From positions 186,001-250,000 of the forward strand of contig NZ_FXAX01000003.1 of the NCBI RefSeq assembly GCF_900177805.1: a DNA stretch of 64,000 bases, given 5' to 3'. The translations under genes and the position numbers were made by a program. The first letter of the stretch is position 1. Every line of letters begins with the position of its first letter. The stretch is from Fibrobacter sp. UWB13 (lineage in GTDB: Bacteria; Fibrobacterota; Fibrobacteria; Fibrobacterales; Fibrobacteraceae). The notes under the pieces are model-generated. The model worked only from the letters and a program-made list of their open reading frames with translations. It was not told the DNA's origin and searched no databases. Shown here piece after piece: positions 1 to 64,000 of the stretch.

Positions 1-1418
1 AGCGCCGCGAAAATCAAAAGATTCGCGGGCATGAACGCCAGATTGATTTGGGGAACGTGATGGCAGCGAAAGCGCGCCTCCCGTTCCAACTGACCGCCGG
101 TCAGGACGCGGCGCTGAATACAATCATTGACGGTCTCAATGGCAAAAAGCAGTTCCACGCACTGTTGCAGGGCGACGTGGGCTGCGGAAAGACCGTCGTT
201 GCCATGCTCGCCATTATGGCGGTCTGCGGAGCAGGCGAACAATGCGCTTTGATGGTCCCGACTGACATTCTCGCCCGCCAGCATTTCAAATCGCTCAAGC
301 CGTTCTTTGATGCGGCTGGTATCCGCGTGCATCTGCTTGTCGGGGCAACTCCCGCCGCCGAAAAGAAGGTGATTCTCGGTGAACTCCAGATGGGGCTTTG
401 CAACGTTGTCATCGGAACGCACGCGCTCTTTAGCAAAGATGTTTTCTTTGCAAAGCTCGGGCTCGTGATTATCGACGAACAGCACCGTTTCGGCGTGAGC
501 CAGCGCGAAGCGCTGCTCGCCAAAGGCGACTACCCCGACATGCTCGTCATGAGCGCTACGCCGATTCCGCGAAGCCTCGCGATGACGCTTTACGGCGATT
601 TAAAAGTCATCAGCATCAAGGAAAAGCCGGCAGGCCGTAAGCCTATCAAGACGCGTCTCGTGAACGCCGCAAAGCGCGAATCGATGAAGCAGTTTATTTG
701 CAAGGAAGCCGCCGGCGGAAATCTTTGCTACTGGATTGCAAGCCGCGTGAACGCCGATGGCTCAGACAGCACCGACGAAAGCAACGCCCGCAGTGTCGAT
801 GACATCGTGAACGAAATGCGTGCCTTTATCGCCGCCTTCGGCCACACCGATGTGAGCATTGCAAAGCTCAAAGTTGCAGGCGTCCACGGTCAAATGGACG
901 ACACGCAAAGAGACGAAATCATCAAGCAGTTTGCAGCAGGCGAAATCCAGATTCTAGTTGCTACAACCGTTATCGAAGTCGGCGTGAACGTCCCTGCCGC
1001 AAATCTCATGGTCATCGACCAGCCAGACCGATTCGGTCTAGCGCAGCTTCACCAGCTGCGCGGCCGCGTAGGCCGTGGCAATCAAGAAGCCTGGTGCTTC
1101 TTGATGACACCCGAAGGCGAAGCCGCCGAAACGAGCATGGAGCGCCTCTCGCAATTTGCCGCTACCGAAGACGGCTTTGAGATTGCAGAACTCGACCTGA
1201 AAACTCGCGGCGCCGGAAACCTCGAAGGCAACGAACAGAGCGGAGCCTGGGTATTCCGCTGGTTCGACTGGATTCACGACCAGGAGCTCATTTCGCAAAC
1301 GCTCGAACGAGCAGAACACATATTAAAAGACGGTTCCGCATTCAACGAAACCGCCAAAGAAAAAATCCAAACCTGGTACAACGAGAAGCCCTCGGCAAAC
1401 GAGGACGGTGTCCATTAA
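1..1418 (+). CDS. recG: ATP-dependent DNA helicase RecG, C-terminal part (5' end outside the window)
   Basis: RecG remodels stalled replication forks and branched DNA in the cytoplasm. The reading frame is open to the left edge, so the gene starts upstream and the apparent TTG start at 48 is internal. Visible helicase motifs are Walker A (GDVGCGKT), the DEQH box (IIDEQHRFGV), motif III (MSATPIP) and motif VI (QLRGRVGRG), followed by the RecG C-terminal tail. The N-terminal wedge/OB domain is not in the window. It converges on the minus-strand genes that follow, only 3 bases from the next stop codon. Identification is firm from the motif set and order. Confidence 0.95.
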   Translation, partial: RRENQKIRGHERQIDLGNVMAAKARLPFQLTAGQDAALNTIIDGLNGKKQFHALLQGDVGCGKTVVAMLAIMAVCGAGEQCALMVPTDILARQHFKSLKPFFDAAGIRVHLLVGATPAAEKKVILGELQMGLCNVVIGTHALFSKDVFFAKLGLVIIDEQHRFGVSQREALLAKGDYPDMLVMSATPIPRSLAMTLYGDLKVISIKEKPAGRKPIKTRLVNAAKRESMKQFICKEAAGGNLCYWIASRVNADGSDSTDESNARSVDDIVNEMRAFIAAFGHTDVSIAKLKVAGVHGQMDDTQRDEIIKQFAAGEIQILVATTVIEVGVNVPAANLMVIDQPDRFGLAQLHQLRGRVGRGNQEAWCFLMTPEGEAAETSMERLSQFAATEDGFEIAELDLKTRGAGNLEGNEQSGAWVFRWFDWIHDQELISQTLERAEHILKDGSAFNETAKEKIQTWYNEKPSANEDGVH

Positions 1419-1421
1419 AAA

Positions 1422-1778
1422 TTAGAGCAAGCGCGTCATCGTTCCGACAACAAGAGCGATCAAGACAACGTTCAAGAAGAACATCGCGCGGCGCACAATC
1501 AAAAAGAAAATAGACTGCCAATGGAAAATGTGGTCGGTCGGGTTGATAAGTTCCTTCGCCGCCAAGAACACATTGATACCACCCGTCATCACGAGCATCA
1601 AAGCCCCCGGGAAATAGCCCTCGTTCCATACGAGAACCGTAAGCCACGCACCTGCAATCATGGCGATAATGCCGATGATAATTTCGACACGCATAAAAAT
1701 GCGCTTGACTTCGCGAGCACGCTTCCGACGATTCTCGCGAGCAGCCTCGTCTTGATTCTTTTCTTCATCCGTCGCCAT
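1422..1778 (-). CDS. small membrane protein with basic N-terminus, unknown function
   Basis: The protein has 118 residues when started at the ATG at 1778, which has an AAAGG ribosome site upstream; a TTG two codons earlier is also possible. A charged, Lys/Arg/Glu-rich cytoplasmic N-terminus of about 28 residues is followed by about three hydrophobic segments, so it is probably an inner-membrane protein. It starts 20 bases after the stop of the outer-membrane barrel gene and is probably co-transcribed with it. I do not recognise a family. Confidence 0.7.
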   Translation of the reverse strand: MATDEEKNQDEAARENRRKRAREVKRIFMRVEIIIGIIAMIAGAWLTVLVWNEGYFPGALMLVMTGGINVFLAAKELINPTDHIFHWQSIFFLIVRRAMFFLNVVLIALVVGTMTRLL

Positions 1779-1798
1779 GTTCAAATACCTTTAAAAGT

Positions 1799-3523
1799 TT
1801 ATAGTGAATACGATGTCGTCACAGAGTAATGCGCATCGCCCTTGCGTTTTCCATTCAGCGGGAAGCTCACATCAAGTTTATTGATCAAACGGGTAATAGA
1901 CTTCGTTTGAGCCAAGCGGATGCCAAAGCCCGCCACATAAATCAAATCCTTACGATTAATGTCTTTTACGCAAGCAGCCGTTTCGCCAACACTTCCAAAT
2001 GCGACCACAACCGGAGCCAACGTCAAAATTTCAAAATCAGGAAACCAGCGCTGTTCCAAGTTTCCATAAACGCGAGCTTGCCCAGAATAATACCCCGTCG
2101 GGAAACCGACAAATCCATCAGAGCCACCAAGCGTCAACTGGTAACCAAGCTTGGCATCGTCATACAAATCCAACTGTCCCGACAGTGCCGTCGAAAAACG
2201 CGTACTCGGATGGAAGATGTATTCGCCATTTACACGGCCATAAAAATCGCGACGCTTACCATGATCCAGATAAAACTTCATATAAGACTTAAGCGTCAAA
2301 TGATGATTATCACGACCAAGATAAAGGTCTGTCCAAAAATCTAAACGGATATCGTTGTTATCGGAACCAAGTTGTTCGTAATTCTTCGAAATTTGAGCCT
2401 TGACGGAAAACCCCTTATCAATATCTTCGGTCCACCTGACGTTGTGGAAATTCTTGATTCTTTCGTAACGAATATTGGAGTACATCACATAAAAACCAAG
2501 GCGGGAATCCTTGCGTTCTGGCACCCAGTCATTCGCCGCAACAGCAGAATCAATGGCATAAGTCTTTTCGCCATCAACAAATTGATAGAGTCCTACACGA
2601 CCATTATCAGCCGTTTCGCGCAAGTAATCATACGTTGCGCCCAAGTAGAACTTACGCTGTGCACCACCAAAAGATCGGCTCAAACGGAAGCTCAGAGAAT
2701 CGTTAATGAAGTCTTTCAGTTGCATCAACTTCACAGACTTTTTCCCATTGAACTGCTGCAGCGAATCCAGACTCTTTTTCGGCAGAACTTCGACCGCGCC
2801 ATGCGGCAAATCGCCGTTTCCATAGATGTACGTTATCCGCTTATTTTTCAAGCCCTCAAGTGTGTACGCCCACTGGTTCACGCTACGGCTGAGGAACGGC
2901 ACGTACATTTTCCAGCTTGCCAAGTAACCATCCGTATTGTAGCTGTACAAAAGGTCTAAATGGTTGTAGCGGAAAAGGAAATGCGGGTCGCCATATTCCA
3001 ACTGCCACATGTCGCGGAACTCGTCATGTCCAAAGTAAAAGCCAAGCTTTTGACCAAGCCCAAGGAAATTGCTTTCCTGAACGCCGATACCCCAAACCAG
3101 GTTGTCATAGCTCCACTCACTTCCCGAAAAACCTAAAGCAAAAGGAATCGTCAACGTCCAGTTATCGCTCGTTTGGACCGTCACGACATTTTTGCCTTCT
3201 TCATCGGCAACAGAAATACTGGCATCAGAAAGGAATTTCTGATCACGCAAAAAACGTTCCGCTTCCAAAAGCAAGTTCAAGTTGACGAGGTCACCTTTGT
3301 CAAAAAGCAAAAGCTTACTCACCGTAGATTCGCGGGTTTCGATATGCACCCAGTTCAGAATGTCATACGCCCACCGGTCGTACTTCGTATGCGCCTTGGA
3401 ATCGTCAAAGGCATCGCCAATATTGTAGCGGATTTCGTCAACACGGAAAACGGCATTAGAATCGACCACATCCGCAAAGGATGCAGCCGCAAAACTCAAC
3501 AAACAAAATATCAATTTTTTCAC
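1799..3523 (-). CDS. BamA/TamA-like outer-membrane beta-barrel protein with POTRA domain
   Basis: About 574 residues. A signal peptide (KKLIFCLLSFAAASFA) is followed by a POTRA-like segment (around residues 20-120, ending in a KNVVTVQTSDNW strand). A long alternating aromatic/polar stretch with a terminal aromatic residue is typical of a 16-strand barrel of the surface-antigen D15 class. The start is uncertain: the frame opens at a TTG at 3538, but the GTG at 3523 puts the signal peptide at the N-terminus. A TATATT sits just upstream of that GTG and no Shine-Dalgarno sequence is seen. The family acts in outer-membrane protein or lipid assembly; the substrate is unknown. It is distinct from the true bamA in this window. 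Confidence 0.8.
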   Translation of the reverse strand: MKKLIFCLLSFAAASFADVVDSNAVFRVDEIRYNIGDAFDDSKAHTKYDRWAYDILNWVHIETRESTVSKLLLFDKGDLVNLNLLLEAERFLRDQKFLSDASISVADEEGKNVVTVQTSDNWTLTIPFALGFSGSEWSYDNLVWGIGVQESNFLGLGQKLGFYFGHDEFRDMWQLEYGDPHFLFRYNHLDLLYSYNTDGYLASWKMYVPFLSRSVNQWAYTLEGLKNKRITYIYGNGDLPHGAVEVLPKKSLDSLQQFNGKKSVKLMQLKDFINDSLSFRLSRSFGGAQRKFYLGATYDYLRETADNGRVGLYQFVDGEKTYAIDSAVAANDWVPERKDSRLGFYVMYSNIRYERIKNFHNVRWTEDIDKGFSVKAQISKNYEQLGSDNNDIRLDFWTDLYLGRDNHHLTLKSYMKFYLDHGKRRDFYGRVNGEYIFHPSTRFSTALSGQLDLYDDAKLGYQLTLGGSDGFVGFPTGYYSGQARVYGNLEQRWFPDFEILTLAPVVVAFGSVGETAACVKDINRKDLIYVAGFGIRLAQTKSITRLINKLDVSFPLNGKRKGDAHYSVTTSYSL

Positions 3524-3591
3524 GGCAAGAATATACAATTTTAGACGATAGAAGAAAGACGAAAGACGAGAGATTTCGCCGAATTCTATAC

Positions 3592-3620
3592 TTGCACGTT
3601 CCCGTCGCTTTTTCTACATT
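3592..3620 (+). promoter_or_regulatory. sigma70-type promoter of rnpB
   Basis: TTGCAC at 3592-3597 and TACATT at 3615-3620 are separated by exactly 17 bases and end about 7 bases before the expected 5' end of the RNase P RNA. Confidence 0.75.
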
Positions 3621-3626
3621 TTGCCG

Positions 3627-3995
3627 CGGGTAGCGGATGGCCGCCGGCAGCGAGCAATCAAAGCTGGAGGAAAGTCCGGGCACCGCAGGGCATGATGCTG
3701 GATAACGTCCAGGCGCGGTAACGCGACAGAAAGTGCAGCAGAGAATAGACCGCCCGCAGCAATGCGGGTAAGGGTGAAACGGCGAGGTAAGAGCTCACCG
3801 CACGACTGGTGACAGAAGTGGCTAGGTAAACCTCATCCGGTGCAAGACCAAGCAGGATTCCGTTCGAAAGAACCTGGTGCGGCCCGTGCCAGCTGGATAT
3901 CCGGGTAGGTCGCTTGAGGCGGTCGGTAACGATTCGTCCAGAGAGATGGTCATCGCTTCGCAAGAAGTACAGAACCCGGCTTATAACTACTCAAC
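3627..3995 (+). ncRNA. rnpB: RNase P RNA, bacterial type A
   Basis: This is the catalytic RNA that trims tRNA 5' leaders. The diagnostic conserved blocks are present: GAGGAAAGTCCGGGC near the 5' end (from 3667), the internal GGTAAGGGTGAAACGGCGAGGTAAGAG-type region (about 3767-3793), and ACAGAACCCGGCTTAT near the 3' end (3969-3984). The GGGTAG near 3628 can pair with CTACTC at 3987-3992 as helix P1. Length of about 370 nt is normal for type A. The ends are inferred from P1 and the promoter and may be off by a few bases. Confidence 0.95.
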
Positions 3996-3999
3996 TTTG

Positions 4000-4037
4000 A
4001 AGGCTTCCGCGACAAACGGAAGCCTTCTCCTTTTTAG
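4000..4037 (+). terminator. intrinsic terminator of rnpB
   Basis: The inverted repeat AAGGCTTCCG / CGGAAGCCTT has a 7-base loop and is followed by CTCCTTTTT. Confidence 0.85.
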
Positions 4038-4057
4038 ACAAGGGAGGGGTCGCGAAT

Positions 4058-4702
4058 CTACAAACTCACGAACTTGCGCATGCCCGCAAAAGTGACTGCA
4101 AGGCTAACAATCATAGAAACAGTCAACACAATCAGCGGCACAAATAAATTGCTCAAAAAAGCTTCGTGACCAAGTTGTACAAGCAACAGAAGCGGAATAA
4201 TGAAAAAAAGCGTCATGTGGGTCGCTGCACGGACGGTTTTAACACGAAGCGAAACCATCAGAGAAAACGCAGTCGTCAACAGCACCGCCGAAAGTGCTCC
4301 AAGCATCGAAGCCACCGCCGCAGTTACCGTAATTTCGGAATGAGAAAACCAGTAACCAAGCTGCGCCAAAAGCGCAAACACCAGCGGGAATGGAAGAATC
4401 GCAAACAGTTTGCCCCAAAACAGTTTCGCCGGCGCAATCGGAGAGAGCTGTAAAAGTTCCAGCGAATTGCGTTCGCGCTCGCCCGCAAAACTGTCACCCG
4501 CCAAAGGAGCGCCCATCGGAGCCATCAGACAGCCGAGCAAAAGCATCATGTAGCTTTCCATGCCCTGCATAATTTCGCCACCGTAACGCGACACAGCAAT
4601 CGCCTGGCTCGCCGCGAGAATCATCGGCGGGATGATGAACGGAATCCAGAAACGCGGATCCCTGAAAATCAGTCGAAGTTCGTGTTTAAAAACGTGGAGC
4701 AT
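4058..4702 (-). CDS. ABC-2 type transporter permease (orphan)
   Basis: A 214-residue membrane protein of the ABC-2 permease family, which works with a separate ATPase to export drugs, lipids, polysaccharides or ions. There are about six hydrophobic segments. After the second comes the family signature loop (GDSFAGERERNSLELL), the coupling helix seen in NatB/CcmB-like permeases. The start ATG follows AGGTTAG. No ATP-binding subunit is adjacent on either side: upstream lies the phased repeat array, downstream rnpB. The protein is about half the size of a NatB-type permease but normal for a CcmB-sized one. The substrate cannot be told. Confidence 0.8.
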   Translation of the reverse strand: MLHVFKHELRLIFRDPRFWIPFIIPPMILAASQAIAVSRYGGEIMQGMESYMMLLLGCLMAPMGAPLAGDSFAGERERNSLELLQLSPIAPAKLFWGKLFAILPFPLVFALLAQLGYWFSHSEITVTAAVASMLGALSAVLLTTAFSLMVSLRVKTVRAATHMTLFFIIPLLLLVQLGHEAFLSNLFVPLIVLTVSMIVSLAVTFAGMRKFVSL

Positions 4703-4783
4703 ATATCTAACCTAGAACTTAGCAAAAAAAGAGCTCGAGCAGGGGCAATTTAAATGCACGCGAAGTACGATTTTGGCCATTTG

Positions 4784-5000
4784 ATGCTACTAATTTTAGA
4801 TTTTTCCATTTTCAGTAGCATAAATTCTACTTTATCCACAATATTTATAGATAAAAACACTTTTCGCGTGCTACAAAATTCGCATTTTGACCTTTTTTGT
4901 AGTACAAATCCAGCGGACAAGCTCAAAATCGGCCTACATTTCGCTTAATTTGTCCCAAAATTATGCTACAAAAACGGAGAATTCACCCATTTAGTAGCAT
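4784..5000. repeat. phased inverted-repeat array, copy 1 (three 38-bp units)
   Basis: Three units at 4784-4821, 4868-4905 and 4963-5000 are each exactly 38 bp. Each begins with a half-site of the form RTGCTACWRA and ends with its reverse complement. Unit starts are 84 and 95 bases apart. A degenerate extra half-site TTCTACTTTAT lies at 4825, 41 bases from the first unit start. A second copy with the same layout lies at 52517-52732. The array fills the 397-bp gap between the divergent permease and small-membrane-protein genes; no gene is seen in it. Confidence 0.9.
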
Positions 5001-5056
5001 ATTTCTGCATTTTCCGTATCACTTTTCGCACCAATTTGCTTCAGAGTACACAAAAA

Positions 5057-5074
5057 AGTATATTAGCATATACT
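5057..5074. promoter_or_regulatory. palindrome AGTATAT-TAGC-ATATACT upstream of the 5100 gene
   Basis: Seven-base perfect arms flank TAGC. The right arm contains TATACT, a plausible -10 box, about 26 bases before the next start codon. It could be a promoter with an overlapping operator; the role is inferred. Confidence 0.35.
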
Positions 5075-5099
5075 CTTAAACATAAACACACAACTTTTT

Positions 5100-5435
5100 A
5101 TGAGCGACAATTTTAAAAACAAACTCTCCGTGTGGGCGGTTTTTAGTGCCGGCGGGCTTATATTTGGGGCTTTTCTAACTCCTCTTTTCGGCTTTAAAAA
5201 AGCGCTCTACATATTCCTTGCATATTCGCTTTTTTCTGCAATAAGTATTTTCGTTTTTGGGAAATTTCCCGGACGAAGGAACATATTCAAGAAAACCGAT
5301 AATATGTACATCGACGATTATTTTTCGGAAGAAGACAACCACGGCGACGAAACCGACAAATTCGACGAAATTATGGGCATAAAGGAAAAAGAAAAATCCT
5401 TTGACGAGTTCATCGCCGCAAGGAAGAAAGAATGA
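5100..5435 (+). CDS. small membrane protein with acidic C-terminus, unknown function
   Basis: 111 residues. Two hydrophobic segments (around residues 10-30 and 34-55) precede a highly charged, acidic tail (around 70-111). The next gene starts inside its last codons (ATGA overlap at 5432), so the two are translationally coupled. I recognise no family. It lies just downstream of the phased repeat array. Confidence 0.65.
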   Translation: MSDNFKNKLSVWAVFSAGGLIFGAFLTPLFGFKKALYIFLAYSLFSAISIFVFGKFPGRRNIFKKTDNMYIDDYFSEEDNHGDETDKFDEIMGIKEKEKSFDEFIAARKKE

Positions 5436-5632
5436 TTTACTTACTTTCATTTTGCTTATTCACTTTTTTGCTGATAGAAACGCTTATTACTAAAGAAATA
5501 AAACTGAAGGGACCACGAACAACTTTAAAAGACAATCCAAATACTTACAAGCTATTTGTTATTACCTATTCCGCTTTAATTTTATTTTCTTTAATAACCT
5601 TTTTTCTTGACTTATTCGGATTGATCGAATAA
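5432..5632 (+). CDS. small membrane protein, unknown function
   Basis: 66 residues with two hydrophobic helices separated by a short basic loop. It overlaps the preceding gene by four bases, which argues for a real two-gene operon. A strong terminator follows at 5650. No recognisable family. Confidence 0.6.
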   Translation: MIYLLSFCLFTFLLIETLITKEIKLKGPRTTLKDNPNTYKLFVITYSALILFSLITFFLDLFGLIE

Positions 5633-5649
5633 AAGCTTAAAAACAAAAA

Positions 5650-5676
5650 GGGACTCTTTCGAGTCCCGTTTTTTTT
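5650..5676. terminator. intrinsic terminator shared by two convergent operons
   Basis: GGGACTC-TTTC-GAGTCCC is followed by GTTTTTTTT on the plus strand and preceded by an A-run that serves the minus strand. It sits between the small membrane-protein operon and ettA. Confidence 0.85.
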
Positions 5677-7369
5677 AGTCGCGCTTGAGCGTCTTGTACT
5701 TGATCGGCTTCGGATTGTCGGCGTCTTCACCGAGGCGCTTGCGACGATCAGCTTCGTATTCGCTCCAGTTGCCTTCGAACCACACGACCTTCGAATCACC
5801 TTCGTAAGCGAGGATGTGCGTTGCAATACGGTCAAGGAACCAGCGGTCATGCGAGATAATCACAGCGCAGCCTGCGAACTTAAGGATAGCCTGTTCGAGA
5901 GCCTGCAATGTTTCGATGTCCAAATCGTTCGTCGGTTCGTCGAGGAACAAGAGGTTGCCCGGCTTCTGCAAGTTCTTTGCCATGAGCACGCGGTTGCGTT
6001 CACCACCAGAGAGCTGCGAGAGTTTCTTCTGCTGGGCTGCACCCGTGAAATTGAAGAGACCGCAGTAAGCACGGCCATTCATCTTGCGGTCGCCCACCAA
6101 GATTTCGTCATTGCCACCCGTGATGGATTCCCAAACCGTCTTGGAATCGTCCAAGCTTTCGCGGCCCTGTTCCATACTGATGATTTCGACAGTTTCGCCA
6201 ATCTTGAGCGTACCGCCATCCGGCTTTTCCTGGCCCATGATCATCTTGAACAAAGTCGTTTTACCAGCACCATTCGGACCGATAATGCCCACGATGCCCG
6301 AGCGCGGCAAGCTGAAATTCAAATCGTCAAACAGCACCTTTTCGCCAAAGGCCTTCTGCAAATGTTCCGCCTGAATGACGACATCGCCCAAGCGCTTGCC
6401 GTTTGCAATGTGGATCTGAGCCACCTTGATCTGTTCCTTGGAATCTTCGGCCAAGAGTTCTTCGTAAGCCTTGAGACGAGCCTTACTCTTTGCTTGGCGA
6501 GCCTTCGGACTCTGCTTGACCCATTCCTGTTCGCGAGCGAGGCGCTTCTGACGGTCAGATTCACCCTTTTCTTCGTTCTTCATGCGTTCAAGCTTTTGGT
6601 CAAGCCACTGGGCGTAATTGCCTTCCCAAGGAATGCCGCGACCGCGGTCAATTTCCAAAATCCAGTTCGTTACGTTGTCAAGGAAGTAACGATCATGCGT
6701 CACGAGAATCACAGAACCCTTGTATTCGCGGAGGTGGCGTTCAAGCCATGCAACCGTTTCGGCATCCAAGTGGTTCGTCGGTTCATCCAAGAGCAACAAA
6801 TCCGGTTCTTCGAGGAGCAAGCGGCAGAGAGCCACGCGGCGCTTTTCACCACCAGAAAGGTTTGTCACCGGCCAATCGCCCGGCGGGCAGCGGAGAGCGT
6901 CCATTGCAATTTCAATGTTGCGGTCGAGGCTCCACAAGTCCTGAGCGTCGATGATATCCTGAAGCTTTGCCTGTTCGTCGAGGAGCTTGTTCATCTCGTC
7001 GTCTTCCATCGGTTCAGCAAACTTCATGGAAATTTCGTTGAAGCGGTCAAGTACAGCCTGCTTTTTAGCGACGGCCTGCATCACATTTTCCTTGACGGTC
7101 AAGTTCGGGTCAAGCTGCGGTTCCTGCGGCAAGTAGCCTGCGGTGCGACCCGGTTCAATCCAAGCTTCGCCCTGGAATTCCTTGTCAATGCCCGCCATGA
7201 TGCGGAGGAGCGTAGACTTACCGGCACCATTCTGGCCGATAATACCAATCTTTGCGCCATAGTAGAAGCTCAAAGAAATGTCCTTCAGCACCTCTTTGTT
7301 AGGCGGATAGGACTTGGTCATTTTGTACATGTAGAAAACGAATTTTTCTGCTTTGTTTTGTTCGGCCAT
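5675..7369 (-). CDS. ettA: energy-dependent translational throttle protein EttA (ABC-F ATPase)
   Basis: 564 residues, close to the E. coli length. EttA binds the ribosomal E site and gates the first elongation step according to ATP/ADP level. There are two ABC domains: Walker A GQNGAGKST with signature LSGGEKRRVAL and LLLLDEPTNHLD, then GPNGAGKTT with LSGGERNRVLM and LLFLDEPTNDLD. The charged linker between them (about residues 255-320) is the P-site tRNA interaction motif of ABC-F proteins. The N-terminal PPNK..LKDISLSF and GYLPQEPQL segments are typical of EttA rather than Uup or YheS. A cytosolic housekeeping gene. Confidence 0.95.
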   Translation of the reverse strand: MAEQNKAEKFVFYMYKMTKSYPPNKEVLKDISLSFYYGAKIGIIGQNGAGKSTLLRIMAGIDKEFQGEAWIEPGRTAGYLPQEPQLDPNLTVKENVMQAVAKKQAVLDRFNEISMKFAEPMEDDEMNKLLDEQAKLQDIIDAQDLWSLDRNIEIAMDALRCPPGDWPVTNLSGGEKRRVALCRLLLEEPDLLLLDEPTNHLDAETVAWLERHLREYKGSVILVTHDRYFLDNVTNWILEIDRGRGIPWEGNYAQWLDQKLERMKNEEKGESDRQKRLAREQEWVKQSPKARQAKSKARLKAYEELLAEDSKEQIKVAQIHIANGKRLGDVVIQAEHLQKAFGEKVLFDDLNFSLPRSGIVGIIGPNGAGKTTLFKMIMGQEKPDGGTLKIGETVEIISMEQGRESLDDSKTVWESITGGNDEILVGDRKMNGRAYCGLFNFTGAAQQKKLSQLSGGERNRVLMAKNLQKPGNLLFLDEPTNDLDIETLQALEQAILKFAGCAVIISHDRWFLDRIATHILAYEGDSKVVWFEGNWSEYEADRRKRLGEDADNPKPIKYKTLKRD

Positions 7370-7372
7370 ATT

Positions 7373-7407
7373 TTAGTGATTAATGGTTAGTGATTAGAGG
7401 TTAGCGG
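7373..7407. repeat. 14-bp imperfect tandem repeat
   Basis: TTAGTGATTAATGG, TTAGTGATTAGAGG and a partial TTAGCGG follow one another in the 54-bp gap between the ettA start and the end of the DUF4405 gene. Confidence 0.7.
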
Positions 7408-7423
7408 CCATGCCGCAGTTTAA

Positions 7424-8089
7424 TTATGCATTCCTAATATAGAAATATCTGTTCAGAGCCAACATTACAAGCTGCATTACCACAGCGAATAGCGCCATAA
7501 TAGCGATGTAATCCAAAGTAAATAGCAGATATCCGTGCTCCAGATCCAAAGAAAAGAACGGTTGTTGAAGCGTCATGTATTTCCACAAGCCTCGTTCGAT
7601 AAAGGCATAAATTCCATAAACGCCAAGAACCGAAACCACGCCCATCGCAACCTTTCCGCGAACAAACAGCGACAAATGAAGCCCAATGTGAAGCGAAACA
7701 AAAAACAAATACCAATGGCTCGCAAGCATGTGCGCCGTGCGGGCAAAGCTCGTACAACTTTCAATACCAATCCACGCGAATACGTGATTTGAAAGAATTA
7801 CCCCACTAATCATCAAGAAAAGCACACATAAAATAACACTGCCATTAATGACAGTCCGCACAATCCGCAGTGCATTGTACTTTCCTTTGAGCAGCCCCTT
7901 GATCCACGCACGATTCACAACAAGATGCGTTACCCAGAGCACGAATAAAATCACACCTAGAGTTTCATGAACCAAGTCGCTATCAAAAGACTCGTCGAAA
8001 GCCTCATAAAAAAAGTTACACCCACCCATTAAAACCAAGGTGAGTGCAGCCATCGCAATATCTAAAGCACACCGAGAAATTTTAACCAC
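7424..8089 (-). CDS. DUF4405-like membrane protein (putative b-type cytochrome)
   Basis: 221 residues with about five or six transmembrane helices and histidines placed inside helices (VHETLGVILFVLWVTH; SHWYLFFVSLHIGLHLSLF). This resembles DUF4405 and the cytochrome b561/DsbB-type haem membrane proteins. A role in membrane electron transfer is inferred. The 5' end overlaps the flavodoxin gene by 28 bases, indicating one operon; an internal ATG 12 codons later would remove the overlap but would cut into the first helix. Confidence 0.7.
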   Translation of the reverse strand: MVKISRCALDIAMAALTLVLMGGCNFFYEAFDESFDSDLVHETLGVILFVLWVTHLVVNRAWIKGLLKGKYNALRIVRTVINGSVILCVLFLMISGVILSNHVFAWIGIESCTSFARTAHMLASHWYLFFVSLHIGLHLSLFVRGKVAMGVVSVLGVYGIYAFIERGLWKYMTLQQPFFSLDLEHGYLLFTLDYIAIMALFAVVMQLVMLALNRYFYIRNA

Positions 8090-8640
8090 TTATCCACATC
8101 CTTCTGAGCTTTTTTACGATTATTCTGAGCAATATGCCCATAGATAGAAAGACCTTTCGTCACAACAGCTCCCGTTGCAGCCTTTTTCAGTTTTGCAATG
8201 GCAGAAAGACCACTCCCCTCATGCGTCACGAACGGATGAACCAACTTTCCTTTCAGATTATACTTTTCAAGGAAAGTATACATCAGCATAGGCATATCGT
8301 TCAACCACACTGGATAACCAATATAAATTTCATCAAACTCCTCGGGATTCACTTCCACAGGCTTAATCGCCGGGCGTGCATTTTCTGCGCGATCCTTTTT
8401 CGCTGCACTGAGGCATTCATCATAGGTCCTGGGGTATTCCGTTTCTGGCATCACGCGCAAAAGCGTAGCGCCCGTCTTTTCCGCAATCATCTCGGCAATG
8501 ATTTCGGTATTACCTTTGATAATTGTACCGACGCTGACGTTTTCGCCAATATGGGAAAAATAGGCGACGAGGATTTTCTTTTCGGCCGCCATGGATACAC
8601 CAATGAGAAACATCAATAGAATTAAGACTATTTTACGCAT
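8062..8640 (-). CDS. exported flavodoxin-like protein
   Basis: 192 residues. The flavodoxin fold is clear: an FMN phosphate loop region (VAYFSHIGENVS), the GYPVWLNDMPM segment after the third strand, and THEGSGLS before the last helices. It begins with a signal peptide (MRKIVLILLMFLIGVSMA, about 18 residues), so this flavodoxin is predicted to be exported. The start has a strong ribosome site (GGAGCGGAGC). It heads an operon with the DUF4405 membrane protein, which suggests a membrane-to-periplasm electron-transfer pair. Confidence 0.85.
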   Translation of the reverse strand: MRKIVLILLMFLIGVSMAAEKKILVAYFSHIGENVSVGTIIKGNTEIIAEMIAEKTGATLLRVMPETEYPRTYDECLSAAKKDRAENARPAIKPVEVNPEEFDEIYIGYPVWLNDMPMLMYTFLEKYNLKGKLVHPFVTHEGSGLSAIAKLKKAATGAVVTKGLSIYGHIAQNNRKKAQKDVDKWLKFLGVL

Positions 8641-8766
8641 GCTCCGCTCCTGTTCTCAATTTTTTACCATTAACTAAAAATAATATAAAAAAACAAGAGA
8701 AACCACACGCAATTAGAACAATATGGAATACATTTGAGCTAAAGCAAACAAAACGGCATCAATCCA

Positions 8767-9411
8767 CTAAACTTCCGCCAAAAACTGTTTAATTTTAGCC
8801 TTGACGAAATTCAAGTCCGGGTTCGTAATTACCGGAATGAGCGCATTAATTTCTTCGACGGACTTATCCCACCATTTCCACTTGAGCAAAAGCATCGTCA
8901 GTTCCTCGTCGAAACGGTTGCGGATATACTGCGCCGGGTTACCCGCCACAATCGTATAGGGCTCCACATCGCTCCCCACGACCGCATTCGCTCCTATGAT
9001 GGCACCATCGCCAATATGCACACCCGGCAAAATCACAGCGTTCTGCCCAATCCACACATCGTTCCCAATTACCGTATCGCCCTTGAGTGGCAAATTTTCT
9101 TTAGCAGGAGGCGCCATATTCCAGCCCTGCAATGTGTAAAACGGGAACGTCGAAACCGCATTCATCTGATGGTTCGCACCATTCATCACGAACTCCACCC
9201 CTGCCGCGATTTGGCAGAATTTTCCGACAATTAACTTGTCGTCATTCCACGGATAAAGATGCGTCACGTGACTCTCGAAATCGCTATCGGCAATGTAGGT
9301 GAAATCGCCCACGACAATCTGCGGATTCTTGAGCGTCGGCTTCACGTAAATTTCCTTGTCGTACCCAGCAATCGGGTGGACCGTCATCGGATCAGGGAGT
9401 GTATTTGGCAT
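8767..9411 (-). CDS. CatB/Vat-type hexapeptide acetyltransferase
   Basis: 214 residues from the ATG at 9411, chosen because GGAGGTCACT lies directly upstream and because the upstream extension to 9510 does not match the family. It is a left-handed beta-helix xenobiotic acyltransferase: hexapeptide repeats (VIGNDVWIGQNAVILPG, IGDGAIIGANAVVG), the catalytic-His region NGANHQMNAVSTFPF and the C-terminal LLLKWKWWDKS helix. The family O-acetylates chloramphenicol or streptogramins, but many members have other or unknown acceptors, so resistance should not be assumed. Confidence 0.85.
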   Translation of the reverse strand: MPNTLPDPMTVHPIAGYDKEIYVKPTLKNPQIVVGDFTYIADSDFESHVTHLYPWNDDKLIVGKFCQIAAGVEFVMNGANHQMNAVSTFPFYTLQGWNMAPPAKENLPLKGDTVIGNDVWIGQNAVILPGVHIGDGAIIGANAVVGSDVEPYTIVAGNPAQYIRNRFDEELTMLLLKWKWWDKSVEEINALIPVITNPDLNFVKAKIKQFLAEV

Positions 9412-9652
9412 AGTGACCTCCGTGGGTGAGATATGGGAAAAGGTAATAAAAAGCAAATAAACCAGTCTTTTCCGAATTGGTCGGGAATCTTCTTTTCGCG
9501 ATCCATTCACAAAAAGTCATTTTATGACATTAAAGAAACATATATTAATAAAGAAGAATTCAATGAAGGACTTTATAAACTGGGATAAGAAAACAATTAT
9601 TTTTAAACAATATATCAACATAAATTTTGCAAAATTAGACAAAATTCACTAA

Positions 9653-9714
9653 TTATAACATTTTTATTTGTTATTAACATTTTAAAAAGTTATATTACTA
9701 TATAAATGTTATAA
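9653..9714. promoter_or_regulatory. promoter/operator region of the AbiE-like pair
   Basis: TTATAACATTT (9653-9663), TTATTAACATTT (9671-9682, one-base insertion) and the inverted copy AAATGTTATAA (9704-9714) surround a plausible promoter (TTGTTA 9669-9674, TATATT 9691-9696). An AAGGAG ribosome site and the ATG at 9726 follow. The rest of the 9412-9725 gap is AT-rich, with no gene seen. Confidence 0.6.
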
Positions 9715-9725
9715 AGGAGCGGATT

Positions 9726-10727
9726 ATGTCTTTTTCCATACAGAAAGTCATTGACTCAATCAAAGGAATCTTTGAATATTTCGGTTTCGACAGTGAAGTC
9801 AAACAAGCTCAAAAACCGAAGGAACTCCCCATGTATCTGACCTCAAACCGTGATTTTTTTGATGTAAATATTTGTGGCATGAACTTTACCGCCATCGTTC
9901 CGAATAATGGCGAGACGTTCTCCGCAGAAGCGTTGTCCAAACAAATCGAGAAATACAAACAGGCTTTTTCACAACCAACAGCCTTCTTTTTCGAAAACAC
10001 CACTGCGATCCAACAAAAAGCACTCATTGAAAACCGTATTCCATTTTTAGCTAATCCAACCATCGTATTTTTACCCTTTCTCGGCATCGCCATGCAACAG
10101 CGACGGAAATCGAGTTACGAGTACTCCGTACAAAAAGAAAAAATGAGTCCCCAAACGCAATTGCTCTTTTTATACATGCTTTATAAAGTCAAGGATGCAT
10201 ATGTATCACGCACGCAGGCGGCACAAGATTGCGGACTCAATGTTATGGCTGTTTCAAGAAGTGGCAAAGAGCTTGCTTCATACGGTTTAATAAAACAGGA
10301 AGAACACGGCAGAAGTGTCTTGATGACTTGCGCGTTAAACGGGAAGGATCTTATACAAAAAGCCATGTCCTACCTAATAAGTCCTGTGCAAAAAAATATC
10401 ATTGTAAAAAAGACCGATTTAAAAGCCAATTTTCCAATCGCAGGAGAGACCGCACTTTCTTCAATGACAATGCTCGGCTCACCAAAAATAGAAACCTGTG
10501 CAAATGCAAAAAAAGAGATTTCCCCAAACATTGTGGACTATACAAAAGACGCACGGTGGCTTGCACCTGAAACATTGACGAACGTGCAAATATGGAAATA
10601 CAATCCAACGCAGTTCACAAAAGATGGATGTGTGGATCCACTTTCACTTTACTTATCAATGAAGGATTCAAAAGACGAAAGAATTCAGGCTTGTCTAGAC
10701 GAAATGATGGAAAAAACAAAATGGTAA
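9726..10727 (+). CDS. putative antitoxin/regulator with winged-helix domain, paired with a nucleotidyltransferase
   Basis: 333 residues. The middle (about 140-215) reads as a winged helix: SPQTQLLFLYMLYKVKD, SRTQAAQDCGLNVMAVSRS, then LASYGLIKQEEHG. The N-terminal 140 and C-terminal 110 residues match nothing I know. It overlaps the nucleotidyltransferase gene by seven bases and has inverted repeats in its promoter, the arrangement of AbiEi-AbiEii type IV toxin-antitoxin pairs, in which the regulator represses its own operon. The antitoxin role is inferred from context. Base composition is distinctly AT-rich compared with the flanking core genes, suggesting transfer. Confidence 0.6.
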   Translation: MSFSIQKVIDSIKGIFEYFGFDSEVKQAQKPKELPMYLTSNRDFFDVNICGMNFTAIVPNNGETFSAEALSKQIEKYKQAFSQPTAFFFENTTAIQQKALIENRIPFLANPTIVFLPFLGIAMQQRRKSSYEYSVQKEKMSPQTQLLFLYMLYKVKDAYVSRTQAAQDCGLNVMAVSRSGKELASYGLIKQEEHGRSVLMTCALNGKDLIQKAMSYLISPVQKNIIVKKTDLKANFPIAGETALSSMTMLGSPKIETCANAKKEISPNIVDYTKDARWLAPETLTNVQIWKYNPTQFTKDGCVDPLSLYLSMKDSKDERIQACLDEMMEKTKW

Positions 10728-11467
10728 ACGGAATAGAAAAATTTAGAGAAAAATTTGAAAAATTCAACGACGGCTATGCAGTTATCGGCGGCACAGCTTG
10801 TTCCGTCGTTATGGAAACAGAAGGCTTGCCATTTCGCACTACAAAAGACATTGACGCAATCCTGATTGTTGATGCAGACAATTTCACCGAATTTGCGAAA
10901 GAATTTTGGAACTTTGTCAAAGAAGGCGGATACAAATGCGGCTGGAAAGGTGACGAAAACCCGCATTTTTACAGGTTTACCGAACCACATGCAGGATACC
11001 CCTCGCAAATCGAATTCTTTTCAAGAAGTGCATATCCGATGACAATCCCCAAAGGAATAACCCCCGTGCACGTTGAAGACGATATATCCAGCCTTTCAGC
11101 AATCGTGTTGGACGATGACTATTACAGTTTACTGAAAAATAGTTGCGAAAAAATGAACGGAATTCGCATTCTCAAAGCGGAATACCTAATCGTTTTTAAA
11201 ATGTATGCACGAATTAATTTGGAAACAGAAAAGGAAGCAGGAAAACAGGTTAATGACAAAGATTTCAAGAAACATAAGAACGATGTTTTCCGATTATTGC
11301 AGTTGATCCCACCAGACTTAAAAGTTTCGTTGCCTGAAAAAATCAAGCGCCATATTGAACAGTTTTTGAATTCCATGCAAAACGAACCGCTTGACGAACA
11401 GGTGCTAGGAATGATTAGTAAGAGCGAAGCGTTAAGAGTGTTGAAGGAAGTGTATTTGTCTAAATAG
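10721..11467 (+). CDS. AbiEii-like nucleotidyltransferase (putative toxin)
   Basis: 248 residues from the ATG at 10721, which lies inside the last codons of the preceding gene. The nucleotidyltransferase core is clear: AVIGGTACSVVMETEG followed by RTTKDIDAIL (the GG and DxD residues) and a third acidic strand (YPSQIEFFSR). AbiEii-type enzymes attach nucleotides to tRNA or other targets and arrest growth. Whether this one is toxic is not shown. Together with the upstream gene it forms a two-gene cassette. Confidence 0.7.
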   Translation: MVNGIEKFREKFEKFNDGYAVIGGTACSVVMETEGLPFRTTKDIDAILIVDADNFTEFAKEFWNFVKEGGYKCGWKGDENPHFYRFTEPHAGYPSQIEFFSRSAYPMTIPKGITPVHVEDDISSLSAIVLDDDYYSLLKNSCEKMNGIRILKAEYLIVFKMYARINLETEKEAGKQVNDKDFKKHKNDVFRLLQLIPPDLKVSLPEKIKRHIEQFLNSMQNEPLDEQVLGMISKSEALRVLKEVYLSK

Positions 11468-11551
11468 CTAAATCATTTTTTAATATATTTTTTTTACAAA
11501 AAAATCTTCACTATCTATACAAAAAATCATTGATTGCAAAGGATAAAAATC

Positions 11552-13726
11552 ATGGCAAGAAAACCATTGGAACCTAATTTATGGACTATTGGAGACACAT
11601 TCAAACACATGTATTCCGTACCTGTGTACCAACGTCCATATTCCTGGGAATCTACACAAATCAATGTAATTTTGGACGATATTTTCAAAGCTTATAAGCA
11701 ACCCGAATCAGATCGTGAAGAAGGCTACTTTATAGGAAGCATCTACATACACGATAAAAATGAAAAATTAAAAGGACTAATTCAAAAGTATGAAATCATT
11801 GATGGGCAACAGAGATTAACAACCATATCGTTGCTTTTATTATCAATATATTCGCTTGCAGTCCAGTACAATATTTCAGAAACCGAACAAACATTTCTCA
11901 ACATCAAAGCGGCTCTTTGGAAATATATAGATCGATCTTACGATAAACAAAATAGAGCGGTTTCGTTAAACAGCATCGAAAAGAAAAGCTTTGAGGATCT
12001 TTACAACACGTGTTTTGAAAAACCAAATAAAATACTAGACTTTTGTAACCAATATAAAACAAATAATAATTTTGAAAAACGTGTAATAGAGAATTTTAGA
12101 ACTATTTACAACTACGTTGAAAAAGAATTTCCCAAGGGAAAAAATAACGACCTTCTGAATTTCGCAGATTTTCTACTAAACTTCGTACAGATTATAGCTA
12201 TTGATTCAACCTGCAGCATAAGCAAGGCTTTTTCAATATTTGAATCCATAAACAGTAAAGGAAAGCCCCTAGACGAGATTGATAAAATAAAAACATATAT
12301 ATTCTCGGAACTAGACGAAGCATCCTATGATTACTATTTAGATCTATGGGGTAAACTGATTATCGAAACAAATGACCAATTGTACGACTATATGTACAAC
12401 TACATTAAAGCGTACATTTCATTCTATCGACAAAATATTAATGTTGATAATTTCAAGTCGCTAAGTCGGAATGAAATACAAGTATATTTCAAGAAAAACA
12501 GCATTACAGAAGCTCTCAAAGCAATTCTTGACGACATGTACAAAAAAGTCAAGTTCTACAACATGCTTGGGGACGTGAACAAAGCGAATGAGCTCGTAAA
12601 AAACAATGAATTTCGATTTTATTATACAATATTCAACCAAATCAACTACAAGCATCCAAAGCCACTATTTCTCCGTTGCATAGAAGAATATGCATCAAAA
12701 AAAATATCAAAAGACAATTTAGTGAGTATCATCCGTGAAACGGTAAAATTCATGTTTGAATTCCTTACAATTAGCGACCGAGATAGCAAGGATGCAATCA
12801 CAATGTTTTCAACAATAATGAATGACATATACATTCGTTCAAGCGTAAATAAAGACATTGTGATTAATGTAATTGCAAATGAAATGATTTCTAAAGCAGT
12901 CACTACAGATAGAATAAAATCCAATTTAGCAAACATGGATGCATATGAACAAAACAAGAAAATAGCCGTAGCTCTTCTAGCTCTATACGAATCCACAAGC
13001 ATCGACAAAAAAGGTAAAGTCAAAATTTCCTATGACAAGGCATACACCCTACTTCATAATTACGGACAGACATTCAGCTTAGATCACCTATTGGTTCAAA
13101 CACCAGCTCCGAAATCTGAATTTAAATATTATCGCGACGCCAATGATAAACTAGTCTTAAAAAAAGGACATGACTTCGAACCAGGAGTAGTTATTCCAGG
13201 AATGGAGTACGATCAATTTACCAAAATAGTATTAAACAAAATCGGAAACCTTCGTTTATGGTACAAAGATGAAAATTCTTCACGACAAAACGATGCTATA
13301 CAATTAAACGCCTATACTGGATTTAATACATACAAAAAAATTCAAAATAGAAGTAAAAACATAATTGATACATTAGTCGATAAATGTTTGCCAATGTCCA
13401 ACTACAATCCAAATTTAAAGCTTATTTCAGACCTAAAAGAGAACGCACTTCCTAAATTAAACAAACTTATCGAATACGGATTACTTCATATCGGCGATAA
13501 ATTATACATTACAACTGAAAATAACAATTCAGAAGCTACACTATTAGACGGCTCATATGTAGAATACAAAGGGAAAAAAATGAAAATCAGTGATTGGGGT
13601 TGTAATGTTACTGGAAAGAAAAATGTAAACATCTACACAATTTCAGCACTTGTTGGAGAAGATGAAACTTTACAACAAAAAAGAATCAAATATACGATAA
13701 ATCATAATGAAGAAACCCTAGGATAA
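11552..13726 (+). CDS. DUF262/DUF1524 protein (GmrSD-like) with RAMA-like C-terminus
   Basis: 724 residues from the ATG at 11552 (AAAGGA upstream; an in-frame TTG at 11534 is less likely). The N-terminal DUF262 ParB-like NTPase/nuclease domain is unmistakable: VPVYQRPYSWE, IIDGQQRLTTI and FESINSKGKPLDEIDKIK. A DUF1524 His-Me-finger-like segment follows (FSLDHLLVQTP, about residue 515). The last 90 residues (LNKLIEYGLLHIGDKLYI ... ATLLDGSYVEYKGKKM) resemble the RAMA domain found in modification-dependent restriction proteins. GmrSD-family proteins restrict modified phage DNA. AT-rich, single gene, between the AbiE-like pair and recQ. Confidence 0.75.
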   Translation: MARKPLEPNLWTIGDTFKHMYSVPVYQRPYSWESTQINVILDDIFKAYKQPESDREEGYFIGSIYIHDKNEKLKGLIQKYEIIDGQQRLTTISLLLLSIYSLAVQYNISETEQTFLNIKAALWKYIDRSYDKQNRAVSLNSIEKKSFEDLYNTCFEKPNKILDFCNQYKTNNNFEKRVIENFRTIYNYVEKEFPKGKNNDLLNFADFLLNFVQIIAIDSTCSISKAFSIFESINSKGKPLDEIDKIKTYIFSELDEASYDYYLDLWGKLIIETNDQLYDYMYNYIKAYISFYRQNINVDNFKSLSRNEIQVYFKKNSITEALKAILDDMYKKVKFYNMLGDVNKANELVKNNEFRFYYTIFNQINYKHPKPLFLRCIEEYASKKISKDNLVSIIRETVKFMFEFLTISDRDSKDAITMFSTIMNDIYIRSSVNKDIVINVIANEMISKAVTTDRIKSNLANMDAYEQNKKIAVALLALYESTSIDKKGKVKISYDKAYTLLHNYGQTFSLDHLLVQTPAPKSEFKYYRDANDKLVLKKGHDFEPGVVIPGMEYDQFTKIVLNKIGNLRLWYKDENSSRQNDAIQLNAYTGFNTYKKIQNRSKNIIDTLVDKCLPMSNYNPNLKLISDLKENALPKLNKLIEYGLLHIGDKLYITTENNNSEATLLDGSYVEYKGKKMKISDWGCNVTGKKNVNIYTISALVGEDETLQQKRIKYTINHNEETLG

Positions 13727-13797
13727 TTCCATATACAAATTACATCCTTTTAAAATATACACACGCTTTTCCGTACTGTACAAACAACACACCCGCT

Positions 13798-15639
13798 ATG
13801 CCCACCGCTCACGAAATTTTAAAATCTGTTTTTGGCTACGATGCGTTCCGACCCATGCAACAGGAAATCATCGAGCACGTCGTATCGCGAAAAGATGCGC
13901 TCGTGCTGATGCCGACTGGCGGCGGAAAGTCCATTTGCTACCAGATTCCGGCCTTGATGTTCAAGGGCATCACGGTCGTCATTTCGCCGTTGATTTCACT
14001 GATGAAAGATCAGGTGGACGCGCTAAATGCAAACGGCATCGGGGCAGATGCGCTGAACAGCAACAACGAAGAAGGCGAAAACGCGGCCATCCGGGAGCGT
14101 TGTAAAGCAGGCCAGACCAAGATTCTCTACATTTCGCCGGAGCGTTTGCAGCGTGAAATTCCGTGGATGCAACAGCACTTGAACATTTCGCTGTTCGCTA
14201 TCGACGAGGCGCATTGCATTTCGCAATGGGGGCACGATTTCCGCCCGGAATACACGCAGCTCGGCGGGTTGCATCAAGCGTTCCCGAACGCAACAATCAT
14301 GGCGCTGACGGCAACGGCAGACAAGCTCACAAAAGAAGATATTGTCAGGCAGCTGAACTTGCGAGATTTTAGACTTTTCGTGAGTTCGTTCGACCGCCCG
14401 AATCTGAGTCTCGATGTGCGTCGCGGTTATTCCGCTTCCGAAAAGCTGAAAGCGATTTTATCCATCATTTCAAAGCATAAGCACGAATCGGGAATCATCT
14501 ATTGCCTTTCGCGCAAGAGCACCGAAAAAGTTGCCGACGAACTCATCAACGCAGGCGTTTACGCAAAGGCATACCATGCGGGGCTTACCGCCGAAGAACG
14601 CAACAACGTGCAAGAGGATTTCATCAACGACAATATCGATGTCGTGTGCGCGACAATCGCATTCGGCATGGGCATCGACAAAAGCAATGTCCGTTATGTC
14701 ATCCATTACAATCTCCCCAAGAGCATCGAGAGCTTTTACCAAGAAATCGGGCGCGCGGGTCGCGACGGTCTCCCTTCCGAAACGGTGCTGTTCTACAATT
14801 TCCAGGACATCATCACGCTCCGCAAATTTGTAAACGAGAGCGGCCAGCGAGACATCAACTCCGAGAAGCTCGACCGCATGCAGGAATACGCCGAATCGCA
14901 GGTTTGCCGTCGTCGCATTTTGCTCAACTACTTCGGCGAAAACAACAGCAGCAACTGCGGGAATTGCGACATCTGCAAGCACCCGCCACAGCGTTTCAAC
15001 GGCACAATCCTCGTGCAAAAAGCACTCTCAGCCATAAAGCGCACAGGCGAGCACATAGGCTTTTCAATGACCGCCGACATACTCAAGGGAACGCTCAGCG
15101 ACGAAATCGTCCAGAAGGGTTACGACAAACTCAAAACGTTCGGTGCCGGCAGCAAAACAACGCTCAAGCATTGGCACGACTACCTTTTGCAAATGCTGCA
15201 ACTCGGTTACATCGAAATTGCCTACAACGAGAACAACCACCTTAAAATTACCGAGAGCGGGAACGAAGTCCTCTTTGGGAAGAAAACGGCAGAACTTGCC
15301 GTCGCCCCAAAAACAGAAGCAAAAGAAGACGCGAAGCCGAGAAGTGGGCGCGCAACATTCAATCGCGGCGGCAATTCACGCACTACATTTACGCACACAG
15401 CCGACGACGCGGAAGACAATTCCCTTTTTGAAGCTCTGCGAAAAGTCCGCAGGCAAATCGCCAACGAAAACAACTGGCCGGCCTACGTCGTGCTCTCCGA
15501 CCGCACGCTAAGAGATCTCGCCTACAAGGCGCCCACATCCATCAACGAACTGCAAGACGTATTTGGCTTTGGTGAAATGAAAATTCGAAAGTTCGGGCAA
15601 CAATTCGTAGACGCCATCCGCGATTACATGAAGCAATAA
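13798..15639 (+). CDS. recQ: ATP-dependent DNA helicase RecQ
   Basis: 613 residues. Motifs: the QQ..I N-terminal RecQ motif 0 (RPMQQEIIEHV), Walker A TGGGKSICYQIP, DEAH (AIDEAHCISQWGHDFRPEY), the aromatic loop, and motif VI (QEIGRAGRDG). The zinc-binding cysteines are at CRRRILLNYFGE...CGNCDIC, then a winged helix and a C-terminal HRDC domain (about 535-610) after a basic linker. It acts in recombination and fork repair. No Shine-Dalgarno sequence is visible before the ATG. Composition returns to the GC-rich core type, so this marks the right edge of the preceding insert. Confidence 0.95.
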   Translation: MPTAHEILKSVFGYDAFRPMQQEIIEHVVSRKDALVLMPTGGGKSICYQIPALMFKGITVVISPLISLMKDQVDALNANGIGADALNSNNEEGENAAIRERCKAGQTKILYISPERLQREIPWMQQHLNISLFAIDEAHCISQWGHDFRPEYTQLGGLHQAFPNATIMALTATADKLTKEDIVRQLNLRDFRLFVSSFDRPNLSLDVRRGYSASEKLKAILSIISKHKHESGIIYCLSRKSTEKVADELINAGVYAKAYHAGLTAEERNNVQEDFINDNIDVVCATIAFGMGIDKSNVRYVIHYNLPKSIESFYQEIGRAGRDGLPSETVLFYNFQDIITLRKFVNESGQRDINSEKLDRMQEYAESQVCRRRILLNYFGENNSSNCGNCDICKHPPQRFNGTILVQKALSAIKRTGEHIGFSMTADILKGTLSDEIVQKGYDKLKTFGAGSKTTLKHWHDYLLQMLQLGYIEIAYNENNHLKITESGNEVLFGKKTAELAVAPKTEAKEDAKPRSGRATFNRGGNSRTTFTHTADDAEDNSLFEALRKVRRQIANENNWPAYVVLSDRTLRDLAYKAPTSINELQDVFGFGEMKIRKFGQQFVDAIRDYMKQ

Positions 15640-15641
15640 AA

Positions 15642-15668
15642 AATCCCGCAGCACACGCCGCGAGATTT
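15642..15668. terminator. bidirectional terminator between recQ and ompH
   Basis: AATCCCGC and GCGAGATT pair around a CACACGCC-containing loop, with an A-run before and TTTTC after. A near-identical hairpin serves ilvE at 52757. Confidence 0.7.
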
Positions 15669-15728
15669 TCATTCATAAAATTTAACTGGGTCCTTCCGCC
15701 TTCGGCGTCAGGATGACGCTTCCAGTAA

Positions 15729-16244
15729 CTATCTATTATTCAGATAATTCAGCACCTTGTTCGTAAGGTCGTTTTCCTTCTTCCAGAAGAGAACGGCACC
15801 GGTAGCACGGTCAATGACCATGTCATAGCCTTCCTGCAAAGCAATTTCGTTTACTGCCTTGCGGATAAGCTGGATAATCGGGGCACTCACCTTTTCGTTT
15901 TCAGTGATGAGCTCACCGTTACGGCCATAGACGCGGTCGATGAACGATTTGAGTTCCGTATCCTTCTTGTTGTACTCGGCTTCAAGTTCGCGCTTCTTTT
16001 CGTCCGAGAGCATCAGGACTTGCTTATCGAGCTTTTCCTTGATAGCGGCAAGTTCCTTCTGCAAGAGGTTCGCCTGCTGTTCCCACTTAGCCACCTGGCG
16101 GTCGTATTCTTCCTGAGCCTTCTTGGTGCCCTTGAATCCGTCAAAGATAATCTTTGAATCCACATGAGCAATGCGAAGACCATCTTCGGCAAAGCTAGCG
16201 CATGCAAAGACTACCGAAAGTAAAACGATCAACTTGCGAATCAT
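15729..16244 (-). CDS. skp: OmpH/Skp-family periplasmic chaperone
   Basis: 171 residues. A signal peptide (MIRKLIVLLSVVFACASFA) is followed by VDSKIIFDGFKGTKKA, then a long coiled-coil with regularly spaced charged residues (about 35-120) and a short C-terminal alpha/beta end (IVLRKA..EGYDMVIDRATGAVLFW type). Skp trimers hold unfolded outer-membrane proteins on their way to the Bam complex. It lies 18 bases after bamA, with a strong GGAGGAG ribosome site, so it is co-transcribed with bamA, the usual order in many phyla. Confidence 0.9.
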   Translation of the reverse strand: MIRKLIVLLSVVFACASFAEDGLRIAHVDSKIIFDGFKGTKKAQEEYDRQVAKWEQQANLLQKELAAIKEKLDKQVLMLSDEKKRELEAEYNKKDTELKSFIDRVYGRNGELITENEKVSAPIIQLIRKAVNEIALQEGYDMVIDRATGAVLFWKKENDLTNKVLNYLNNR

Positions 16245-16262
16245 AGAGCTCCTCCACTCAGG

Positions 16263-19097
16263 CTAGAATGCCTGACCAATGACAAAGTTGAATTCCATAT
16301 CGCCGACACTGGTGTACGATCTACCATAGTAGTCTTCACCCGGATCAAGCGGCCATGCAAAGTCGAAACCGATAATACCAAGCATCGGGACAACCACGCG
16401 GAAACCAAAGCCGATATCCTTCTTGAGCGTTGTCGGATCCCATTCGGTAAGCGGGTTCTTCGACGGCTTTTCAATACGTGCATCCAGATCAATGCGCGGA
16501 CCAAACACGTTACCAGCGTCAAAGAAGAACGGCAAGAGGTAGAATGTCTGCGGCACGAGGGCAAGCTGGAGTTCGGCACCAACATACTGGTAGCTACGAC
16601 CCAAGCGGCTGTAACCGATAGAGCCAGAGCCGTAACCACGGAGCATACCATCATAGCCAAGCACACCACCCATTCTATACAGAGTGCGGTGCTGCAACTT
16701 GTCACCGAAAATCACGCCGTATTCGTTTGTAAGGGCAATCGAGAGACGGTCGCGGAAGAGCGGGAACCACCACTTGATGGAGAGGTCAGCCTTCACGAAT
16801 TCAAAGTCACTACCGAAGGCGGCGTTTGCCCACTGCACGTCGAGCACATAGCGGGAACCTTCCGTCGGGAACTGCGGCAAGTTCTTGTCGTCACGCTGGA
16901 TGCGGAAGTTGAATGCCGATTCAATACCCGTGTAAACCACATAGCTATTGTCGATGTTCGGGCCCTGATCGTTCATGAGCCAGCTATAACCGATCTGACC
17001 GTAGAAGTAGTCGTCCGGCCACTTGAGGCGCTTACCGGCAAAGATGCTACCACCATAACGGGTAATGTCATGTTCGTAGGAATCTTCCATGTTCCACCAG
17101 GAGTAGCTGAGGCTTGCGCCAACAGTAATCGGCTTGTCAAGGAACCACGGTTCCGTAAAGCTGATCGTTGCACTCTTCTTGTCAGCACCGTATTCGAGGT
17201 TCAAGGCAGCCTGCTGGCCATCGCCCATACAGCAGTTCGGGATGGAGATGCTTGCCGTACCGACAAAGCCATCGCTTTCGCTGTAAGAAACGCCCAAGCT
17301 GAACTGACCCGTACCCGCCTGCTTTTCTTGCACGGCAAAGTCGAGGTCCACTTCCTGTTCGCCCACGACCTTGATATCGGGCACGACCATGTCGAAGTAG
17401 TTGAGCTGCATAATGTCGCGGAAGCTACGTTCCAAAGCGGACTGGCGGTAAGTATCGCCCGGGTACAGACGCACTTCGCGGCGGATCACCTTTTCGTTCG
17501 TCTTGGTATTGCCCCGCACATGCACCTTGTGGATCTGAGCCGGCAAGCCTTCGTTCATCTTAAACGTGAGGTTCACGGTAGAATCGTTTTCGAACGTTCT
17601 TTCTTCATCGAACTGGGCAAAGAGGTAACCGTCTTCGCGGTAAGAATCAAGCAAAGCCTTACGGGATGCTTCGTAGACATACTGGTCAAACACGGCACCG
17701 CTATCGAGGCGGAACACATAGCCGAGCATGACATCGCTCTGGACTTCGTTACCCGTAAAGTGGAGCCCGCCCATGTAGTAACGGCGACCTTCGGTCACGT
17801 CGATGTGAACGATAATATCGCTAGAAGTCTTGATGTTATCGTACTTGTAGAGTGCCGGAATCATGTCCTCAATCATGTAACGCACAAGGAGCTTGCTTTC
17901 GTAAGCGGAGCGCTTCTTGATTTTGAGGAGGGAATCAATCTTCGGATTATTCCACTTGCGGTCTGCCACCAGGTCAATCCATTCCTTGCGGGCACTTTCG
18001 TAGCGGATAATGTCGTTCAGGAGTTTCCAAGCGCCTTCTTCATCCTTGACTTGCGGCTTGCGTCTTGCAAGCGGATACTTGTCGCCCGCCTTGCGCATGT
18101 TCCTATAATAGTGAGTCACTTCCATCGTCGGCTTGCCCGCAATCTTGTAAAGCGGGTTCGTCGAGTCGGACATAGCCTCGTTCAACTGCGTGTAAAGCGG
18201 AGCCAACTTTTCTCCAACCGGCACCATGCGTCCAAGATAGAACAGGCAGGTCGAATCCGGCAGGTATTCGGCGTGATAGTCATTAAGTTCGGCATCCAAG
18301 AAACCGAAATGGCGGAAGACGTTCAGCACGGTATCGCGGTCGGCTTCAAAAACGTTTTCCTTGAATTCACCGCCACCCCACCACTGGTTTTCTTTCGAAA
18401 GCATGTGGTCCGTGATTTCTTCGACCGGCACGTGATCATTGCCCTTGACGTCAAAGCCACGAATGCGAACCTTGGAGCCTTCGCGAATCACAAAGGTCAC
18501 CTTGTTCTGGTATTCGTCCACCGGTTCTTCGCGGTAGCCCACTTCGGCAAGGAGGAACCCTTCGGAGCGGTAATGGTCGAGCATAGCCTGGCGCGTGCGT
18601 TCCAACTGCGCCTTGCTATAAACCTGACCTGTAATCATGTGGATTTTCAAACGGAGGTCATCTTCGGAGACTTCGTCGCAACCATCCAAAATAGCGGTAT
18701 CAAGTGCCGGGAGTTCCTTCACTTTGAACACCAGGTCTACATAAGAATCATCATCGCCAACGTAATCCACCCAAGCGGTCACATCGTCAAAAAGACCCGA
18801 AGCATAAAGCGAACTCACAGAGTTTTGGACTTTTTCAGAAAGCGAGGTCGGGGAATAGCTTTGCCCCGTACGGATACCGATACGTCCGAGAACCGAACGT
18901 TCGTCCATGTGATGGGTACCCTCGACACGAATCTTGTTGATCTTATTCTCAACCATATACTTGTCGGAAATCTGCGACATGTCCAACAATTGGGCATTCG
19001 ACATACCGACCAAAGCAAGAACAAATAAAAGCGAACGGGAACGCAGAATAGACCTACCTATAAAGCAGTTTATTTTAATTTCTGCCCAAAAATACAA
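16263..19097 (-). CDS. bamA: outer-membrane protein assembly factor BamA with an enlarged POTRA3
   Basis: About 944 residues, against about 810 in E. coli. Five POTRA domains (about 50-600) precede the C-terminal barrel. The loop-6 motif appears as MLRGYGSGSIG and the barrel ends in a terminal Phe. A charged stretch of roughly 140 residues (about 285-428, bases 17816-18245) interrupts POTRA3 between its second and third strands; it accounts for the extra length. Start: a TTG at 19097 preceded by GGGGGAG gives a signal peptide with a long n-region (cleavage near VGMSNA); no ATG or GTG is available nearer. BamA inserts beta-barrels into the outer membrane and is essential. Confidence 0.95.
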   Translation of the reverse strand: MYFWAEIKINCFIGRSILRSRSLLFVLALVGMSNAQLLDMSQISDKYMVENKINKIRVEGTHHMDERSVLGRIGIRTGQSYSPTSLSEKVQNSVSSLYASGLFDDVTAWVDYVGDDDSYVDLVFKVKELPALDTAILDGCDEVSEDDLRLKIHMITGQVYSKAQLERTRQAMLDHYRSEGFLLAEVGYREEPVDEYQNKVTFVIREGSKVRIRGFDVKGNDHVPVEEITDHMLSKENQWWGGGEFKENVFEADRDTVLNVFRHFGFLDAELNDYHAEYLPDSTCLFYLGRMVPVGEKLAPLYTQLNEAMSDSTNPLYKIAGKPTMEVTHYYRNMRKAGDKYPLARRKPQVKDEEGAWKLLNDIIRYESARKEWIDLVADRKWNNPKIDSLLKIKKRSAYESKLLVRYMIEDMIPALYKYDNIKTSSDIIVHIDVTEGRRYYMGGLHFTGNEVQSDVMLGYVFRLDSGAVFDQYVYEASRKALLDSYREDGYLFAQFDEERTFENDSTVNLTFKMNEGLPAQIHKVHVRGNTKTNEKVIRREVRLYPGDTYRQSALERSFRDIMQLNYFDMVVPDIKVVGEQEVDLDFAVQEKQAGTGQFSLGVSYSESDGFVGTASISIPNCCMGDGQQAALNLEYGADKKSATISFTEPWFLDKPITVGASLSYSWWNMEDSYEHDITRYGGSIFAGKRLKWPDDYFYGQIGYSWLMNDQGPNIDNSYVVYTGIESAFNFRIQRDDKNLPQFPTEGSRYVLDVQWANAAFGSDFEFVKADLSIKWWFPLFRDRLSIALTNEYGVIFGDKLQHRTLYRMGGVLGYDGMLRGYGSGSIGYSRLGRSYQYVGAELQLALVPQTFYLLPFFFDAGNVFGPRIDLDARIEKPSKNPLTEWDPTTLKKDIGFGFRVVVPMLGIIGFDFAWPLDPGEDYYGRSYTSVGDMEFNFVIGQAF

Positions 19098-19234
19098 AAA
19101 TTACACTCCCCCGCCCACACGACTTTTTTAAAAAAGCCCAAACGGCCGACGAATAAACCGTAATGATAGAATAAGGGTTATATCGTCCCGATTTTTACAC
19201 TTTTTGAAAGCGTTACGCTATGGGCTATAGAGTT

Positions 19235-19246
19235 CCATATATATGG
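19235..19246. promoter_or_regulatory. 12-bp palindrome CCATATATATGG in the bamA/ligase divergent region
   Basis: A perfect palindrome in the 270-bp gap between the divergent bamA and ligase starts. It may be an operator; I see no clear promoter match and nothing else in this gap. Confidence 0.25.
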
Positions 19247-19367
19247 ATAAAGGCAAGCCGGGCATTTTCGCAAAGAAAAAGAAACGCTCCTAAATTAAAC
19301 GCAACGCAAGCGCATTATATATATTTAAGGCGAAAATTTTAACCTACACCCTCTATTGAAGGATACT

Positions 19368-20705
19368 ATGCGATCTACAGCTTGGAACGACGAAGAAAAC
19401 AAAATCTTGCCCGAAATGGCGCTTGATTTTATGCCCGAAGAAAAATTGCGCGAATTGCAGTTGCAGCGTTTGCGTGCAACCGTGAAGCTCGCCTACGAGA
19501 AGGTTCCGCTGTTCCACGAACGCATGGTCGAAAAGGGCGTCAAGCCCGAAGACATCAAGACTTTAAAGGATATCGTAAAGATTCCGTTCTCCATGAAGAA
19601 GGACTTGCGCGACACTTATCCGTACGGCCTCTTCGCTGTCGACATGAGCGAAGTCGTGCGTCTGCACGCAAGCTCCGGCACTACCGGTAAGCCGATTGTC
19701 GTCGGTTACACCAAGGAAGACATGGAAGTCTGGGCCCAGGTCGTGAAGCGCGGCCTCCTCGCCTGCGGTTTCCGCAGCACGGACATTGTGCAGAACTTCT
19801 ACGGCTACGGCCTCTTTACGGGCGGCCTTGGCATTCACGGCGGTTTCGAAGCCCTCGGCGCCACAGTCGTGCCGATTAGCGGTGGCAATACCGAACGCCA
19901 GGTGATGCTCATGAAGGACTTCGGCGTGACCGCAGTCGGTGGCACACCGAGCTACTTTGTCCGCATTATCGACGTTGCCGAAAAGATGGGCGTCGACATT
20001 TCCAAGTTGAACGTGAAGCGCGGCATCTTCGGTGCAGAACCGTGGAGCGATGGCATGCGCGACTACATCGAAGAAAAGACGGGCATCAAGGCTTACGACA
20101 TTTACGGACTTTCTGAAATTGTCGGCCCGGGCGTAGGTTGCGAATGCGAATGCCGCGACGGCATCCACATTTTCGAAGACCACTTCTACCCCGAAATCGT
20201 GGACCCGGAAACGCTCGAACCGCTTCCGGACGGCGAAGAAGGCGAACTCGTCATCAGTACGCTCAGCAAGCGCGCTATGCCGATCCTCCGCTACCGCACC
20301 CGCGACATCACTGCTATTGAAAAGACCAAGTGCAAGTGCGGCCGTACCATCCGCCGTATCCGCCGCATTGGCCGCCGCAGCGACGACATGATCATCATGC
20401 GTGGCGTGAACGTGTTCCCGAGCCAGATCGAAACGGCTCTCCTCCGCGCCGAAAAGGCATTGCCGCATTACCAGATTGTGCTCGATACCAAGAACAACAT
20501 GGATACGCTCGAAGTCAAGGTCGAAGTTTCTCGCGACATGGTGAGCGACTCCATGAGCGATATGGAACAGCTCTCCAAGAAGTTCAAGCACTCCATCGAA
20601 CAGATTCTCGGCATCTCCGTGATTGTCACGCTCTGCGAACCGGATTCCTTGCCGCGTAGCGAAGGCAAGGCCAAGCGCGTCATCGACAACAGAAAGAAGA
20701 TTTAA
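19368..20705 (+). CDS. phenylacetate-CoA ligase family protein
   Basis: 445 residues from the ATG at 19368 (GAAGGA upstream). An adenylate-forming enzyme of the PaaK type: P-loop HASSGTTGKPIVVGYT, the FGAEPW and YGLSEIVGPGVGCEC motifs, the acidic hinge RYRTRDIT and a C-terminal AMP-binding lid domain (about 345-445). PaaK-type enzymes activate aryl acetates with ATP and CoA. It is followed directly by an ACT-domain protein, a pairing seen in anaerobes, where the ligase is thought to feed reductive carboxylation of aryl acetates to aromatic amino acids. That role here is inferred; no indolepyruvate oxidoreductase genes are in the window. Confidence 0.9.
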   Translation: MRSTAWNDEENKILPEMALDFMPEEKLRELQLQRLRATVKLAYEKVPLFHERMVEKGVKPEDIKTLKDIVKIPFSMKKDLRDTYPYGLFAVDMSEVVRLHASSGTTGKPIVVGYTKEDMEVWAQVVKRGLLACGFRSTDIVQNFYGYGLFTGGLGIHGGFEALGATVVPISGGNTERQVMLMKDFGVTAVGGTPSYFVRIIDVAEKMGVDISKLNVKRGIFGAEPWSDGMRDYIEEKTGIKAYDIYGLSEIVGPGVGCECECRDGIHIFEDHFYPEIVDPETLEPLPDGEEGELVISTLSKRAMPILRYRTRDITAIEKTKCKCGRTIRRIRRIGRRSDDMIIMRGVNVFPSQIETALLRAEKALPHYQIVLDTKNNMDTLEVKVEVSRDMVSDSMSDMEQLSKKFKHSIEQILGISVIVTLCEPDSLPRSEGKAKRVIDNRKKI

Positions 20706-20719
20706 GAAGGAGAAAAAAA

Positions 20720-21145
20720 ATGAAAATTCCACAGGTTTCAGTTTTCGTGTCGAACCGCCCGGGTCGTCTCCAGGCTGTTTGCCGTTCGCTCGCTGATGCA
20801 GGCATCAACCTTCTCTCGCTCACGCTCGCCGATTCCGGCGAATTCGGCCTTATCCGCCTGATTGTGAACGATTCTGAAAAGGCTGTCAATGTTCTTGCCA
20901 AGGCTGGCCTCAGCGCAACCGTTACCGACGTTGTCGCATGCCCTGTTGCAGACAAGGTTGGCGGTCTTGCAGACCTTCTCGACGTTCTCGGCGACTTGCA
21001 GATTGACTACATGTACGCCTACCCGTCCGAATGCTCGACGGCAACGAACGTCATGATTCTTCGCTTTAGCGATACCGAAAAGGCGCTCAAGGTCTTGGAA
21101 GAAAAGAACTTCAAGACTCTCAGCACTACAGAAATGCTGGGCTAA
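20720..21145 (+). CDS. tandem ACT-domain protein, partner of the ligase
   Basis: 141 residues with two ACT-like halves: PQVSVFVSNRPGRLQAV with LADAGINLLSLTLAD, and a second starting near VADKVGGLADLLDVLGD. ACT domains bind amino acids or other small ligands and regulate enzymes. It starts 14 bases after the ligase, with an AAGGAG ribosome site, so it probably senses the product of that pathway (inference). Confidence 0.88.
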   Translation: MKIPQVSVFVSNRPGRLQAVCRSLADAGINLLSLTLADSGEFGLIRLIVNDSEKAVNVLAKAGLSATVTDVVACPVADKVGGLADLLDVLGDLQIDYMYAYPSECSTATNVMILRFSDTEKALKVLEEKNFKTLSTTEMLG

Positions 21146-21231
21146 AATCGCGAGTTGCGCAGTCTGTGCAAGTTAAACGCGCAGACGAGATGCGCGAATG
21201 CGCGGACTAAACTACGCACGCTATTGCAAAC

Positions 21232-21267
21232 AAAAACAGCTAAACGGTTTCCCGTTTAGCTGTTTTA
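21232..21267. terminator. strong intrinsic terminator, probably bidirectional
   Basis: A perfect 15-bp stem (AAAACAGCTAAACGG with its complement) has a TTTC-containing loop. T-rich tracts lie on both outgoing sides. It lies between the ACT gene and the converging CotH lipoprotein gene. Confidence 0.9.
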
Positions 21268-21313
21268 TTATGGATTTCAAGTAAGTGAAACTTGACTTTC
21301 GAGAGTCCGCAGG

Positions 21314-24300
21314 CTACCTGAACACAGCGGTAACCGACGTGACTTCACCCGGGTTTACCTTGCGAGTTACATCCATGACGCCATCGCTCCAGCCCGTGAA
21401 CGTGCTGCCAGAATTTGCCTGAGCCGTAAGCGTGACCGGCACATCCCTGTAAAGCGAGACCGTCATCGAAGACTTATCCAGAGCAAGGCCATCCACGAGA
21501 ATCGTGCCGGAGCCCTGCGCCGTAAACGTCATTTCCACCGGCGAAGACAGCGTAAAGTACGTTTCCATCTGTTCACGGACCTTAGCCTGACGCGTCTGGG
21601 CAAAGCTCTTTATCGTTTCCAAAGCGTTACTCATGCTAGATGCATTATAGCCCCAGAATTCCTGATCACGAGCCACTTCAGGTTCCACCTGCGACTGCAA
21701 ATCGTTGATGCGCTTGAGGAGCCTATCCGCCGAGAAGTTCATCGAAAGGAGCACGCTAAAGCGGTTGATAAACGCATTCTTGAAGCCCTCGTTACTGAGC
21801 AAACGAATCATGAGAATCGTGTGCGGAGAAATAGAGCCGTTCGTCACCTGTTGCTGGCCACCGCCCATGCCACCCATGCCGAAGCCCATTCCCATACCCA
21901 TGCCACTTGTGCCGCTAGCATTCGTCACATAGCTGAACACGTTTCCGGTCTGGGTATTGTAAGACACGCCGAAGCCAAAGTCCGTATCGTACATGAACCA
22001 TTTCCACTTCGTCTTCTGACTTGCGACACGCCACTTTTTCATGTTGTTGTGCGGCCAGTCGCTGTTATTCAAGAACATTTCAGCTTGCATATAATTCATG
22101 TAGTTGTCGACATCAACCTGGTCTGCAACCTTCTTGTAGTTTGCATCCGATTTCAAATCGTTGTTCTGCAACCAATCCAGCATAGATTTGTAATCCGCAG
22201 AAGAACCTACACTCGCTTCATCTGTACCACTTGATGTTGTTGCAAGAAGGTCAATATCGTTCGGGTCATAGCCGTACTTGGTTTCGTAATAGTATTCGTT
22301 GTTGCGTTCACGCAAATCGTGGATACCGTAATACTTGCCATTGTAATACACGATAACATAACGGCCACGCTGGTAATCAACGCCCAAGCCTTCCGTCATC
22401 GAAGTACCCACACGGTCGCGCACGTAATCGTCGCCGGAATTGTTACCAAAGTTTCTGAGTGAGAAAGCCTTAAACTTCTTGAGTTCCGGATAATCCGGGA
22501 ACAGCGTGTATTTCAGGCGCTTTTCGCCATACTCTTCGCGCAGCGTCACCGCAAAGGACTTCTTTTCTTTTGCACGGCTGTACTGGCCAGAAATCTTGTA
22601 GTCGCCCATCACGCCAAATGCCGGAGCCTGCGGCTTGCCTGGTTCAAACATTTCTACATAAACCGGGAGTTCTCGGTTGCTCCAGAAGTTTGCGCCCTTC
22701 TTCGGATCCATCATGCTGGCGTTATTGCCCGTCATGTAAAGGCCGGAATCGGGGCTGAACATCGAAAGCGGATCAGTCGTCACAAAGAGTGCGGCAAGCG
22801 TGGGTTGCTTTTCGAAAACGTAAGTACGGATAATTTCTTCACTCGGGTAAGAGCCACCGATATACGCACGGCAACGCAAAACTGTCGTAGCGCTAATCGT
22901 CACCGTAGTCTGCACTACCGGAGAATTTGTAGTCGGTTCGGCACCGCCCTGTTCGCAACGAGTGCCCGCCGGGAATGTCGCCGTCACCGGAGACGTGTAG
23001 AAACCAGAAGGCGGAATGTTCACTTCGGCAACTTGAACTTGTTCTGCAAAGACCTCGCCTGCCGTATTGCCATAAGGCGACGGAGTTGCAAAGCCCCACT
23101 TGCCCGCGCCATCACGAGACCAAGAAGCGGTCGTTGGAACAGCTCCAAAACGCACAGAATCCAGCAAAGCGCCTTCGGCATTCACAAAGTACAATGCACC
23201 GCCATCCTTGTCCACCTTGAACGAAGCATGCGGTTCATGGCCGCGATTGCGAGCAATGTACGACGTAATCTGAATGGTCGTCGATTCACTTCCCTGAGTT
23301 TCAGTTGCAAACGTTGTTGCCGTTACATTGTTGCGCTTGAGGTCCTTCGCATTATCATCGAGGCGGACATAGAACACCGATGACAAATCACCTGTACCGC
23401 GGAGATTCTTGCCGCTCCAATTGCTAAGCGAATCACCTTCCTTAAAGTTCACACGAATTTTGTGATTTTTGGTGATAAAGCCACGGACAACAAGCTGGTT
23501 GACCTTGCTAAGGCTAGACGCATTATTGGTCTTGACAACCACGCGAGAGTAATCCCCACCCTGGGCAACCTTCATCACAGACCCAATCTGGACAGAGCCA
23601 TTTTCGCTAAAGCAGAGCGAAGACTTGCCTTGCAAATTTTCGACATTGTTGCCAGAAGAAGCAGCACCGGTATTGCCACCCATACCGCCCATGTTGCCGC
23701 CCCAGCCGCCGCCACCCCAGTTGCCCATTCCGCCACCGAAATCGCCAAAATTGAAGCCGCCCATGCCACCCGATGCAGATTCAGAACTGCAATCCGAGCT
23801 CATCATATTAAGCGAATCAGAAGGCAAGACATAATCAGGATAATTCTTGCCCGAAAGGAAAACGATCATGAAACTTTTGGCAGGAACAGTCGCATTGCCA
23901 AAGACCCAACGACGCGGATTAGACAAATCATCCGTAAGCGAATAGCCCTTCAAACTCACCGGAGCATCGGACGAGTTGTAAAATTCGACCCACCCCGGAT
24001 CGTTGCCGTCATTGTCCTTGAGATTTGCATTTGTCGGAGAAACTTCCGAGAAGAACACCGGGCTATTCCCTTCGAAATGCGGAATAACAGTAGCGGCGCT
24101 CGAAGCCGGCGGAACCTGCGCACTAGAAGTGGGAACTAATGCCGAAGAAGATGACTGAACTACAGGAGACGACGTTCCCGGAACACCCGCGGAGGAACCT
24201 CCCGGAATGCCTGCTGAAGAAAGTCCCGGAGCAAAAGACGAACTGGACCAACCGCCCAATTGACCGTCATTGGAATCGGAGCTAATTTCACCAATTCCCG

Positions 24301-24403
24301 GAGCCGCCATGCCGAAATCCGAAGGGTTCGAATCACCGCAAGCGGATAAAACCAAACCAAAACTAATCCCAAATAACGCTACACCAGAAAAGATTTTTTT
24401 CAT
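21314..24403 (-). CDS. CotH kinase-family lipoprotein with lamin-tail and glycine-rich inserts
   Basis: 1029 residues from the ATG at 24403 (AAGGGA upstream; the open frame reaches 24601 but the lipoprotein signal begins here). Lipobox LSAC puts the lipidated Cys near residue 22. In order: a Ser/Pro/Gly linker; a lamin-tail domain (about 115-190: VFFSEVSPTNANL, WVEFYNSSDAPVSLKGYSL); a Gly/Met/Trp-rich insert (about 212-247); a chitobiase C-terminal-like domain (SGFYTSPVTATFPAGT); a CotH kinase domain (SLRNFGNNSGDDYVRDR to YDTDFGFG) holding a second Gly/Met-rich insert; and a C-terminal InlB-like repeat (FTGWSDG). CotH proteins are atypical kinases that phosphorylate secreted proteins. A cell-surface location is likely; the target is unknown. 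Confidence 0.88.
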   Translation of the reverse strand: MKKIFSGVALFGISFGLVLSACGDSNPSDFGMAAPGIGEISSDSNDGQLGGWSSSSFAPGLSSAGIPGGSSAGVPGTSSPVVQSSSSALVPTSSAQVPPASSAATVIPHFEGNSPVFFSEVSPTNANLKDNDGNDPGWVEFYNSSDAPVSLKGYSLTDDLSNPRRWVFGNATVPAKSFMIVFLSGKNYPDYVLPSDSLNMMSSDCSSESASGGMGGFNFGDFGGGMGNWGGGGWGGNMGGMGGNTGAASSGNNVENLQGKSSLCFSENGSVQIGSVMKVAQGGDYSRVVVKTNNASSLSKVNQLVVRGFITKNHKIRVNFKEGDSLSNWSGKNLRGTGDLSSVFYVRLDDNAKDLKRNNVTATTFATETQGSESTTIQITSYIARNRGHEPHASFKVDKDGGALYFVNAEGALLDSVRFGAVPTTASWSRDGAGKWGFATPSPYGNTAGEVFAEQVQVAEVNIPPSGFYTSPVTATFPAGTRCEQGGAEPTTNSPVVQTTVTISATTVLRCRAYIGGSYPSEEIIRTYVFEKQPTLAALFVTTDPLSMFSPDSGLYMTGNNASMMDPKKGANFWSNRELPVYVEMFEPGKPQAPAFGVMGDYKISGQYSRAKEKKSFAVTLREEYGEKRLKYTLFPDYPELKKFKAFSLRNFGNNSGDDYVRDRVGTSMTEGLGVDYQRGRYVIVYYNGKYYGIHDLRERNNEYYYETKYGYDPNDIDLLATTSSGTDEASVGSSADYKSMLDWLQNNDLKSDANYKKVADQVDVDNYMNYMQAEMFLNNSDWPHNNMKKWRVASQKTKWKWFMYDTDFGFGVSYNTQTGNVFSYVTNASGTSGMGMGMGFGMGGMGGGQQQVTNGSISPHTILMIRLLSNEGFKNAFINRFSVLLSMNFSADRLLKRINDLQSQVEPEVARDQEFWGYNASSMSNALETIKSFAQTRQAKVREQMETYFTLSSPVEMTFTAQGSGTILVDGLALDKSSMTVSLYRDVPVTLTAQANSGSTFTGWSDGVMDVTRKVNPGEVTSVTAVFR

Positions 24404-24615
24404 GTCTGATCCCTTAGAATTGAGCGATACATTTTGAGCGCCACACCAATCCAATCCTTGAGTTAAGTATATATTTAGCCGCGTTGCAAAAGCCTCTTTT
24501 TTTAACTTCACGTTGTAAAAGGATTGAGCATTTGACAACACGCAAAAAAGCGGAACAAGGCGTTCCGTTTTACTATTTTTGTCGTGAAAAATTTTTAACA
24601 AAAACAGGATTTTAC

Positions 24616-26004
24616 ATGAATTTCAGCGACTTCAGCAAGGCGAGCCAACAGTTCAATCAGTTCAGCCCCGAGATGAAAGAACAGATGATGAAGATGGCAA
24701 AAGCCCGCGTTAAGGAAAAGTTACTCAAGTGGCTTGCAACACCGACATTTGTGCTGCTCGGAATTGTTCTCGGTGCAGTCATCGGTGCGCTCACCGCATG
24801 CTTCGGCGACATCAGCGATAGGCTCTCCGCCATCCGCGATGCAAACCCATTGTACTTTATCCCCGCCCTCGCCATCGGCGGTGCCGCTATCGTATTCGCT
24901 TATAAGAAATGGGGACGCTGGACGGAACGCGGCATGGACCAGGTTTTCGCCGTTGGACTCAACAAGGAATCTGACTTTCCGCTCGTCTCTATCCCGATGG
25001 CCGCTGTGAGCACTTGGCTTACGCAACTCTTCGGCGGAAGCGCAGGTCGTGAAGGCGCCGCTATGCAAATAGGCTCCGCACTTTCGTACAACATAAGCAA
25101 GAAGTTGCCATTTGAAAACGCAGCGCATGTTATGCTCGTGACAGGCCTTGCCGCAGGATTTGCCGGAATTTTCCAGGCCCCGATGGCTGCCACAGCATTC
25201 GCTTTGGAAGTTTTGCTCGTTGGCCATTTGGAACTTGGCGCATTGTTACCCGCCGCCGCAGCGGCTTTCACCGCCTGCAAGGTTTCAAGCATGCTCGGAT
25301 TCCACAAGTTCAGCGTAGACTTAAGTTCGCTTCTTGATGCGAGCGGATTTTCGGCAAGCATCTTCACGAACGAAGGCGCGCTCGATGGCAAGTTCCTCGT
25401 GAAGCTTGCGCTGATGGGCGTACTCTTCGGAATTGTCGGTGGCGGTTTTGCAAAGCTCCTCGGACTCTCGCAAAACTTTTTTGCTAAGAAGTTCCCGAAC
25501 AACATCAAGCGAATCGCCATTATGGGCGTTGGAATAAGCGCTTTGCTGCTCGTATTTTTCCAAGGACGTTACGCTGGACTTGGAACAAACTTGTTGGACA
25601 TGTGCTTTGGAATCGCTGGGAATGCTACGGGGAGTGCCGCCGGAACCGCCGACTTGATTGGGAACGTCGCCGGGTACGACTGGATTCTGAAATTCGCTCT
25701 CACAATCCTTACGCTCTCCGCAGGATTCATTGGCGGTGTCGTCACCCCGCTTTTCGCCATCGGCGCTACCTTCGGAATCTTCATCGCAAGCATGTTCGGA
25801 ATGCCCGTTGCACTCGCCGCAGCCCTTGGCTTAGCCGCCGTGTTTGCAAGCGCAAGCAACACGCTCTGGGCTCCCATCCTCATTGCCGGCGAAATCTTCG
25901 GATTCAATTGCCTCCCCGCATTTTTCATCGTCTGCACGGTCGCCTACATTTGCAACGGCGGACAATCGATTTATAAGCAGAAGAAGATTAGGATAAAGAT
26001 TTAA
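24616..26004 (+). CDS. ClC-family chloride channel/antiporter
   Basis: 462 residues from the ATG at 24616 (AGGA upstream; the open frame reaches 24484 without family similarity). The gating-glutamate motif is present as SAGREGAAMQIG (consensus GKEGP) and the GxFxP-type motif as GGVVTPLFAIGA. The N-terminal GSGIP chloride-selectivity motif is not recognisable; the matching segment reads LVSIPMAAVST. About ten or more membrane helices follow a 45-residue amphipathic N-terminus rich in Gln/Met/Lys. The family moves Cl- or F- with or without protons; the missing motif leaves the ion uncertain. Confidence 0.85.
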   Translation: MNFSDFSKASQQFNQFSPEMKEQMMKMAKARVKEKLLKWLATPTFVLLGIVLGAVIGALTACFGDISDRLSAIRDANPLYFIPALAIGGAAIVFAYKKWGRWTERGMDQVFAVGLNKESDFPLVSIPMAAVSTWLTQLFGGSAGREGAAMQIGSALSYNISKKLPFENAAHVMLVTGLAAGFAGIFQAPMAATAFALEVLLVGHLELGALLPAAAAAFTACKVSSMLGFHKFSVDLSSLLDASGFSASIFTNEGALDGKFLVKLALMGVLFGIVGGGFAKLLGLSQNFFAKKFPNNIKRIAIMGVGISALLLVFFQGRYAGLGTNLLDMCFGIAGNATGSAAGTADLIGNVAGYDWILKFALTILTLSAGFIGGVVTPLFAIGATFGIFIASMFGMPVALAAALGLAAVFASASNTLWAPILIAGEIFGFNCLPAFFIVCTVAYICNGGQSIYKQKKIRIKI

Positions 26005-26022
26005 GAAAGACTAATGCTAAAG

Positions 26023-26048
26023 CGCCCCGCCAATGAGCGGGGCATTTT
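26023..26048 (+). terminator. intrinsic terminator of the ClC gene
   Basis: GCCCCGC-CAATGA-GCGGGGC is followed by ATTTTT. Confidence 0.85.
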
Positions 26049-26060
26049 TGAATTCGTTTT

Positions 26061-26637
26061 TTAAAAGCGTAAAGGACGCCAATCTTCCTTAGATCGGTAT
26101 TCCGCGACAATTTGCGCATCGCCCTCCGTTGAATACAGCATCTTCCTCATGCCATCTTTTCCGCAACAAGTGCATTCTTCATTTGCAGGAATCGAACCAT
26201 CCACATCCTTCCAACTTCGTTATTTTTCGTTTCAGTTCCTTTGATTTAGACGTTCTAATCTTTTGGGACTTTTGTTCCGAAGCCCACTGATTCACTTTCT
26301 TTGAAACATACTCGGCATCGGCACGTTTTTGCCGTTCTTCGGCAACAAAAGCCTTAATCTTATTTGGAGTCTGCGCATAGAACTCATCAAAAACTTTTAT
26401 TTGCTGTTTTAATTGCTTGTAGTAAGACGACCTTTTAAATTCGCTGATATCGCTTACTTCTACGAGTAACTTGCCTTTATCGTCAATCCATTTTTGAAGG
26501 GATTCCTTCGTTTTGCTTGCATCAATATAATCTGACAGCGCCCAAGAAATCCGTTGCAGCAAATCATTACATAAACGATTGCGTTCAGCGGCAATGGCCT
26601 TGCGACGTTCAAAGAATTTGCGGATGAAGGAGAACAT
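26061..26637 (-). pseudogene. small basic protein gene with an apparent one-base frameshift near its 3' end
   Basis: The open frame from the ATG at 26637 stops at 26179 (152 residues: basic N-terminus, helical, Lys-rich) and ends in an odd LEGCGWFDSCK. The +1 frame from about 26219 stays open to a stop at 26061 and reads as a convincing protein end (KDVDGSIPANEECTCCGKDG and so on to YRSKEDWRPLRF). Removing one base of the AA at 26213-26214 joins the two into about 191 residues with a CxCC motif. Either the gene is broken or the assembly has an error. It lies three bases after mcrC and is probably the last gene of the island operon. Family not recognised. Confidence 0.6.
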
Positions 26638-26640
26638 AGA

Positions 26641-27996
26641 TTACTTTTGGGGCAATGGAATCGCTATTTTATAAAGCCCTTCAAAAGCCTTAATTTCATC
26701 ACATTGGCTAACAATAGATGCATCCTTGTCAAATTCATATTTGCAGGAACAAGCATTTTCAGCGACCACACCTAACAGTTCTCCATTGTCATTTTCTTCC
26801 ACTTGTACAACAGGATAAACAATCACACAATCCGGCAATAATTTGCCATTCTTGTCAGCTATATTCGCGTTCCATTTTAAAGCTTTAAGAATTTTCTTAT
26901 CCCTTGCATAGCCGCTAATTTCTCTCACATCTTCGGTTATGCCAATATCGCCTTTTTTATAGCGTGGCTTATACTTTGCGTCAAGAATAATCTGTTCATT
27001 GACATCAATATAATCCACCTGTGTCTTGTGCGATCCCTTCACTTGGAACTGAATCTGGTCGCCATACGCCTTGCGGAGTAGACTCAGCACATACATTTCA
27101 TAGAGGCGAGGCATGTCTATACAGAATGGCCGTACACTCTGTGTAGTTTTCGAAGCGTTGTCAATGGAATAATCGAAATGCCGGAGAATCAGTTTCGCGA
27201 CCTTGATAGCGGATTCGTAATGGCGGAATATCTTGCCGGCATTCACCTTTGCAACTTGAGCAATCGTAACATCTTCGGAAACATTCTCGAAAGCGGAACC
27301 AATCATTGACAACAGTGGAGTCAATTCTTGTAGATGACTTTTGAAACTCGGCAATTGATTTATGAAACGAACAGAGAAAGACAATGCCTTTTTGAGGATC
27401 CTGTTCTCCGGAATATCCTCCGTGAATTCCTGGAACCGGCAAAAAACACGGTCTTCGCGCTTGGTGAAAACATTTTTCGTCAGGTGCTTTTGCAACAGGA
27501 TTCGCCCACGAATTTTGGACTGTAGGTTTTCTTCCCGAACAACATAGCCCTTCTTGAGGCCCCTTGAAACAAGATGCCAGAGCAGGGAGATGTAATGCAG
27601 AATAAGAAGTGGCGCGATTACATTATCCAAAGCATTCGTCTTAATTGCAGGCTTTTCAAAATCAATGTAATAGTAATTGGAAAAATATGCAGCCTCATTT
27701 TCGGAATTCAACTCCAGCGCCGTCATGAATAACTTGATATAATCAACTTCCACTTTGGGCTTTACGACAAAAGCACACTTGTCTTTTATGAACCAAGAGG
27801 CACCAATATAATAATGGGCTTTTAGGTTTTCTCCGTCTTTGACAATACCGAGGTATTTGACATCTTTAATAGATTTGATATTTGGAATACTTGACGGAAT
27901 ATTGGAAAAGCTACCCGATGACATCATCGCATCGAATTCAGCCTTTTCCGCACATTCGCAAAGGCCATCATGCTCTGTAAATGGAAATACTGACAT
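26641..27996 (-). CDS. mcrC: McrC-like subunit of a McrBC modification-dependent restriction system
   Basis: 451 residues. The McrC family supplies the nuclease of McrBC, which cuts DNA with modified cytosines. Visible: the N-terminal DUF2357-like region (YYIGASWFIKDKCAFVVKPKV, YYYIDFEKP), the conserved RGRILLQKHL and ENRILKKAL segments, and a C-terminal PD-(D/E)XK core (QVDYIDVNEQIILDAKYKPRY, with D and the DAKYK strand). Its start codon overlaps the mcrB stop by one base (TAATG), so translation is coupled. Confidence 0.9.
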   Translation of the reverse strand: MSVFPFTEHDGLCECAEKAEFDAMMSSGSFSNIPSSIPNIKSIKDVKYLGIVKDGENLKAHYYIGASWFIKDKCAFVVKPKVEVDYIKLFMTALELNSENEAAYFSNYYYIDFEKPAIKTNALDNVIAPLLILHYISLLWHLVSRGLKKGYVVREENLQSKIRGRILLQKHLTKNVFTKREDRVFCRFQEFTEDIPENRILKKALSFSVRFINQLPSFKSHLQELTPLLSMIGSAFENVSEDVTIAQVAKVNAGKIFRHYESAIKVAKLILRHFDYSIDNASKTTQSVRPFCIDMPRLYEMYVLSLLRKAYGDQIQFQVKGSHKTQVDYIDVNEQIILDAKYKPRYKKGDIGITEDVREISGYARDKKILKALKWNANIADKNGKLLPDCVIVYPVVQVEENDNGELLGVVAENACSCKYEFDKDASIVSQCDEIKAFEGLYKIAIPLPQK

Positions 27997-30500
27997 TATG
28001 GATTGGGCGAATCAGATTCTTTCATTTGCCATGCTTCTACGAATTTGGCATAGTCCTTCTTTACATCCGCAATTTCATTACCAGAATCATCCTTCAATGG
28101 AGACTTACTGATGATTCCATCTTTATGATATTCCACCAAAAGTGGTAGAATTTCATATCGCCATTTCATCTGCAGATTGTCCGCATCCATAAAGTAGCTA
28201 TGGCCGACCATCAAATCTTCGATGTCCATATCGTACTTGGATTTGTTTAGGAAGTTCTTCACTGCATTAAACAAATTGCGAGCATCACCTTCAGGAGCCT
28301 TGCTTTCATTCGCGTCCAAAGTCACAAACGCAAATCTACGGCGCACAGCATAATCAATAGAACCAACACTACGGTCTGTTGTGTTCATCGTGCCGATGAT
28401 ATAGAGATTAGACGGAACAGAGAAAGATTCCTTTGAATACGGCAACGTAACAGAAAGCGGATGGTCACCACCAACACGCTTATCCGCTTCCAACAAGGAA
28501 ATCAATTCACCAAAAATCTTGGAAACATTACCACGGTTGATTTCATCAATGATGAGAACGTAGTTTTTTGTTTTTTCATTGCTAATATTTTCCTTGCCAA
28601 TTTTCTCTAACAGATAATTTGCAACCGCCCAATAGTATGATGAGTTACAACCACCAATGACATCTCTAATAGATTCATCAATATTTGTTATTGCTCCAAT
28701 TTTTTCTTTAGAATCATAAACTTCGCATAATTTTAACAACCTTTCTTTTGAAACACAATTTGCATCAATATTACCATTACCAGCTTTCCATTTTATAGCC
28801 ATTTGTGACGAAACCGATAACTCTGAAGAACGACCACCATTTTTCATTGGCAGACTCTTCACGTTTCCATCAATAATGTTTTGAATCAAATCGTCAAACG
28901 CAGAGTTGAGTGTTTTTTCCTGTTTCACTTGTTGTGGATTTGTTGCGACTCTGCTCATTATTTTGAAAATACCGTTCTCAACTTTATAATACATTTCGCC
29001 TTCATCAGGCTTAATTGGCTTTATCCCTTCAACAAAGTCCTCATAATCCATCGACTGGTGGAACGTAACAAAACCAATCTGAGCTTCAGGATTAGCAAAA
29101 GAACCATCCCAGTTCAATTTGATTATTTTGGCGTCATAGGCATCCATAACTCTCTTATGGAATGACTTTTCATCTTCACCAACATTTCGCGAGGGTAATT
29201 CTCCTATCACGGACAAAGCCAGTTCAGCAGTTCTATAAGTCTTCCCTGTACCTGGAGCGCCCTGGAGAATAATGTTCTTTTTGTTATTTAATAAATCAAG
29301 AAGTTCGTTATTAGTGTCTTCAGCATCCATAGGCTTCTCACCCTCTTCAATAATAGACTTGAATGGAACAAGATTTGCAATGTGAGGTTTTTTATACTCT
29401 TTTGATGTCACAAATCTATCCATAGGGATAGGTTCTTCTAGTTTTTCAAATTCTTCAATGTAAAACAGTATTCTAGCCTTTCTCTTTCCGTTTTTATCTT
29501 GAAAATCAGAAAATGATTCTTTTAACCATTGAGTATCGCTTTCTTGCCATGCCAGTTTCTTCGCGGCATATTCCTCTTCAGAGCACACAAAATCAGCAAC
29601 AACAGCCTTATAAACAGCCTTCTTTTCTTGAAAGATGTAAAAATCAAAGGGATCATTAGCATCTATTTTTTCTCTAAGTAACTTAATAGTTGATTTTTGT
29701 CCTACAGGCAATTCATGCCACCAAAAAACTCCAGGTCTAGCATTACCATCCATAGCATCAATTAATTCATCTTGCCATGGTTCGCTGTTATCCTGAGCCA
29801 TTAATCCATTTACTTCTAGCTTGTTATTCATTTCAAAAGCATGCCTAGAAATAGACGGAAAACTTTCACCAATTTTATTCTTTACATCACTAATAAGATT
29901 TAAATACCTTTCACCAGCAAGTTTCCTTGCGCTAAAAATGTCTACGCCATGTTTCTTCAGATAAGATCTACTTTTGGTATCCATCGGAACATATTCATTC
30001 GGTTTCATCCAAAAGAACGCCATCGTCAAATTCCATCTGACGCCTTTCTTCTTTTGTGCCTCATCAAAAGAATGTGCCAACTCTGTAGTATTTCCATTCA
30101 TGAAAGCATCAAAAAGCTTCCACAACAAGGGGATTGTTTCGTCCTTTTCTTGTTCGTAATAGAAACATGATTTTTGAGCATTGGCTAACGGAATTCCATC
30201 AAAATCTTTTGGAATCTCTGCCAATACACCAAACAATTCTTTCAAAGATTTTAGAATTGCGCAACGGCGTTCCATTCCGGAAGATCGATTGAATATGGCA
30301 AAAACCGTAAAAGGGTCAATATCAGTAAAATCTCCATTGACCGCTTTGGCGCGCAAGAAATCTATCCATTCCGAATTAAGAGACTTGATTTTTTCTACTA
30401 AGGTTGAATGATTTCCATTTTCATCAACTTGATCTTTATATTCCAATAACTTCTGCGAAAATTCTTCGTAGAACGGAATCCAGGTAAATTTTTCAGACAT
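27996..30500 (-). CDS. mcrB: McrB-like AAA+ GTPase subunit
   Basis: 834 residues from the ATG at 30500 (AAAGG upstream). The N-terminal 400 residues are a variable target-recognition region starting WIPFYEEFSQKLLEYK. The AAA+ motor follows: Walker A GAPGTGKT (about residue 425), FHQSMDYEDFVEGI, Walker B IDEINRGNVSKIFGE, sensor 1 MNTTDRSVGSIDYAVRRRF, and the C-terminal GHSYF region. These are McrB signatures. The motor translocates DNA and activates McrC. It starts 33 bases after hsdR, on the same strand. Confidence 0.92.
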   Translation of the reverse strand: MSEKFTWIPFYEEFSQKLLEYKDQVDENGNHSTLVEKIKSLNSEWIDFLRAKAVNGDFTDIDPFTVFAIFNRSSGMERRCAILKSLKELFGVLAEIPKDFDGIPLANAQKSCFYYEQEKDETIPLLWKLFDAFMNGNTTELAHSFDEAQKKKGVRWNLTMAFFWMKPNEYVPMDTKSRSYLKKHGVDIFSARKLAGERYLNLISDVKNKIGESFPSISRHAFEMNNKLEVNGLMAQDNSEPWQDELIDAMDGNARPGVFWWHELPVGQKSTIKLLREKIDANDPFDFYIFQEKKAVYKAVVADFVCSEEEYAAKKLAWQESDTQWLKESFSDFQDKNGKRKARILFYIEEFEKLEEPIPMDRFVTSKEYKKPHIANLVPFKSIIEEGEKPMDAEDTNNELLDLLNNKKNIILQGAPGTGKTYRTAELALSVIGELPSRNVGEDEKSFHKRVMDAYDAKIIKLNWDGSFANPEAQIGFVTFHQSMDYEDFVEGIKPIKPDEGEMYYKVENGIFKIMSRVATNPQQVKQEKTLNSAFDDLIQNIIDGNVKSLPMKNGGRSSELSVSSQMAIKWKAGNGNIDANCVSKERLLKLCEVYDSKEKIGAITNIDESIRDVIGGCNSSYYWAVANYLLEKIGKENISNEKTKNYVLIIDEINRGNVSKIFGELISLLEADKRVGGDHPLSVTLPYSKESFSVPSNLYIIGTMNTTDRSVGSIDYAVRRRFAFVTLDANESKAPEGDARNLFNAVKNFLNKSKYDMDIEDLMVGHSYFMDADNLQMKWRYEILPLLVEYHKDGIISKSPLKDDSGNEIADVKKDYAKFVEAWQMKESDSPNP

Positions 30501-30533
30501 AATCAACCTTTCTTTCAATCCAAAATTAATCTC

Positions 30534-33500
30534 TTACAAATTCTTCTTGAAATTCTCGGCCTGTTCAAATATCTCCCCATAGACTTCGTCGCGTTCTACG
30601 GGCGGGTAGCCGAATTCATCAAGAAGAATTATCAAATCCACTTTCAGAGTAGCCTTAATGTCATCGCGAGTATCCCAATCGGGGTATGCGGCTTGTTCGT
30701 CAACAAGAATCTTGACTCGTTTTGAAAGGGCAACCAGTTTGTCTTCGGGATAGGTAAAGTGGTACTTGACGCAGAGTGATTTTAGAATATCATAGAACGC
30801 GGTTTCTTCGAAGCTGAGGCCTTTTTCTTCGCCTTCGGTAAATGCCTTGCGGACTTGAACAATCATGTCGGTCAAGGTTTCGGCCATTTCTTCATAGACT
30901 TCGCTTTTCAGGATGTCTTGTTCTGTGCGATCGTTGTACTGCTCCACGAGTTGTTGCATTTTCTGCGTGAAGTTGACGCCCTTGACCTTGTTTACCTTGC
31001 GAATCTGTCCGATGGCTCTTTGCAAGAGCAACTGCAGCAGTTTGATTTTAGTGTTCGGCAACTTGATACGATTGATGTGCTGCAAGTATTCATCGTCAAA
31101 GATATTCTGCTTTGCCTGATTGGCTTCTGCATCACTCAACTGCAAAACATCTTCCACGCCTTCGCTCTGAAGTGCAGAAGCAATCATCTCGCGAACGCGG
31201 GCGTTCATCTGCGCGGTATCGGGAGCATTGCCCTTGGTGAGTTTATGCAATATGGAACGAATTGCAAAGTAGAAATGCGCACGGTCGCGCTCGGCCTGCG
31301 TGATTCCTTCGTTACCGACGCAAATATCGTATGCGGCTTTCAAGCGTTTCGCGAGGCCCATAAAGCGGGACTCTTTTTCCTTCGTGACCTGCACGAATTC
31401 CTGTGCCTGCTTGAGGCATTCCAGCTTTTTCAATTCCGCGCCGTTGCCCGTACTCTTGAAATACGCCGACGCATCAAACTTGTACATCAACTTGTCAAGC
31501 AAATCCAAATGATTGCGGAACTCCGTAATCGCGGCGGTAATGTCTTCCACGTTCTGTTCGGAACCGGCACCATACTGCTTTAACGCCAAATTCATCTTAC
31601 GCTTGATGCCGATGTAATCAACGACAATTCCCTTGTCCTTGCCCGCAAACGTTCTGTTCACGCGAGAAATCGTCTGAATCAGGGAATGTTGCTGAATTGG
31701 CTTGTCAATGTAAATGGCATCGAGACACGGGACGTCAAAACCCGTGAGCCACATATCCACAACAATCGCAATCTTGAAGTTGGAGCGTTCCTGTTTGAAA
31801 AGGCGGTCCAGTTCCTTGCGGGCATCCTTGTCGCCGAGCAAGTCGTAAAGCTCCTTCTCGTCGTCCTTGCTGCGGGTCATGACCATCTTGATTTTTTCGA
31901 CCGGCTTCAGTTCCCGCTTTTCCTTGTCGGTAAGTTCGGTTGCCTCGCCTGCAAATTCTGCATCGTCGCAAATTTTCGCCACACCCCATTCCGGGCGCAG
32001 TTCCAAAATGTTCTTGTACAATGCATACGCAATCTGGCGGCTGTAACAAACGAACATCGCCTTGCCGCGAACCGTCGATTTTTCTTGAACGCGAGCCTCG
32101 TAATGCGCCACGAAATCCTTCGCCACAGCCTTCAAACGGTCAGGGTCGCCGAGAATCACGCCCATCTGCGCTACATCTTGCTTGCTTTGGTCAATCTGGT
32201 ATTCGTTGGCACCTGCTTCCGCGGCTTCTTCGTAATACTTCTCAATCTCTTCGAGAACGGAATTGTTCAGCACCACCTTGGCAGCACGACCCTCGTAAAC
32301 GATGGGCACCGTAATGCAGTCCTTCACCGATTCGGTCATGGTGTAAATATCGACCTCGGGGCCAAACACATCGAGGGTCGCGTCAATCGGCGTTCCCGTA
32401 AAGCCCACGTATGTCGCATTGGGCAGGGAATTGTGCAGGTAGCGCGCAAAACCGAAACTCGTCTTGACGCCCTTATCGGTCACGGTAATTTTCTGGTCCA
32501 AGTTCGTCTGCGTGCGGTGCGCTTCGTCCGAAATGCAGACAACATTATCGCGATCGGTCAACAGCTCGATATCTTCGCTGAACTTCTGGATGGTCGTAAG
32601 GAACACACCGCCACTCTTGCGCCCTTGCAACTTTTCGCGCAGGTCGGCACGACTCTCCACGCTTTCGACACGCTCGTCGCCAATATACTTCTTGGATGCC
32701 GTAAACAGTCCCGAAAGTTGATCATCCAAATCGGTGCGGTCGGTAATCAGCACAATCGTCGGCGTCTTGAATTCCAGCGACTTCATGAGCAGTCGCGTCA
32801 AGAAGAGCATCGTAAAACTCTTGCCACAACCCGTCGCACCAAAATACGTGCCGCCCCTGCCATCGCCATAAGGCTTGCGGGCCTTGCAAATGTTTTCGTA
32901 CAAAGACCGCGCCGCATAATATTGCGGATAACGGCACAGGACCTTCTGCTCTTTTTTGCTGCTGTCCGGGAAATACTGGAAGTTCTTGAAAATGTCCAAC
33001 AGGCGTTTGCGATTGAACATCCCCTGAATCATGGAATACAGGCTCTCGATGCCCTCAGCCTCGATTCGCCTGTCGCCAAATTCCACGCGTCGCCACGCAT
33101 AAAAATAATCGTACTTGGCAAAGAAACTGCCCGCCCGGTTGTTCACGCCATCGCTAATCACGCAGAAGGCATTATAGACAAACAACTGCGGAATGTCGCG
33201 GCGGTAACGCACCGTCAACTGTTCGTAGGCGTTGAAAACCGTCGCCTCTTCGCGCACGGCACTCTTGAACTCGAACACCACTAGCGGCAGGCCATTCACA
33301 AAAAGGATTGCGTCAGGAATACGCTTTTCGGAACCGACAATTTCAAATTGGTTTACAATCTTGACGATATTGCAATCAGCACAGTATTTCGCCGCCACAT
33401 CGGCAGCCAATGGCAAAGGTTCTTCATCGGAATCGACACCGAAACCCGATTTTCTCTGTTCACCCAGCGGTCTAAAATCTGCAAGTTCGATGAGGATATC

Positions 33501-33800
33501 CTTATCCTTCGGATTCTCGCGCTTGAGCATAAAGCCGTCCGAAAGCCAGGAGCAGAACTTCTTGTTGCTTTCGTAAAGCGCACTCGCCGAAAGCGAACGC
33601 AACTGCAAGACAATCGAGCGGACTTCGTTCTCGGTAATGCCCTCGGAATCGTAACGACGGTGCAAGTAATCACGCAGGTCCTGCTCAATCAAGACCTCGT
33701 CCTCGCCGCGGGCAATCGCCTCGCCGGGCACATACTGGCAACCCTCCTGAACCAGGAGGTCAATAAACACTTTTTCTAAGTCGGCTTCCTTGAACGCCAT
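30534..33800 (-). CDS. hsdR: type I restriction-modification endonuclease/translocase subunit HsdR
   Basis: 1088 residues. An N-terminal PD-(D/E)XK nuclease (IPDAILFVNGLPLVVFEFKSA) is followed by a superfamily 2 motor: Walker A GATGCGKS, DEAHRTQ, GFTGTPID and the QTISRVNRTF motif VI. A C-terminal helical region for binding the methylase core completes it. The start ATG is 13 bases after hipT, in the same direction. Its partners hsdM and hsdS lie 8.6-13 kb upstream on the same strand, separated by other defence genes, an unusual split of the operon. GC-rich compared with the hip genes before it. Confidence 0.95.
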   Translation of the reverse strand: MAFKEADLEKVFIDLLVQEGCQYVPGEAIARGEDEVLIEQDLRDYLHRRYDSEGITENEVRSIVLQLRSLSASALYESNKKFCSWLSDGFMLKRENPKDKDILIELADFRPLGEQRKSGFGVDSDEEPLPLAADVAAKYCADCNIVKIVNQFEIVGSEKRIPDAILFVNGLPLVVFEFKSAVREEATVFNAYEQLTVRYRRDIPQLFVYNAFCVISDGVNNRAGSFFAKYDYFYAWRRVEFGDRRIEAEGIESLYSMIQGMFNRKRLLDIFKNFQYFPDSSKKEQKVLCRYPQYYAARSLYENICKARKPYGDGRGGTYFGATGCGKSFTMLFLTRLLMKSLEFKTPTIVLITDRTDLDDQLSGLFTASKKYIGDERVESVESRADLREKLQGRKSGGVFLTTIQKFSEDIELLTDRDNVVCISDEAHRTQTNLDQKITVTDKGVKTSFGFARYLHNSLPNATYVGFTGTPIDATLDVFGPEVDIYTMTESVKDCITVPIVYEGRAAKVVLNNSVLEEIEKYYEEAAEAGANEYQIDQSKQDVAQMGVILGDPDRLKAVAKDFVAHYEARVQEKSTVRGKAMFVCYSRQIAYALYKNILELRPEWGVAKICDDAEFAGEATELTDKEKRELKPVEKIKMVMTRSKDDEKELYDLLGDKDARKELDRLFKQERSNFKIAIVVDMWLTGFDVPCLDAIYIDKPIQQHSLIQTISRVNRTFAGKDKGIVVDYIGIKRKMNLALKQYGAGSEQNVEDITAAITEFRNHLDLLDKLMYKFDASAYFKSTGNGAELKKLECLKQAQEFVQVTKEKESRFMGLAKRLKAAYDICVGNEGITQAERDRAHFYFAIRSILHKLTKGNAPDTAQMNARVREMIASALQSEGVEDVLQLSDAEANQAKQNIFDDEYLQHINRIKLPNTKIKLLQLLLQRAIGQIRKVNKVKGVNFTQKMQQLVEQYNDRTEQDILKSEVYEEMAETLTDMIVQVRKAFTEGEEKGLSFEETAFYDILKSLCVKYHFTYPEDKLVALSKRVKILVDEQAAYPDWDTRDDIKATLKVDLIILLDEFGYPPVERDEVYGEIFEQAENFKKNL

Positions 33801-33813
33801 GCAGTAAAAATAA

Positions 33814-34815
33814 TCACAAACTAAGAGCTTTGGCGCGATCTCGGATAGATTTCTTGTATTCAGCCTTGCCTTTTTCGCTCAAAAAAGACTTTTCTAGCAT
33901 TTCTTCCATAGCAGGCACACTATCAATAGTCAATTTTATGAAACGAGCGGCCCTTTTTTCGACAACTCCGATTCTTTTGGCAAATTCCATAAAATCGGGT
34001 GTTCCATAAAAACTATTCTCTTGAAAAAAAGGAGTCGCAAAATCGATCTCATCTTTGAACAAGTCAAGCGCCATACGCGCACCTTCCTGCCCTTGCATGT
34101 GAAGCGAGGTATTCAGCAAGTCGTATGCGGGCGTCAAATCATATACTTCTTGATTGTCGACGCTGTTCTGAAGAGAAAAATTCTTCATATGCGCATCCCC
34201 GTTACACACAAGATAGTCGAATACAATCTGTTTGAAAAATTTTTCCACGGCAATCTTTGACGCGCTCACATTTTCAGAAATCAGCTCTGCAATCCTCTCG
34301 TAGGATCCCTTATATTTGTAATCTTCGCCATCCCGCTCGGGAATGAGGCCCTCCACCTGCGCAAAATCGCTCTGGTTCAAGCGCTGGCCAATACGATCTC
34401 CACTTTCAATGACATCAAAGCGCTTAGTTATATAAACGGGCTCCCCATTATCGAAATACAGCAGTGCCGATAAGGCTGTCGGAATTTTAAAAATGTTCCG
34501 GGCCATCAACATGGTCACATGCTCGTTGGCCGGAGAATCTTGGTTGTTCTCATAAATTGATTGCAAAACAGGCTTAAGAATATGCGTTCCGCCGATATCC
34601 GTACTAGTCAATTGTTTTTCTTCAATTTTTGCCGAGAACTTAATTTGCGCGCCAGAAATAGAAATTCTTTTTACCTTTCCATTTTCAGGAAATGCCAATT
34701 GGGGGGCGTTATAATTTAACTTAGCAGAAAAATTTGTAACGCCAAATAACAATTTGGAGCAGGGACGACAAAAATCCTGTTCCGTTTCTTTCAAACAGCA
34801 GTGACAAAAGGCCAT
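33814..34815 (-). CDS. hipT: HipT-like serine/threonine kinase toxin (HipA C-terminal domain)
   Basis: 333 residues. The N-terminus has a four-cysteine knuckle (CHCC...CRPC) and a KLLFG segment common in split HipA proteins. The autophosphorylation/Gly-rich loop reads ISISGAQIKF with Ser52 and Ser54, the SIS arrangement of HipT. Catalytic residues are visible at NGDAHMKN (Asp207, Asn212) and the metal-binding Asp at DLTPAYDLLNT (Asp232). HipT phosphorylates a tRNA synthetase (TrpRS in E. coli HipBST) and stops growth; the target here is unknown. It overlaps hipS by one base (TGATG). Confidence 0.88.
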   Translation of the reverse strand: MAFCHCCLKETEQDFCRPCSKLLFGVTNFSAKLNYNAPQLAFPENGKVKRISISGAQIKFSAKIEEKQLTSTDIGGTHILKPVLQSIYENNQDSPANEHVTMLMARNIFKIPTALSALLYFDNGEPVYITKRFDVIESGDRIGQRLNQSDFAQVEGLIPERDGEDYKYKGSYERIAELISENVSASKIAVEKFFKQIVFDYLVCNGDAHMKNFSLQNSVDNQEVYDLTPAYDLLNTSLHMQGQEGARMALDLFKDEIDFATPFFQENSFYGTPDFMEFAKRIGVVEKRAARFIKLTIDSVPAMEEMLEKSFLSEKGKAEYKKSIRDRAKALSL

Positions 34816-35159
34816 CAGACATCCCCTTCACGTACGGTAATGGCTCCTATTGTCTCGTGATTGGCAAGCTTTACAAGCATGGTAAATTTATCGGAGCGCG
34901 AAATTCCAAGACGCTCACAAAGGAAAGATTTATTTTCCCCCTCCGGCAACAATCCTTGAAAAAACGGGAAAAGATATGGCGAACAAAAATAACGCTTTCT
35001 TTTGGGCATATCCAAAGCAATGGACGGATTACCCGAAGACATATACTTCAAATCATAAATAAATGTATACCGCCCTCTATTTAAAAGAAGACGCCCAGCA
35101 AGAATATCATTGTAATATACCACGGCCTTACGGACTGGTTTAAAAAAATAATTATTCAT
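34815..35159 (-). CDS. hipS: HipS-like antitoxin (separate HipA N-terminal subdomain)
   Basis: 114 residues corresponding to the first N-terminal subdomain of HipA, here a separate protein. Conserved positions: YNDILAGRLLL, the FPFFQGLLPEGE motif, the SDKFTML segment and the ending IGAITVREGD. In the E. coli HipBST system HipS neutralises the HipT kinase. It overlaps hipB by eight bases and hipT by one, the compact tripartite layout. Confidence 0.85.
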   Translation of the reverse strand: MNNYFFKPVRKAVVYYNDILAGRLLLNRGRYTFIYDLKYMSSGNPSIALDMPKRKRYFCSPYLFPFFQGLLPEGENKSFLCERLGISRSDKFTMLVKLANHETIGAITVREGDV

Positions 35160-35358
35160 GCTTTATCCTTTCGCTTAAAGAAATTACAAAACCTAAAGGA
35201 TTTACCACTTTACTCAATACATTTACAGATGGATTCGCCATTCCCAATTCAATGGAATTAATTGTTTTAGCAGAAACGCCAGAAATCTCTGACAAATCCT
35301 GTTGTGTCAGACCATTTTTTTTCCGTCTTTCCGCAATCTGTTTTCCAATTTCTTTCAT
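35152..35358 (-). CDS. hipB: HipB-like XRE-family DNA-binding protein
   Basis: 68 residues, nearly all one Cro/C1-type helix-turn-helix: GKQIAERRKKNGLTQQDLSEISGVSAKTINSIELGMANPSVNVLSKV. It is the first gene of the hipB-hipS-hipT operon. Three similar candidate operator sites surround its promoter (35376-35500), consistent with autorepression. No Shine-Dalgarno sequence is evident before the ATG. Confidence 0.88.
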   Translation of the reverse strand: MKEIGKQIAERRKKNGLTQQDLSEISGVSAKTINSIELGMANPSVNVLSKVVNPLGFVISLSERIKHE

Positions 35359-35375
35359 AAAAAAGGCTAAAAACA

Positions 35376-35500
35376 GTAATATATTTCCTTTTTTATCTAA
35401 AATTACATAAAAGCGGCGCCATTGTCAATAGAATTTCGTAATATATTTCCTTTTTTTGCAAAAATTTATGATAAAATCGCCTAAAATAGAAATATATTGC
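35376..35500 (-). promoter_or_regulatory. hipBST promoter with three candidate HipB operators
   Basis: On the minus strand TTGACA (35428-35423) and TAATTT (35405-35400) are 17 bases apart. The site GGAAATATATTAC occurs at 35388-35376 (just after the start point) and at 35450-35438 (just before -35), 62 bases apart. The first two copies share a 19-base context (GTAATATATTTCC plus T-run on the plus strand). A third, inverted copy, GAAATATATTGC, is at 35489-35500. Confidence 0.7.
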
Positions 35501-35530
35501 TAATTAATGGCGATTTTAGGGAAAAAGCCC

Positions 35531-36532
35531 CTAATTCTTCTTTATTTTCCGGATTACCTTGTCGAAATCAGAGTCAATCTTTTGCGTGCGGTTGAAAATC
35601 TCGTATTCTCCGAAAGCTTTCTCGTCCGCCTGGTCCCGGCTGACTTTTCCATTGCCATCGAGAATATCGTAGCGCCTGAATTCCAAGAACTCGTTCACGC
35701 TTGCGGCAAACTGTTCCATGTTAAAAGCAATCTCCCGCTCTATCAAGTCTTCGATGTAGTCAAAATAACCGCTCACGGCGCGTTCCAGCTGACGGATCTG
35801 CTTTTCTGACAAATAATTCTTGGCAATGTTCACATCGCTTTTCAGCACACGACCACTCGGAGAATTTTTCCAAGTCGTTAGCCCCATGTGGTCTTTTTTG
35901 TGGTCGGCCCTCTCGTACACGATTTCTGCAGCAGTCTGCCCTGTTATTGCATAGTGGAACTTGTTCTGAACCGTGGCGAAAAACTTTTTCGTTATTTCAG
36001 AATCCTTGTCGTAGTCTATGGAACACTCGGCAAAAATATCCGTTATCTGCTGCCAAATGCGGCGTTCGCTCGCACGGATAGATCGGACCCTTTCCAAAAG
36101 TTCCTTGAAGTAGTCCTTACCGAAAACCGCGTTACCCTGCTTTAAGCGCTCGTCGTCGAGCACAAAACCCTTCTTGATGTATTCCTTCAGGATTCCCGTA
36201 GCCCAAATGCGGAACTTTGTGGCCTTCGCAGAATTTACACGATAACCGACGGAAATAATTGCATCGAGATTGTAAAAATTCATTCTATAGTTTTTGCCGT
36301 CGCTGGCAGTTGCCGAGATTTCCTCGGTAACTGATTTCTTTTCCAATTCTCCGGAGGCAAAAACATTTTTCAAGTGCAAACTGATGTTGTCCGTCGAACA
36401 GTCAAACAACTCGGCCATAGCCTTCTGCGTCAACCAGATGGTCTCGTCTTTGACTAAGGCCATGACCTTGACATCTTCTTCAGGACTACTGTAAAGAATA
36501 TACGATATCTGCTTGGCTAGTTCGTTCGACAT
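35531..36532 (-). CDS. RhuM-family protein
   Basis: 333 residues. The RhuM signature runs through the first 150: VKVMALVKDETIWLTQKAMAELFDCSTDNISLHLKNVF, a helix-turn-helix-like start, then YNLDAIISVGYRVNSAKATKFRIWAT and the ILKEYIKKGFVLDDERLKQG block. The family is common in pathogenicity and defence islands and near type I R-M genes; its biochemical role is not established. It starts its own transcription unit: a TTGACA-17-TATATT promoter lies upstream with a GGCGGAG ribosome site. Confidence 0.88.
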   Translation of the reverse strand: MSNELAKQISYILYSSPEEDVKVMALVKDETIWLTQKAMAELFDCSTDNISLHLKNVFASGELEKKSVTEEISATASDGKNYRMNFYNLDAIISVGYRVNSAKATKFRIWATGILKEYIKKGFVLDDERLKQGNAVFGKDYFKELLERVRSIRASERRIWQQITDIFAECSIDYDKDSEITKKFFATVQNKFHYAITGQTAAEIVYERADHKKDHMGLTTWKNSPSGRVLKSDVNIAKNYLSEKQIRQLERAVSGYFDYIEDLIEREIAFNMEQFAASVNEFLEFRRYDILDGNGKVSRDQADEKAFGEYEIFNRTQKIDSDFDKVIRKIKKN

Positions 36533-36564
36533 ATCTCCGCCATTTCCTACTCACTTGTGCACTA

Positions 36565-36593
36565 AATATATATTCCTAGAGCAGATTTGTCAA
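36565..36593 (-). promoter_or_regulatory. strong sigma70-type promoter of the RhuM gene
   Basis: On the minus strand TTGACA (36593-36588), a 17-base spacer and TATATT (36570-36565) lie 33 bases before the ATG at 36532. Confidence 0.8.
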
Positions 36594-36605
36594 GACTTTT
36601 TTCTG

Positions 36606-37145
36606 CTATTCAAACAGCCTTGACGGTTCTAGTTGCAGGTCGGATTCGCCAAGGAGTTTGTAGAGATTCCGACAGAGGATGTAGAGGGCGGCGAGGGCGT
36701 TCATCACATTTTTCAAGTGCGCAAGCTGATAGTTCGGGATTCCCTTTTCCGGAACATCGGCACGGAAATGCTTGACAAGGTTATAATCCTGCCACCAGCC
36801 GGCAGCCGACTCACTGTCAAAACCGGCAAACGGGACAAAATTGATAATCTCGTAAGGATATTTCGTAGAAACCCTTTGATCTTTAATCTTCGGGTCAACA
36901 TTCACAATGACAGTCATCTTTTGCAAGATGTTCTTGACCTTCGAAGGAGCCTTCACAACCTTGCAATATTCTTCTGCAATAGAATCAATTTCACTGCAGA
37001 TGTTCAAGAACAGATAAGTGTAACGACTGGAGAACGTCTTGAAGTTACTCTTGTCAATCGTCACGAACTCATCCGTTTCGAGGAAGTCTTTTTCAAGCAG
37101 AAGATACTGCTTCCAGAAAATTTTAGAGAAGGTTTGGGGAGTCAT
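36606..37145 (-). CDS. unknown small protein, possibly HEPN-like, last gene of the SIR2-HerA module
   Basis: 179 residues, mostly helical. The C-terminal half has AAGWWQDYNLVKHFR followed by a long helix (YQLAHLKNVMNALAALYILCRNLYKLL). The W-W-x-x-Y-N-x-V-K-H-x-R pattern and following helix recall HEPN-type proteins found in defence loci, but I cannot assign it firmly and no classical RX4-6H motif stands out. It starts 29 bases after the FRG gene, same strand, equally AT-rich, and a new promoter (for RhuM) follows it. So I place it at the end of the SIR2-HerA operon. No Shine-Dalgarno sequence is visible. Confidence 0.6.
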   Translation of the reverse strand: MTPQTFSKIFWKQYLLLEKDFLETDEFVTIDKSNFKTFSSRYTYLFLNICSEIDSIAEEYCKVVKAPSKVKNILQKMTVIVNVDPKIKDQRVSTKYPYEIINFVPFAGFDSESAAGWWQDYNLVKHFRADVPEKGIPNYQLAHLKNVMNALAALYILCRNLYKLLGESDLQLEPSRLFE

Positions 37146-37174
37146 ATATTAATTTATTTAATGATAATGTCTTT

Positions 37175-38314
37175 CTAGAAAATAACATCATATATACGAT
37201 TTACAACATTTATAACAGCAGGATCATAAAATGATTTCCTTTTTATTTTCAAAAAATGTTCCAACACAGGATCATCTTTTGAAGATGGAAACAGAGACTT
37301 CAGATAATTTTGGTCAATACTAGCATACATTTCCTTTGTCACTTTAATACAACAAGCAAGATGCATTCCCATTTGATTTTTTGCAAAACCCCAACCAACA
37401 TGTCCAAACCACGCATGCTGACAGTCCGGTCTGCATTTAGGAAAATTTTTAGGTTTTGTATATGAATATGGAAAAACAACATTTCTAGGACATTTGAATA
37501 CATAAATCATTGATTTACTAAAATCATCCAATAATTTTACATTCAAATTGTTATTCGAATCATAAGTGAATTTATTTGATGCAAAACATAGAGCCGTTCT
37601 ATAATCATCTGTCAAATCTAAACCAACGCTAGGCATTCCATAATGCTGAGCCATTCCTAAAGAAAAAAGCGACAATTTAAAAGTTCCCTCAATTTCTTGT
37701 TTGGAATGGAAATAATCCATATATTCAGTATTAGGAAGTTCATTGTACAAGTCTACCCCGATATCATTCAACAACATTCTACCTTGCCAATTCCATAGAC
37801 TTTGTAAAAATTTCTCGTCTAAATTAATATTAGGCCTACAATGGCTAGAAAGGAAAGAAGGTTCTTTTGCCTTACTTTCGCCATATAATAAATCACGTTC
37901 TTCTGGCGAACGATTTATTGTATAGTAAGTACCTTGCCCTCTAAATAATATATTATAATCACGATTATAGTCAGTCACATGTTGTATAATCTGTTTTGCT
38001 TGATTATTATCAGCAACTTCATAAATAGGTATTTTCCTATATGGAACCCGAAGATAATCAACAACTTCATAATAATCATGATATTTTCCCATACAATCGT
38101 AATAAAGCATTTCACTTGAAATACCATATGGACACATTCTTTCATATGCAGATGCAGAAAAAACAGTTCCATAATATTCATCTAGCACATAGTCTTCTTC
38201 ATCTTTTTCAAAAAAATCTTTACAATGATATATACTTATTTCATTAATATCTGGACGAATATTATAAATACTCGGATAACTTAATTTCAAATCATTTCTT
38301 TTTATATTTACCAT
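37175..38314 (-). CDS. FRG-domain protein
   Basis: 379 residues. The FRG domain is clear: NILFRGQGTYY, then a helical region, SLGMAQHYGMPSVGLDLTDDYRTALCFAS and the IYVFKCP strand. FRG proteins occur in phage-defence and toxin contexts; their chemistry is not established to my knowledge. The start ATG (AGGT upstream) overlaps the stop of the 204-residue gene by seven bases, so it belongs to the same operon as SIR2 and HerA. The N-terminal 100 and C-terminal 100 residues have no recognised domain. Strongly AT-rich. Confidence 0.82.
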   Translation of the reverse strand: MVNIKRNDLKLSYPSIYNIRPDINEISIYHCKDFFEKDEEDYVLDEYYGTVFSASAYERMCPYGISSEMLYYDCMGKYHDYYEVVDYLRVPYRKIPIYEVADNNQAKQIIQHVTDYNRDYNILFRGQGTYYTINRSPEERDLLYGESKAKEPSFLSSHCRPNINLDEKFLQSLWNWQGRMLLNDIGVDLYNELPNTEYMDYFHSKQEIEGTFKLSLFSLGMAQHYGMPSVGLDLTDDYRTALCFASNKFTYDSNNNLNVKLLDDFSKSMIYVFKCPRNVVFPYSYTKPKNFPKCRPDCQHAWFGHVGWGFAKNQMGMHLACCIKVTKEMYASIDQNYLKSLFPSSKDDPVLEHFLKIKRKSFYDPAVINVVNRIYDVIF

Positions 38315-38922
38315 GGTTGACCTACTTTTTCAACATCTCTCGTTCCACTTACACAAATACCATTCTTTTGTATTTTTTTTAATCCTAACTTTTCAAAGCA
38401 CCATTCTTGAATAAAATTCATTAATTGAGAAAATCCCTTAGCATTTAAGAATAAATCTGCCTTGTACGGATCTAAAGCGTCCTTATGTTCTTGGAATTGT
38501 TCCAAGGTTTGAACAAAATAAGCATGCATTTGACTCAATGGTGTATACAAAACCTGACTCATAAAATTCGTTGTTTCAATTTCATATTGCTTTTTTGATT
38601 TTACTAACACAATCTTTGTCTTAGATCTATCAACATTTATCATATGTTTCATAAGAGGATAAATTTCTTCATCACTTTCGGATAAGAAAATGGGTTTAGT
38701 TGTATCGTCTATTTGAATATGACCTATGACATATTCTAAAAAATTTCTATACTGCAGTTGTTCCAACAAATCTATCATTCCATCAGGGTTAACTTGCAAT
38801 ACAAGCTTTCCTTCTTCATGGCAGTTGTTTGGAGCATCTTTCCAAAATTCCATTATATCAAGTAAATTGATATATGAATCAATATAAGGCATTATATTGG
38901 GATAAATATTTTCTATAGACAT
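38308..38922 (-). CDS. unknown 204-residue protein between HerA and FRG genes
   Basis: I do not recognise a family. It is a soluble mixed alpha/beta protein with no signal or membrane segment; notable stretches are LVLQVNPDGMIDLLEQLQYRN, KTKIVLVKSKKQYEIETT and a helical C-terminus. It starts 11 bases after herA and overlaps the FRG gene by seven bases, so it is a fixed part of that operon. A sensor, adaptor or immunity role is possible but unsupported. Confidence 0.7.
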   Translation of the reverse strand: MSIENIYPNIMPYIDSYINLLDIMEFWKDAPNNCHEEGKLVLQVNPDGMIDLLEQLQYRNFLEYVIGHIQIDDTTKPIFLSESDEEIYPLMKHMINVDRSKTKIVLVKSKKQYEIETTNFMSQVLYTPLSQMHAYFVQTLEQFQEHKDALDPYKADLFLNAKGFSQLMNFIQEWCFEKLGLKKIQKNGICVSGTRDVEKVGQPW

Positions 38923-38933
38923 ATAATTCTCTT

Positions 38934-41054
38934 TTAAAAAGGTAAATCTACATCATCTTCAGTTAATGAAGTCTCATCATTTTTCGTTTGTTCATCCTCT
39001 GTTTCTACACCCACATTGTAATTCCGTTGCCAATCTTGGCACACTTCGGTCCACTTGATTGGCAAATTCTCTTTACCAGTCCAAACATCCCAAAAGTGAG
39101 GATCATTTGATTTTGGGCGTTCTTTTTTTGTTAATTCATTCATTTCAACAAGAGTGGGAATGGGAGCCGCCCAGCCCAACAATATTGCAGTTCTTGTAGG
39201 CAATATCGGAAGCTCTCCAAGAACGCCGCCTAAACTATCCGGAACCAATCTTTTTACCATTTCCTGATCTCGATCGTTGACCAATCGATGCAACAAGAAT
39301 GTATTACACTGAGATAGAACTGTTTGTGAAAGCTCTGAAGGCCTTTGAGAAGACAACAAGAGTCCTAAACCAAATTTTCGACCTTCTTTCGCTATTTTTT
39401 CAAATATTTGAGTACATAACTGACCAGACGACAAATCCTCAGATGAATCCATGTAATTCTTTATGAAATTATGAGCTTCTTCAACAACTAAAGTTGTAGG
39501 AATAACTTTTTGATTCTTCCGACGATATCTTTGATGAGATTCAAAAACTAAACGAGCAAATACGGCAACAACAACATTCAATATATCTGAAGGAATTAAT
39601 GATAAATCAACTATATTAATAGACCCATTGTCGTTTTCTGCACCAACATATTTTTCAAGCCATCGTTCTAAAGAATCTTCTTTTTCACCATCAATAATAG
39701 ACTTGACCCGAACATCCGACAATAAAGACTTCATTCTCATCAGAAAAAAATCCATAAATGATGCATTTGGGTTATTCTGAACCATCGTTTGCAAATGACT
39801 TGCAAACATCATATTATCAAAGTAAATTGGAGTATCAGAATCAGGTCCTTTTTCTAATTGAAATGAGTCTAAAAGAATGGCCTTATTTTGTTCAATCACG
39901 CTAATTAAAGAGTTTACATCAACAACATTAAATGCAGGAAAATAGTTATTACGTCGAGGTTTCTGCAATAATAGATTATTCACTGCGGAATGAATGCCTA
40001 ATGCCGCGTTACATATCTTAGTTGAACGATTATTTATAAAAGTTTGAATATTTTGACTAGCACATTCTAGAGCTTCACCAAAATTCATGCGGCCACGAAA
40101 TTCAGCTAAAGCAGCAATATTATTTTTAAAATTCAACAACTGAACATAAAAACTCTGAATAAACTGCAGCAACTCTATATCTTCGTTTTTTTCAGCAACA
40201 CCATATCGAATTTCTTTTAACGCCTTACGTAATAATGGCCGCTGTGATCTATCACTAGCCTTTGTAACGGCACTCCATTCAAAAGAATTCCACATCCAGC
40301 TAGGAACCTTTAATTGCTCGCCGCTAGTATCGCCCTTGTCTAAGGCTACTTTATATTTGTGAATTGTACAAGAAAGGCCATCAAAACATTCTCCATACTC
40401 ACCATTAGGATCTAATATGAGAAATCTATAATTCGGATTTTTACCATCTTCAATGTTGTTCTTTATAGATTCAATACTCCATCGAATCAAACCTGCTACA
40501 GAACAAGATTTTCCGCTTCCTGTATTGCCAAGAACAGCAAGATGACGACCAAATAATTTATCTGGATTTACATAAATTGAAGCATCGGCAGTCATCGGAG
40601 ATTTTCCGATTAAAATTTTAGCATTTTCATCTTTATTCTGAACAATTGCTTTTAATTGTTCGTTAGACGGAATAGCCGCATTGTCACCAACACATGGATA
40701 CGAATGCACACCTCGCTCTATTTCATAACCATACTCAAGTTCCTTTAATATGCCTACAGGTGAAATAGATAATTTCCTTAAAGGGAATGGTAAATCCACT
40801 AAATCAAAATCTTTATATCCCTTTCTTTTGGGGTAATTAGAATACTCAATTCCAATCCAAGTAATTATCCCCACAAGAGCTCCGTCCTCAACAGGTATTA
40901 ATACATAGCCATTGATTTTTGGAAATGCTTGTGGAGCACCAGTATTAATTGCTGTACTTTGAGGAGCAGAAGTATCTAGTAAAATTTTTATTTCGCGACT
41001 CGAAACGAATTCTACAGTACCGATTGTACGACTTCTTAAATCATCAAATTCCAT
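38934..41054 (-). CDS. HerA-like hexameric ATPase of a SIR2-HerA defence module
   Basis: 706 residues of the HerA/DUF87 FtsK-like class. The N-terminal HAS-barrel region (about 1-110) precedes Walker A AVLGNTGSGKS (176-183), Walker B TTLVVEEAHNF, and the conserved GLLLSSQRPSELSQTVLSQC with an arginine-finger region (LLHRLVNDRDQEMVKRL). A C-terminal brace ends in an acidic tail. It starts five bases after the SIR2 gene with a GAGGG ribosome site. In SIR2-HerA defence systems the HerA hexamer forms a complex with SIR2 that depletes NAD and/or cuts DNA during phage infection. GC content is clearly below that of the core genes. Confidence 0.9.
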   Translation of the reverse strand: MEFDDLRSRTIGTVEFVSSREIKILLDTSAPQSTAINTGAPQAFPKINGYVLIPVEDGALVGIITWIGIEYSNYPKRKGYKDFDLVDLPFPLRKLSISPVGILKELEYGYEIERGVHSYPCVGDNAAIPSNEQLKAIVQNKDENAKILIGKSPMTADASIYVNPDKLFGRHLAVLGNTGSGKSCSVAGLIRWSIESIKNNIEDGKNPNYRFLILDPNGEYGECFDGLSCTIHKYKVALDKGDTSGEQLKVPSWMWNSFEWSAVTKASDRSQRPLLRKALKEIRYGVAEKNEDIELLQFIQSFYVQLLNFKNNIAALAEFRGRMNFGEALECASQNIQTFINNRSTKICNAALGIHSAVNNLLLQKPRRNNYFPAFNVVDVNSLISVIEQNKAILLDSFQLEKGPDSDTPIYFDNMMFASHLQTMVQNNPNASFMDFFLMRMKSLLSDVRVKSIIDGEKEDSLERWLEKYVGAENDNGSINIVDLSLIPSDILNVVVAVFARLVFESHQRYRRKNQKVIPTTLVVEEAHNFIKNYMDSSEDLSSGQLCTQIFEKIAKEGRKFGLGLLLSSQRPSELSQTVLSQCNTFLLHRLVNDRDQEMVKRLVPDSLGGVLGELPILPTRTAILLGWAAPIPTLVEMNELTKKERPKSNDPHFWDVWTGKENLPIKWTEVCQDWQRNYNVGVETEDEQTKNDETSLTEDDVDLPF

Positions 41055-41059
41055 GCTTG

Positions 41060-42340
41060 TTAACCCTCAGCTTTTTCTTTATCATCAGTTGTATTTTCTG
41101 CAGGAATCTTCTCATTTTCTGTTACAGATCGACGTTCAAGAAGAGCATTTTTTCTATCAGTAATTCGGTCTATTGCGGCTTTGGGGAGATAGTTAGCGAC
41201 TAATGCGGATATGTCTCCAAACTTTTCTCCAATCAAAAGTGTCAATTGTGATGGATTGCAATCCTCAAGGAATTTTTCAATTCTCCCACCGGCTTTATCA
41301 TAAGAAATAATAACCAAGTGTGTGGAAAGTATGGTCATCATATCCTTGATAATTCGATTTATGTGTGAATCGCCAAAACCATAACCATATGTTACCAAAA
41401 CAGAGTTTGGCCTACAAATCGCTGTTGAAAAATCACGGAATAATTCTGAATATGGGAAAAATACTGTTTCAATTCCCTTTGAAGAATTTGGATAAATCAT
41501 TAATGAATCATGACTATTTTGAAAAGAATGATTTACTCCAAATGGGATTGCATCCCTTACAATATCTTTTCCTTCCAACTTCCAGTCAATAGATCCATGA
41601 ATTTTTGTGTATCTGACGACTCCCTCAATGTATCTTGGTTCACCTCTTATTCCAGGAGGATTATAGTGATAATCAAGTTCCAGTTTGTGCATCCGCATTA
41701 TTGGACGTATTTTCCCAACAAAGCGATCAATTGTATAAATTCCGGCTTCATCTAGCGCACATTCTATGAACCTGTCGTAATTTGTAGTAAAAATATGCAA
41801 ACGATCGCGAGTTGCTGTTCTGCTTGAGAAACTAATCAGAAATTGACGCAGTATACCAAGCGCTTTTTCTCTAGAGGATGAACTATTTACTATTTCTTCA
41901 TTTTTCAATATTCCATTTGCAAAAGAATTTAATTGTTCGTCAAGAAATTTCTTTAAATTTTCCGCACTTCCATCGGAATCATTTTTTATTAGAAGCCCCT
42001 TTAAATATTCATTTGATATACGAATATCATCTTCGATATTCGCTTCACCTCGATCTAAATTTTTTGCTGAATCATCTGCATATTTTTGAATAAATTTGTA
42101 ATCGGCCCCAAAAGGTAAACGTTGCATTCCTTGAACGGATTCTCGTTCTTCTTTTGGGATAATATTGCATATAGCTGTAGTTAAGCCAGAACCCAACAAG
42201 AGAGATAAATGTTCACTTTGGAAAACCGCAGTTAACCAAGGTTCAATTTTTTTCCGTAATTTCTTTTCGTCTAATTTTTCATCATCTATAATTTCATTTG
42301 CAATAAAGCAAATATTCTTTTTAGCCCAATCAATACTCAT
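41060..42340 (-). CDS. SIR2-family NADase-type defence effector
   Basis: 426 residues. SIR2 motifs: LLLGSGLTTAI (50-55, the NAD-binding GxGxT-like loop), FTTNYDRF with the catalytic-type Asn187, KIHGSIDW with the catalytic-type His248, and VTYGYGFGDSHINRII near the C-terminus. Defence SIR2 domains hydrolyse NAD+. The last 40 residues are charged and low in complexity. An AGGAAG ribosome site precedes the ATG; the gene begins 33 bases after hsdS, with no obvious promoter in that gap, so it may be read from the hsd transcript. Confidence 0.9.
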   Translation of the reverse strand: MSIDWAKKNICFIANEIIDDEKLDEKKLRKKIEPWLTAVFQSEHLSLLLGSGLTTAICNIIPKEERESVQGMQRLPFGADYKFIQKYADDSAKNLDRGEANIEDDIRISNEYLKGLLIKNDSDGSAENLKKFLDEQLNSFANGILKNEEIVNSSSSREKALGILRQFLISFSSRTATRDRLHIFTTNYDRFIECALDEAGIYTIDRFVGKIRPIMRMHKLELDYHYNPPGIRGEPRYIEGVVRYTKIHGSIDWKLEGKDIVRDAIPFGVNHSFQNSHDSLMIYPNSSKGIETVFFPYSELFRDFSTAICRPNSVLVTYGYGFGDSHINRIIKDMMTILSTHLVIISYDKAGGRIEKFLEDCNPSQLTLLIGEKFGDISALVANYLPKAAIDRITDRKNALLERRSVTENEKIPAENTTDDKEKAEG

Positions 42341-42373
42341 TTTTATCTTCCTATTTTAATAAAAATCTTTTTT

Positions 42374-43516
42374 CTACGCTCCCATTTTGGAGAGGAGAAG
42401 GGTTTGTGTTTTGAGCAGAGTTTTAATTTCCATTCGCTTGGCATGAATCAGTGAATTCATACAACGAACTTTCTTAGAAAACGATTCCAAAACATCTTCT
42501 GTAGGAATAACTAATTCAACAGGACGAACCATAGAACAATATAATCGTGTCTGGTTGGTACTACCTTGTGATATACGAACAAAATAGTCTTGTTTTCCAA
42601 AAATTAAATACCCCAAATACTCTATATAATGTTCCTTCAAAGGTCTTACAAGAGTCATATTGGAATCAAAAGCAAGTTTATCCGGGACAAATAACACCTG
42701 TCCAGATCGACCTAATGTGCCATCACCTGTCGAATTAATTAGTATATCACCATATTTCAAGTATTCACAATTTTCCTTGGGATCGTGATACTTTACTAAA
42801 TCCAGGTCTACTGAATGATTCCGAATACACTTTTGTCCTAAAACTGCAAAAAAACTCTTTTCATTATATTTGGGAATTACCCCCGCAATTATTTTTTCAG
42901 ACATTTCTTCGACTGTTCCCATCCTCCACCCATTTGGCAGATTGTTGGGGTCGATGTTGTCGACGAAGGTGTGGCGGTAGAGGGTTTGGGCGGTTTGTTC
43001 GAGGGTGGCGATGAGTTTCTTGTTGGTTTCGATGCGGGTGGCGAGGGTGTTGTATTCGGCGACGATTTCATGCTGTTTTTCTATCGCGGGAACGGGGATT
43101 TGCATATCGCAGAAATCATTCCATTCCAAACTTCCGCGGACTCCACCGACTGCATAAAAACTTGCCTCGCGGTCAAATTCAGAGCGAGAAAACCACATCA
43201 TAAGATATTCCGGCAGCAGTTCATTCGTCTTTGAGACTTCAAACATCGGGTATGCCGGAGACATAATGCACGGCTCGCCTTTGAACATCGCAATAGGCAT
43301 TTTTCCATCGCGACTGACCTGCATCAAACTGCATGCAAACTGGTTTTCCGAAATCACCTTGTAATTCGATAAATCGGTGCCAATCGTATTTGCCACAGAC
43401 GGGATAAACGCTTTGTCAATAGTCAATCCAACCAACCGCGTCACTTTCAAGTCCCTGTTCCGCACATCTACGGGCCGTATGTAGTCTCCAAGCCGTTTCA
43501 TATTCTGCCCTGTCAT
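42374..43516 (-). CDS. hsdS: type I restriction-modification specificity subunit HsdS
   Basis: 380 residues from the ATG at 43516, which overlaps the preceding stop by four bases (ATGA). Two target-recognition domains: the first begins MKRLGDYIRPVDVRN; the second follows a central helical conserved region (EIVAEYNTLATRIETNKKLIATLEQ) and begins LPNGWRMGTVEEMSEKI. A terminal conserved helix ends in LLSKMGA. It sets the sequence recognised by the HsdM/HsdR complex. The gene's first 600 bases are GC-rich and its last 530 AT-rich, like the SIR2 genes beyond it, suggesting exchange of the second recognition domain. Confidence 0.93.
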   Translation of the reverse strand: MTGQNMKRLGDYIRPVDVRNRDLKVTRLVGLTIDKAFIPSVANTIGTDLSNYKVISENQFACSLMQVSRDGKMPIAMFKGEPCIMSPAYPMFEVSKTNELLPEYLMMWFSRSEFDREASFYAVGGVRGSLEWNDFCDMQIPVPAIEKQHEIVAEYNTLATRIETNKKLIATLEQTAQTLYRHTFVDNIDPNNLPNGWRMGTVEEMSEKIIAGVIPKYNEKSFFAVLGQKCIRNHSVDLDLVKYHDPKENCEYLKYGDILINSTGDGTLGRSGQVLFVPDKLAFDSNMTLVRPLKEHYIEYLGYLIFGKQDYFVRISQGSTNQTRLYCSMVRPVELVIPTEDVLESFSKKVRCMNSLIHAKRMEIKTLLKTQTLLLSKMGA

Positions 43517-44886
43517 AGATTCTCCAAGTCTATCAAAACCATCCACGAGCCTTTTCTTGTCGTGCCTTCGTGCTTAATCGCGGGGACTTCAAGTTTACCT
43601 AATTTGTTCAAATAATACTTGGTGGTATTCAAGTTCATTCCCAAGTATTTTGCAATTTGACCCTGAGTTGCACGTGGATTGGCTACCAGATAATGCATAA
43701 GTTTAATTTCAATCGGCAAGTATTTTTGAGTCGATTGGGTGGCGGATTGGGTGGTCGATTGGGTGGCGGATTGGGTGGCCGCAGTCTCTTGCTTAGCGAA
43801 AAACGCAAGCATCACATCCCCGGGGTGCACAGTATATTCCGTCTTGACTCCATAATCCTTGCAAAGCCTGCACATGTTTTCGATGCCGCGCCCCCACGCT
43901 TCCACGTAGCCAGCCCTAAAAAACGCGTTTGCGATTTTGGGGTTGTATTGTTCCGAACGATGCCTTTGCATCAATGTTTCGGCGGTCCAATTGGCCGGGA
44001 AAACGCAATCGTTGCTTATAAGGACTTCGTTCTCGTGTATGCGAATTTGAATCGGGACTCCGGACGAGTAATTCGAATGCATCAGGGCATTGTAAACGGC
44101 TTCGCGCATGGCATCCTTTGGAATGGGGTAGCGTTCCACCCGAATCAGGCCGTCGTAACTGATGCGTGCCTTGAAATACTTGAGGTAAATGAGTTCTACG
44201 ACTCGATCAGCCTGAATGAACAGCGAACCGTAAATTTCATCTTGGTATTGCAAATCGGGCCCATCGCCAAAAAAACCTATTTTCACGTATGCGCCGCCAA
44301 ACCATTTTTCCGGCTTGCGGTGAAAAAGCAAGACTGCGGCGCGGGTCAATTTTCCATCTACAACCAGATTCAGGCTGTCCAACAGTTCTTCGTCCGTCAT
44401 CGACAAATCTTGCGCAGTCATCCGGCCCGACTTTTTCGCCTCCCGGCGGAAGATGTCGAAGCTTTCCTTGTCCAAATCCCTAAAGCTGACTCCATCGACA
44501 GGGACCGCGTCCCATTTTGTTCCGGTCTTGTTCAGCAAAAACTGAGTGAGCGAAGCACCTTGCAAAAGCTGCTTTGTGCTCCCGGTCCGGTAATGATATT
44601 CGCCTTTATAGTTTACGGGATATGTACTCGGAGAAATCGAGATTTCGATGTATTCCTTGGAATCTACAGAAAGCAGGTTTACATCTACCAGCAAGCCCAA
44701 TGCATCCCTGACTTTATTCGGGATATCTTCCATGAGCTTCTTGGCATTCTGCAATCCGACGACATGTCCCTTGTCATCTACGCCTACAAAAATCTTTCCA
44801 CCTTGAGCATTCGCAAAACCGCATATCCACTTGATATACTCATCTCGCCACGATTCCTTGTACTCGATGTTCTGACTTTCGGGCAT
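43513..44886 (-). CDS. AlbA_2/Schlafen-type ATP-binding regulator inside the hsd operon
   Basis: 457 residues. An N-terminal AlbA_2 (Schlafen-like) DNA-binding domain (NIEYKESWRDEYIKWICGFANAQGGKIFVGVDD) precedes a GHKL-type ATPase region (AMREAVYNALMHSNY with its Asn, and EAWGRGIENM). A low-complexity linker, (ATQS)n-like, is encoded by a tandem DNA repeat at 43732-43779, and a C-terminal winged helix follows (ATQGQIAKYLGMNLNTTKYYLNKL). Such proteins often accompany type I R-M loci; a transcriptional role is presumed. It has its own likely promoter at 44918-44946 and an AAGGAA ribosome site. Confidence 0.85.
   Translation of the reverse strand: MPESQNIEYKESWRDEYIKWICGFANAQGGKIFVGVDDKGHVVGLQNAKKLMEDIPNKVRDALGLLVDVNLLSVDSKEYIEISISPSTYPVNYKGEYHYRTGSTKQLLQGASLTQFLLNKTGTKWDAVPVDGVSFRDLDKESFDIFRREAKKSGRMTAQDLSMTDEELLDSLNLVVDGKLTRAAVLLFHRKPEKWFGGAYVKIGFFGDGPDLQYQDEIYGSLFIQADRVVELIYLKYFKARISYDGLIRVERYPIPKDAMREAVYNALMHSNYSSGVPIQIRIHENEVLISNDCVFPANWTAETLMQRHRSEQYNPKIANAFFRAGYVEAWGRGIENMCRLCKDYGVKTEYTVHPGDVMLAFFAKQETAATQSATQSTTQSATQSTQKYLPIEIKLMHYLVANPRATQGQIAKYLGMNLNTTKYYLNKLGKLEVPAIKHEGTTRKGSWMVLIDLENL
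43732..43779. repeat. in-frame tandem repeat (12-bp period, 24-bp higher unit, four copies)
   Basis: CGATTGGGTGGC and GGATTGGGTGGT/C alternate, giving two nearly perfect 24-bp units. It encodes the Gln/Ser/Thr/Ala linker of the AlbA_2-type regulator. Copy-number change would alter linker length without shifting frame. Confidence 0.85.
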
Positions 44887-44917
44887 GCAGTTCCTTAAAG
44901 GTTAATCATTTTGCCTT

Positions 44918-44946
44918 AATATACATTCGTCCGCTTTTGTATGCAA
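44918..44946 (-). promoter_or_regulatory. promoter of the AlbA_2-type regulator gene
   Basis: On the minus strand TTGCAT (44946-44941), a 17-base spacer and TATATT (44923-44918) lie 31 bases before the start codon, in the 81-bp gap after hsdM. Confidence 0.65.
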
Positions 44947-44967
44947 TAGTGCCTGCTTTCCATCACG

Positions 44968-46557
44968 CTACAATTCAAATCCCAGGTTCTTGAAGACTTT
45001 GGCGAGTTCCTTTTCGCTTTCTTTTTCGGCCTTGAGGAGGGTGCGCATTTCCGCTTGGAGTTCGCGCATCTTTTCATCAAAGTTCACGGCCTCGTCGCGG
45101 TTCTTGAATTCGATGTACTTGCTCGGCACGAGCGACCAGTTTTTCGCTTCGATTTCCTTGAGGGTGGCGGTGGCGCAGTATTCGGGTTCGTCCTTGATTT
45201 TCTGCGTTTGCCACTTGTGGTAGGTGCCGCTGATTTTTGCGATATCCTCGGCGCTGAACTGGGTGTATTTCTTTTCGAAGGGTTCGCCCATCTGGCGCAA
45301 ATCCATAAAGAGCACTTCGCCTTTGCGGTTACGGTACTTGCGCATGGCATCGCCGACCTTGACTTCGCGGGCGGTCTTGTTGTTGTTCAGAATCCAGAGC
45401 GTCACGCTGATGTCGGTGGAATAGAACATGTTGCGGGGCAGAATGAGGATTGCCTCGACCTTGTCGTTCTGCAAAAGTTCCTTGCGGATTTGCTGTTCGT
45501 CGCCTTCGCCGCTGAGCGCGCCGTTGCTGAGCAAAAAGCCTGCCACGCCGTTTTCGGAGAGTTTCGAGAGGATGTTCAGAATCCAGCCGTAGTTCGCGTT
45601 GCTCGTGGGCGGCACGGTGTAGCCTTTCCAGCGCGGGTCGTCGATGAGTTCGTTTTCGGCACGCCACGATTTTTGGTTGAACGGCGGGTTCGCCATGATA
45701 AAGTCGGCCTTCAAATCCTTGTGCTGGTCTTCGGCAAAGGTGTCGGCGGGTTTGTCGCCCAGATTGCCGGAGATGCCGCGTATGGCGAGGTTCATCTTCG
45801 CTAGTTTGTACGTTGTGCCGGTGTATTCCTGGCCATATACGGAAACTTCGCGCTTGTTGCCGTGATGTGCCTCGATAAACTTCATGCTCTGCACGAACAT
45901 ACCGCCCGAACCGCAGCAGGGGTCGTAAATCTTGCCGCGGTAGGGTTCAATCATTTCGGCTATGAGCCCGACGATTGTCTTTGGCGTATAGAATTCACCC
46001 TTGCCCTTGCCTTCGGCGATAGCGAATTTGCCGAGGAAATATTCATAGACGCGGCCAACGACATCCTGTTCCTTGTCCTTGATGGTATCGATGCCGTCGA
46101 TGTCGCTGATGAGCGCCGCGAGTTTTGCGGTGTCGAGCTGCAAACGTGAGAAATAGTTGTCAGGGAGGGCCCCACGCAACGCCTTGTTCTTCTTTTCGAT
46201 GTTCGCAAGCGCGGTGTCGATCAGGAGCGCAATGTCGCTTTGGCGGGCGTGCTCGATGATAAAGCTCCAGCGGGAAGTTTCTTCCAGGTAAAAGACGTTG
46301 TCCTTGTTGTAGAACTCGGGCATTTCCACGTACTTCTGGCGGCCGGCGGCGATGAGCTTTTCGCGCTGTTCCTCGAACTTGTCGCTTGCGAACTTGAGGA
46401 AGATTAGCGAAAGCACCACGTGTTTGTATTCGGCGGGTTCCACGCTGCCGCGCAACTTGTTCGCAGACTCCCAGAGGGAGGCCTCTACGGACTTTTCGGG
46501 GACGGATTTCTTTTTTGCGGGCGCAGACTGCGCAGAGGTTGACTTTGTTCTAGGCAT
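44968..46557 (-). CDS. hsdM: type I restriction-modification methyltransferase subunit HsdM
   Basis: 529 residues. After a low-complexity basic/Ser/Ala leader (about 1-22) comes the HsdM N-terminal helical domain (SLWESANKLRGSVEPAEYKHVVLSLIFLKFASD). The adenine-N6 methyltransferase core follows: SAM motif I DPCCGSGGMFVQS, catalytic motif NPPFNQKSW, GEFYTPKTIVGLI and LSNGALSGEGDE. It methylates the target adenines and pairs with HsdS. It is the first gene of the island; its promoter lies so close that the mRNA may have almost no leader. Confidence 0.95.
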   Translation of the reverse strand: MPRTKSTSAQSAPAKKKSVPEKSVEASLWESANKLRGSVEPAEYKHVVLSLIFLKFASDKFEEQREKLIAAGRQKYVEMPEFYNKDNVFYLEETSRWSFIIEHARQSDIALLIDTALANIEKKNKALRGALPDNYFSRLQLDTAKLAALISDIDGIDTIKDKEQDVVGRVYEYFLGKFAIAEGKGKGEFYTPKTIVGLIAEMIEPYRGKIYDPCCGSGGMFVQSMKFIEAHHGNKREVSVYGQEYTGTTYKLAKMNLAIRGISGNLGDKPADTFAEDQHKDLKADFIMANPPFNQKSWRAENELIDDPRWKGYTVPPTSNANYGWILNILSKLSENGVAGFLLSNGALSGEGDEQQIRKELLQNDKVEAILILPRNMFYSTDISVTLWILNNNKTAREVKVGDAMRKYRNRKGEVLFMDLRQMGEPFEKKYTQFSAEDIAKISGTYHKWQTQKIKDEPEYCATATLKEIEAKNWSLVPSKYIEFKNRDEAVNFDEKMRELQAEMRTLLKAEKESEKELAKVFKNLGFEL

Positions 46558-46568
46558 GCCGGAAATAT

Positions 46569-46597
46569 ATAATAATGGAATGACAATGGAGTGACAA
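46569..46597 (-). promoter_or_regulatory. hsdM promoter with 11-bp direct repeat
   Basis: On the minus strand TTGTCA (46597-46592), a 17-base spacer and TATTAT (46574-46569) lie only 11 bases from the ATG. TTGTCACTCCA and TTGTCATTCCA are adjacent direct repeats that span -35 and the spacer, a possible regulator site. Confidence 0.6.
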
Positions 46598-46845
46598 GGG
46601 AGGGAGAGACCTCCCCCATTCCAAAAATTCTCCCCGGCCTATTGACAGCCGTCGTTTTTGAAATTATATCTAGTGCACAAACGTTCATACAAACAAAATG
46701 TAACTTATTTTCTGTCTTTTTCGCATGTAGGCAGATGGAGGTAAAGATAACATCAAAGACAATCGTTGTTAAAGATAAGGAAGTTCGCATCATAACGGGA
46801 GCTACGGGAGCAACTATACAATCCCGATTTTAAACCCCTCGAATT

Positions 46846-47053
46846 CGAGTGGTTTAGGAAACAGATTGTTGAAATAATCGCAAATCAGAAGAAAAGATCC
46901 GCAATTTCGCAAGGCCTCCCTTTCGAAGTGAAGTATCCTAAACGTTCCGGCGAGTTCCTTGACGCAATCGAAGAAGCTAAGCGTCTTGAAGCCGATCCCA
47001 GAACGAAACGCTATACGGATATGAACGAAATGTGGGCGGATCTTGACAAATGA
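46846..47053 (+). pseudogene. RelB/DinJ-type antitoxin remnant
   Basis: The frame encodes about 68 residues ending QGLPFEVKYPKRSGEFLDAI then ADPRTKRYTDMNEMWADLDK, the usual C-terminal half of RelB/DinJ antitoxins. The N-terminal ribbon-helix-helix half is missing or degraded, and no start codon or ribosome site fits. Its stop overlaps the start of a toxin fragment (ATGA), the normal layout of such pairs. The stretch 46600-46845 upstream holds no convincing gene. Confidence 0.6.
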
Positions 47054-47172
47054 TTTACGAAGTTATCTGGACCAACAGTTTTAAGAAGGGCTACATGACT
47101 TATTCGGGAAATAGATACTTCCCTACATTTTTTATAGATTTAAATTTATCACCCCATTTCCCGGAGACTTTA
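47050..47172 (+). pseudogene. YafQ/RelE-type toxin remnant, truncated
   Basis: The first 15 codons (IYEVIWTNSFKKGY) match the N-terminus of YafQ-type mRNA interferases; the frame then diverges and runs to a stop at the nitroreductase start. The catalytic C-terminal part is absent. It is coupled to the antitoxin remnant by ATGA. Confidence 0.55.
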
Positions 47173-47702
47173 TGAATGAAACAATCAAGACTTTGCTCAA
47201 CCGCAGGAGCATCCGCAAATTCAAATCTGACGCCGTGAGCAAGGAGCTCATCGCACAAGTCGCCGAAGCGGGCATCTACGCCGCAAGCGGCATGGGCAAG
47301 CAGGCCGCCACCGTGGTCGCCATCACGAACAAAGGACTGCGCGACCGCATCTCCGAGATGAACCGCAAGATTGGCGGTTGGGACGAGGGTTTCGATCCGT
47401 TCTACGGAGCACCTGTAATTCTTCTCGTCCTTGCGAAAAAGGAAATTCCGACCTACCTGTACGATGGTTCGCTCGCCATGGGAAATCTCATGAACGCCGC
47501 TTACAGCCTCGGGCTCGGCAGCATCTGGATTCACCGCGCCAAGGAAGAAGTCGAAAGCGACGAGGGCAAGGAAATTCTCAAGTCACTGGGCCTGAACGCT
47601 GACGAATGGGTTGGTATCGCTCACTGCGCTTTGGGTTATGCCGACTGCGAACAGCCCGCAGCACACCCCCGCAAGGAAGGCCGCATCATCTGGGCGGAAT
47701 AA
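47172..47702 (+). CDS. nitroreductase-family flavoprotein
   Basis: 176 residues, FMN-dependent NAD(P)H nitroreductase fold. Features: the RRSIRKFKSDAVSKE N-terminal FMN-binding arginine motif, APVILLVLAKK, SLAMGNLMNAAYSLGLGSIWIHRAKEE and the C-terminal GIAHCALGY. GGAGA precedes the ATG. The physiological substrate cannot be told from sequence; these enzymes reduce nitroaromatics, quinones or similar compounds. A monocistronic gene with its own terminator. Confidence 0.88.
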   Translation: MNETIKTLLNRRSIRKFKSDAVSKELIAQVAEAGIYAASGMGKQAATVVAITNKGLRDRISEMNRKIGGWDEGFDPFYGAPVILLVLAKKEIPTYLYDGSLAMGNLMNAAYSLGLGSIWIHRAKEEVESDEGKEILKSLGLNADEWVGIAHCALGYADCEQPAAHPRKEGRIIWAE

Positions 47703-47740
47703 TTATCTGGCGGAGTAATTCAAGCAAATTAACTTTTAGA

Positions 47741-47767
47741 GCTGTTGCATTTTTGCAGCAGTTTTTT
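47741..47767 (+). terminator. intrinsic terminator of the nitroreductase gene
   Basis: GCTGTTGCA pairs with TGCAGCAG around TTTT, with one G-T wobble, followed by TTTTTT. Confidence 0.65.
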
Positions 47768-47920
47768 AGCCGGGGCGTTGCGGGCGCGGCGATTGAGCGC
47801 CCGCTCGAAGGGGTGATGGAAGACTTGCCCTAGATCCTTCGACGGAGTTTACCCTGAGCTTGCCGAAGGGCTCAAGATGACACAGGGCAAGGCTGCAATC
47901 AGGGGGATGCCTCCCCCACC
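47768..47920 (+). repeat. dispersed GC-rich repeat, copy 1, interrupted by a small palindromic insert
   Basis: The outer sequence (AGCCGGGGCGTTGCGGGC ... CCCGCTCGAAGGGGTGATG ... GGCTGCAATCAGGGGG) recurs inverted at 53968-54063. Bases 47825-47890 are extra here: 66 bp bounded by TTGCCCT and AGGGCAA, containing the CCTTCG...CCGAAGG core. The rest of the gap to valS (47921-48024) holds an unrelated GATTGCTTCGCTGCGCTCGCAA palindrome and no gene. Confidence 0.75.
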
Positions 47921-48024
47921 ATATCCAAAGCTATTTTCGCCCGAGTTTTCCGCGACCTTTCTTTGGATTGCTTCGCTGCGCTCGCAATGACGAAATGGGG
48001 GTATTTTTCTAAATTTGGCGCATT

Positions 48025-50787
48025 ATGGAAATGGAAACTCGTTATAATCCGAAAATTGTAGAAGACCGTTGGCACGACCAATGGAACAAAAATAATGATT
48101 TTGCCCCGAGCGGAAAGGGTGAACCGTTCTCCGTCGTCATTCCGCCTCCGAACGTTACGGGTGCTCTGCACCTCGGCCACGCTCTGAACGACACGTTGCA
48201 GGACATTCTCGTCCGCTATCGCCGTAAGACAGGTCGCGACACGCTCTGGATTCCGGGCACGGACCACGCCGGCATTGCCACGCAGGCTGTCGTCGAAAAG
48301 AGACTTTTCCAGGACGAACACAAGACACGCCACGACATTGGCCGCGACGCCCTCGTGGAACGCATTTGGAAGTGGAAGGACGAATACGAAGCCCGCATCA
48401 CGAAGCAGCTCAAGAGCCTTGGCGTTAGCTGCGACTGGAGCCGTCAGCGCTTCACGCTCGACCCGGTTTGCGCAAAGGCTGTCCGCCACGCATTCTTCAA
48501 CCTTTTCAAGAAGGGTCTTATCTACCGCGGCAAGCGTCTCGTGAACTGGGACACCAAGCTCCAGACGGCTGTGGCAGACGATGAAATTTATTACGAAACT
48601 GTGAAGGGTCACTTCTGGACGTTCAAGTATCCGTTGGCCGATGGTTCGGGCTTTATCCCGGTTTCGACGACTCGTCCGGAAACGATCATGGGCGATACGG
48701 CTCTCGCCGTGCACCCGAACGACGAACGCTACAAGCAGTTCATCGGCAAGATGCTCAAGGTTCCGTTCGTGAACCGCGAAATTCCGGTGATTGCAGACGC
48801 TATCCTCGTCGATATGGATTTCGGTACGGGTTCCGTGAAGGTGACTCCGGCTCATGACCCGAACGACTACGCGACAGGCCTCCGCCACAAGCTCCCGATG
48901 ATCAACATCATGAACGACGACGGCAGCCTCAACGAAAACGCCGGTCCGTTCCAAGGCATGAAGGGCCAGGCCGCACGCGACGCCGTGGTGAAGGGTCTCG
49001 AAGACTTGGGCCTCCTCATCAAGGTCGAAGACCACGAAATGCAGGTGGGTCACTCCGACCGTTCCAAGACTGTGATTGAACCGTACTTGAGCGACCAGTG
49101 GTTCGTGAAGATGGACGTTCTCGCCGACAACGCCATGAAGGCTGTCACGAGCGGCGAAATCAAGATTATTCCGGAACGCTATGCAAACAAGTACCTCGAC
49201 TGGCTCAAGGAAAAGCGCGACTGGTGCATCAGCCGTCAGCTCTGGTGGGGCCACCGCATTCCTATTTGGCACGCCGACGAAACGACGACCGAAGAGGACT
49301 TGAACAAGGCATTCGCAGGCCGTAACGACATTTACTATTACAAGGCACAGAACGGCATCTGGCTCATCTGCTCCGAAGAAGAAAACTTGAAGGAAGATGC
49401 AGTTGCCGGTCACAAGATTGTGCAGGAAGAAGACGTGCTCGACACGTGGTTCTCCAGTGGTCTCTGGCCGCACTCCACGATGGGCTGGCCGGAACAGACG
49501 GACACGCTCAAGAAGTACTACCCGACTTCCGTGCTCGTGACGAGCCGCGACATCATTACGCTCTGGGTCGCCCGCATGGTGCTCTTCAGCCAGGAAAACA
49601 TGGGTACGGTTCCGTTCCACACGGTGTACATCCACCCGAAGATTTTGGACGGCAATGGCATGACCATGAGCAAGTCCAAGGGCAATGGCGTGGACCCGAT
49701 GGATATCGAAAAGAAGTACGGTACGGACGCTCTCCGTTTCGTGATGGCAAGCCTCTGCACCGACAACCAGGACGTCAGACTCCCGGTGAAGAAGGAAAAG
49801 CAGGAAGATGGTTCTGTCATCAACACGAGCGAAAAGTTCGAAATTGGTCGTAATTTCTCGAACAAGCTCTGGAACGCTTGCCGCTTCTTGTTCCCGCACT
49901 TGGAACAGGCTGGCGCACTTTCCAAGGACATGCTCCCGATGGATTCTTCGATCTTCGCACTCGAAGACCGCTGGATTCTCTCTCGCTTGAACTCCACCAT
50001 CCAGGACGCAACGAAGATGCTCGAAGAGTTCCACTTTGCTGAACTCGCCGGCTTCCTCTACCGCTTTGTCTGGGACGATGTCTGCTCTAGCTACTTGGAA
50101 ATCAAGAAGGCCGTGATCAACAGCGAAACGCTCACCGCCGAAAAGAAGAACGCTATGGCTATCCTCAGCCACGTGCTCCGCGGCGTGATTGACCTGTTGC
50201 ATCCGGTGATGCCGTTCATCACGGAAGAACTGAACGCAACGCTCTTCCCGGGTTCTGAACGCGTGATCAACAGCGCATGGCCGAAGGCTGACACAAGCCT
50301 CATCGACGCCAAGATCGAAGCCGCATTCAACCAGGCATTCGCTGTCGTGGAAAGCGTGCGTGGCGTGCGCGGTCGCTACAACGTAAGCCCGGCTACCAAG
50401 CTCAAGGCTGTCGTGAGCGTCGATACCGCCGAAACCGAAGCAAGCGTGAAGGACTGCCAGGCCATCATCACCGAACTCGGTGGACTTGAATCGTTCTCTG
50501 TAGCCGTGAAGGCCGCAAAGCCGAAGTTCAGCGCAAGCTCTGTGGTGCCGGGAGGCGAACTCTACATCCCGCTCGAAGGTATCCTTGACCCGGCTGCAGA
50601 AATCGCACGCCTCGAAAAGGAAATCGAAAAGGCCAAATCATTCGCCGCTTCTATCGAACGCAAGTTGTCGAATGAAAAGTTCGTCAATGGCGCTCCGGAA
50701 GCTGTCGTGAACGCTGAACGCACCAAGCTCGCTACACAGCAGGACATTATTGCGAAGAGCACAAAGGCTCTCGAAGAACTTCGCTAA
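48025..50787 (+). CDS. valS: valine--tRNA ligase
   Basis: 920 residues, class I aminoacyl-tRNA synthetase. HIGH-type motif PPNVTGALHLGHAL (about 43-56), GTDHAGIATQ, the editing domain with TRPETIMGDTA (about 215), KMSKS-type motif as MTMSKSKGN (about 547), and a C-terminal coiled-coil arm (AEIARLEKEIEKAKSFAASIERKL) characteristic of ValRS. The start may be the ATG at 48025 or at 48031. No Shine-Dalgarno sequence is seen; a TAAATT box lies 12 bases upstream. Essential cytosolic gene. Confidence 0.96.
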   Translation: MEMETRYNPKIVEDRWHDQWNKNNDFAPSGKGEPFSVVIPPPNVTGALHLGHALNDTLQDILVRYRRKTGRDTLWIPGTDHAGIATQAVVEKRLFQDEHKTRHDIGRDALVERIWKWKDEYEARITKQLKSLGVSCDWSRQRFTLDPVCAKAVRHAFFNLFKKGLIYRGKRLVNWDTKLQTAVADDEIYYETVKGHFWTFKYPLADGSGFIPVSTTRPETIMGDTALAVHPNDERYKQFIGKMLKVPFVNREIPVIADAILVDMDFGTGSVKVTPAHDPNDYATGLRHKLPMINIMNDDGSLNENAGPFQGMKGQAARDAVVKGLEDLGLLIKVEDHEMQVGHSDRSKTVIEPYLSDQWFVKMDVLADNAMKAVTSGEIKIIPERYANKYLDWLKEKRDWCISRQLWWGHRIPIWHADETTTEEDLNKAFAGRNDIYYYKAQNGIWLICSEEENLKEDAVAGHKIVQEEDVLDTWFSSGLWPHSTMGWPEQTDTLKKYYPTSVLVTSRDIITLWVARMVLFSQENMGTVPFHTVYIHPKILDGNGMTMSKSKGNGVDPMDIEKKYGTDALRFVMASLCTDNQDVRLPVKKEKQEDGSVINTSEKFEIGRNFSNKLWNACRFLFPHLEQAGALSKDMLPMDSSIFALEDRWILSRLNSTIQDATKMLEEFHFAELAGFLYRFVWDDVCSSYLEIKKAVINSETLTAEKKNAMAILSHVLRGVIDLLHPVMPFITEELNATLFPGSERVINSAWPKADTSLIDAKIEAAFNQAFAVVESVRGVRGRYNVSPATKLKAVVSVDTAETEASVKDCQAIITELGGLESFSVAVKAAKPKFSASSVVPGGELYIPLEGILDPAAEIARLEKEIEKAKSFAASIERKLSNEKFVNGAPEAVVNAERTKLATQQDIIAKSTKALEELR

Positions 50788-50830
50788 CAGCGGGCTCGCG
50801 CAATCGTCAAAAAAAGCTCTTTCATTTCAA

Positions 50831-50861
50831 GCCCCGACCAATAAGTCGGGGTTTTCTTTTT
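50831..50861 (+). terminator. intrinsic terminator of valS
   Basis: CCCCGAC-CAATAA-GTCGGGG is followed by TTTTCTTTTT. Confidence 0.88.
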
Positions 50862-50931
50862 AAGCAACAAGTAACCAATAACTACTAATAATAAGCAACC
50901 GACCTCAATCTTTTTTTATATATTCACGCTT

Positions 50932-51126
50932 ATGAAAGTTCTCGTTCACAACAGAGGTGTTTGCCTGGAATGCGCCGGCTGCGTCGGCGTGTGCCCCAAA
51001 ATGGCGCTAGACATGTACGGTCTAGATTTGCAAATCGATCAGGAAAAGTGCATCAAGTGCGGTCTCTGCACAAGAGCATGCCCCGCAGGCGCCCTCAAAA
51101 TCCAGGAGTTGAACGATGTTCTGTAA
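50932..51126 (+). CDS. 2x[4Fe-4S] ferredoxin
   Basis: 64 residues with two complete cluster motifs: CLECAGCVGVCP and CIKCGLCTRACP (CxxCxxCxxxCP each). It overlaps the following reductase by 11 bases and is probably its electron donor. A TATATT box ends only seven bases before the ATG and no Shine-Dalgarno sequence is present, so the message may be leaderless. Confidence 0.92.
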   Translation: MKVLVHNRGVCLECAGCVGVCPKMALDMYGLDLQIDQEKCIKCGLCTRACPAGALKIQELNDVL

Positions 51127-52303
51127 TAACGAATACGATGTCGTCGTCATTGGCGCAGGTCCCGGCGGAAGTGTTGCCGCCAGAAATCTTTCACGTGCAG
51201 GCCACAAGGTTCTCCTTCTCGAAAAGCGCGAGAAGATTGGCTACCCTGTGCGCTGTGGCGAAGCAAGCACCAAGCTTTCGGACTTGCAAACGTACGGCCC
51301 GATCGACGAAGACTGTATCGAAACAATTATCAACGGACTTTATATTTACGGCCCGAACGGCGTGAACATCGACCTCGCGCAGAAAGGCACGGGCATCATG
51401 CTCAACCGCGAAAAGTTCGACCCGTGGCTCGCCCACCTCGCCGCAAACGACGGCGTAGAAGTCGTCACTCGCGCCCGTGCAGAATTTGTCGGAGATGTCG
51501 AAAGCGGAACACGCCTCGTGCGCGTGAAACTCGGCGAAGGCGCCGACGAAACAACCGAAGAAGTCTGCGCCAAGATGGTCATTGCCGCAGACGGCGTGGA
51601 AAGCCGCATCGGGCGCCAAGTCGGTCTTGATTGCCTCCAGAAGCCAGCATTCACCTGCACCGGTGTCGATATCCAGGTGCAAGGGATCCTCACCAAGCCG
51701 GACTACCTCACGTTCTGGCAAGGTCACGACTTTATCAACGACGGCTACATCTGGAGTTTCCCGAAAGTCAAATCCAACGTTACGAACTTCGGCGCAGGAT
51801 TCCTGATTTCGAACAATCACGGTTCAAACGTCTTGGACATCACGATGGAATGGCTCTACAAGCTCTTCCCGGGTGCACAAATCAATCACGTTGTCGGCGG
51901 TGTGATTCCTGTTTCGAGCGTTCTGAAAGATTACACGCTGGACCGCTTTGCCCTCGTTGGCGACGCCGCCCATCACACGAACCCGCTTACAGGTGGCGGC
52001 ATCGCGGCCGCCATGCGCGCCGGACGGTTCTGTGCCCAGACCGTCCACGAGGGCTTCGAATGCGGTAACTTAAGCAAGGAATTCCTCAAGACGTACGAAA
52101 AGCGCTGCTACGATTACTTTGGTCGCATGCACGACTTTGAATACAAATTCCGCCGTTTTCTCTTGAACGTCAACAAGGAAGAACAGACAAAGCTCTACAA
52201 GGTTCTCCAGAACTTCGCAAAGCACGGCTGCAAAAAGCGCGCCTTCTTGCAAACGCCAGTTTCCTCCGCAAAAATGCTTTACAAGTTCTTAAGGTTCAAG
52301 TAG
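51116..52303 (+). CDS. geranylgeranyl-reductase-family FAD-dependent oxidoreductase
   Basis: 395 residues. N-terminal FAD-binding Rossmann motif VVVIGAGPGGSVAARNLSRAGHKVLLLEKR, the GYPVRCGEA segment typical of the geranylgeranyl reductase family, and the second FAD motif FALVGDAAHHTNPLTGGGIAAAM. The family hydrogenates isoprenoid chains or other double bonds in archaea, phototrophs and some anaerobes. The fused ferredoxin partner gene suggests ferredoxin as donor. The substrate in this organism is unknown; no isoprenoid genes lie nearby. Confidence 0.88.
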   Translation: MFCNNEYDVVVIGAGPGGSVAARNLSRAGHKVLLLEKREKIGYPVRCGEASTKLSDLQTYGPIDEDCIETIINGLYIYGPNGVNIDLAQKGTGIMLNREKFDPWLAHLAANDGVEVVTRARAEFVGDVESGTRLVRVKLGEGADETTEEVCAKMVIAADGVESRIGRQVGLDCLQKPAFTCTGVDIQVQGILTKPDYLTFWQGHDFINDGYIWSFPKVKSNVTNFGAGFLISNNHGSNVLDITMEWLYKLFPGAQINHVVGGVIPVSSVLKDYTLDRFALVGDAAHHTNPLTGGGIAAAMRAGRFCAQTVHEGFECGNLSKEFLKTYEKRCYDYFGRMHDFEYKFRRFLLNVNKEEQTKLYKVLQNFAKHGCKKRAFLQTPVSSAKMLYKFLRFK

Positions 52304-52325
52304 CCCGTGCGTTTCCGCACACTCC

Positions 52326-52397
52326 GCGCACTTGCTACGCGTACTCACACATTCCGCGCGACCGCGCACTTGTAACGCATCAGCGCACTTGTCATGC
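52326..52397. repeat. three degenerate GCGCACTTG repeats
   Basis: GCGCACTTGCTACGC (52326), GCGCACTTGTAACGC (52364) and GCGCACTTGTCATGC (52383) lie downstream of the reductase gene. No gene is seen in the surrounding 52304-52480. Confidence 0.6.
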
Positions 52398-52413
52398 CCC
52401 GCACAGACGTCTT

Positions 52414-52445
52414 TGACTACTTGCAGCTATGCTGCTTAGTAGTCA
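52414..52445. other. strong hairpin TGACTACT-TGCAGC / GCTGC-TTAGTAGTCA
   Basis: Seven to eight pairs, a one-base bulge region and a further GCAGC/GCTGC stem close on a three-base loop. There is no T-run after it, so it is not a simple terminator. It may be an RNA 3'-end structure of the preceding operon or a cruciform site. Confidence 0.5.
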
Positions 52446-52482
52446 TGATCCGCGTATGGGGAGGGCATCTCCTTTTCTAGCC

Positions 52483-52508
52483 AAAAGCCGGTTTAATCCG
52501 GCTTTTTT
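52483..52508 (+). terminator. intrinsic terminator of the ferredoxin-reductase operon
   Basis: AAAAGCCGG-TTTAAT-CCGGCTTTTTTG. Confidence 0.85.
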
Positions 52509-52516
52509 GCGATTTT

Positions 52517-52732
52517 ATGCTACTAAATTGCAGTTTTCACAATTTTAGTAGCATATTTTCTACTTTATATGTAAAGTTTTAATCTGCGTTCTGCAGTTTC
52601 ATGCTACTAAATTCGTTTTTTTCAACTTTTTGTAGCACGCCAAACCCAAACAACCCCGAATTTTCACCCCAAACACTTAATTTATCTAAAAATCATGCTA
52701 CTAAATTAAGGATTTTCGAGTTTTAGTAGCAC
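52517..52732. repeat. phased inverted-repeat array, copy 2 (three 38-bp units)
   Basis: Units at 52517-52554, 52601-52638 and 52695-52732, each exactly 38 bp with RTGCTACTAA ends in inverted orientation; starts are 84 and 94 bases apart. The TTCTACTTTAT at 52558 is again 41 bases from the first unit start, and a CTTAATTT...AAAAAT block precedes the third unit as in copy 1. It lies between two convergent terminators. Confidence 0.9.
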
Positions 52733-52751
52733 ATTTTTGCAAAAGCGCCCC

Positions 52752-52783
52752 TAAAAAAATCCCGCAGCACTCGCCACGGGATT
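52752..52783 (-). terminator. intrinsic terminator of ilvE
   Basis: AATCCCG/CGGGATT stem with the loop GCAGCACTCGCCA; the minus-strand exit is TTTTTTTAG. The sequence closely resembles the recQ/ompH terminator at 15642. Confidence 0.8.
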
Positions 52784-52802
52784 CTCGAAAAGACTCGATC
52801 AA

Positions 52803-53837
52803 TTAAAGATCAACAACTTCAGTCCAGCCGAACGGATCTTCAGCTTCACCGAACTGGATTGCAGTGTACTTGTTGAAGAGTTCCGTGCAGACCGGACCCG
52901 GATTCACGCCATCACCGTAAGTGAATTCCTTGCCTGCGACCGGATCCACAATCTTCTTGATCGGGGTAATCACGGCAGCCGTACCGCATTCAGCCGTTTC
53001 GCTGAATTCAGCAAGTTCTTCAAACGGAACCTGGCGACGTTCCACAGTGTAGCCGAGGTATTCAGCCAACTGCTGCAAGCTCTTGTTCGTAATAGACGGC
53101 AAGATGGATTCGGACTTCGGGGTCACGTAAGTCTTGCCCTTGATGCCGAAGAAGTTTGCCGGACCGCATTCGTCGATATACTTCTTTTCCTTTGCATCGA
53201 GGTAAATCGTGCTGGAGTAACCGAGCTTCTTGGCTTCAGCAAGAGACTGGAGGCTAGCAGCATAGTTGCCACCGACCTTCACCGTACCCGTACCCTGCGG
53301 AGCAGCGCGGTCGTAGTTGCGGCTGATCATCATGTCCACCGGCTTGAACCCATCCTTGAAGTACGGACCCACCGGAGTCACAAACATCATGAGCAAATAT
53401 TCATCAGCCGGCTTCACACCCACTTCCGGGCTCATACCAATCAGGAGCGGACGGATATAGAGCGTTGCGCCATAACCATAAGGCGGAACAAAGCGCTTGT
53501 TCAATTTCACCACAGTGTGGACCATTTCGCGGAAAAGTTCAACCGGCGGAACAGCCATCAAAATACGGTTGGCCGTATTCTGCATACGCTTAGCGTTTTC
53601 TTCGACGCGGAAAATACGGACCTTGCCATCCTTGCCCGTGTAAGCCTTGAGGCCTTCAAAACCTTCCTGGCCGTAATGCAAGCAAGTAGCGGCCATATGG
53701 ATGCTGATGTCCTTGGAAGAAGATACTTCAATCTTGCCCCATTCACCATTGCGGTAGTAGCAGCGGACATTGTAATCGGTATCGTAATAACCGAAGGGGA
53801 GCGTCTTCCAATCGACAGTATTCAAATCAACTTGCAT
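52803..53837 (-). CDS. ilvE: branched-chain amino acid aminotransferase
   Basis: 344 residues, fold-type IV PLP enzyme of the longer (eukaryote-like, type II) BCAT class: FEGLKAYTGKDGKVRIFR, RMLMAVPP, the PLP lysine in GTVKVGGNYAASL, ECGPANFFGIKG and RRQVPFEELAEFSETAECGTAAVI. It makes Leu, Ile and Val from their keto acids, or degrades them. AAGG precedes the ATG. A single-gene unit with its own terminator. Confidence 0.94.
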   Translation of the reverse strand: MQVDLNTVDWKTLPFGYYDTDYNVRCYYRNGEWGKIEVSSSKDISIHMAATCLHYGQEGFEGLKAYTGKDGKVRIFRVEENAKRMQNTANRILMAVPPVELFREMVHTVVKLNKRFVPPYGYGATLYIRPLLIGMSPEVGVKPADEYLLMMFVTPVGPYFKDGFKPVDMMISRNYDRAAPQGTGTVKVGGNYAASLQSLAEAKKLGYSSTIYLDAKEKKYIDECGPANFFGIKGKTYVTPKSESILPSITNKSLQQLAEYLGYTVERRQVPFEELAEFSETAECGTAAVITPIKKIVDPVAGKEFTYGDGVNPGPVCTELFNKYTAIQFGEAEDPFGWTEVVDL

Positions 53838-53959
53838 AGTATTAACCTTTTTTGCAAATGTGCATATTTAAAGGTATCATTCGGTACCGCTTGAAAAATA
53901 CAATTATAAACGCCCTTTTGGCATCCCTTGTTCAAAAATTTTGCAAAAAAAATGCCCCC

Positions 53960-54063
53960 TATTACAAAGGGGGAAGCCTCCCCCTGATTGCAGCCCCGGC
54001 CCCGCCGGGTCTTACATCACCCCTTCGAGCGGGCTTCATGCGCCAGCCCGCAACGCCCGGCTT
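53960..54063 (-). repeat. dispersed GC-rich repeat, copy 2 (uninterrupted)
   Basis: Reads on the minus strand as the repeat at 47768-47920, with CCGGCGGGGCCGG where that copy carries its 66-bp insert. It supplies the last codons of a small antitoxin-like ORF. The remainder of the 53838-54311 gap contains that ORF and the methyltransferase promoter region. Confidence 0.75.
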
Positions 54064-54175
54064 CAAGCTCCCGCTCCAAAGCATCAAACAAATCTTGCTG
54101 GCGAATCACTTTCCCCTTTGCAATATCCGCTTCACTCTGAGCCAAAAGCGTTAAAAGCATCAAAGCATCTTGCAT
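54017..54175 (-). CDS. 52-residue antitoxin-like ORF with a repeat-encoded tail
   Basis: From the ATG at 54175 (TTGAGG ribosome site seven bases upstream) it encodes LLTLLAQSEADIAKGKVIRQQ then LFDALERELEAG, the usual C-terminal helix pattern of Phd/ParD-like antitoxins. It ends in CGLAHEARSKG, encoded by the dispersed GC-rich repeat. No DNA-binding N-terminal domain and no toxin partner are visible, so it is probably a truncated remnant extended by the repeat. Confidence 0.45.
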   Translation of the reverse strand: MQDALMLLTLLAQSEADIAKGKVIRQQDLFDALERELEAGRCGLAHEARSKG

Positions 54176-54311
54176 AAGACCTCAACAGACTATATTCAAT
54201 ATGAAAATAGACTCTTGCAACATAAAAAGCAAGAGACCTTTTTATCGAGAATCTGAGCAAAAACTAAAAATGACACTCATTGACATTTCTATTTTTTATA
54301 TTTGAAAAGGT

Positions 54312-55397
54312 ATGAGAAAAAATCAAAAGACTATCAAAGAATTGACCGCTATTAGCTTATTTTCGGGTGCGGGAGGCTTAGATGTCGGCTTTGAATTAGC
54401 CGGGTTCAACTCCGTTTTTGCAAACGAATTTGACCATGATGCAGCAGAAGCATGGCGGCTTAATCGTCCTTCAAAATCTCATATAATGGTGGAAGGGGAT
54501 ATTAAAGACCACATTACCGATTTAGACAAATTCAAAGATATTGATGTTCTTTTTGGCGGTCCCCCTTGTCAAGGTTTTTCAGTCGCTGGGAAGATGGATC
54601 CTAATGACGAACGATCCAAAATGGTATGGCTATTTATGGAGGCTGTGGGAAAAACTCACCCCAAAGTATTCATTATGGAAAATGTAGCCGCTCTTGGCTT
54701 GTTGGACAAGTGGGAACATGTTCGTAAAGGAATTGTCGAAAAAGGACAAACACTCGGTTACGAGGTTTCATTTAAAGTACATCATACATCAGAATACGGT
54801 GTTCCAGAAAAACGAGATCGAGTTATTTTTATCGGTGTCAGAAAAGATGTCGGATCAGTAGATTTATTCTACAAAAAATTAACTTTTTACAAAGCTAAGC
54901 CTCAAACCGCTCGTGAAGTTATCTTATCCGCAGGGAGATTTGGAGAAAAAGATAATCCTCAAACATGTACCGCAAATGTATCCCTTGCAAAACATCCTGT
55001 TATGCGCCGTTCTCCTTACGCAGGAATGTTAGTCAATGGAGCAGGTCGTCCAATTGACTTGGATGACATTGCTCCAACACTTCCAGCATCTATGGGCGGA
55101 AACAAGACTCCTATTGTTGATGAAATCGCATTACATAACACAAATATTCCAAACTGGTTCAAACAATACCATTCAGATTTAATCAACGGAAAGACGGAAC
55201 CCGCAAAAATCAAAATTCCCGCAACAATTCGCAGATTAACAATAAAGGAATGTGCAGCAATACAAACTTTTCCTGTAGGCTATAAATTCAGCGGACGAAA
55301 GACAAAGCAATACAAACAAATAGGAAATGCGGTTCCATGCCGTTTTGCAGAAGCAGTAGCAAAATCCGTGTATGACGCATATTGGGGAGAATACTAA
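54312..55397 (+). CDS. DNA (cytosine-5) methyltransferase of a type II R-M system
   Basis: 361 residues. C5-methyltransferase motifs in order: I (ISLFSGAGGLDVGFELAGF), IV with the catalytic Cys (VLFGGPPCQGFSVAG), VI (FIMENV), VIII-like (VPEKRDRVIFIGVR), IX (RRLTIKECAAIQTFP) and X (YKQIGNAVPCRFAEAVA). AAAGG precedes the ATG. It protects host DNA from the nuclease encoded by the next gene, whose ATG overlaps its stop by one base. AT-rich, unlike the core genes around it, indicating acquisition. Confidence 0.94.
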   Translation: MRKNQKTIKELTAISLFSGAGGLDVGFELAGFNSVFANEFDHDAAEAWRLNRPSKSHIMVEGDIKDHITDLDKFKDIDVLFGGPPCQGFSVAGKMDPNDERSKMVWLFMEAVGKTHPKVFIMENVAALGLLDKWEHVRKGIVEKGQTLGYEVSFKVHHTSEYGVPEKRDRVIFIGVRKDVGSVDLFYKKLTFYKAKPQTAREVILSAGRFGEKDNPQTCTANVSLAKHPVMRRSPYAGMLVNGAGRPIDLDDIAPTLPASMGGNKTPIVDEIALHNTNIPNWFKQYHSDLINGKTEPAKIKIPATIRRLTIKECAAIQTFPVGYKFSGRKTKQYKQIGNAVPCRFAEAVAKSVYDAYWGEY

Positions 55398-56488
55398 TGG
55401 CAATTGACATTGACAAATCTGTAGCAACGAAATTACTTCACGAATCATACAAAGCATGTTCCAACACGCCCACAGTTAATTGTCCAATCAAGGATACTAT
55501 TGATTTTATAATGAGCGGTAAAAACTGCTTGACATACCGTTATATTATGTTTACAGCTTTGCTTGCTAAGGCTGTTGATTCCGAAATTGACATTTTGTCT
55601 TTACAAGTGGATGATTCTTCTGATGGTGCATACAATGCCAGATCACTAGCTTCAGAAGTTGTCTATCCTTTTCAAAAAAACATATTGGGAAACATGCTTA
55701 ATGGGGCAAATAGCGATCCACTTGTAAATAATCCGGCACGTAATCCACGATTAGCAAAAACAACCAAAGCAAGGGGCGATTGCAAAAAAGCTCTTGAACT
55801 ACTATGTGATAATTTACCCAAAATTCAAGATAACCATGAAGCTCGCAAATGTATAGATTACATCGTTTCAATGTTGCTTGAAGCAAAAGCAGCTCGCGAC
55901 ATACAGCAGTCTTTACTTCAAGAATTTTCTGGAAACATGAGTGTTTTCCGCATTCGTGAATTTATGAGTGAATTGTTGGATAAAGGATTTGGCGGAGCCG
56001 CTCTTGTCATTGTAACGACGGCTCTTTACCATTTGCAATATTCGGATGACGAATACAGAATTTCAGCCCATCCCGTAAACCAATCAGGATCATCCAAAAG
56101 ACAATTTAGCGATCTTGACGTATTTCGAGATGATTTGCCTTTTATAGCAACAGAACTGAAAGACAAACCATTTTCATCCTCCGATGTTGACCACGCCGCA
56201 GAAACCGCTTACAAGGCACATGCCAAAAGTTTAATGTTTGTTGCCGGTCGACATTCAACATTCGCATCACAGTTTCCAACATACTTTGACGACGCCCGTA
56301 AAAAATACGCCGATAAAGGAATGTACGTTGGTATTACATCCATAGATAACCTCCTAGATACAATTCTATCAGCACATATTGACTTAAACGCAGCTCACAT
56401 AATTGACATCATCGTCAAAACAGCGGAATCAATTAAAGCGCCAGAAGCTCAAATGTGGGTATATGAGCGAATGTCAGATGCAAATTGA
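55397..56488 (+). CDS. type II restriction endonuclease, possibly SacI-like
   Basis: 363 residues from the ATG at 55397 (TAATG overlap with the methyltransferase). The likely PD-(D/E)XK site is FSDLDVFRDDLPFIATELKDK: Asp, then a strand ending in ELK (E-x-K). The length, the C5-methyltransferase partner and the start (IDKSVATKLLHESYKAC) recall the SacI restriction-enzyme family, but the specificity is not proven from sequence. Confidence 0.72.
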   Translation: MAIDIDKSVATKLLHESYKACSNTPTVNCPIKDTIDFIMSGKNCLTYRYIMFTALLAKAVDSEIDILSLQVDDSSDGAYNARSLASEVVYPFQKNILGNMLNGANSDPLVNNPARNPRLAKTTKARGDCKKALELLCDNLPKIQDNHEARKCIDYIVSMLLEAKAARDIQQSLLQEFSGNMSVFRIREFMSELLDKGFGGAALVIVTTALYHLQYSDDEYRISAHPVNQSGSSKRQFSDLDVFRDDLPFIATELKDKPFSSSDVDHAAETAYKAHAKSLMFVAGRHSTFASQFPTYFDDARKKYADKGMYVGITSIDNLLDTILSAHIDLNAAHIIDIIVKTAESIKAPEAQMWVYERMSDAN

Positions 56489-56502
56489 AAAACGACAAAA
56501 GC

Positions 56503-56766
56503 AATCTACATAGTGTGTTCTTTTACAAAGCCGACACTCTCATAAGGAACAAGTATATGACTTACGAATTTGACCTTCATGAAAGCAAGGAAGAAGGAAG
56601 AGCTGAAGGACGAGTTGAAGGCAAAGCTGAAGGAATCGCCGAAGCAAATGCTAAAGCTTTAGTGGAAAAAAAGGCCTTGGCCAAGGGACTTCTAGAAGAC
56701 GGAGTTCCCGTAGAAATCATTTCCAAGCGAACCGGTTTTACCATCGAAGAAATCCAGGCCTTGTAA
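56503..56766 (+). pseudogene. C-terminal remnant of an Rpn/PD-(D/E)XK transposase-like protein
   Basis: The frame encodes about 90 residues ending with the repetitive EGRAEGRVEGKAEGIAEA helix and the short ISKRTGFTIEEIQAL helix. That is the usual tail of Rpn-family recombination-promoting nucleases (PDDEXK_2). The nuclease domain is missing; the restriction endonuclease gene ends just before it. An ATG at 56557 could start a 69-residue tail protein, but the similarity begins upstream of it. Confidence 0.6.
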
Positions 56767-56898
56767 TCTGAGTCAAAAACATCCGTTTTTCGTCCCAAGA
56801 TTCCCTTTTTTCAACATTTCCCTAGCCACATCCGACCTAGAAATGATATATTATCTAAGTCGAATTACGCTTTGATGTAACAGGAAGGGGAACCCGAA

Positions 56899-59283
56899 AT
56901 GAAAAACAGGATTTTTGCATTTAACGATGCGGCCACGTTCGAAAAAAAACTGGCCCAGTTTAGCAACTGGTGCAAAGAAAACGGCTCGCCCACCGTATGT
57001 TTCCAAATCCATTCTGAAGAGTTGGACCCCGGAAAACTGAGACCCGTTTGGGAAACATTGGAACGCGTTTTCCCCAAAGTACCGTGGTTCGGTAACTCCA
57101 CCAGCGGAAACATCGTGAACTGCGAAAAGGCAAGCGAAATTTCCATATCCGCCATCATATTCGAAAAGCCGACAACAAAAATTCAAATTCACCAGTACGA
57201 CTTTTTCAACAAGTCCAGCCGCGACATCGCCCGCGAAATCGTGGAAGAAGCCAAGCAGAATCCCTGGGTAAAAGCAGTCGAAATCTACCACTGCATTTCG
57301 CCGTTTTCGACGACGAATCTTTGCGAAGGGCTCGACGCCCTGGATCCAAGCATCCAGATTTTTGGAGGCATCGTCTGCTCCCCCGACATCACAAGCCCGA
57401 ATTCCTGCGTATTTTCATCAGTTGGCGGTTACAGCAAGACAGGCATTTTAGTTGTATTCTACGGCGGTCCGGAATTTCATGTGGAATCCCGCAAGATTAG
57501 CGGATGGAAGCCCATCGGCCGTAACTTCCACGTCACTCGTTCCAAAGGCAACGTCCTTTACGAATTGAGCAGCCTCCCCGCCTACGAAGTGTACAACAAG
57601 TACCTGAACATCAAAAACGACAACAACTTTTTCTACAACGCCCTTGAGTTTCCGATGCTCTACGAGCACAACGGAATTTCCATCGTGCGTGCAGCAGGAG
57701 CAAGCAATCCGGACGGGTCGCTCACCATGTCTTCGGATATCGACGAAGGCTCAATGGTCCGCCTTTCGTATGGCGAGCCGCAACTGATTCTCGAAAAAAT
57801 CAAAACCGAAAGCGAAAACGCCGAACTGTTCGCCCCCGAAGTCATGCACATATTCTCCTGTGCGGCTCGAAAGGCATTTTGGTCCAAGCACGAACCGACA
57901 TACGAAATTACAGCGTTCAAGGGGCTCGCCTCCAGCACGGGATTTTTCTCGCACGGTGAATTCTTGCGCGAAAAGGGATTTTTAAACCAACATAACATCA
58001 CGCTCGTCATTGCATCAATGCGCGAAGGCGCCATTACAAAACGGGGACACGCCAAAGGCGTCATAATTCCGGATGAAAAATCCACCCGTTTGCCACTCGC
58101 CGCCCGCATGGCCACATTCATTCGCGAAACGTCGTTTGAACTGGAACAGATCAACAGTAGGTTACGTGTCATGAACGAGCACCTGCAAGATGTCGCAACG
58201 ACGGACAGCCTGACAGGACTCGAAAACAGGCTCGCATTCGACGCCCTTCTAGAAACAATCAACCAGGAAGACTCCCAAGAAAATTCTTGGACCATGTTCC
58301 TGATGGACGTGAACGGCCTCAAATACGCAAACGACACCTTCGGCCACCAGGCCGGTGACGAATTGATCAAGGCCGCAGCCAAAGCCATCAAAAATACATA
58401 CGGCACCAGCGGGAACTGCTTTAGAATCGGTGGCGACGAATTTGCCGTCATAACACGAGCGCCGCTAGATTCGCACTATCCGATGTATTCCATACTGCAA
58501 AAGAACATCAACGAATACAATAAAAAGGCGCTATACCATCTGTCGATTGCCGTGGGCGCAAGCCGCCTGCGCAGCGATTCCGGAATTCGCAAGTCCATCA
58601 GCGACTGGAAAATGGAAGCCGACTTGAACATGTATCGTGACAAGGTGCGTTACCACAAGCCGGTCGAAAACGACGAAAACAAGAACCTCAAGGATTTGAT
58701 TTCTTGCCTGATTTCAGTCGAAGAAGCCAAGGATTCCTATACGGCGCACCATTCTGAGCGTGTAAAAGCATATTCGGAATTGATTGCCCGTTTCTTAGGG
58801 CTTTCAGAAAGTTCAATATCGTTGATTACACATGCAGCACACTTGCATGATATTGGCAAAATTGGCATTCGCGACAATGTGCTCACCAAGCCGGGAAAAC
58901 TTACCGATGAGGAGTTCGAAATCATCAAGCAGCATCCGGTCATTGGCGCAAAGATCCTGATGCAGTCCAACTATACACATGAACTTGTGCAAATTGTGCT
59001 GCACCACCACGAGCGTTATGACGGCCGCGGCTACCCGGAAGGACTTAAAGGCGAAGACATCCCCATAGGCGCCCGCGTCATTGCCATCGCAGACTCAATA
59101 GACGCCATGACAAGCAAGCGCGTTTATCGTGACGCCATGTCGCTAGATTACTGCCGCAATGAAATCGAGAAGAATCTAGGCGTGATGTACGACCCCGCCA
59201 TTGGCAAAGTCGTTCTGGAACATTGGAGCGAAATGGTCGATTCCCTATTGTCAATGCGTACTGGCCGCCCGAAAGTCGTTTAA
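56899..59283 (+). CDS. FIST-GGDEF-HD-GYP sensor for cyclic-di-GMP turnover
   Basis: 794 residues, no signal or membrane segment. The N-terminal FIST_N and FIST_C sensory domains (about 1-410: VPWFGNSTSGNIV, GFFSHGEFL) are followed by a short coiled-coil. A GGDEF domain with intact RIGGDEFAV (about 510) comes next, then an HD-GYP domain with intact HDIGKIGI (about 649) and HHERYDGRGYPEGL (about 705-715). GGDEF makes and HD-GYP degrades c-di-GMP, so one protein carries both potential activities under a FIST sensor thought to bind small ligands such as amino acids. A single gene with its own terminator. Confidence 0.92.
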   Translation: MKNRIFAFNDAATFEKKLAQFSNWCKENGSPTVCFQIHSEELDPGKLRPVWETLERVFPKVPWFGNSTSGNIVNCEKASEISISAIIFEKPTTKIQIHQYDFFNKSSRDIAREIVEEAKQNPWVKAVEIYHCISPFSTTNLCEGLDALDPSIQIFGGIVCSPDITSPNSCVFSSVGGYSKTGILVVFYGGPEFHVESRKISGWKPIGRNFHVTRSKGNVLYELSSLPAYEVYNKYLNIKNDNNFFYNALEFPMLYEHNGISIVRAAGASNPDGSLTMSSDIDEGSMVRLSYGEPQLILEKIKTESENAELFAPEVMHIFSCAARKAFWSKHEPTYEITAFKGLASSTGFFSHGEFLREKGFLNQHNITLVIASMREGAITKRGHAKGVIIPDEKSTRLPLAARMATFIRETSFELEQINSRLRVMNEHLQDVATTDSLTGLENRLAFDALLETINQEDSQENSWTMFLMDVNGLKYANDTFGHQAGDELIKAAAKAIKNTYGTSGNCFRIGGDEFAVITRAPLDSHYPMYSILQKNINEYNKKALYHLSIAVGASRLRSDSGIRKSISDWKMEADLNMYRDKVRYHKPVENDENKNLKDLISCLISVEEAKDSYTAHHSERVKAYSELIARFLGLSESSISLITHAAHLHDIGKIGIRDNVLTKPGKLTDEEFEIIKQHPVIGAKILMQSNYTHELVQIVLHHHERYDGRGYPEGLKGEDIPIGARVIAIADSIDAMTSKRVYRDAMSLDYCRNEIEKNLGVMYDPAIGKVVLEHWSEMVDSLLSMRTGRPKVV

Positions 59284-59304
59284 AGACAAACAAACTCTAT
59301 ACCA

Positions 59305-59340
59305 AAACGGCTCCCGGTCAATCCCGAGAGCCTTTTAATT
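59305..59340 (+). terminator. intrinsic terminator after the FIST-GGDEF-HD-GYP gene
   Basis: GGCTCCCGG / CCCGAGAGCC stem with one mismatch, then TTTTAATTT; it may also serve citrate synthase from the other side. Confidence 0.7.
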
Positions 59341-59354
59341 TATCAAATTATCGC

Positions 59355-60644
59355 TTATCGTTTGTCGCGATCAATCCAAGCGCGTTCCGTCTTGCCAGTG
59401 TAAATCTGACGCGGACGGTTAATCTTGCTTTGCGGATCGTCGTGCATTTCCTTCCAGTGAGCAATCCAACCCGGCAAGCGTCCAATCGCGAACATCACCG
59501 TAAGCATGTTCGTCGGGATGCCCATAGCGCGGTAGAGAATGCCGGAGTAGAAGTCCACATTCGGGTACAGCTTACGTTCGACAAAGTAATCGTCCTTGAG
59601 GGCGGCTTCTTCGAGCTTGATAGCCACATCCAAAAGCGGGTCGTGAACGTGTTCGCGTTCGAAGACCTGGTACATGAGCTTCTTCAAGACTTTCGCGCGC
59701 GGGTCATAGCTCTTATAAACGCGGTGTCCAAAGCCAGAAAGACGGAACGGATCGTTCTTGTCCTTAGCCTTTGCCATCACCTGTTCAATCGTCATGCCGC
59801 TCTGCTGAATGCGGAGGAGCGTTTCGAGCACAGCCTGGTTTGCACCACCGTGGAGCGGCCCCCACAAGGCGCAAATGCCGGCGCAGATGCTTGCGTAAAG
59901 GTTAGCCTGAGAGCTGCCCACCATTCGAACGGTCGAAGTGGAGCAGTTCTGTTCATGGTCCGCATGGACAATGAGGAGCGTGTTGAGCGCCTTTTCCATA
60001 ATCGGATCCGGGTGGTACGGGCGAGCCTTACTGCTGAACATCATGTTCAAGAAGTTGCTGCAGTAGCTGCGTTCCGCTTCCGGGTACACGAACGGTTCAC
60101 CGATACTTGCCTTGTAAGCAAATGCGGCAATCGTGCGGATCTTGGAAATGAGACCAGCGGTCGTGAGTTCAAATGCACTTGCAATGTTTTCGTCGTCGTA
60201 AAAACGCGGCGTGAAAAGGCCCACAGCGTTCACCACGGACGAGAGAATACCCATCGGGTGGGCTCCCGGCGGCATTTCGCGGAAGAAGTGCAGCAAGTTC
60301 TCGTGCAACAAGGCATTTTCGGTCAAGAGCGTGCGGAAATGGCTCAACTGTTCCTGATTCGGGAGTTCACCGTAAATCAGGAGCCATGCGGTTTCCGGGA
60401 ACGTCGCCTTTTCAGCGAGATCCTCGATGGAATAACCGCGATAGCGCAAAATTCCCTTTTCGCCATTGACGTATGTGATGGCACTCTTGGTACTACCGGT
60501 ATTGAGGTAACCGTAGTCCAGCGTGACCAATCCAGTATCCTTGCGGAGTTTGCTTACATCAAGACCATGTTCGTTTTCAGTACCAGTTACAACGGGAAGT
60601 TCGTACTTCTTTCCGTCGTAATTCAGTATTGCTGTATCGGACAT
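59355..60644 (-). CDS. gltA: citrate synthase, type II
   Basis: 429 residues, the length of the hexameric Gram-negative type. It condenses acetyl-CoA and oxaloacetate. Active-site segments: GPLHGGANQAVLETL (catalytic His), LSGFGHRVYKSYDPRAKVLK (second His) and the YNTGSTKSAITYV-type N-terminal domain. GGAGG precedes the ATG. It follows the aminotransferase gene by 31 bases, so the two probably form one transcript that links citrate-cycle and amino-acid flux. Confidence 0.95.
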   Translation of the reverse strand: MSDTAILNYDGKKYELPVVTGTENEHGLDVSKLRKDTGLVTLDYGYLNTGSTKSAITYVNGEKGILRYRGYSIEDLAEKATFPETAWLLIYGELPNQEQLSHFRTLLTENALLHENLLHFFREMPPGAHPMGILSSVVNAVGLFTPRFYDDENIASAFELTTAGLISKIRTIAAFAYKASIGEPFVYPEAERSYCSNFLNMMFSSKARPYHPDPIMEKALNTLLIVHADHEQNCSTSTVRMVGSSQANLYASICAGICALWGPLHGGANQAVLETLLRIQQSGMTIEQVMAKAKDKNDPFRLSGFGHRVYKSYDPRAKVLKKLMYQVFEREHVHDPLLDVAIKLEEAALKDDYFVERKLYPNVDFYSGILYRAMGIPTNMLTVMFAIGRLPGWIAHWKEMHDDPQSKINRPRQIYTGKTERAWIDRDKR

Positions 60645-60675
60645 AAATCCTCCGTTTTGCGCGGCATCGCCGCAG

Positions 60676-61971
60676 TTAGGCTTTCATCGCTACAACGCAA
60701 TTATAGATATTTTCAAAGAGCTTGCCGAGCTTTTCGGTCGGAACTGCGCTGAATGCAATGCGGATAAGGCCAGAGAGCATGATCGTGCCCGTGCTGTAAT
60801 CCTTGATGAGTTTCTGGCGGAGTTCTTCGGCGTCAACGCCCTTCGGCTTGATGCACATAAAGTAACCGCTGTTGCACGGCATCGGGTCAAAGGCTTCCTT
60901 GTATTCCGGATGTGCGGCCAAGACTTCCTTGATGATGTCGTAACGTTTCTTCAAGGTGGCGTACTTTTCAGCCTTCTGCTGAGCGTATTCGGCGCTCTGG
61001 TAAGCGGCGAGCAAAATCTTCTGGCTGATGGACGGAGCATTAGAAATGTTGCCACGGACCGTACCGGCAGCCTTGTCTTCGAGAGCCTTGAGCTGTGCTT
61101 CAGTTGCACCCTTGAAACCGAAGGACATAAAGCCAACGCGGAAGCCCCAAACGTAGTCTTCCTTGGTCGGACCGTCGAGCTTCACGGCGAGGAGGTTTTC
61201 GTGAGCGTCCACGAGCTTCACAAAGAGGGATTCCTTCGTCACGCCTTCTTCGTAGACGAGACCAAAGTAAGCGTCGTCGAGGAGTGCGACAACCTTGTTA
61301 CCGGCAGCAGCGCATTCCGTGAGGATCTTTGCGATTTCGACAGCTTCCTTTTCGGTTGCGGTGTAACCCGTCGGGTTGTTCGGGAAGTTGAGGAGCACGA
61401 CCTTCTTGTCGGACTTGCTTGCAGCAAGGGCAGCCTTCAAGGCTTCCGTATCAAAACCACCGTTCTTGAAGGTGTTGAACGTCTTGATCTTTGCGCCACG
61501 GGCGTTTTCGAACACGAGTTCGTAGTTGTCCCAGTAGAGGTCCGGGATGATGACTTCGTCGCCAGCGTCGAGGAACATGTAACCGGCGCAGCTGATAGCG
61601 TGCGTCAAAGCACAGGTCACCACCGGGTTGCTGAAGTTCTTGGAAGCAAGCGTCGGGTTCTTCTTCACGACCTGGGCCTTCCATTCCTTGCGGAGATCCG
61701 GATTACCGAAGCTCGGAGCATAGAGGAAGGACTGTTTCGGGAGGTTCAGAGACTTGAGAACGCAATCCAAAACGAGCGGAGAGCCGTCATCTTCGAGAGC
61801 TGTACCGATAGTCGCATTGATGTCGGAGCCCTTGGCTTCGGCACCCTGGCCAAGAATACCCTTGCGCGGGAAGAAAATGGCCTTGCCCTGTTCAGAGAGC
61901 ATGTCAAGAACGCAGCAACCGTTAGCGGAGAGTTCTGCATTCAAAGCTTGAGCGAGAGGATTGTAGTTCAT
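60676..61971 (-). CDS. class I/II aminotransferase (aspartate/aromatic type)
   Basis: 431 residues from the ATG at 61971 (AGGA upstream; a TTG two codons earlier is also possible). Fold-type I PLP enzyme: LYAPSFGNPDLRKEWK, IIPDLYWDNYELVF, LLNFPNNPTGYT (PLP Asn), LLDDAYFG, and the Schiff-base Lys in KLDGPTKEDYVWGFRVGF. The substrate is probably aspartate or an aromatic amino acid, but this subgroup is not sharply defined. First gene of a likely operon with citrate synthase. Confidence 0.88.
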   Translation of the reverse strand: MNYNPLAQALNAELSANGCCVLDMLSEQGKAIFFPRKGILGQGAEAKGSDINATIGTALEDDGSPLVLDCVLKSLNLPKQSFLYAPSFGNPDLRKEWKAQVVKKNPTLASKNFSNPVVTCALTHAISCAGYMFLDAGDEVIIPDLYWDNYELVFENARGAKIKTFNTFKNGGFDTEALKAALAASKSDKKVVLLNFPNNPTGYTATEKEAVEIAKILTECAAAGNKVVALLDDAYFGLVYEEGVTKESLFVKLVDAHENLLAVKLDGPTKEDYVWGFRVGFMSFGFKGATEAQLKALEDKAAGTVRGNISNAPSISQKILLAAYQSAEYAQQKAEKYATLKKRYDIIKEVLAAHPEYKEAFDPMPCNSGYFMCIKPKGVDAEELRQKLIKDYSTGTIMLSGLIRIAFSAVPTEKLGKLFENIYNCVVAMKA

Positions 61972-61997
61972 TCTCAATGTCCTGTTTTGAAATTTCC

Positions 61998-62031
61998 GCG
62001 GGGCAATTTAGAAAAATTGCAAGCCCCCCGC
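61998..62031. promoter_or_regulatory. inverted repeat in the aminotransferase 5' region
   Basis: GCGGGG...CCCCGC encloses a second pair, CAATTT/AAATTG. It sits 27 bases before the start codon on the transcribed side, so it could be a leader hairpin or operator. Confidence 0.4.
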
Positions 62032-62048
62032 AAGATTAAAAGGACATC

Positions 62049-62090
62049 AAAAAAGAATTAATAATGGCTCTTCGCCAATAATTCTTTTTG
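62049..62090 (-). terminator. terminator of the HD-GYP membrane-protein gene
   Basis: A long hairpin (AAAAGAATTA..TGGC with GCCA..TAATTCTTTT) leaves a T-rich tract on the minus strand. Between it and the gene end lies a GC-rich stretch (62100-62200) of dispersed-repeat character with no gene. Confidence 0.65.
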
Positions 62091-62260
62091 AAAAATAAAA
62101 ATGCACGTCACGCGGGCGGGGCCCCAGCTCGGAGTTGCGAAGGCCGCACGGGCCCCTCCCTGCACCCTCCCCATCCTTGGCCGACGCTTTTGCACTCACA
62201 ACGATAAATCGTTATACATTTTTTGAAACAACTACACGCTGTGAAAAAAGATGTAAGATT

Positions 62261-64000
62261 TTAATCTTCAAACTTGGTTTTCATGATTTGTTCGACGGTT
62301 TCGCGGTTTTTCACGAACGCATCGACCACTTCCGGGTCAAAGTGCGTACCACTTTCCTCGGTAATAATGCGGAAAGCCTCATCCACCGAGAAAGCCTTCT
62401 TGTACGGGCGTTCCGAAACAAGCGCGTCATACACATCCGCGACCGCCATAATGCGGGCCGAAAGCGGAATATCCTTACCATTCAAACGCTCCGGATAGCC
62501 TCGCGAGCCATCCCACCATTCGTGGTGGCTGTAGGCAATTTCCTTCGCCATCTTGAGGTAAGCAGTCTCGCCCAGGTTCTTAGATGCACGCACGAGCATA
62601 TCACGGCCATAAACCGTATGCTTCTTCATTTCTGCAAATTCTTCGTCCGTCAGCTTGCCCGGCTTATTCAAAATTACATCAGAAATATTAATCTTTCCAA
62701 TATCGTGGAGCGGAGCCGCCACCGCAATCGTCGAAACAAAAGCATCGTCAATTTCAGGTTCCTTGCCATCGCGCTGCAACTGTCGCGCAATCAGCTCAGC
62801 ATAAGCCGCCGTACGGCGCACATGGCCACCCGTCGTCTCGTCGCGGTTTTCCACCATGTCGCCAAGCACCGTAATGATGTTCGTCTGGAGCGCCGCAATC
62901 GAGGCCGCCTGATACTCGGACTTGTTGATGTACAAATCAATTTCTTCGACCGCCTTGATAATCGCCGAATGCAGATTCTCAATTTCATTGCCCGTCACCA
63001 CCTCAAGACCCTTAATCTGGTCAATCGACGTCCGACGCCCTTCGCTACTGTCGTAGGCAAAGTTGTCCATTTCAAGCGTCATTTCGTGAATCGGGTAAAC
63101 CACTCTGCGGTTAGCAATCAAGATAGCCGTAAACACGATTGCGAGCAAAAGTCCAAACAGCGTCGAAAAAATCTTCGTGCAGAATAGCACCACGCTAATG
63201 CGAATCGCAGCGAGACTGAACTTGGTACAGACCGGATTCGGGGCCTCAGTACAGACAATCGAGACATCCCACTTGCCCGTCTCATGCATGCCCGGTGTAA
63301 TCGTCAAAATACGCGGATGCTTGCCTTTGAGATCATGAATGTACTCGTGAAGCGTCGCCGAATCCGCATTCTGGATAGCGTCCGACACAAGCCTGTTCAC
63401 CGATTCCGCCAAAAGCGTTGTCTCATGGATTTCCGCTTCGGAATACGTCTTGTAAGCGACCGCCGTAGCCACCACCGCAAGCGCAAAGCTCGACACGAAC
63501 AAGAGCGCCGTCACCTGGGCCTTAAGCGTATGGATTTCGTTCTTGGAACGGTAACGGTCTTCGTGCGAACGGCCAGAAACAGAATCAAACGCCTTGGTAA
63601 ACCAGCGTGGCGTCAAGCGAATCAGCACATAAGCCACAATAATCGAAATGGACTTATCCGGAATTTCCGTGCAGAAGTCCGCCAAAATCTGCGACAGAAG
63701 AACCGGAAGCCCGCTTTCGTGCAAAGCCGTCGCAATAGGCGTCACCACATTTTCGGCAATCTTAAAGTCAAAAAGGAAATACGAAAGCACCGAGCACGGA
63801 ATGCTCAAAATCATCAGCATTCCAAGCAGCAACGGCAAATGGGTTATCCTATTGAACGCCCCACGCTTCGCCGCAATCCCCGCGCACACGGCAATCATCA
63901 CGTTAATCGTGCCGTAGTAGAACGTCGAAGAATCAACGAAACCGCCAATGAAGTTCGTCAAAAACCCGACAATCGCGCCCGGGCTAAACCCGCCAATCAC
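62261..64000 (-). CDS. membrane HD-GYP phosphodiesterase (5' end outside the window)
   Basis: At least 579 residues; the frame runs off the right edge. The N-terminal part is hydrophobic with several helices and a GGF...FLTNFIGGFVDSSTFYYG pattern reminiscent of ECF-transporter S components. An extracytoplasmic segment with two Cys (VCTEAPNPVC) lies between helices. A helix and HAMP-like region and a coiled-coil follow. The HD-GYP domain is complete: ETTGGHVRRTAAYAELIARQL, HDIGKINISD and HHEWWDGSRGYPERLNG. It should hydrolyse c-di-GMP in response to an external or membrane signal. Confidence 0.88.
   Translation of the reverse strand: MIGGFSPGAIVGFLTNFIGGFVDSSTFYYGTINVMIAVCAGIAAKRGAFNRITHLPLLLGMLMILSIPCSVLSYFLFDFKIAENVVTPIATALHESGLPVLLSQILADFCTEIPDKSISIIVAYVLIRLTPRWFTKAFDSVSGRSHEDRYRSKNEIHTLKAQVTALLFVSSFALAVVATAVAYKTYSEAEIHETTLLAESVNRLVSDAIQNADSATLHEYIHDLKGKHPRILTITPGMHETGKWDVSIVCTEAPNPVCTKFSLAAIRISVVLFCTKIFSTLFGLLLAIVFTAILIANRRVVYPIHEMTLEMDNFAYDSSEGRRTSIDQIKGLEVVTGNEIENLHSAIIKAVEEIDLYINKSEYQAASIAALQTNIITVLGDMVENRDETTGGHVRRTAAYAELIARQLQRDGKEPEIDDAFVSTIAVAAPLHDIGKINISDVILNKPGKLTDEEFAEMKKHTVYGRDMLVRASKNLGETAYLKMAKEIAYSHHEWWDGSRGYPERLNGKDIPLSARIMAVADVYDALVSERPYKKAFSVDEAFRIITEESGTHFDPEVVDAFVKNRETVEQIMKTKFED

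Follow-up and report, generated by a model that had tools for sequence, protein, structure and literature searches.

Helically phased arrays of split palindromes in Fibrobacter and a predicted nuclease-like partner protein

Inverted repeats set in a short array raise several connected questions: whether they act as RNA or as duplex DNA, which protein would recognize them, and how copies came to lie at several places in one genome. The window (the whole 64,000 bp stretch analysed here, from Fibrobacter sp. UWB13, whose 3.80 Mb genome is called G000 and its contigs C1 and C3) holds two such arrays, G and H, both on the forward strand.

Array structure, phasing and copies in the genome

Array G has three units that a sequence scan places at 4784..4821 (ATGCTACTAATTTTAGATTTTTCCATTTTCAGTAGCAT), 4868..4905 (GTGCTACAAAATTCGCATTTTGACCTTTTTTGTAGTAC) and 4963..5000 (ATGCTACAAAAACGGAGAATTCACCCATTTAGTAGCAT): each is exactly 38 bp long and the unit starts are 84 and 95 bp apart, as a preliminary description of 4784-5000 had reported. 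The linkers between them (4822..4867 and 4906..4962) carry the semi-conserved motifs TTTTACTTTAT and CTTAATTTRTCNAAAAT, respectively, and the CTTAATTTRTCNAAAAT motif is also found in arrays of other half-site types. A CTTAATTTRT..AAAAT motif is repeated in the linkers of arrays with unrelated half-sites, for example at window 4942-4962 and at L106 6235-6290. In array H (52517-52732) the scan finds units at 52517..52554, 52601..52638 and 52695..52732, with starts 84 and 94 bp apart. The limits of blast alignments between paralogues define the entire orphan elements as 4771..5013 for G (the array with some 13 bp of conserved A/T-rich sequence to either side) and 52504..52745 for H; element H is flanked by a FAD-dependent oxidoreductase gene and, convergent with it, a branched-chain aminotransferase-like gene whose 3′ end faces the element. 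A search of the window for TGCTAC...GTAGCA with a 24-bp gap and at most two mismatches matched these six units only, against expectations from dinucleotide-based random sequence of 0 (0-1 mismatch) and 0.8 (2 mismatches).

Restriction genes are also present in the window. About 1.6 kb from array H, a C5-cytosine methylase gene is followed by a SacI-like restriction endonuclease gene (54312-56485, +), a complete-looking restriction-modification pair. A GmrSD-type (DUF262/DUF1524-like) restriction endonuclease gene lies at 11534-13723 (+), adjoined by a gene for a 291-aa protein without a Pfam match (10592-11464).

Each unit has the layout RTGCTACWAAA, 16 variable bases with a central T-tract, then TTTWGTAGCAY, and the consensus shows a short A/T tract roughly every 10 bp. 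The preliminary description had favoured a DNA-binding protein over an RNA hairpin, pointing to two paired changes in the second unit of array G and an A-A mismatch in the third. Both are present (A1/T38 to G/C and T8/A31 to A/T in unit 2; A8-A31 in unit 3), and unit 2 also bears one unpaired change, C36 to T. The preference for the site of a sequence-specific DNA-binding protein holds over 30 units: positions 8-31 are A-A or T-T in 12 of them, the outer pair 1-38 is standard in only 14 (non-pairing in 16), and positions 12-27 to 14-25 are mostly unpaired. An RNA element, with three hairpins at work in transcripts, would fit the inverted repeats and the terminators that often precede arrays, but the positions that fail to covary, the absence of an Rfam match and a spacing locked to the DNA helical repeat make it extremely improbable, and RNA structure was rejected on the first two of these grounds. 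At gathering score, the Rfam scan of the window returned RNase P RNA alone (bacterial, class A, 3627-3997, +). A listed open reading frame at 3658-3963 (-) overlaps this RNA and is probably no gene.

The units had also been proposed to be helically phased, and this was borne out. A search of periods from 6 to 21 bp over the genus gave a best period of 10.51 bp (R=0.94, n=58 spacings, 23 half-site types), and one value per half-site type gave R=0.94 against a null maximum of 0.58; three phyla taken separately gave 10.57, 10.59 and 10.47 bp and, pooled, 10.54 bp (R=0.90, n=174 spacings), where spacings that come from the same array or from related ones are not independent. The array finder applied to the wider set was not spacing-blind beyond a minimum, but it gave no preference to 10.5-bp steps. 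Spacings that depart from 10.5-bp multiples were looked for, and the outcome left the phasing standing.

Pattern searches, on which the array counts for G000 rest and which may have passed over array types of other kinds there, found 24 true units genome-wide, all in exactly eight triplets, with zero lone units; a reversed control pattern gave 1 exact match and 7 with 2 mismatches. The triplets start at C1:140441, 392917, 738444, 1366497 and 1544371 and at C3:4013, 190784 (array G) and 238517, and two of the eight are in reverse orientation. All are directional: a step of 84 (83-86) bp is followed by one of 95 (94-95) bp, the spacings being 84/95 in five arrays and 84/94, 83/95 and 86/95 in one each. 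Paralogous arrays align by blast over the array and about 13 bp on each side, where homology ends. Each dispersed copy is therefore a discrete element of about 245 bp, with limits common to all copies, as expected of an insertion sequence or MITE. Between paralogues of the same length, identity is 88% inside half-sites and 44% outside: the half-sites are the part of the copies that is kept, and the low identity elsewhere indicates that the G000 copies are old and have not spread there recently. Of the seven orphan arrays, five or six are found at gene 3′ ends or in convergent intergenic regions, which makes a promoter operator of flanking genes unlikely as their common role. G000 holds two further arrays, of TTACGTGAA type (L111 and L112, at C1:1220353 and 1481618). 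A profile search of the genome found no cognate gene for them, and they are either relics or served by an undetected gene.

A partner gene and its half-sites

Which protein would read the arrays? Arrays with other half-sites occur in other Fibrobacter species, and two of them flank, on both sides, a gene that encodes a member of the partner protein family. By profile search this family has a single member in G000, a protein of 277 aa with its open reading frame at about C1:1365487-1366317 on the minus strand (profile match C1:1365511-1366299), and array D (C1:1366497-1366713) lies 181 bp upstream of the 5′ end of this gene. The DNA-binding protein of the preliminary description still stands, but that description had missed the cognate nuclease-like gene adjoining array D, as well as the large family whose members have other half-sites; for the nucleoid or partition role suggested there, no supporting evidence was found.

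The association of gene and array extends well beyond this genome. TGCTAC arrays of three other genomes (G001, G004 and G006) likewise adjoin a close homologue of the partner gene, which in G004 is flanked by two arrays 92% identical to each other; most Fibrobacter species are without arrays of the TGCTAC type. In a scan of the genus, 28 of 30 family loci had two or more units sharing one half-site within 1.5 kb (the cases of L129 and L152 are weak, and L138 encodes a different, larger protein), against 62 control loci of which 46 show only one unit. Six controls have three units: four are known orphan arrays (L031, L057, L074, L093) and the other two are also orphan-like. Nearly every genus locus has its array 5′ of the gene, and some have another one behind it. 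A scan of named genomes places the family in Fibrobacter, Treponema, Lachnospiraceae (Butyrivibrio, Roseburia) and Clostridiaceae, and at least two upstream units occur at 24 of 27 loci in Fibrobacterota, 18 of 19 in Spirochaetota and 15 of 27 in Bacillota, compared with 1, 3 and 2 control stretches of the same loci, respectively. Relatives mostly have an upstream array of their own, each with a different half-site, so that one array type goes with one protein. One Treponema genome has 20 copies of a TACGGACG unit, distributed over an array at the gene and three orphan arrays; this unit is absent from the three other Treponema genomes searched. Nine separate matches to the nuclease family and several different array types were seen in one Fibrobacter genome (G024), on several contigs.

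The partner protein is predicted to combine a beta-tipped helical hairpin with a PD-(D/E)XK/Vsr-like nuclease domain. In the model of its closest named homologue (L154, mean pLDDT 95.5), a helix (12-35), three short strands (41-63) and a second helix (69-103) are followed by a nuclease-like domain. The motifs RSKSE, YE, PDF and WEHxG are invariant in 28 proteins of the genus and nearly invariant in 66 from the three phyla, and the nuclease domain retains invariant E, D, E and H residues. Structural alignment of that domain gave I-Bth0305I (3r3p; Z 8.0, 92 residues, rmsd 3.0), TnsA (1f1z; Z 7.6), Bax1 (7.6) and Vsr (Z 6.5), and Z values near 8 are no more than suggestive of a nuclease fold. Foldseek alone returned nothing below 0.001, so the placement of the protein in a nuclease family is made at the level of the fold. 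The N-terminal hairpin alone had generic helical-hairpin matches only, and in viral contigs the nuclease domain is present alone. In a Pfam/NCBIfam scan of the 66 members no family was matched by more than one of them and none convincingly; PHROGs gave no useful match for the protein and a PDB sequence search gave none. The family apparently lies outside every curated model and, as far as the open-access literature goes, is apparently undescribed.

Half-sites aligned on the unit dyad share a loose common form, roughly TTACNNNCTAAA, and their differences follow those of the protein. Pairs with N-terminal identity of at least 60% have a mean half-site identity of 0.88, and those below 35% have about 0.5 (Mantel p 0.0005). 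Half-site identity is predicted by one segment alone, the beta-tip (residues 41-67), at a level that 0 of 500 permutations reach. In a column-by-column test run after overall similarity had been removed, the leading beta-tip residues were 47, 62, 61, 48, 52, 43, 45, 60 and 64. Because of this covariation, predicted binding is well supported, and the cognate protein very probably binds the half-sites. The data support an arrangement in which the beta-tip would read the half-site, each unit offering two half-sites and each face-aligned array several units.

Orphan arrays between species and what the system may do

The place of array G is occupied in G006 by an ortholog with half-sites 91% identical and the remainder 63%; the corresponding figures for an ortholog of array D are 91% and 66%. 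Array H half-sites have drifted in G006 to a TGYTACC-like form. At two loci, G004 carries TTACGTCAA-type arrays where G000 and G001 carry the TTACGTGAA type, and since both flanks can be aligned, the half-sites of an array differ in concert at a fixed place. The G locus itself carries a TTACGTCAA array in G004; in G001 it has just one decayed unit, and a deletion begins immediately behind unit 1. Kept half-sites and concerted differences favour the idea that orphan arrays may still be in use.

The H site is filled in G000 and G006 and empty in G001 and G014; comparison of filled and empty forms revealed no target-site duplication there, and the empty sites may represent loss. In G014, array D and most of the partner gene have been lost, leaving a 3′ piece of the gene, and one breakpoint of this deletion falls exactly on the last base of array D. 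With the G001 deletion at the G locus, this suggests, from few cases, that breaks may occur at arrays. A clean insertion footprint for array B was not obtained, as regions downstream of prfC are too divergent between species. Three species have an array 3′ of the branched-chain aminotransferase gene (L077 2127-2355, L074 2256-2470, and L057), with a half-site that differs per species (TGCTAC, TGTTACC, TTTGTCAC); this is either a recurrent site or one array with drifted half-sites.

How might arrays and protein work together? We consider it likely that the arrays serve a stand-alone, sequence-specific nuclease-like protein as docking elements, non-autonomous and acted on in trans, in a manner comparable to REPIN/RAYT systems. 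The protein, encoded once in G000 beside array D, would dock on double-stranded arrays, most likely as one dimer per 38-bp unit with one beta-tip per half-site (RTGCTACWAA), and three phased units on one helix face would bring several dimers into one assembly. The other seven G000 arrays, including G and H, would be non-autonomous copies of about 245 bp, acted on in trans. DNA might be cleaved at or beside the units, and the arrays (and the gene) could spread through cut-and-repair or transposition; dispersal as an element by or with the nuclease is, in our judgement, a shade better than an even proposition. The host might also benefit. Catalytic residues that are conserved, the discreteness of the elements, duplicate arrays on both sides of the gene and a patchy distribution of types among species favour what would be a mobile REPIN-like system; mobility and continuing use of the orphans can be compatible. 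Several observations tell against this reading: arrays occur at just 15 of 27 Bacillota loci, TTACGTGAA arrays persist in G000 without a detected gene, the G000 arrays are old, the H site shows no target-site duplication and its empty forms may stem from loss, and structural Z values near 8 are not decisive.

An array that almost always lies upstream of its own gene, the strict phasing (like that of looping operators or iterons) and orphan sites that are under purifying selection and differ in concert between species would all fit a regulatory or nucleoprotein system used by the host: a domesticated DNA-binding protein, its nuclease fold minor or rarely active, would autoregulate from the upstream array, and dispersed arrays would serve looping, gene regulation or chromosome organisation. 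Such a system would hardly explain nuclease residues that are invariant in the genus and nearly so across three phyla, the patchy presence of arrays (the TGCTAC type is missing from most Fibrobacter species), orphans that often lie between convergent genes and not at promoters, or the fast turnover of half-site types, and we regard it as unlikely. A selfish or defensive nuclease, held on the chromosome by arrays that act as self-marks or decoys and aimed at invading DNA or rival elements, is much more doubtful still. Specificity does diversify quickly, there can be several types per genome (as in the nine matches of G024), and the C-terminal domain matches the PADLOC profile of candidate defence proteins PDC-S68 (E about 1e-23), but nothing outside the nuclease domain is similar (profile positions 1086-1217 of 1221), partner genes are absent, and the restriction-modification genes near array H are unlinked to the nuclease family. 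The docking element that we favour can then be set beside systems already described.

Comparison with known systems

Several known systems share parts of this organization. The PDC-S68 proteins have a homologous C-terminal nuclease domain, but their profiles are about 1200 aa long and the last ~130 positions alone match. EDxHD or PD-(D/E)XK homing endonucleases such as I-Bth0305I, which is reported to dimerise on a target of nearly 60 bp (PMC3943268), are likewise encoded by stand-alone genes, and the nuclease domain of I-Bth0305I gave the closest of the suggestive fold matches. Their targets are not described as gene-carried arrays, whereas the sites of the partner protein adjoin its gene and are dispersed as multi-unit copies. 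TnsA of Tn7 appears to resemble the partner in the fold of its nuclease domain. At its ends Tn7 also has several protein-binding sites in a set order, but these are for TnsB; the arrays consist of palindromic units and are not transposon ends, and a TnsB/TnsC-like gene was not seen next to the partner gene. Iterons and parC/parS-type centromeres are phased binding-site arrays upstream of the gene for their binding protein. In contrast, the arrays described here are chromosomal, dispersed and made of inverted-repeat units, and the partner is nuclease-like, not an initiator or partition protein.

The closest parallel is RAYT (TnpA-REP) and its REPINs: a stand-alone enzyme gene is flanked by palindromic repeats that have dispersed extragenic non-autonomous copies, the repeat co-evolves with the enzyme, and several unrelated repeat families exist among species (PMC3116915, PMC8266576). 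All four traits are common to the nuclease-linked arrays, in which dispersed extragenic copies accompany one enzyme gene adjoining a copy, and repeat and protein covary. The enzymes differ: RAYT is an HUH tyrosine transposase, and the array partner has a predicted helical hairpin and PD-(D/E)XK/Vsr-like fold. The repeats differ too. With half-sites about 24 bp apart and non-pairing positions, the arrays lack the continuous hairpin of a REP, and pairing over the 30 units does not indicate palindromes able to form single-stranded hairpins. Unlike REPINs, they consist of several units phased at 10.5-bp multiples, and there are about 8 copies where REPINs number hundreds.

A search of open-access literature found neither such arrays nor the protein family described. 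We lean toward regarding them as a class of prokaryotic element not described before, present in Fibrobacterota, Spirochaetota and Bacillota: a single-gene, beta-tip-guided nuclease with phased split-palindrome arrays that are dispersed non-autonomously, its specificity diversifying through covariation of the beta-tip and a half-site of 7-8 bp. If so, this would account for a class of intergenic repeats of rumen and gut bacteria that are blank in current annotation, and hundreds of natural protein/half-site pairs could be read from genomes, making a beta-tip recognition code directly testable and perhaps yielding compact programmable nucleases. It would also be a second, unrelated bacterial solution to the RAYT/REPIN-style pairing of an enzyme with dispersed palindromes, one that works on duplex DNA in phased assemblies.
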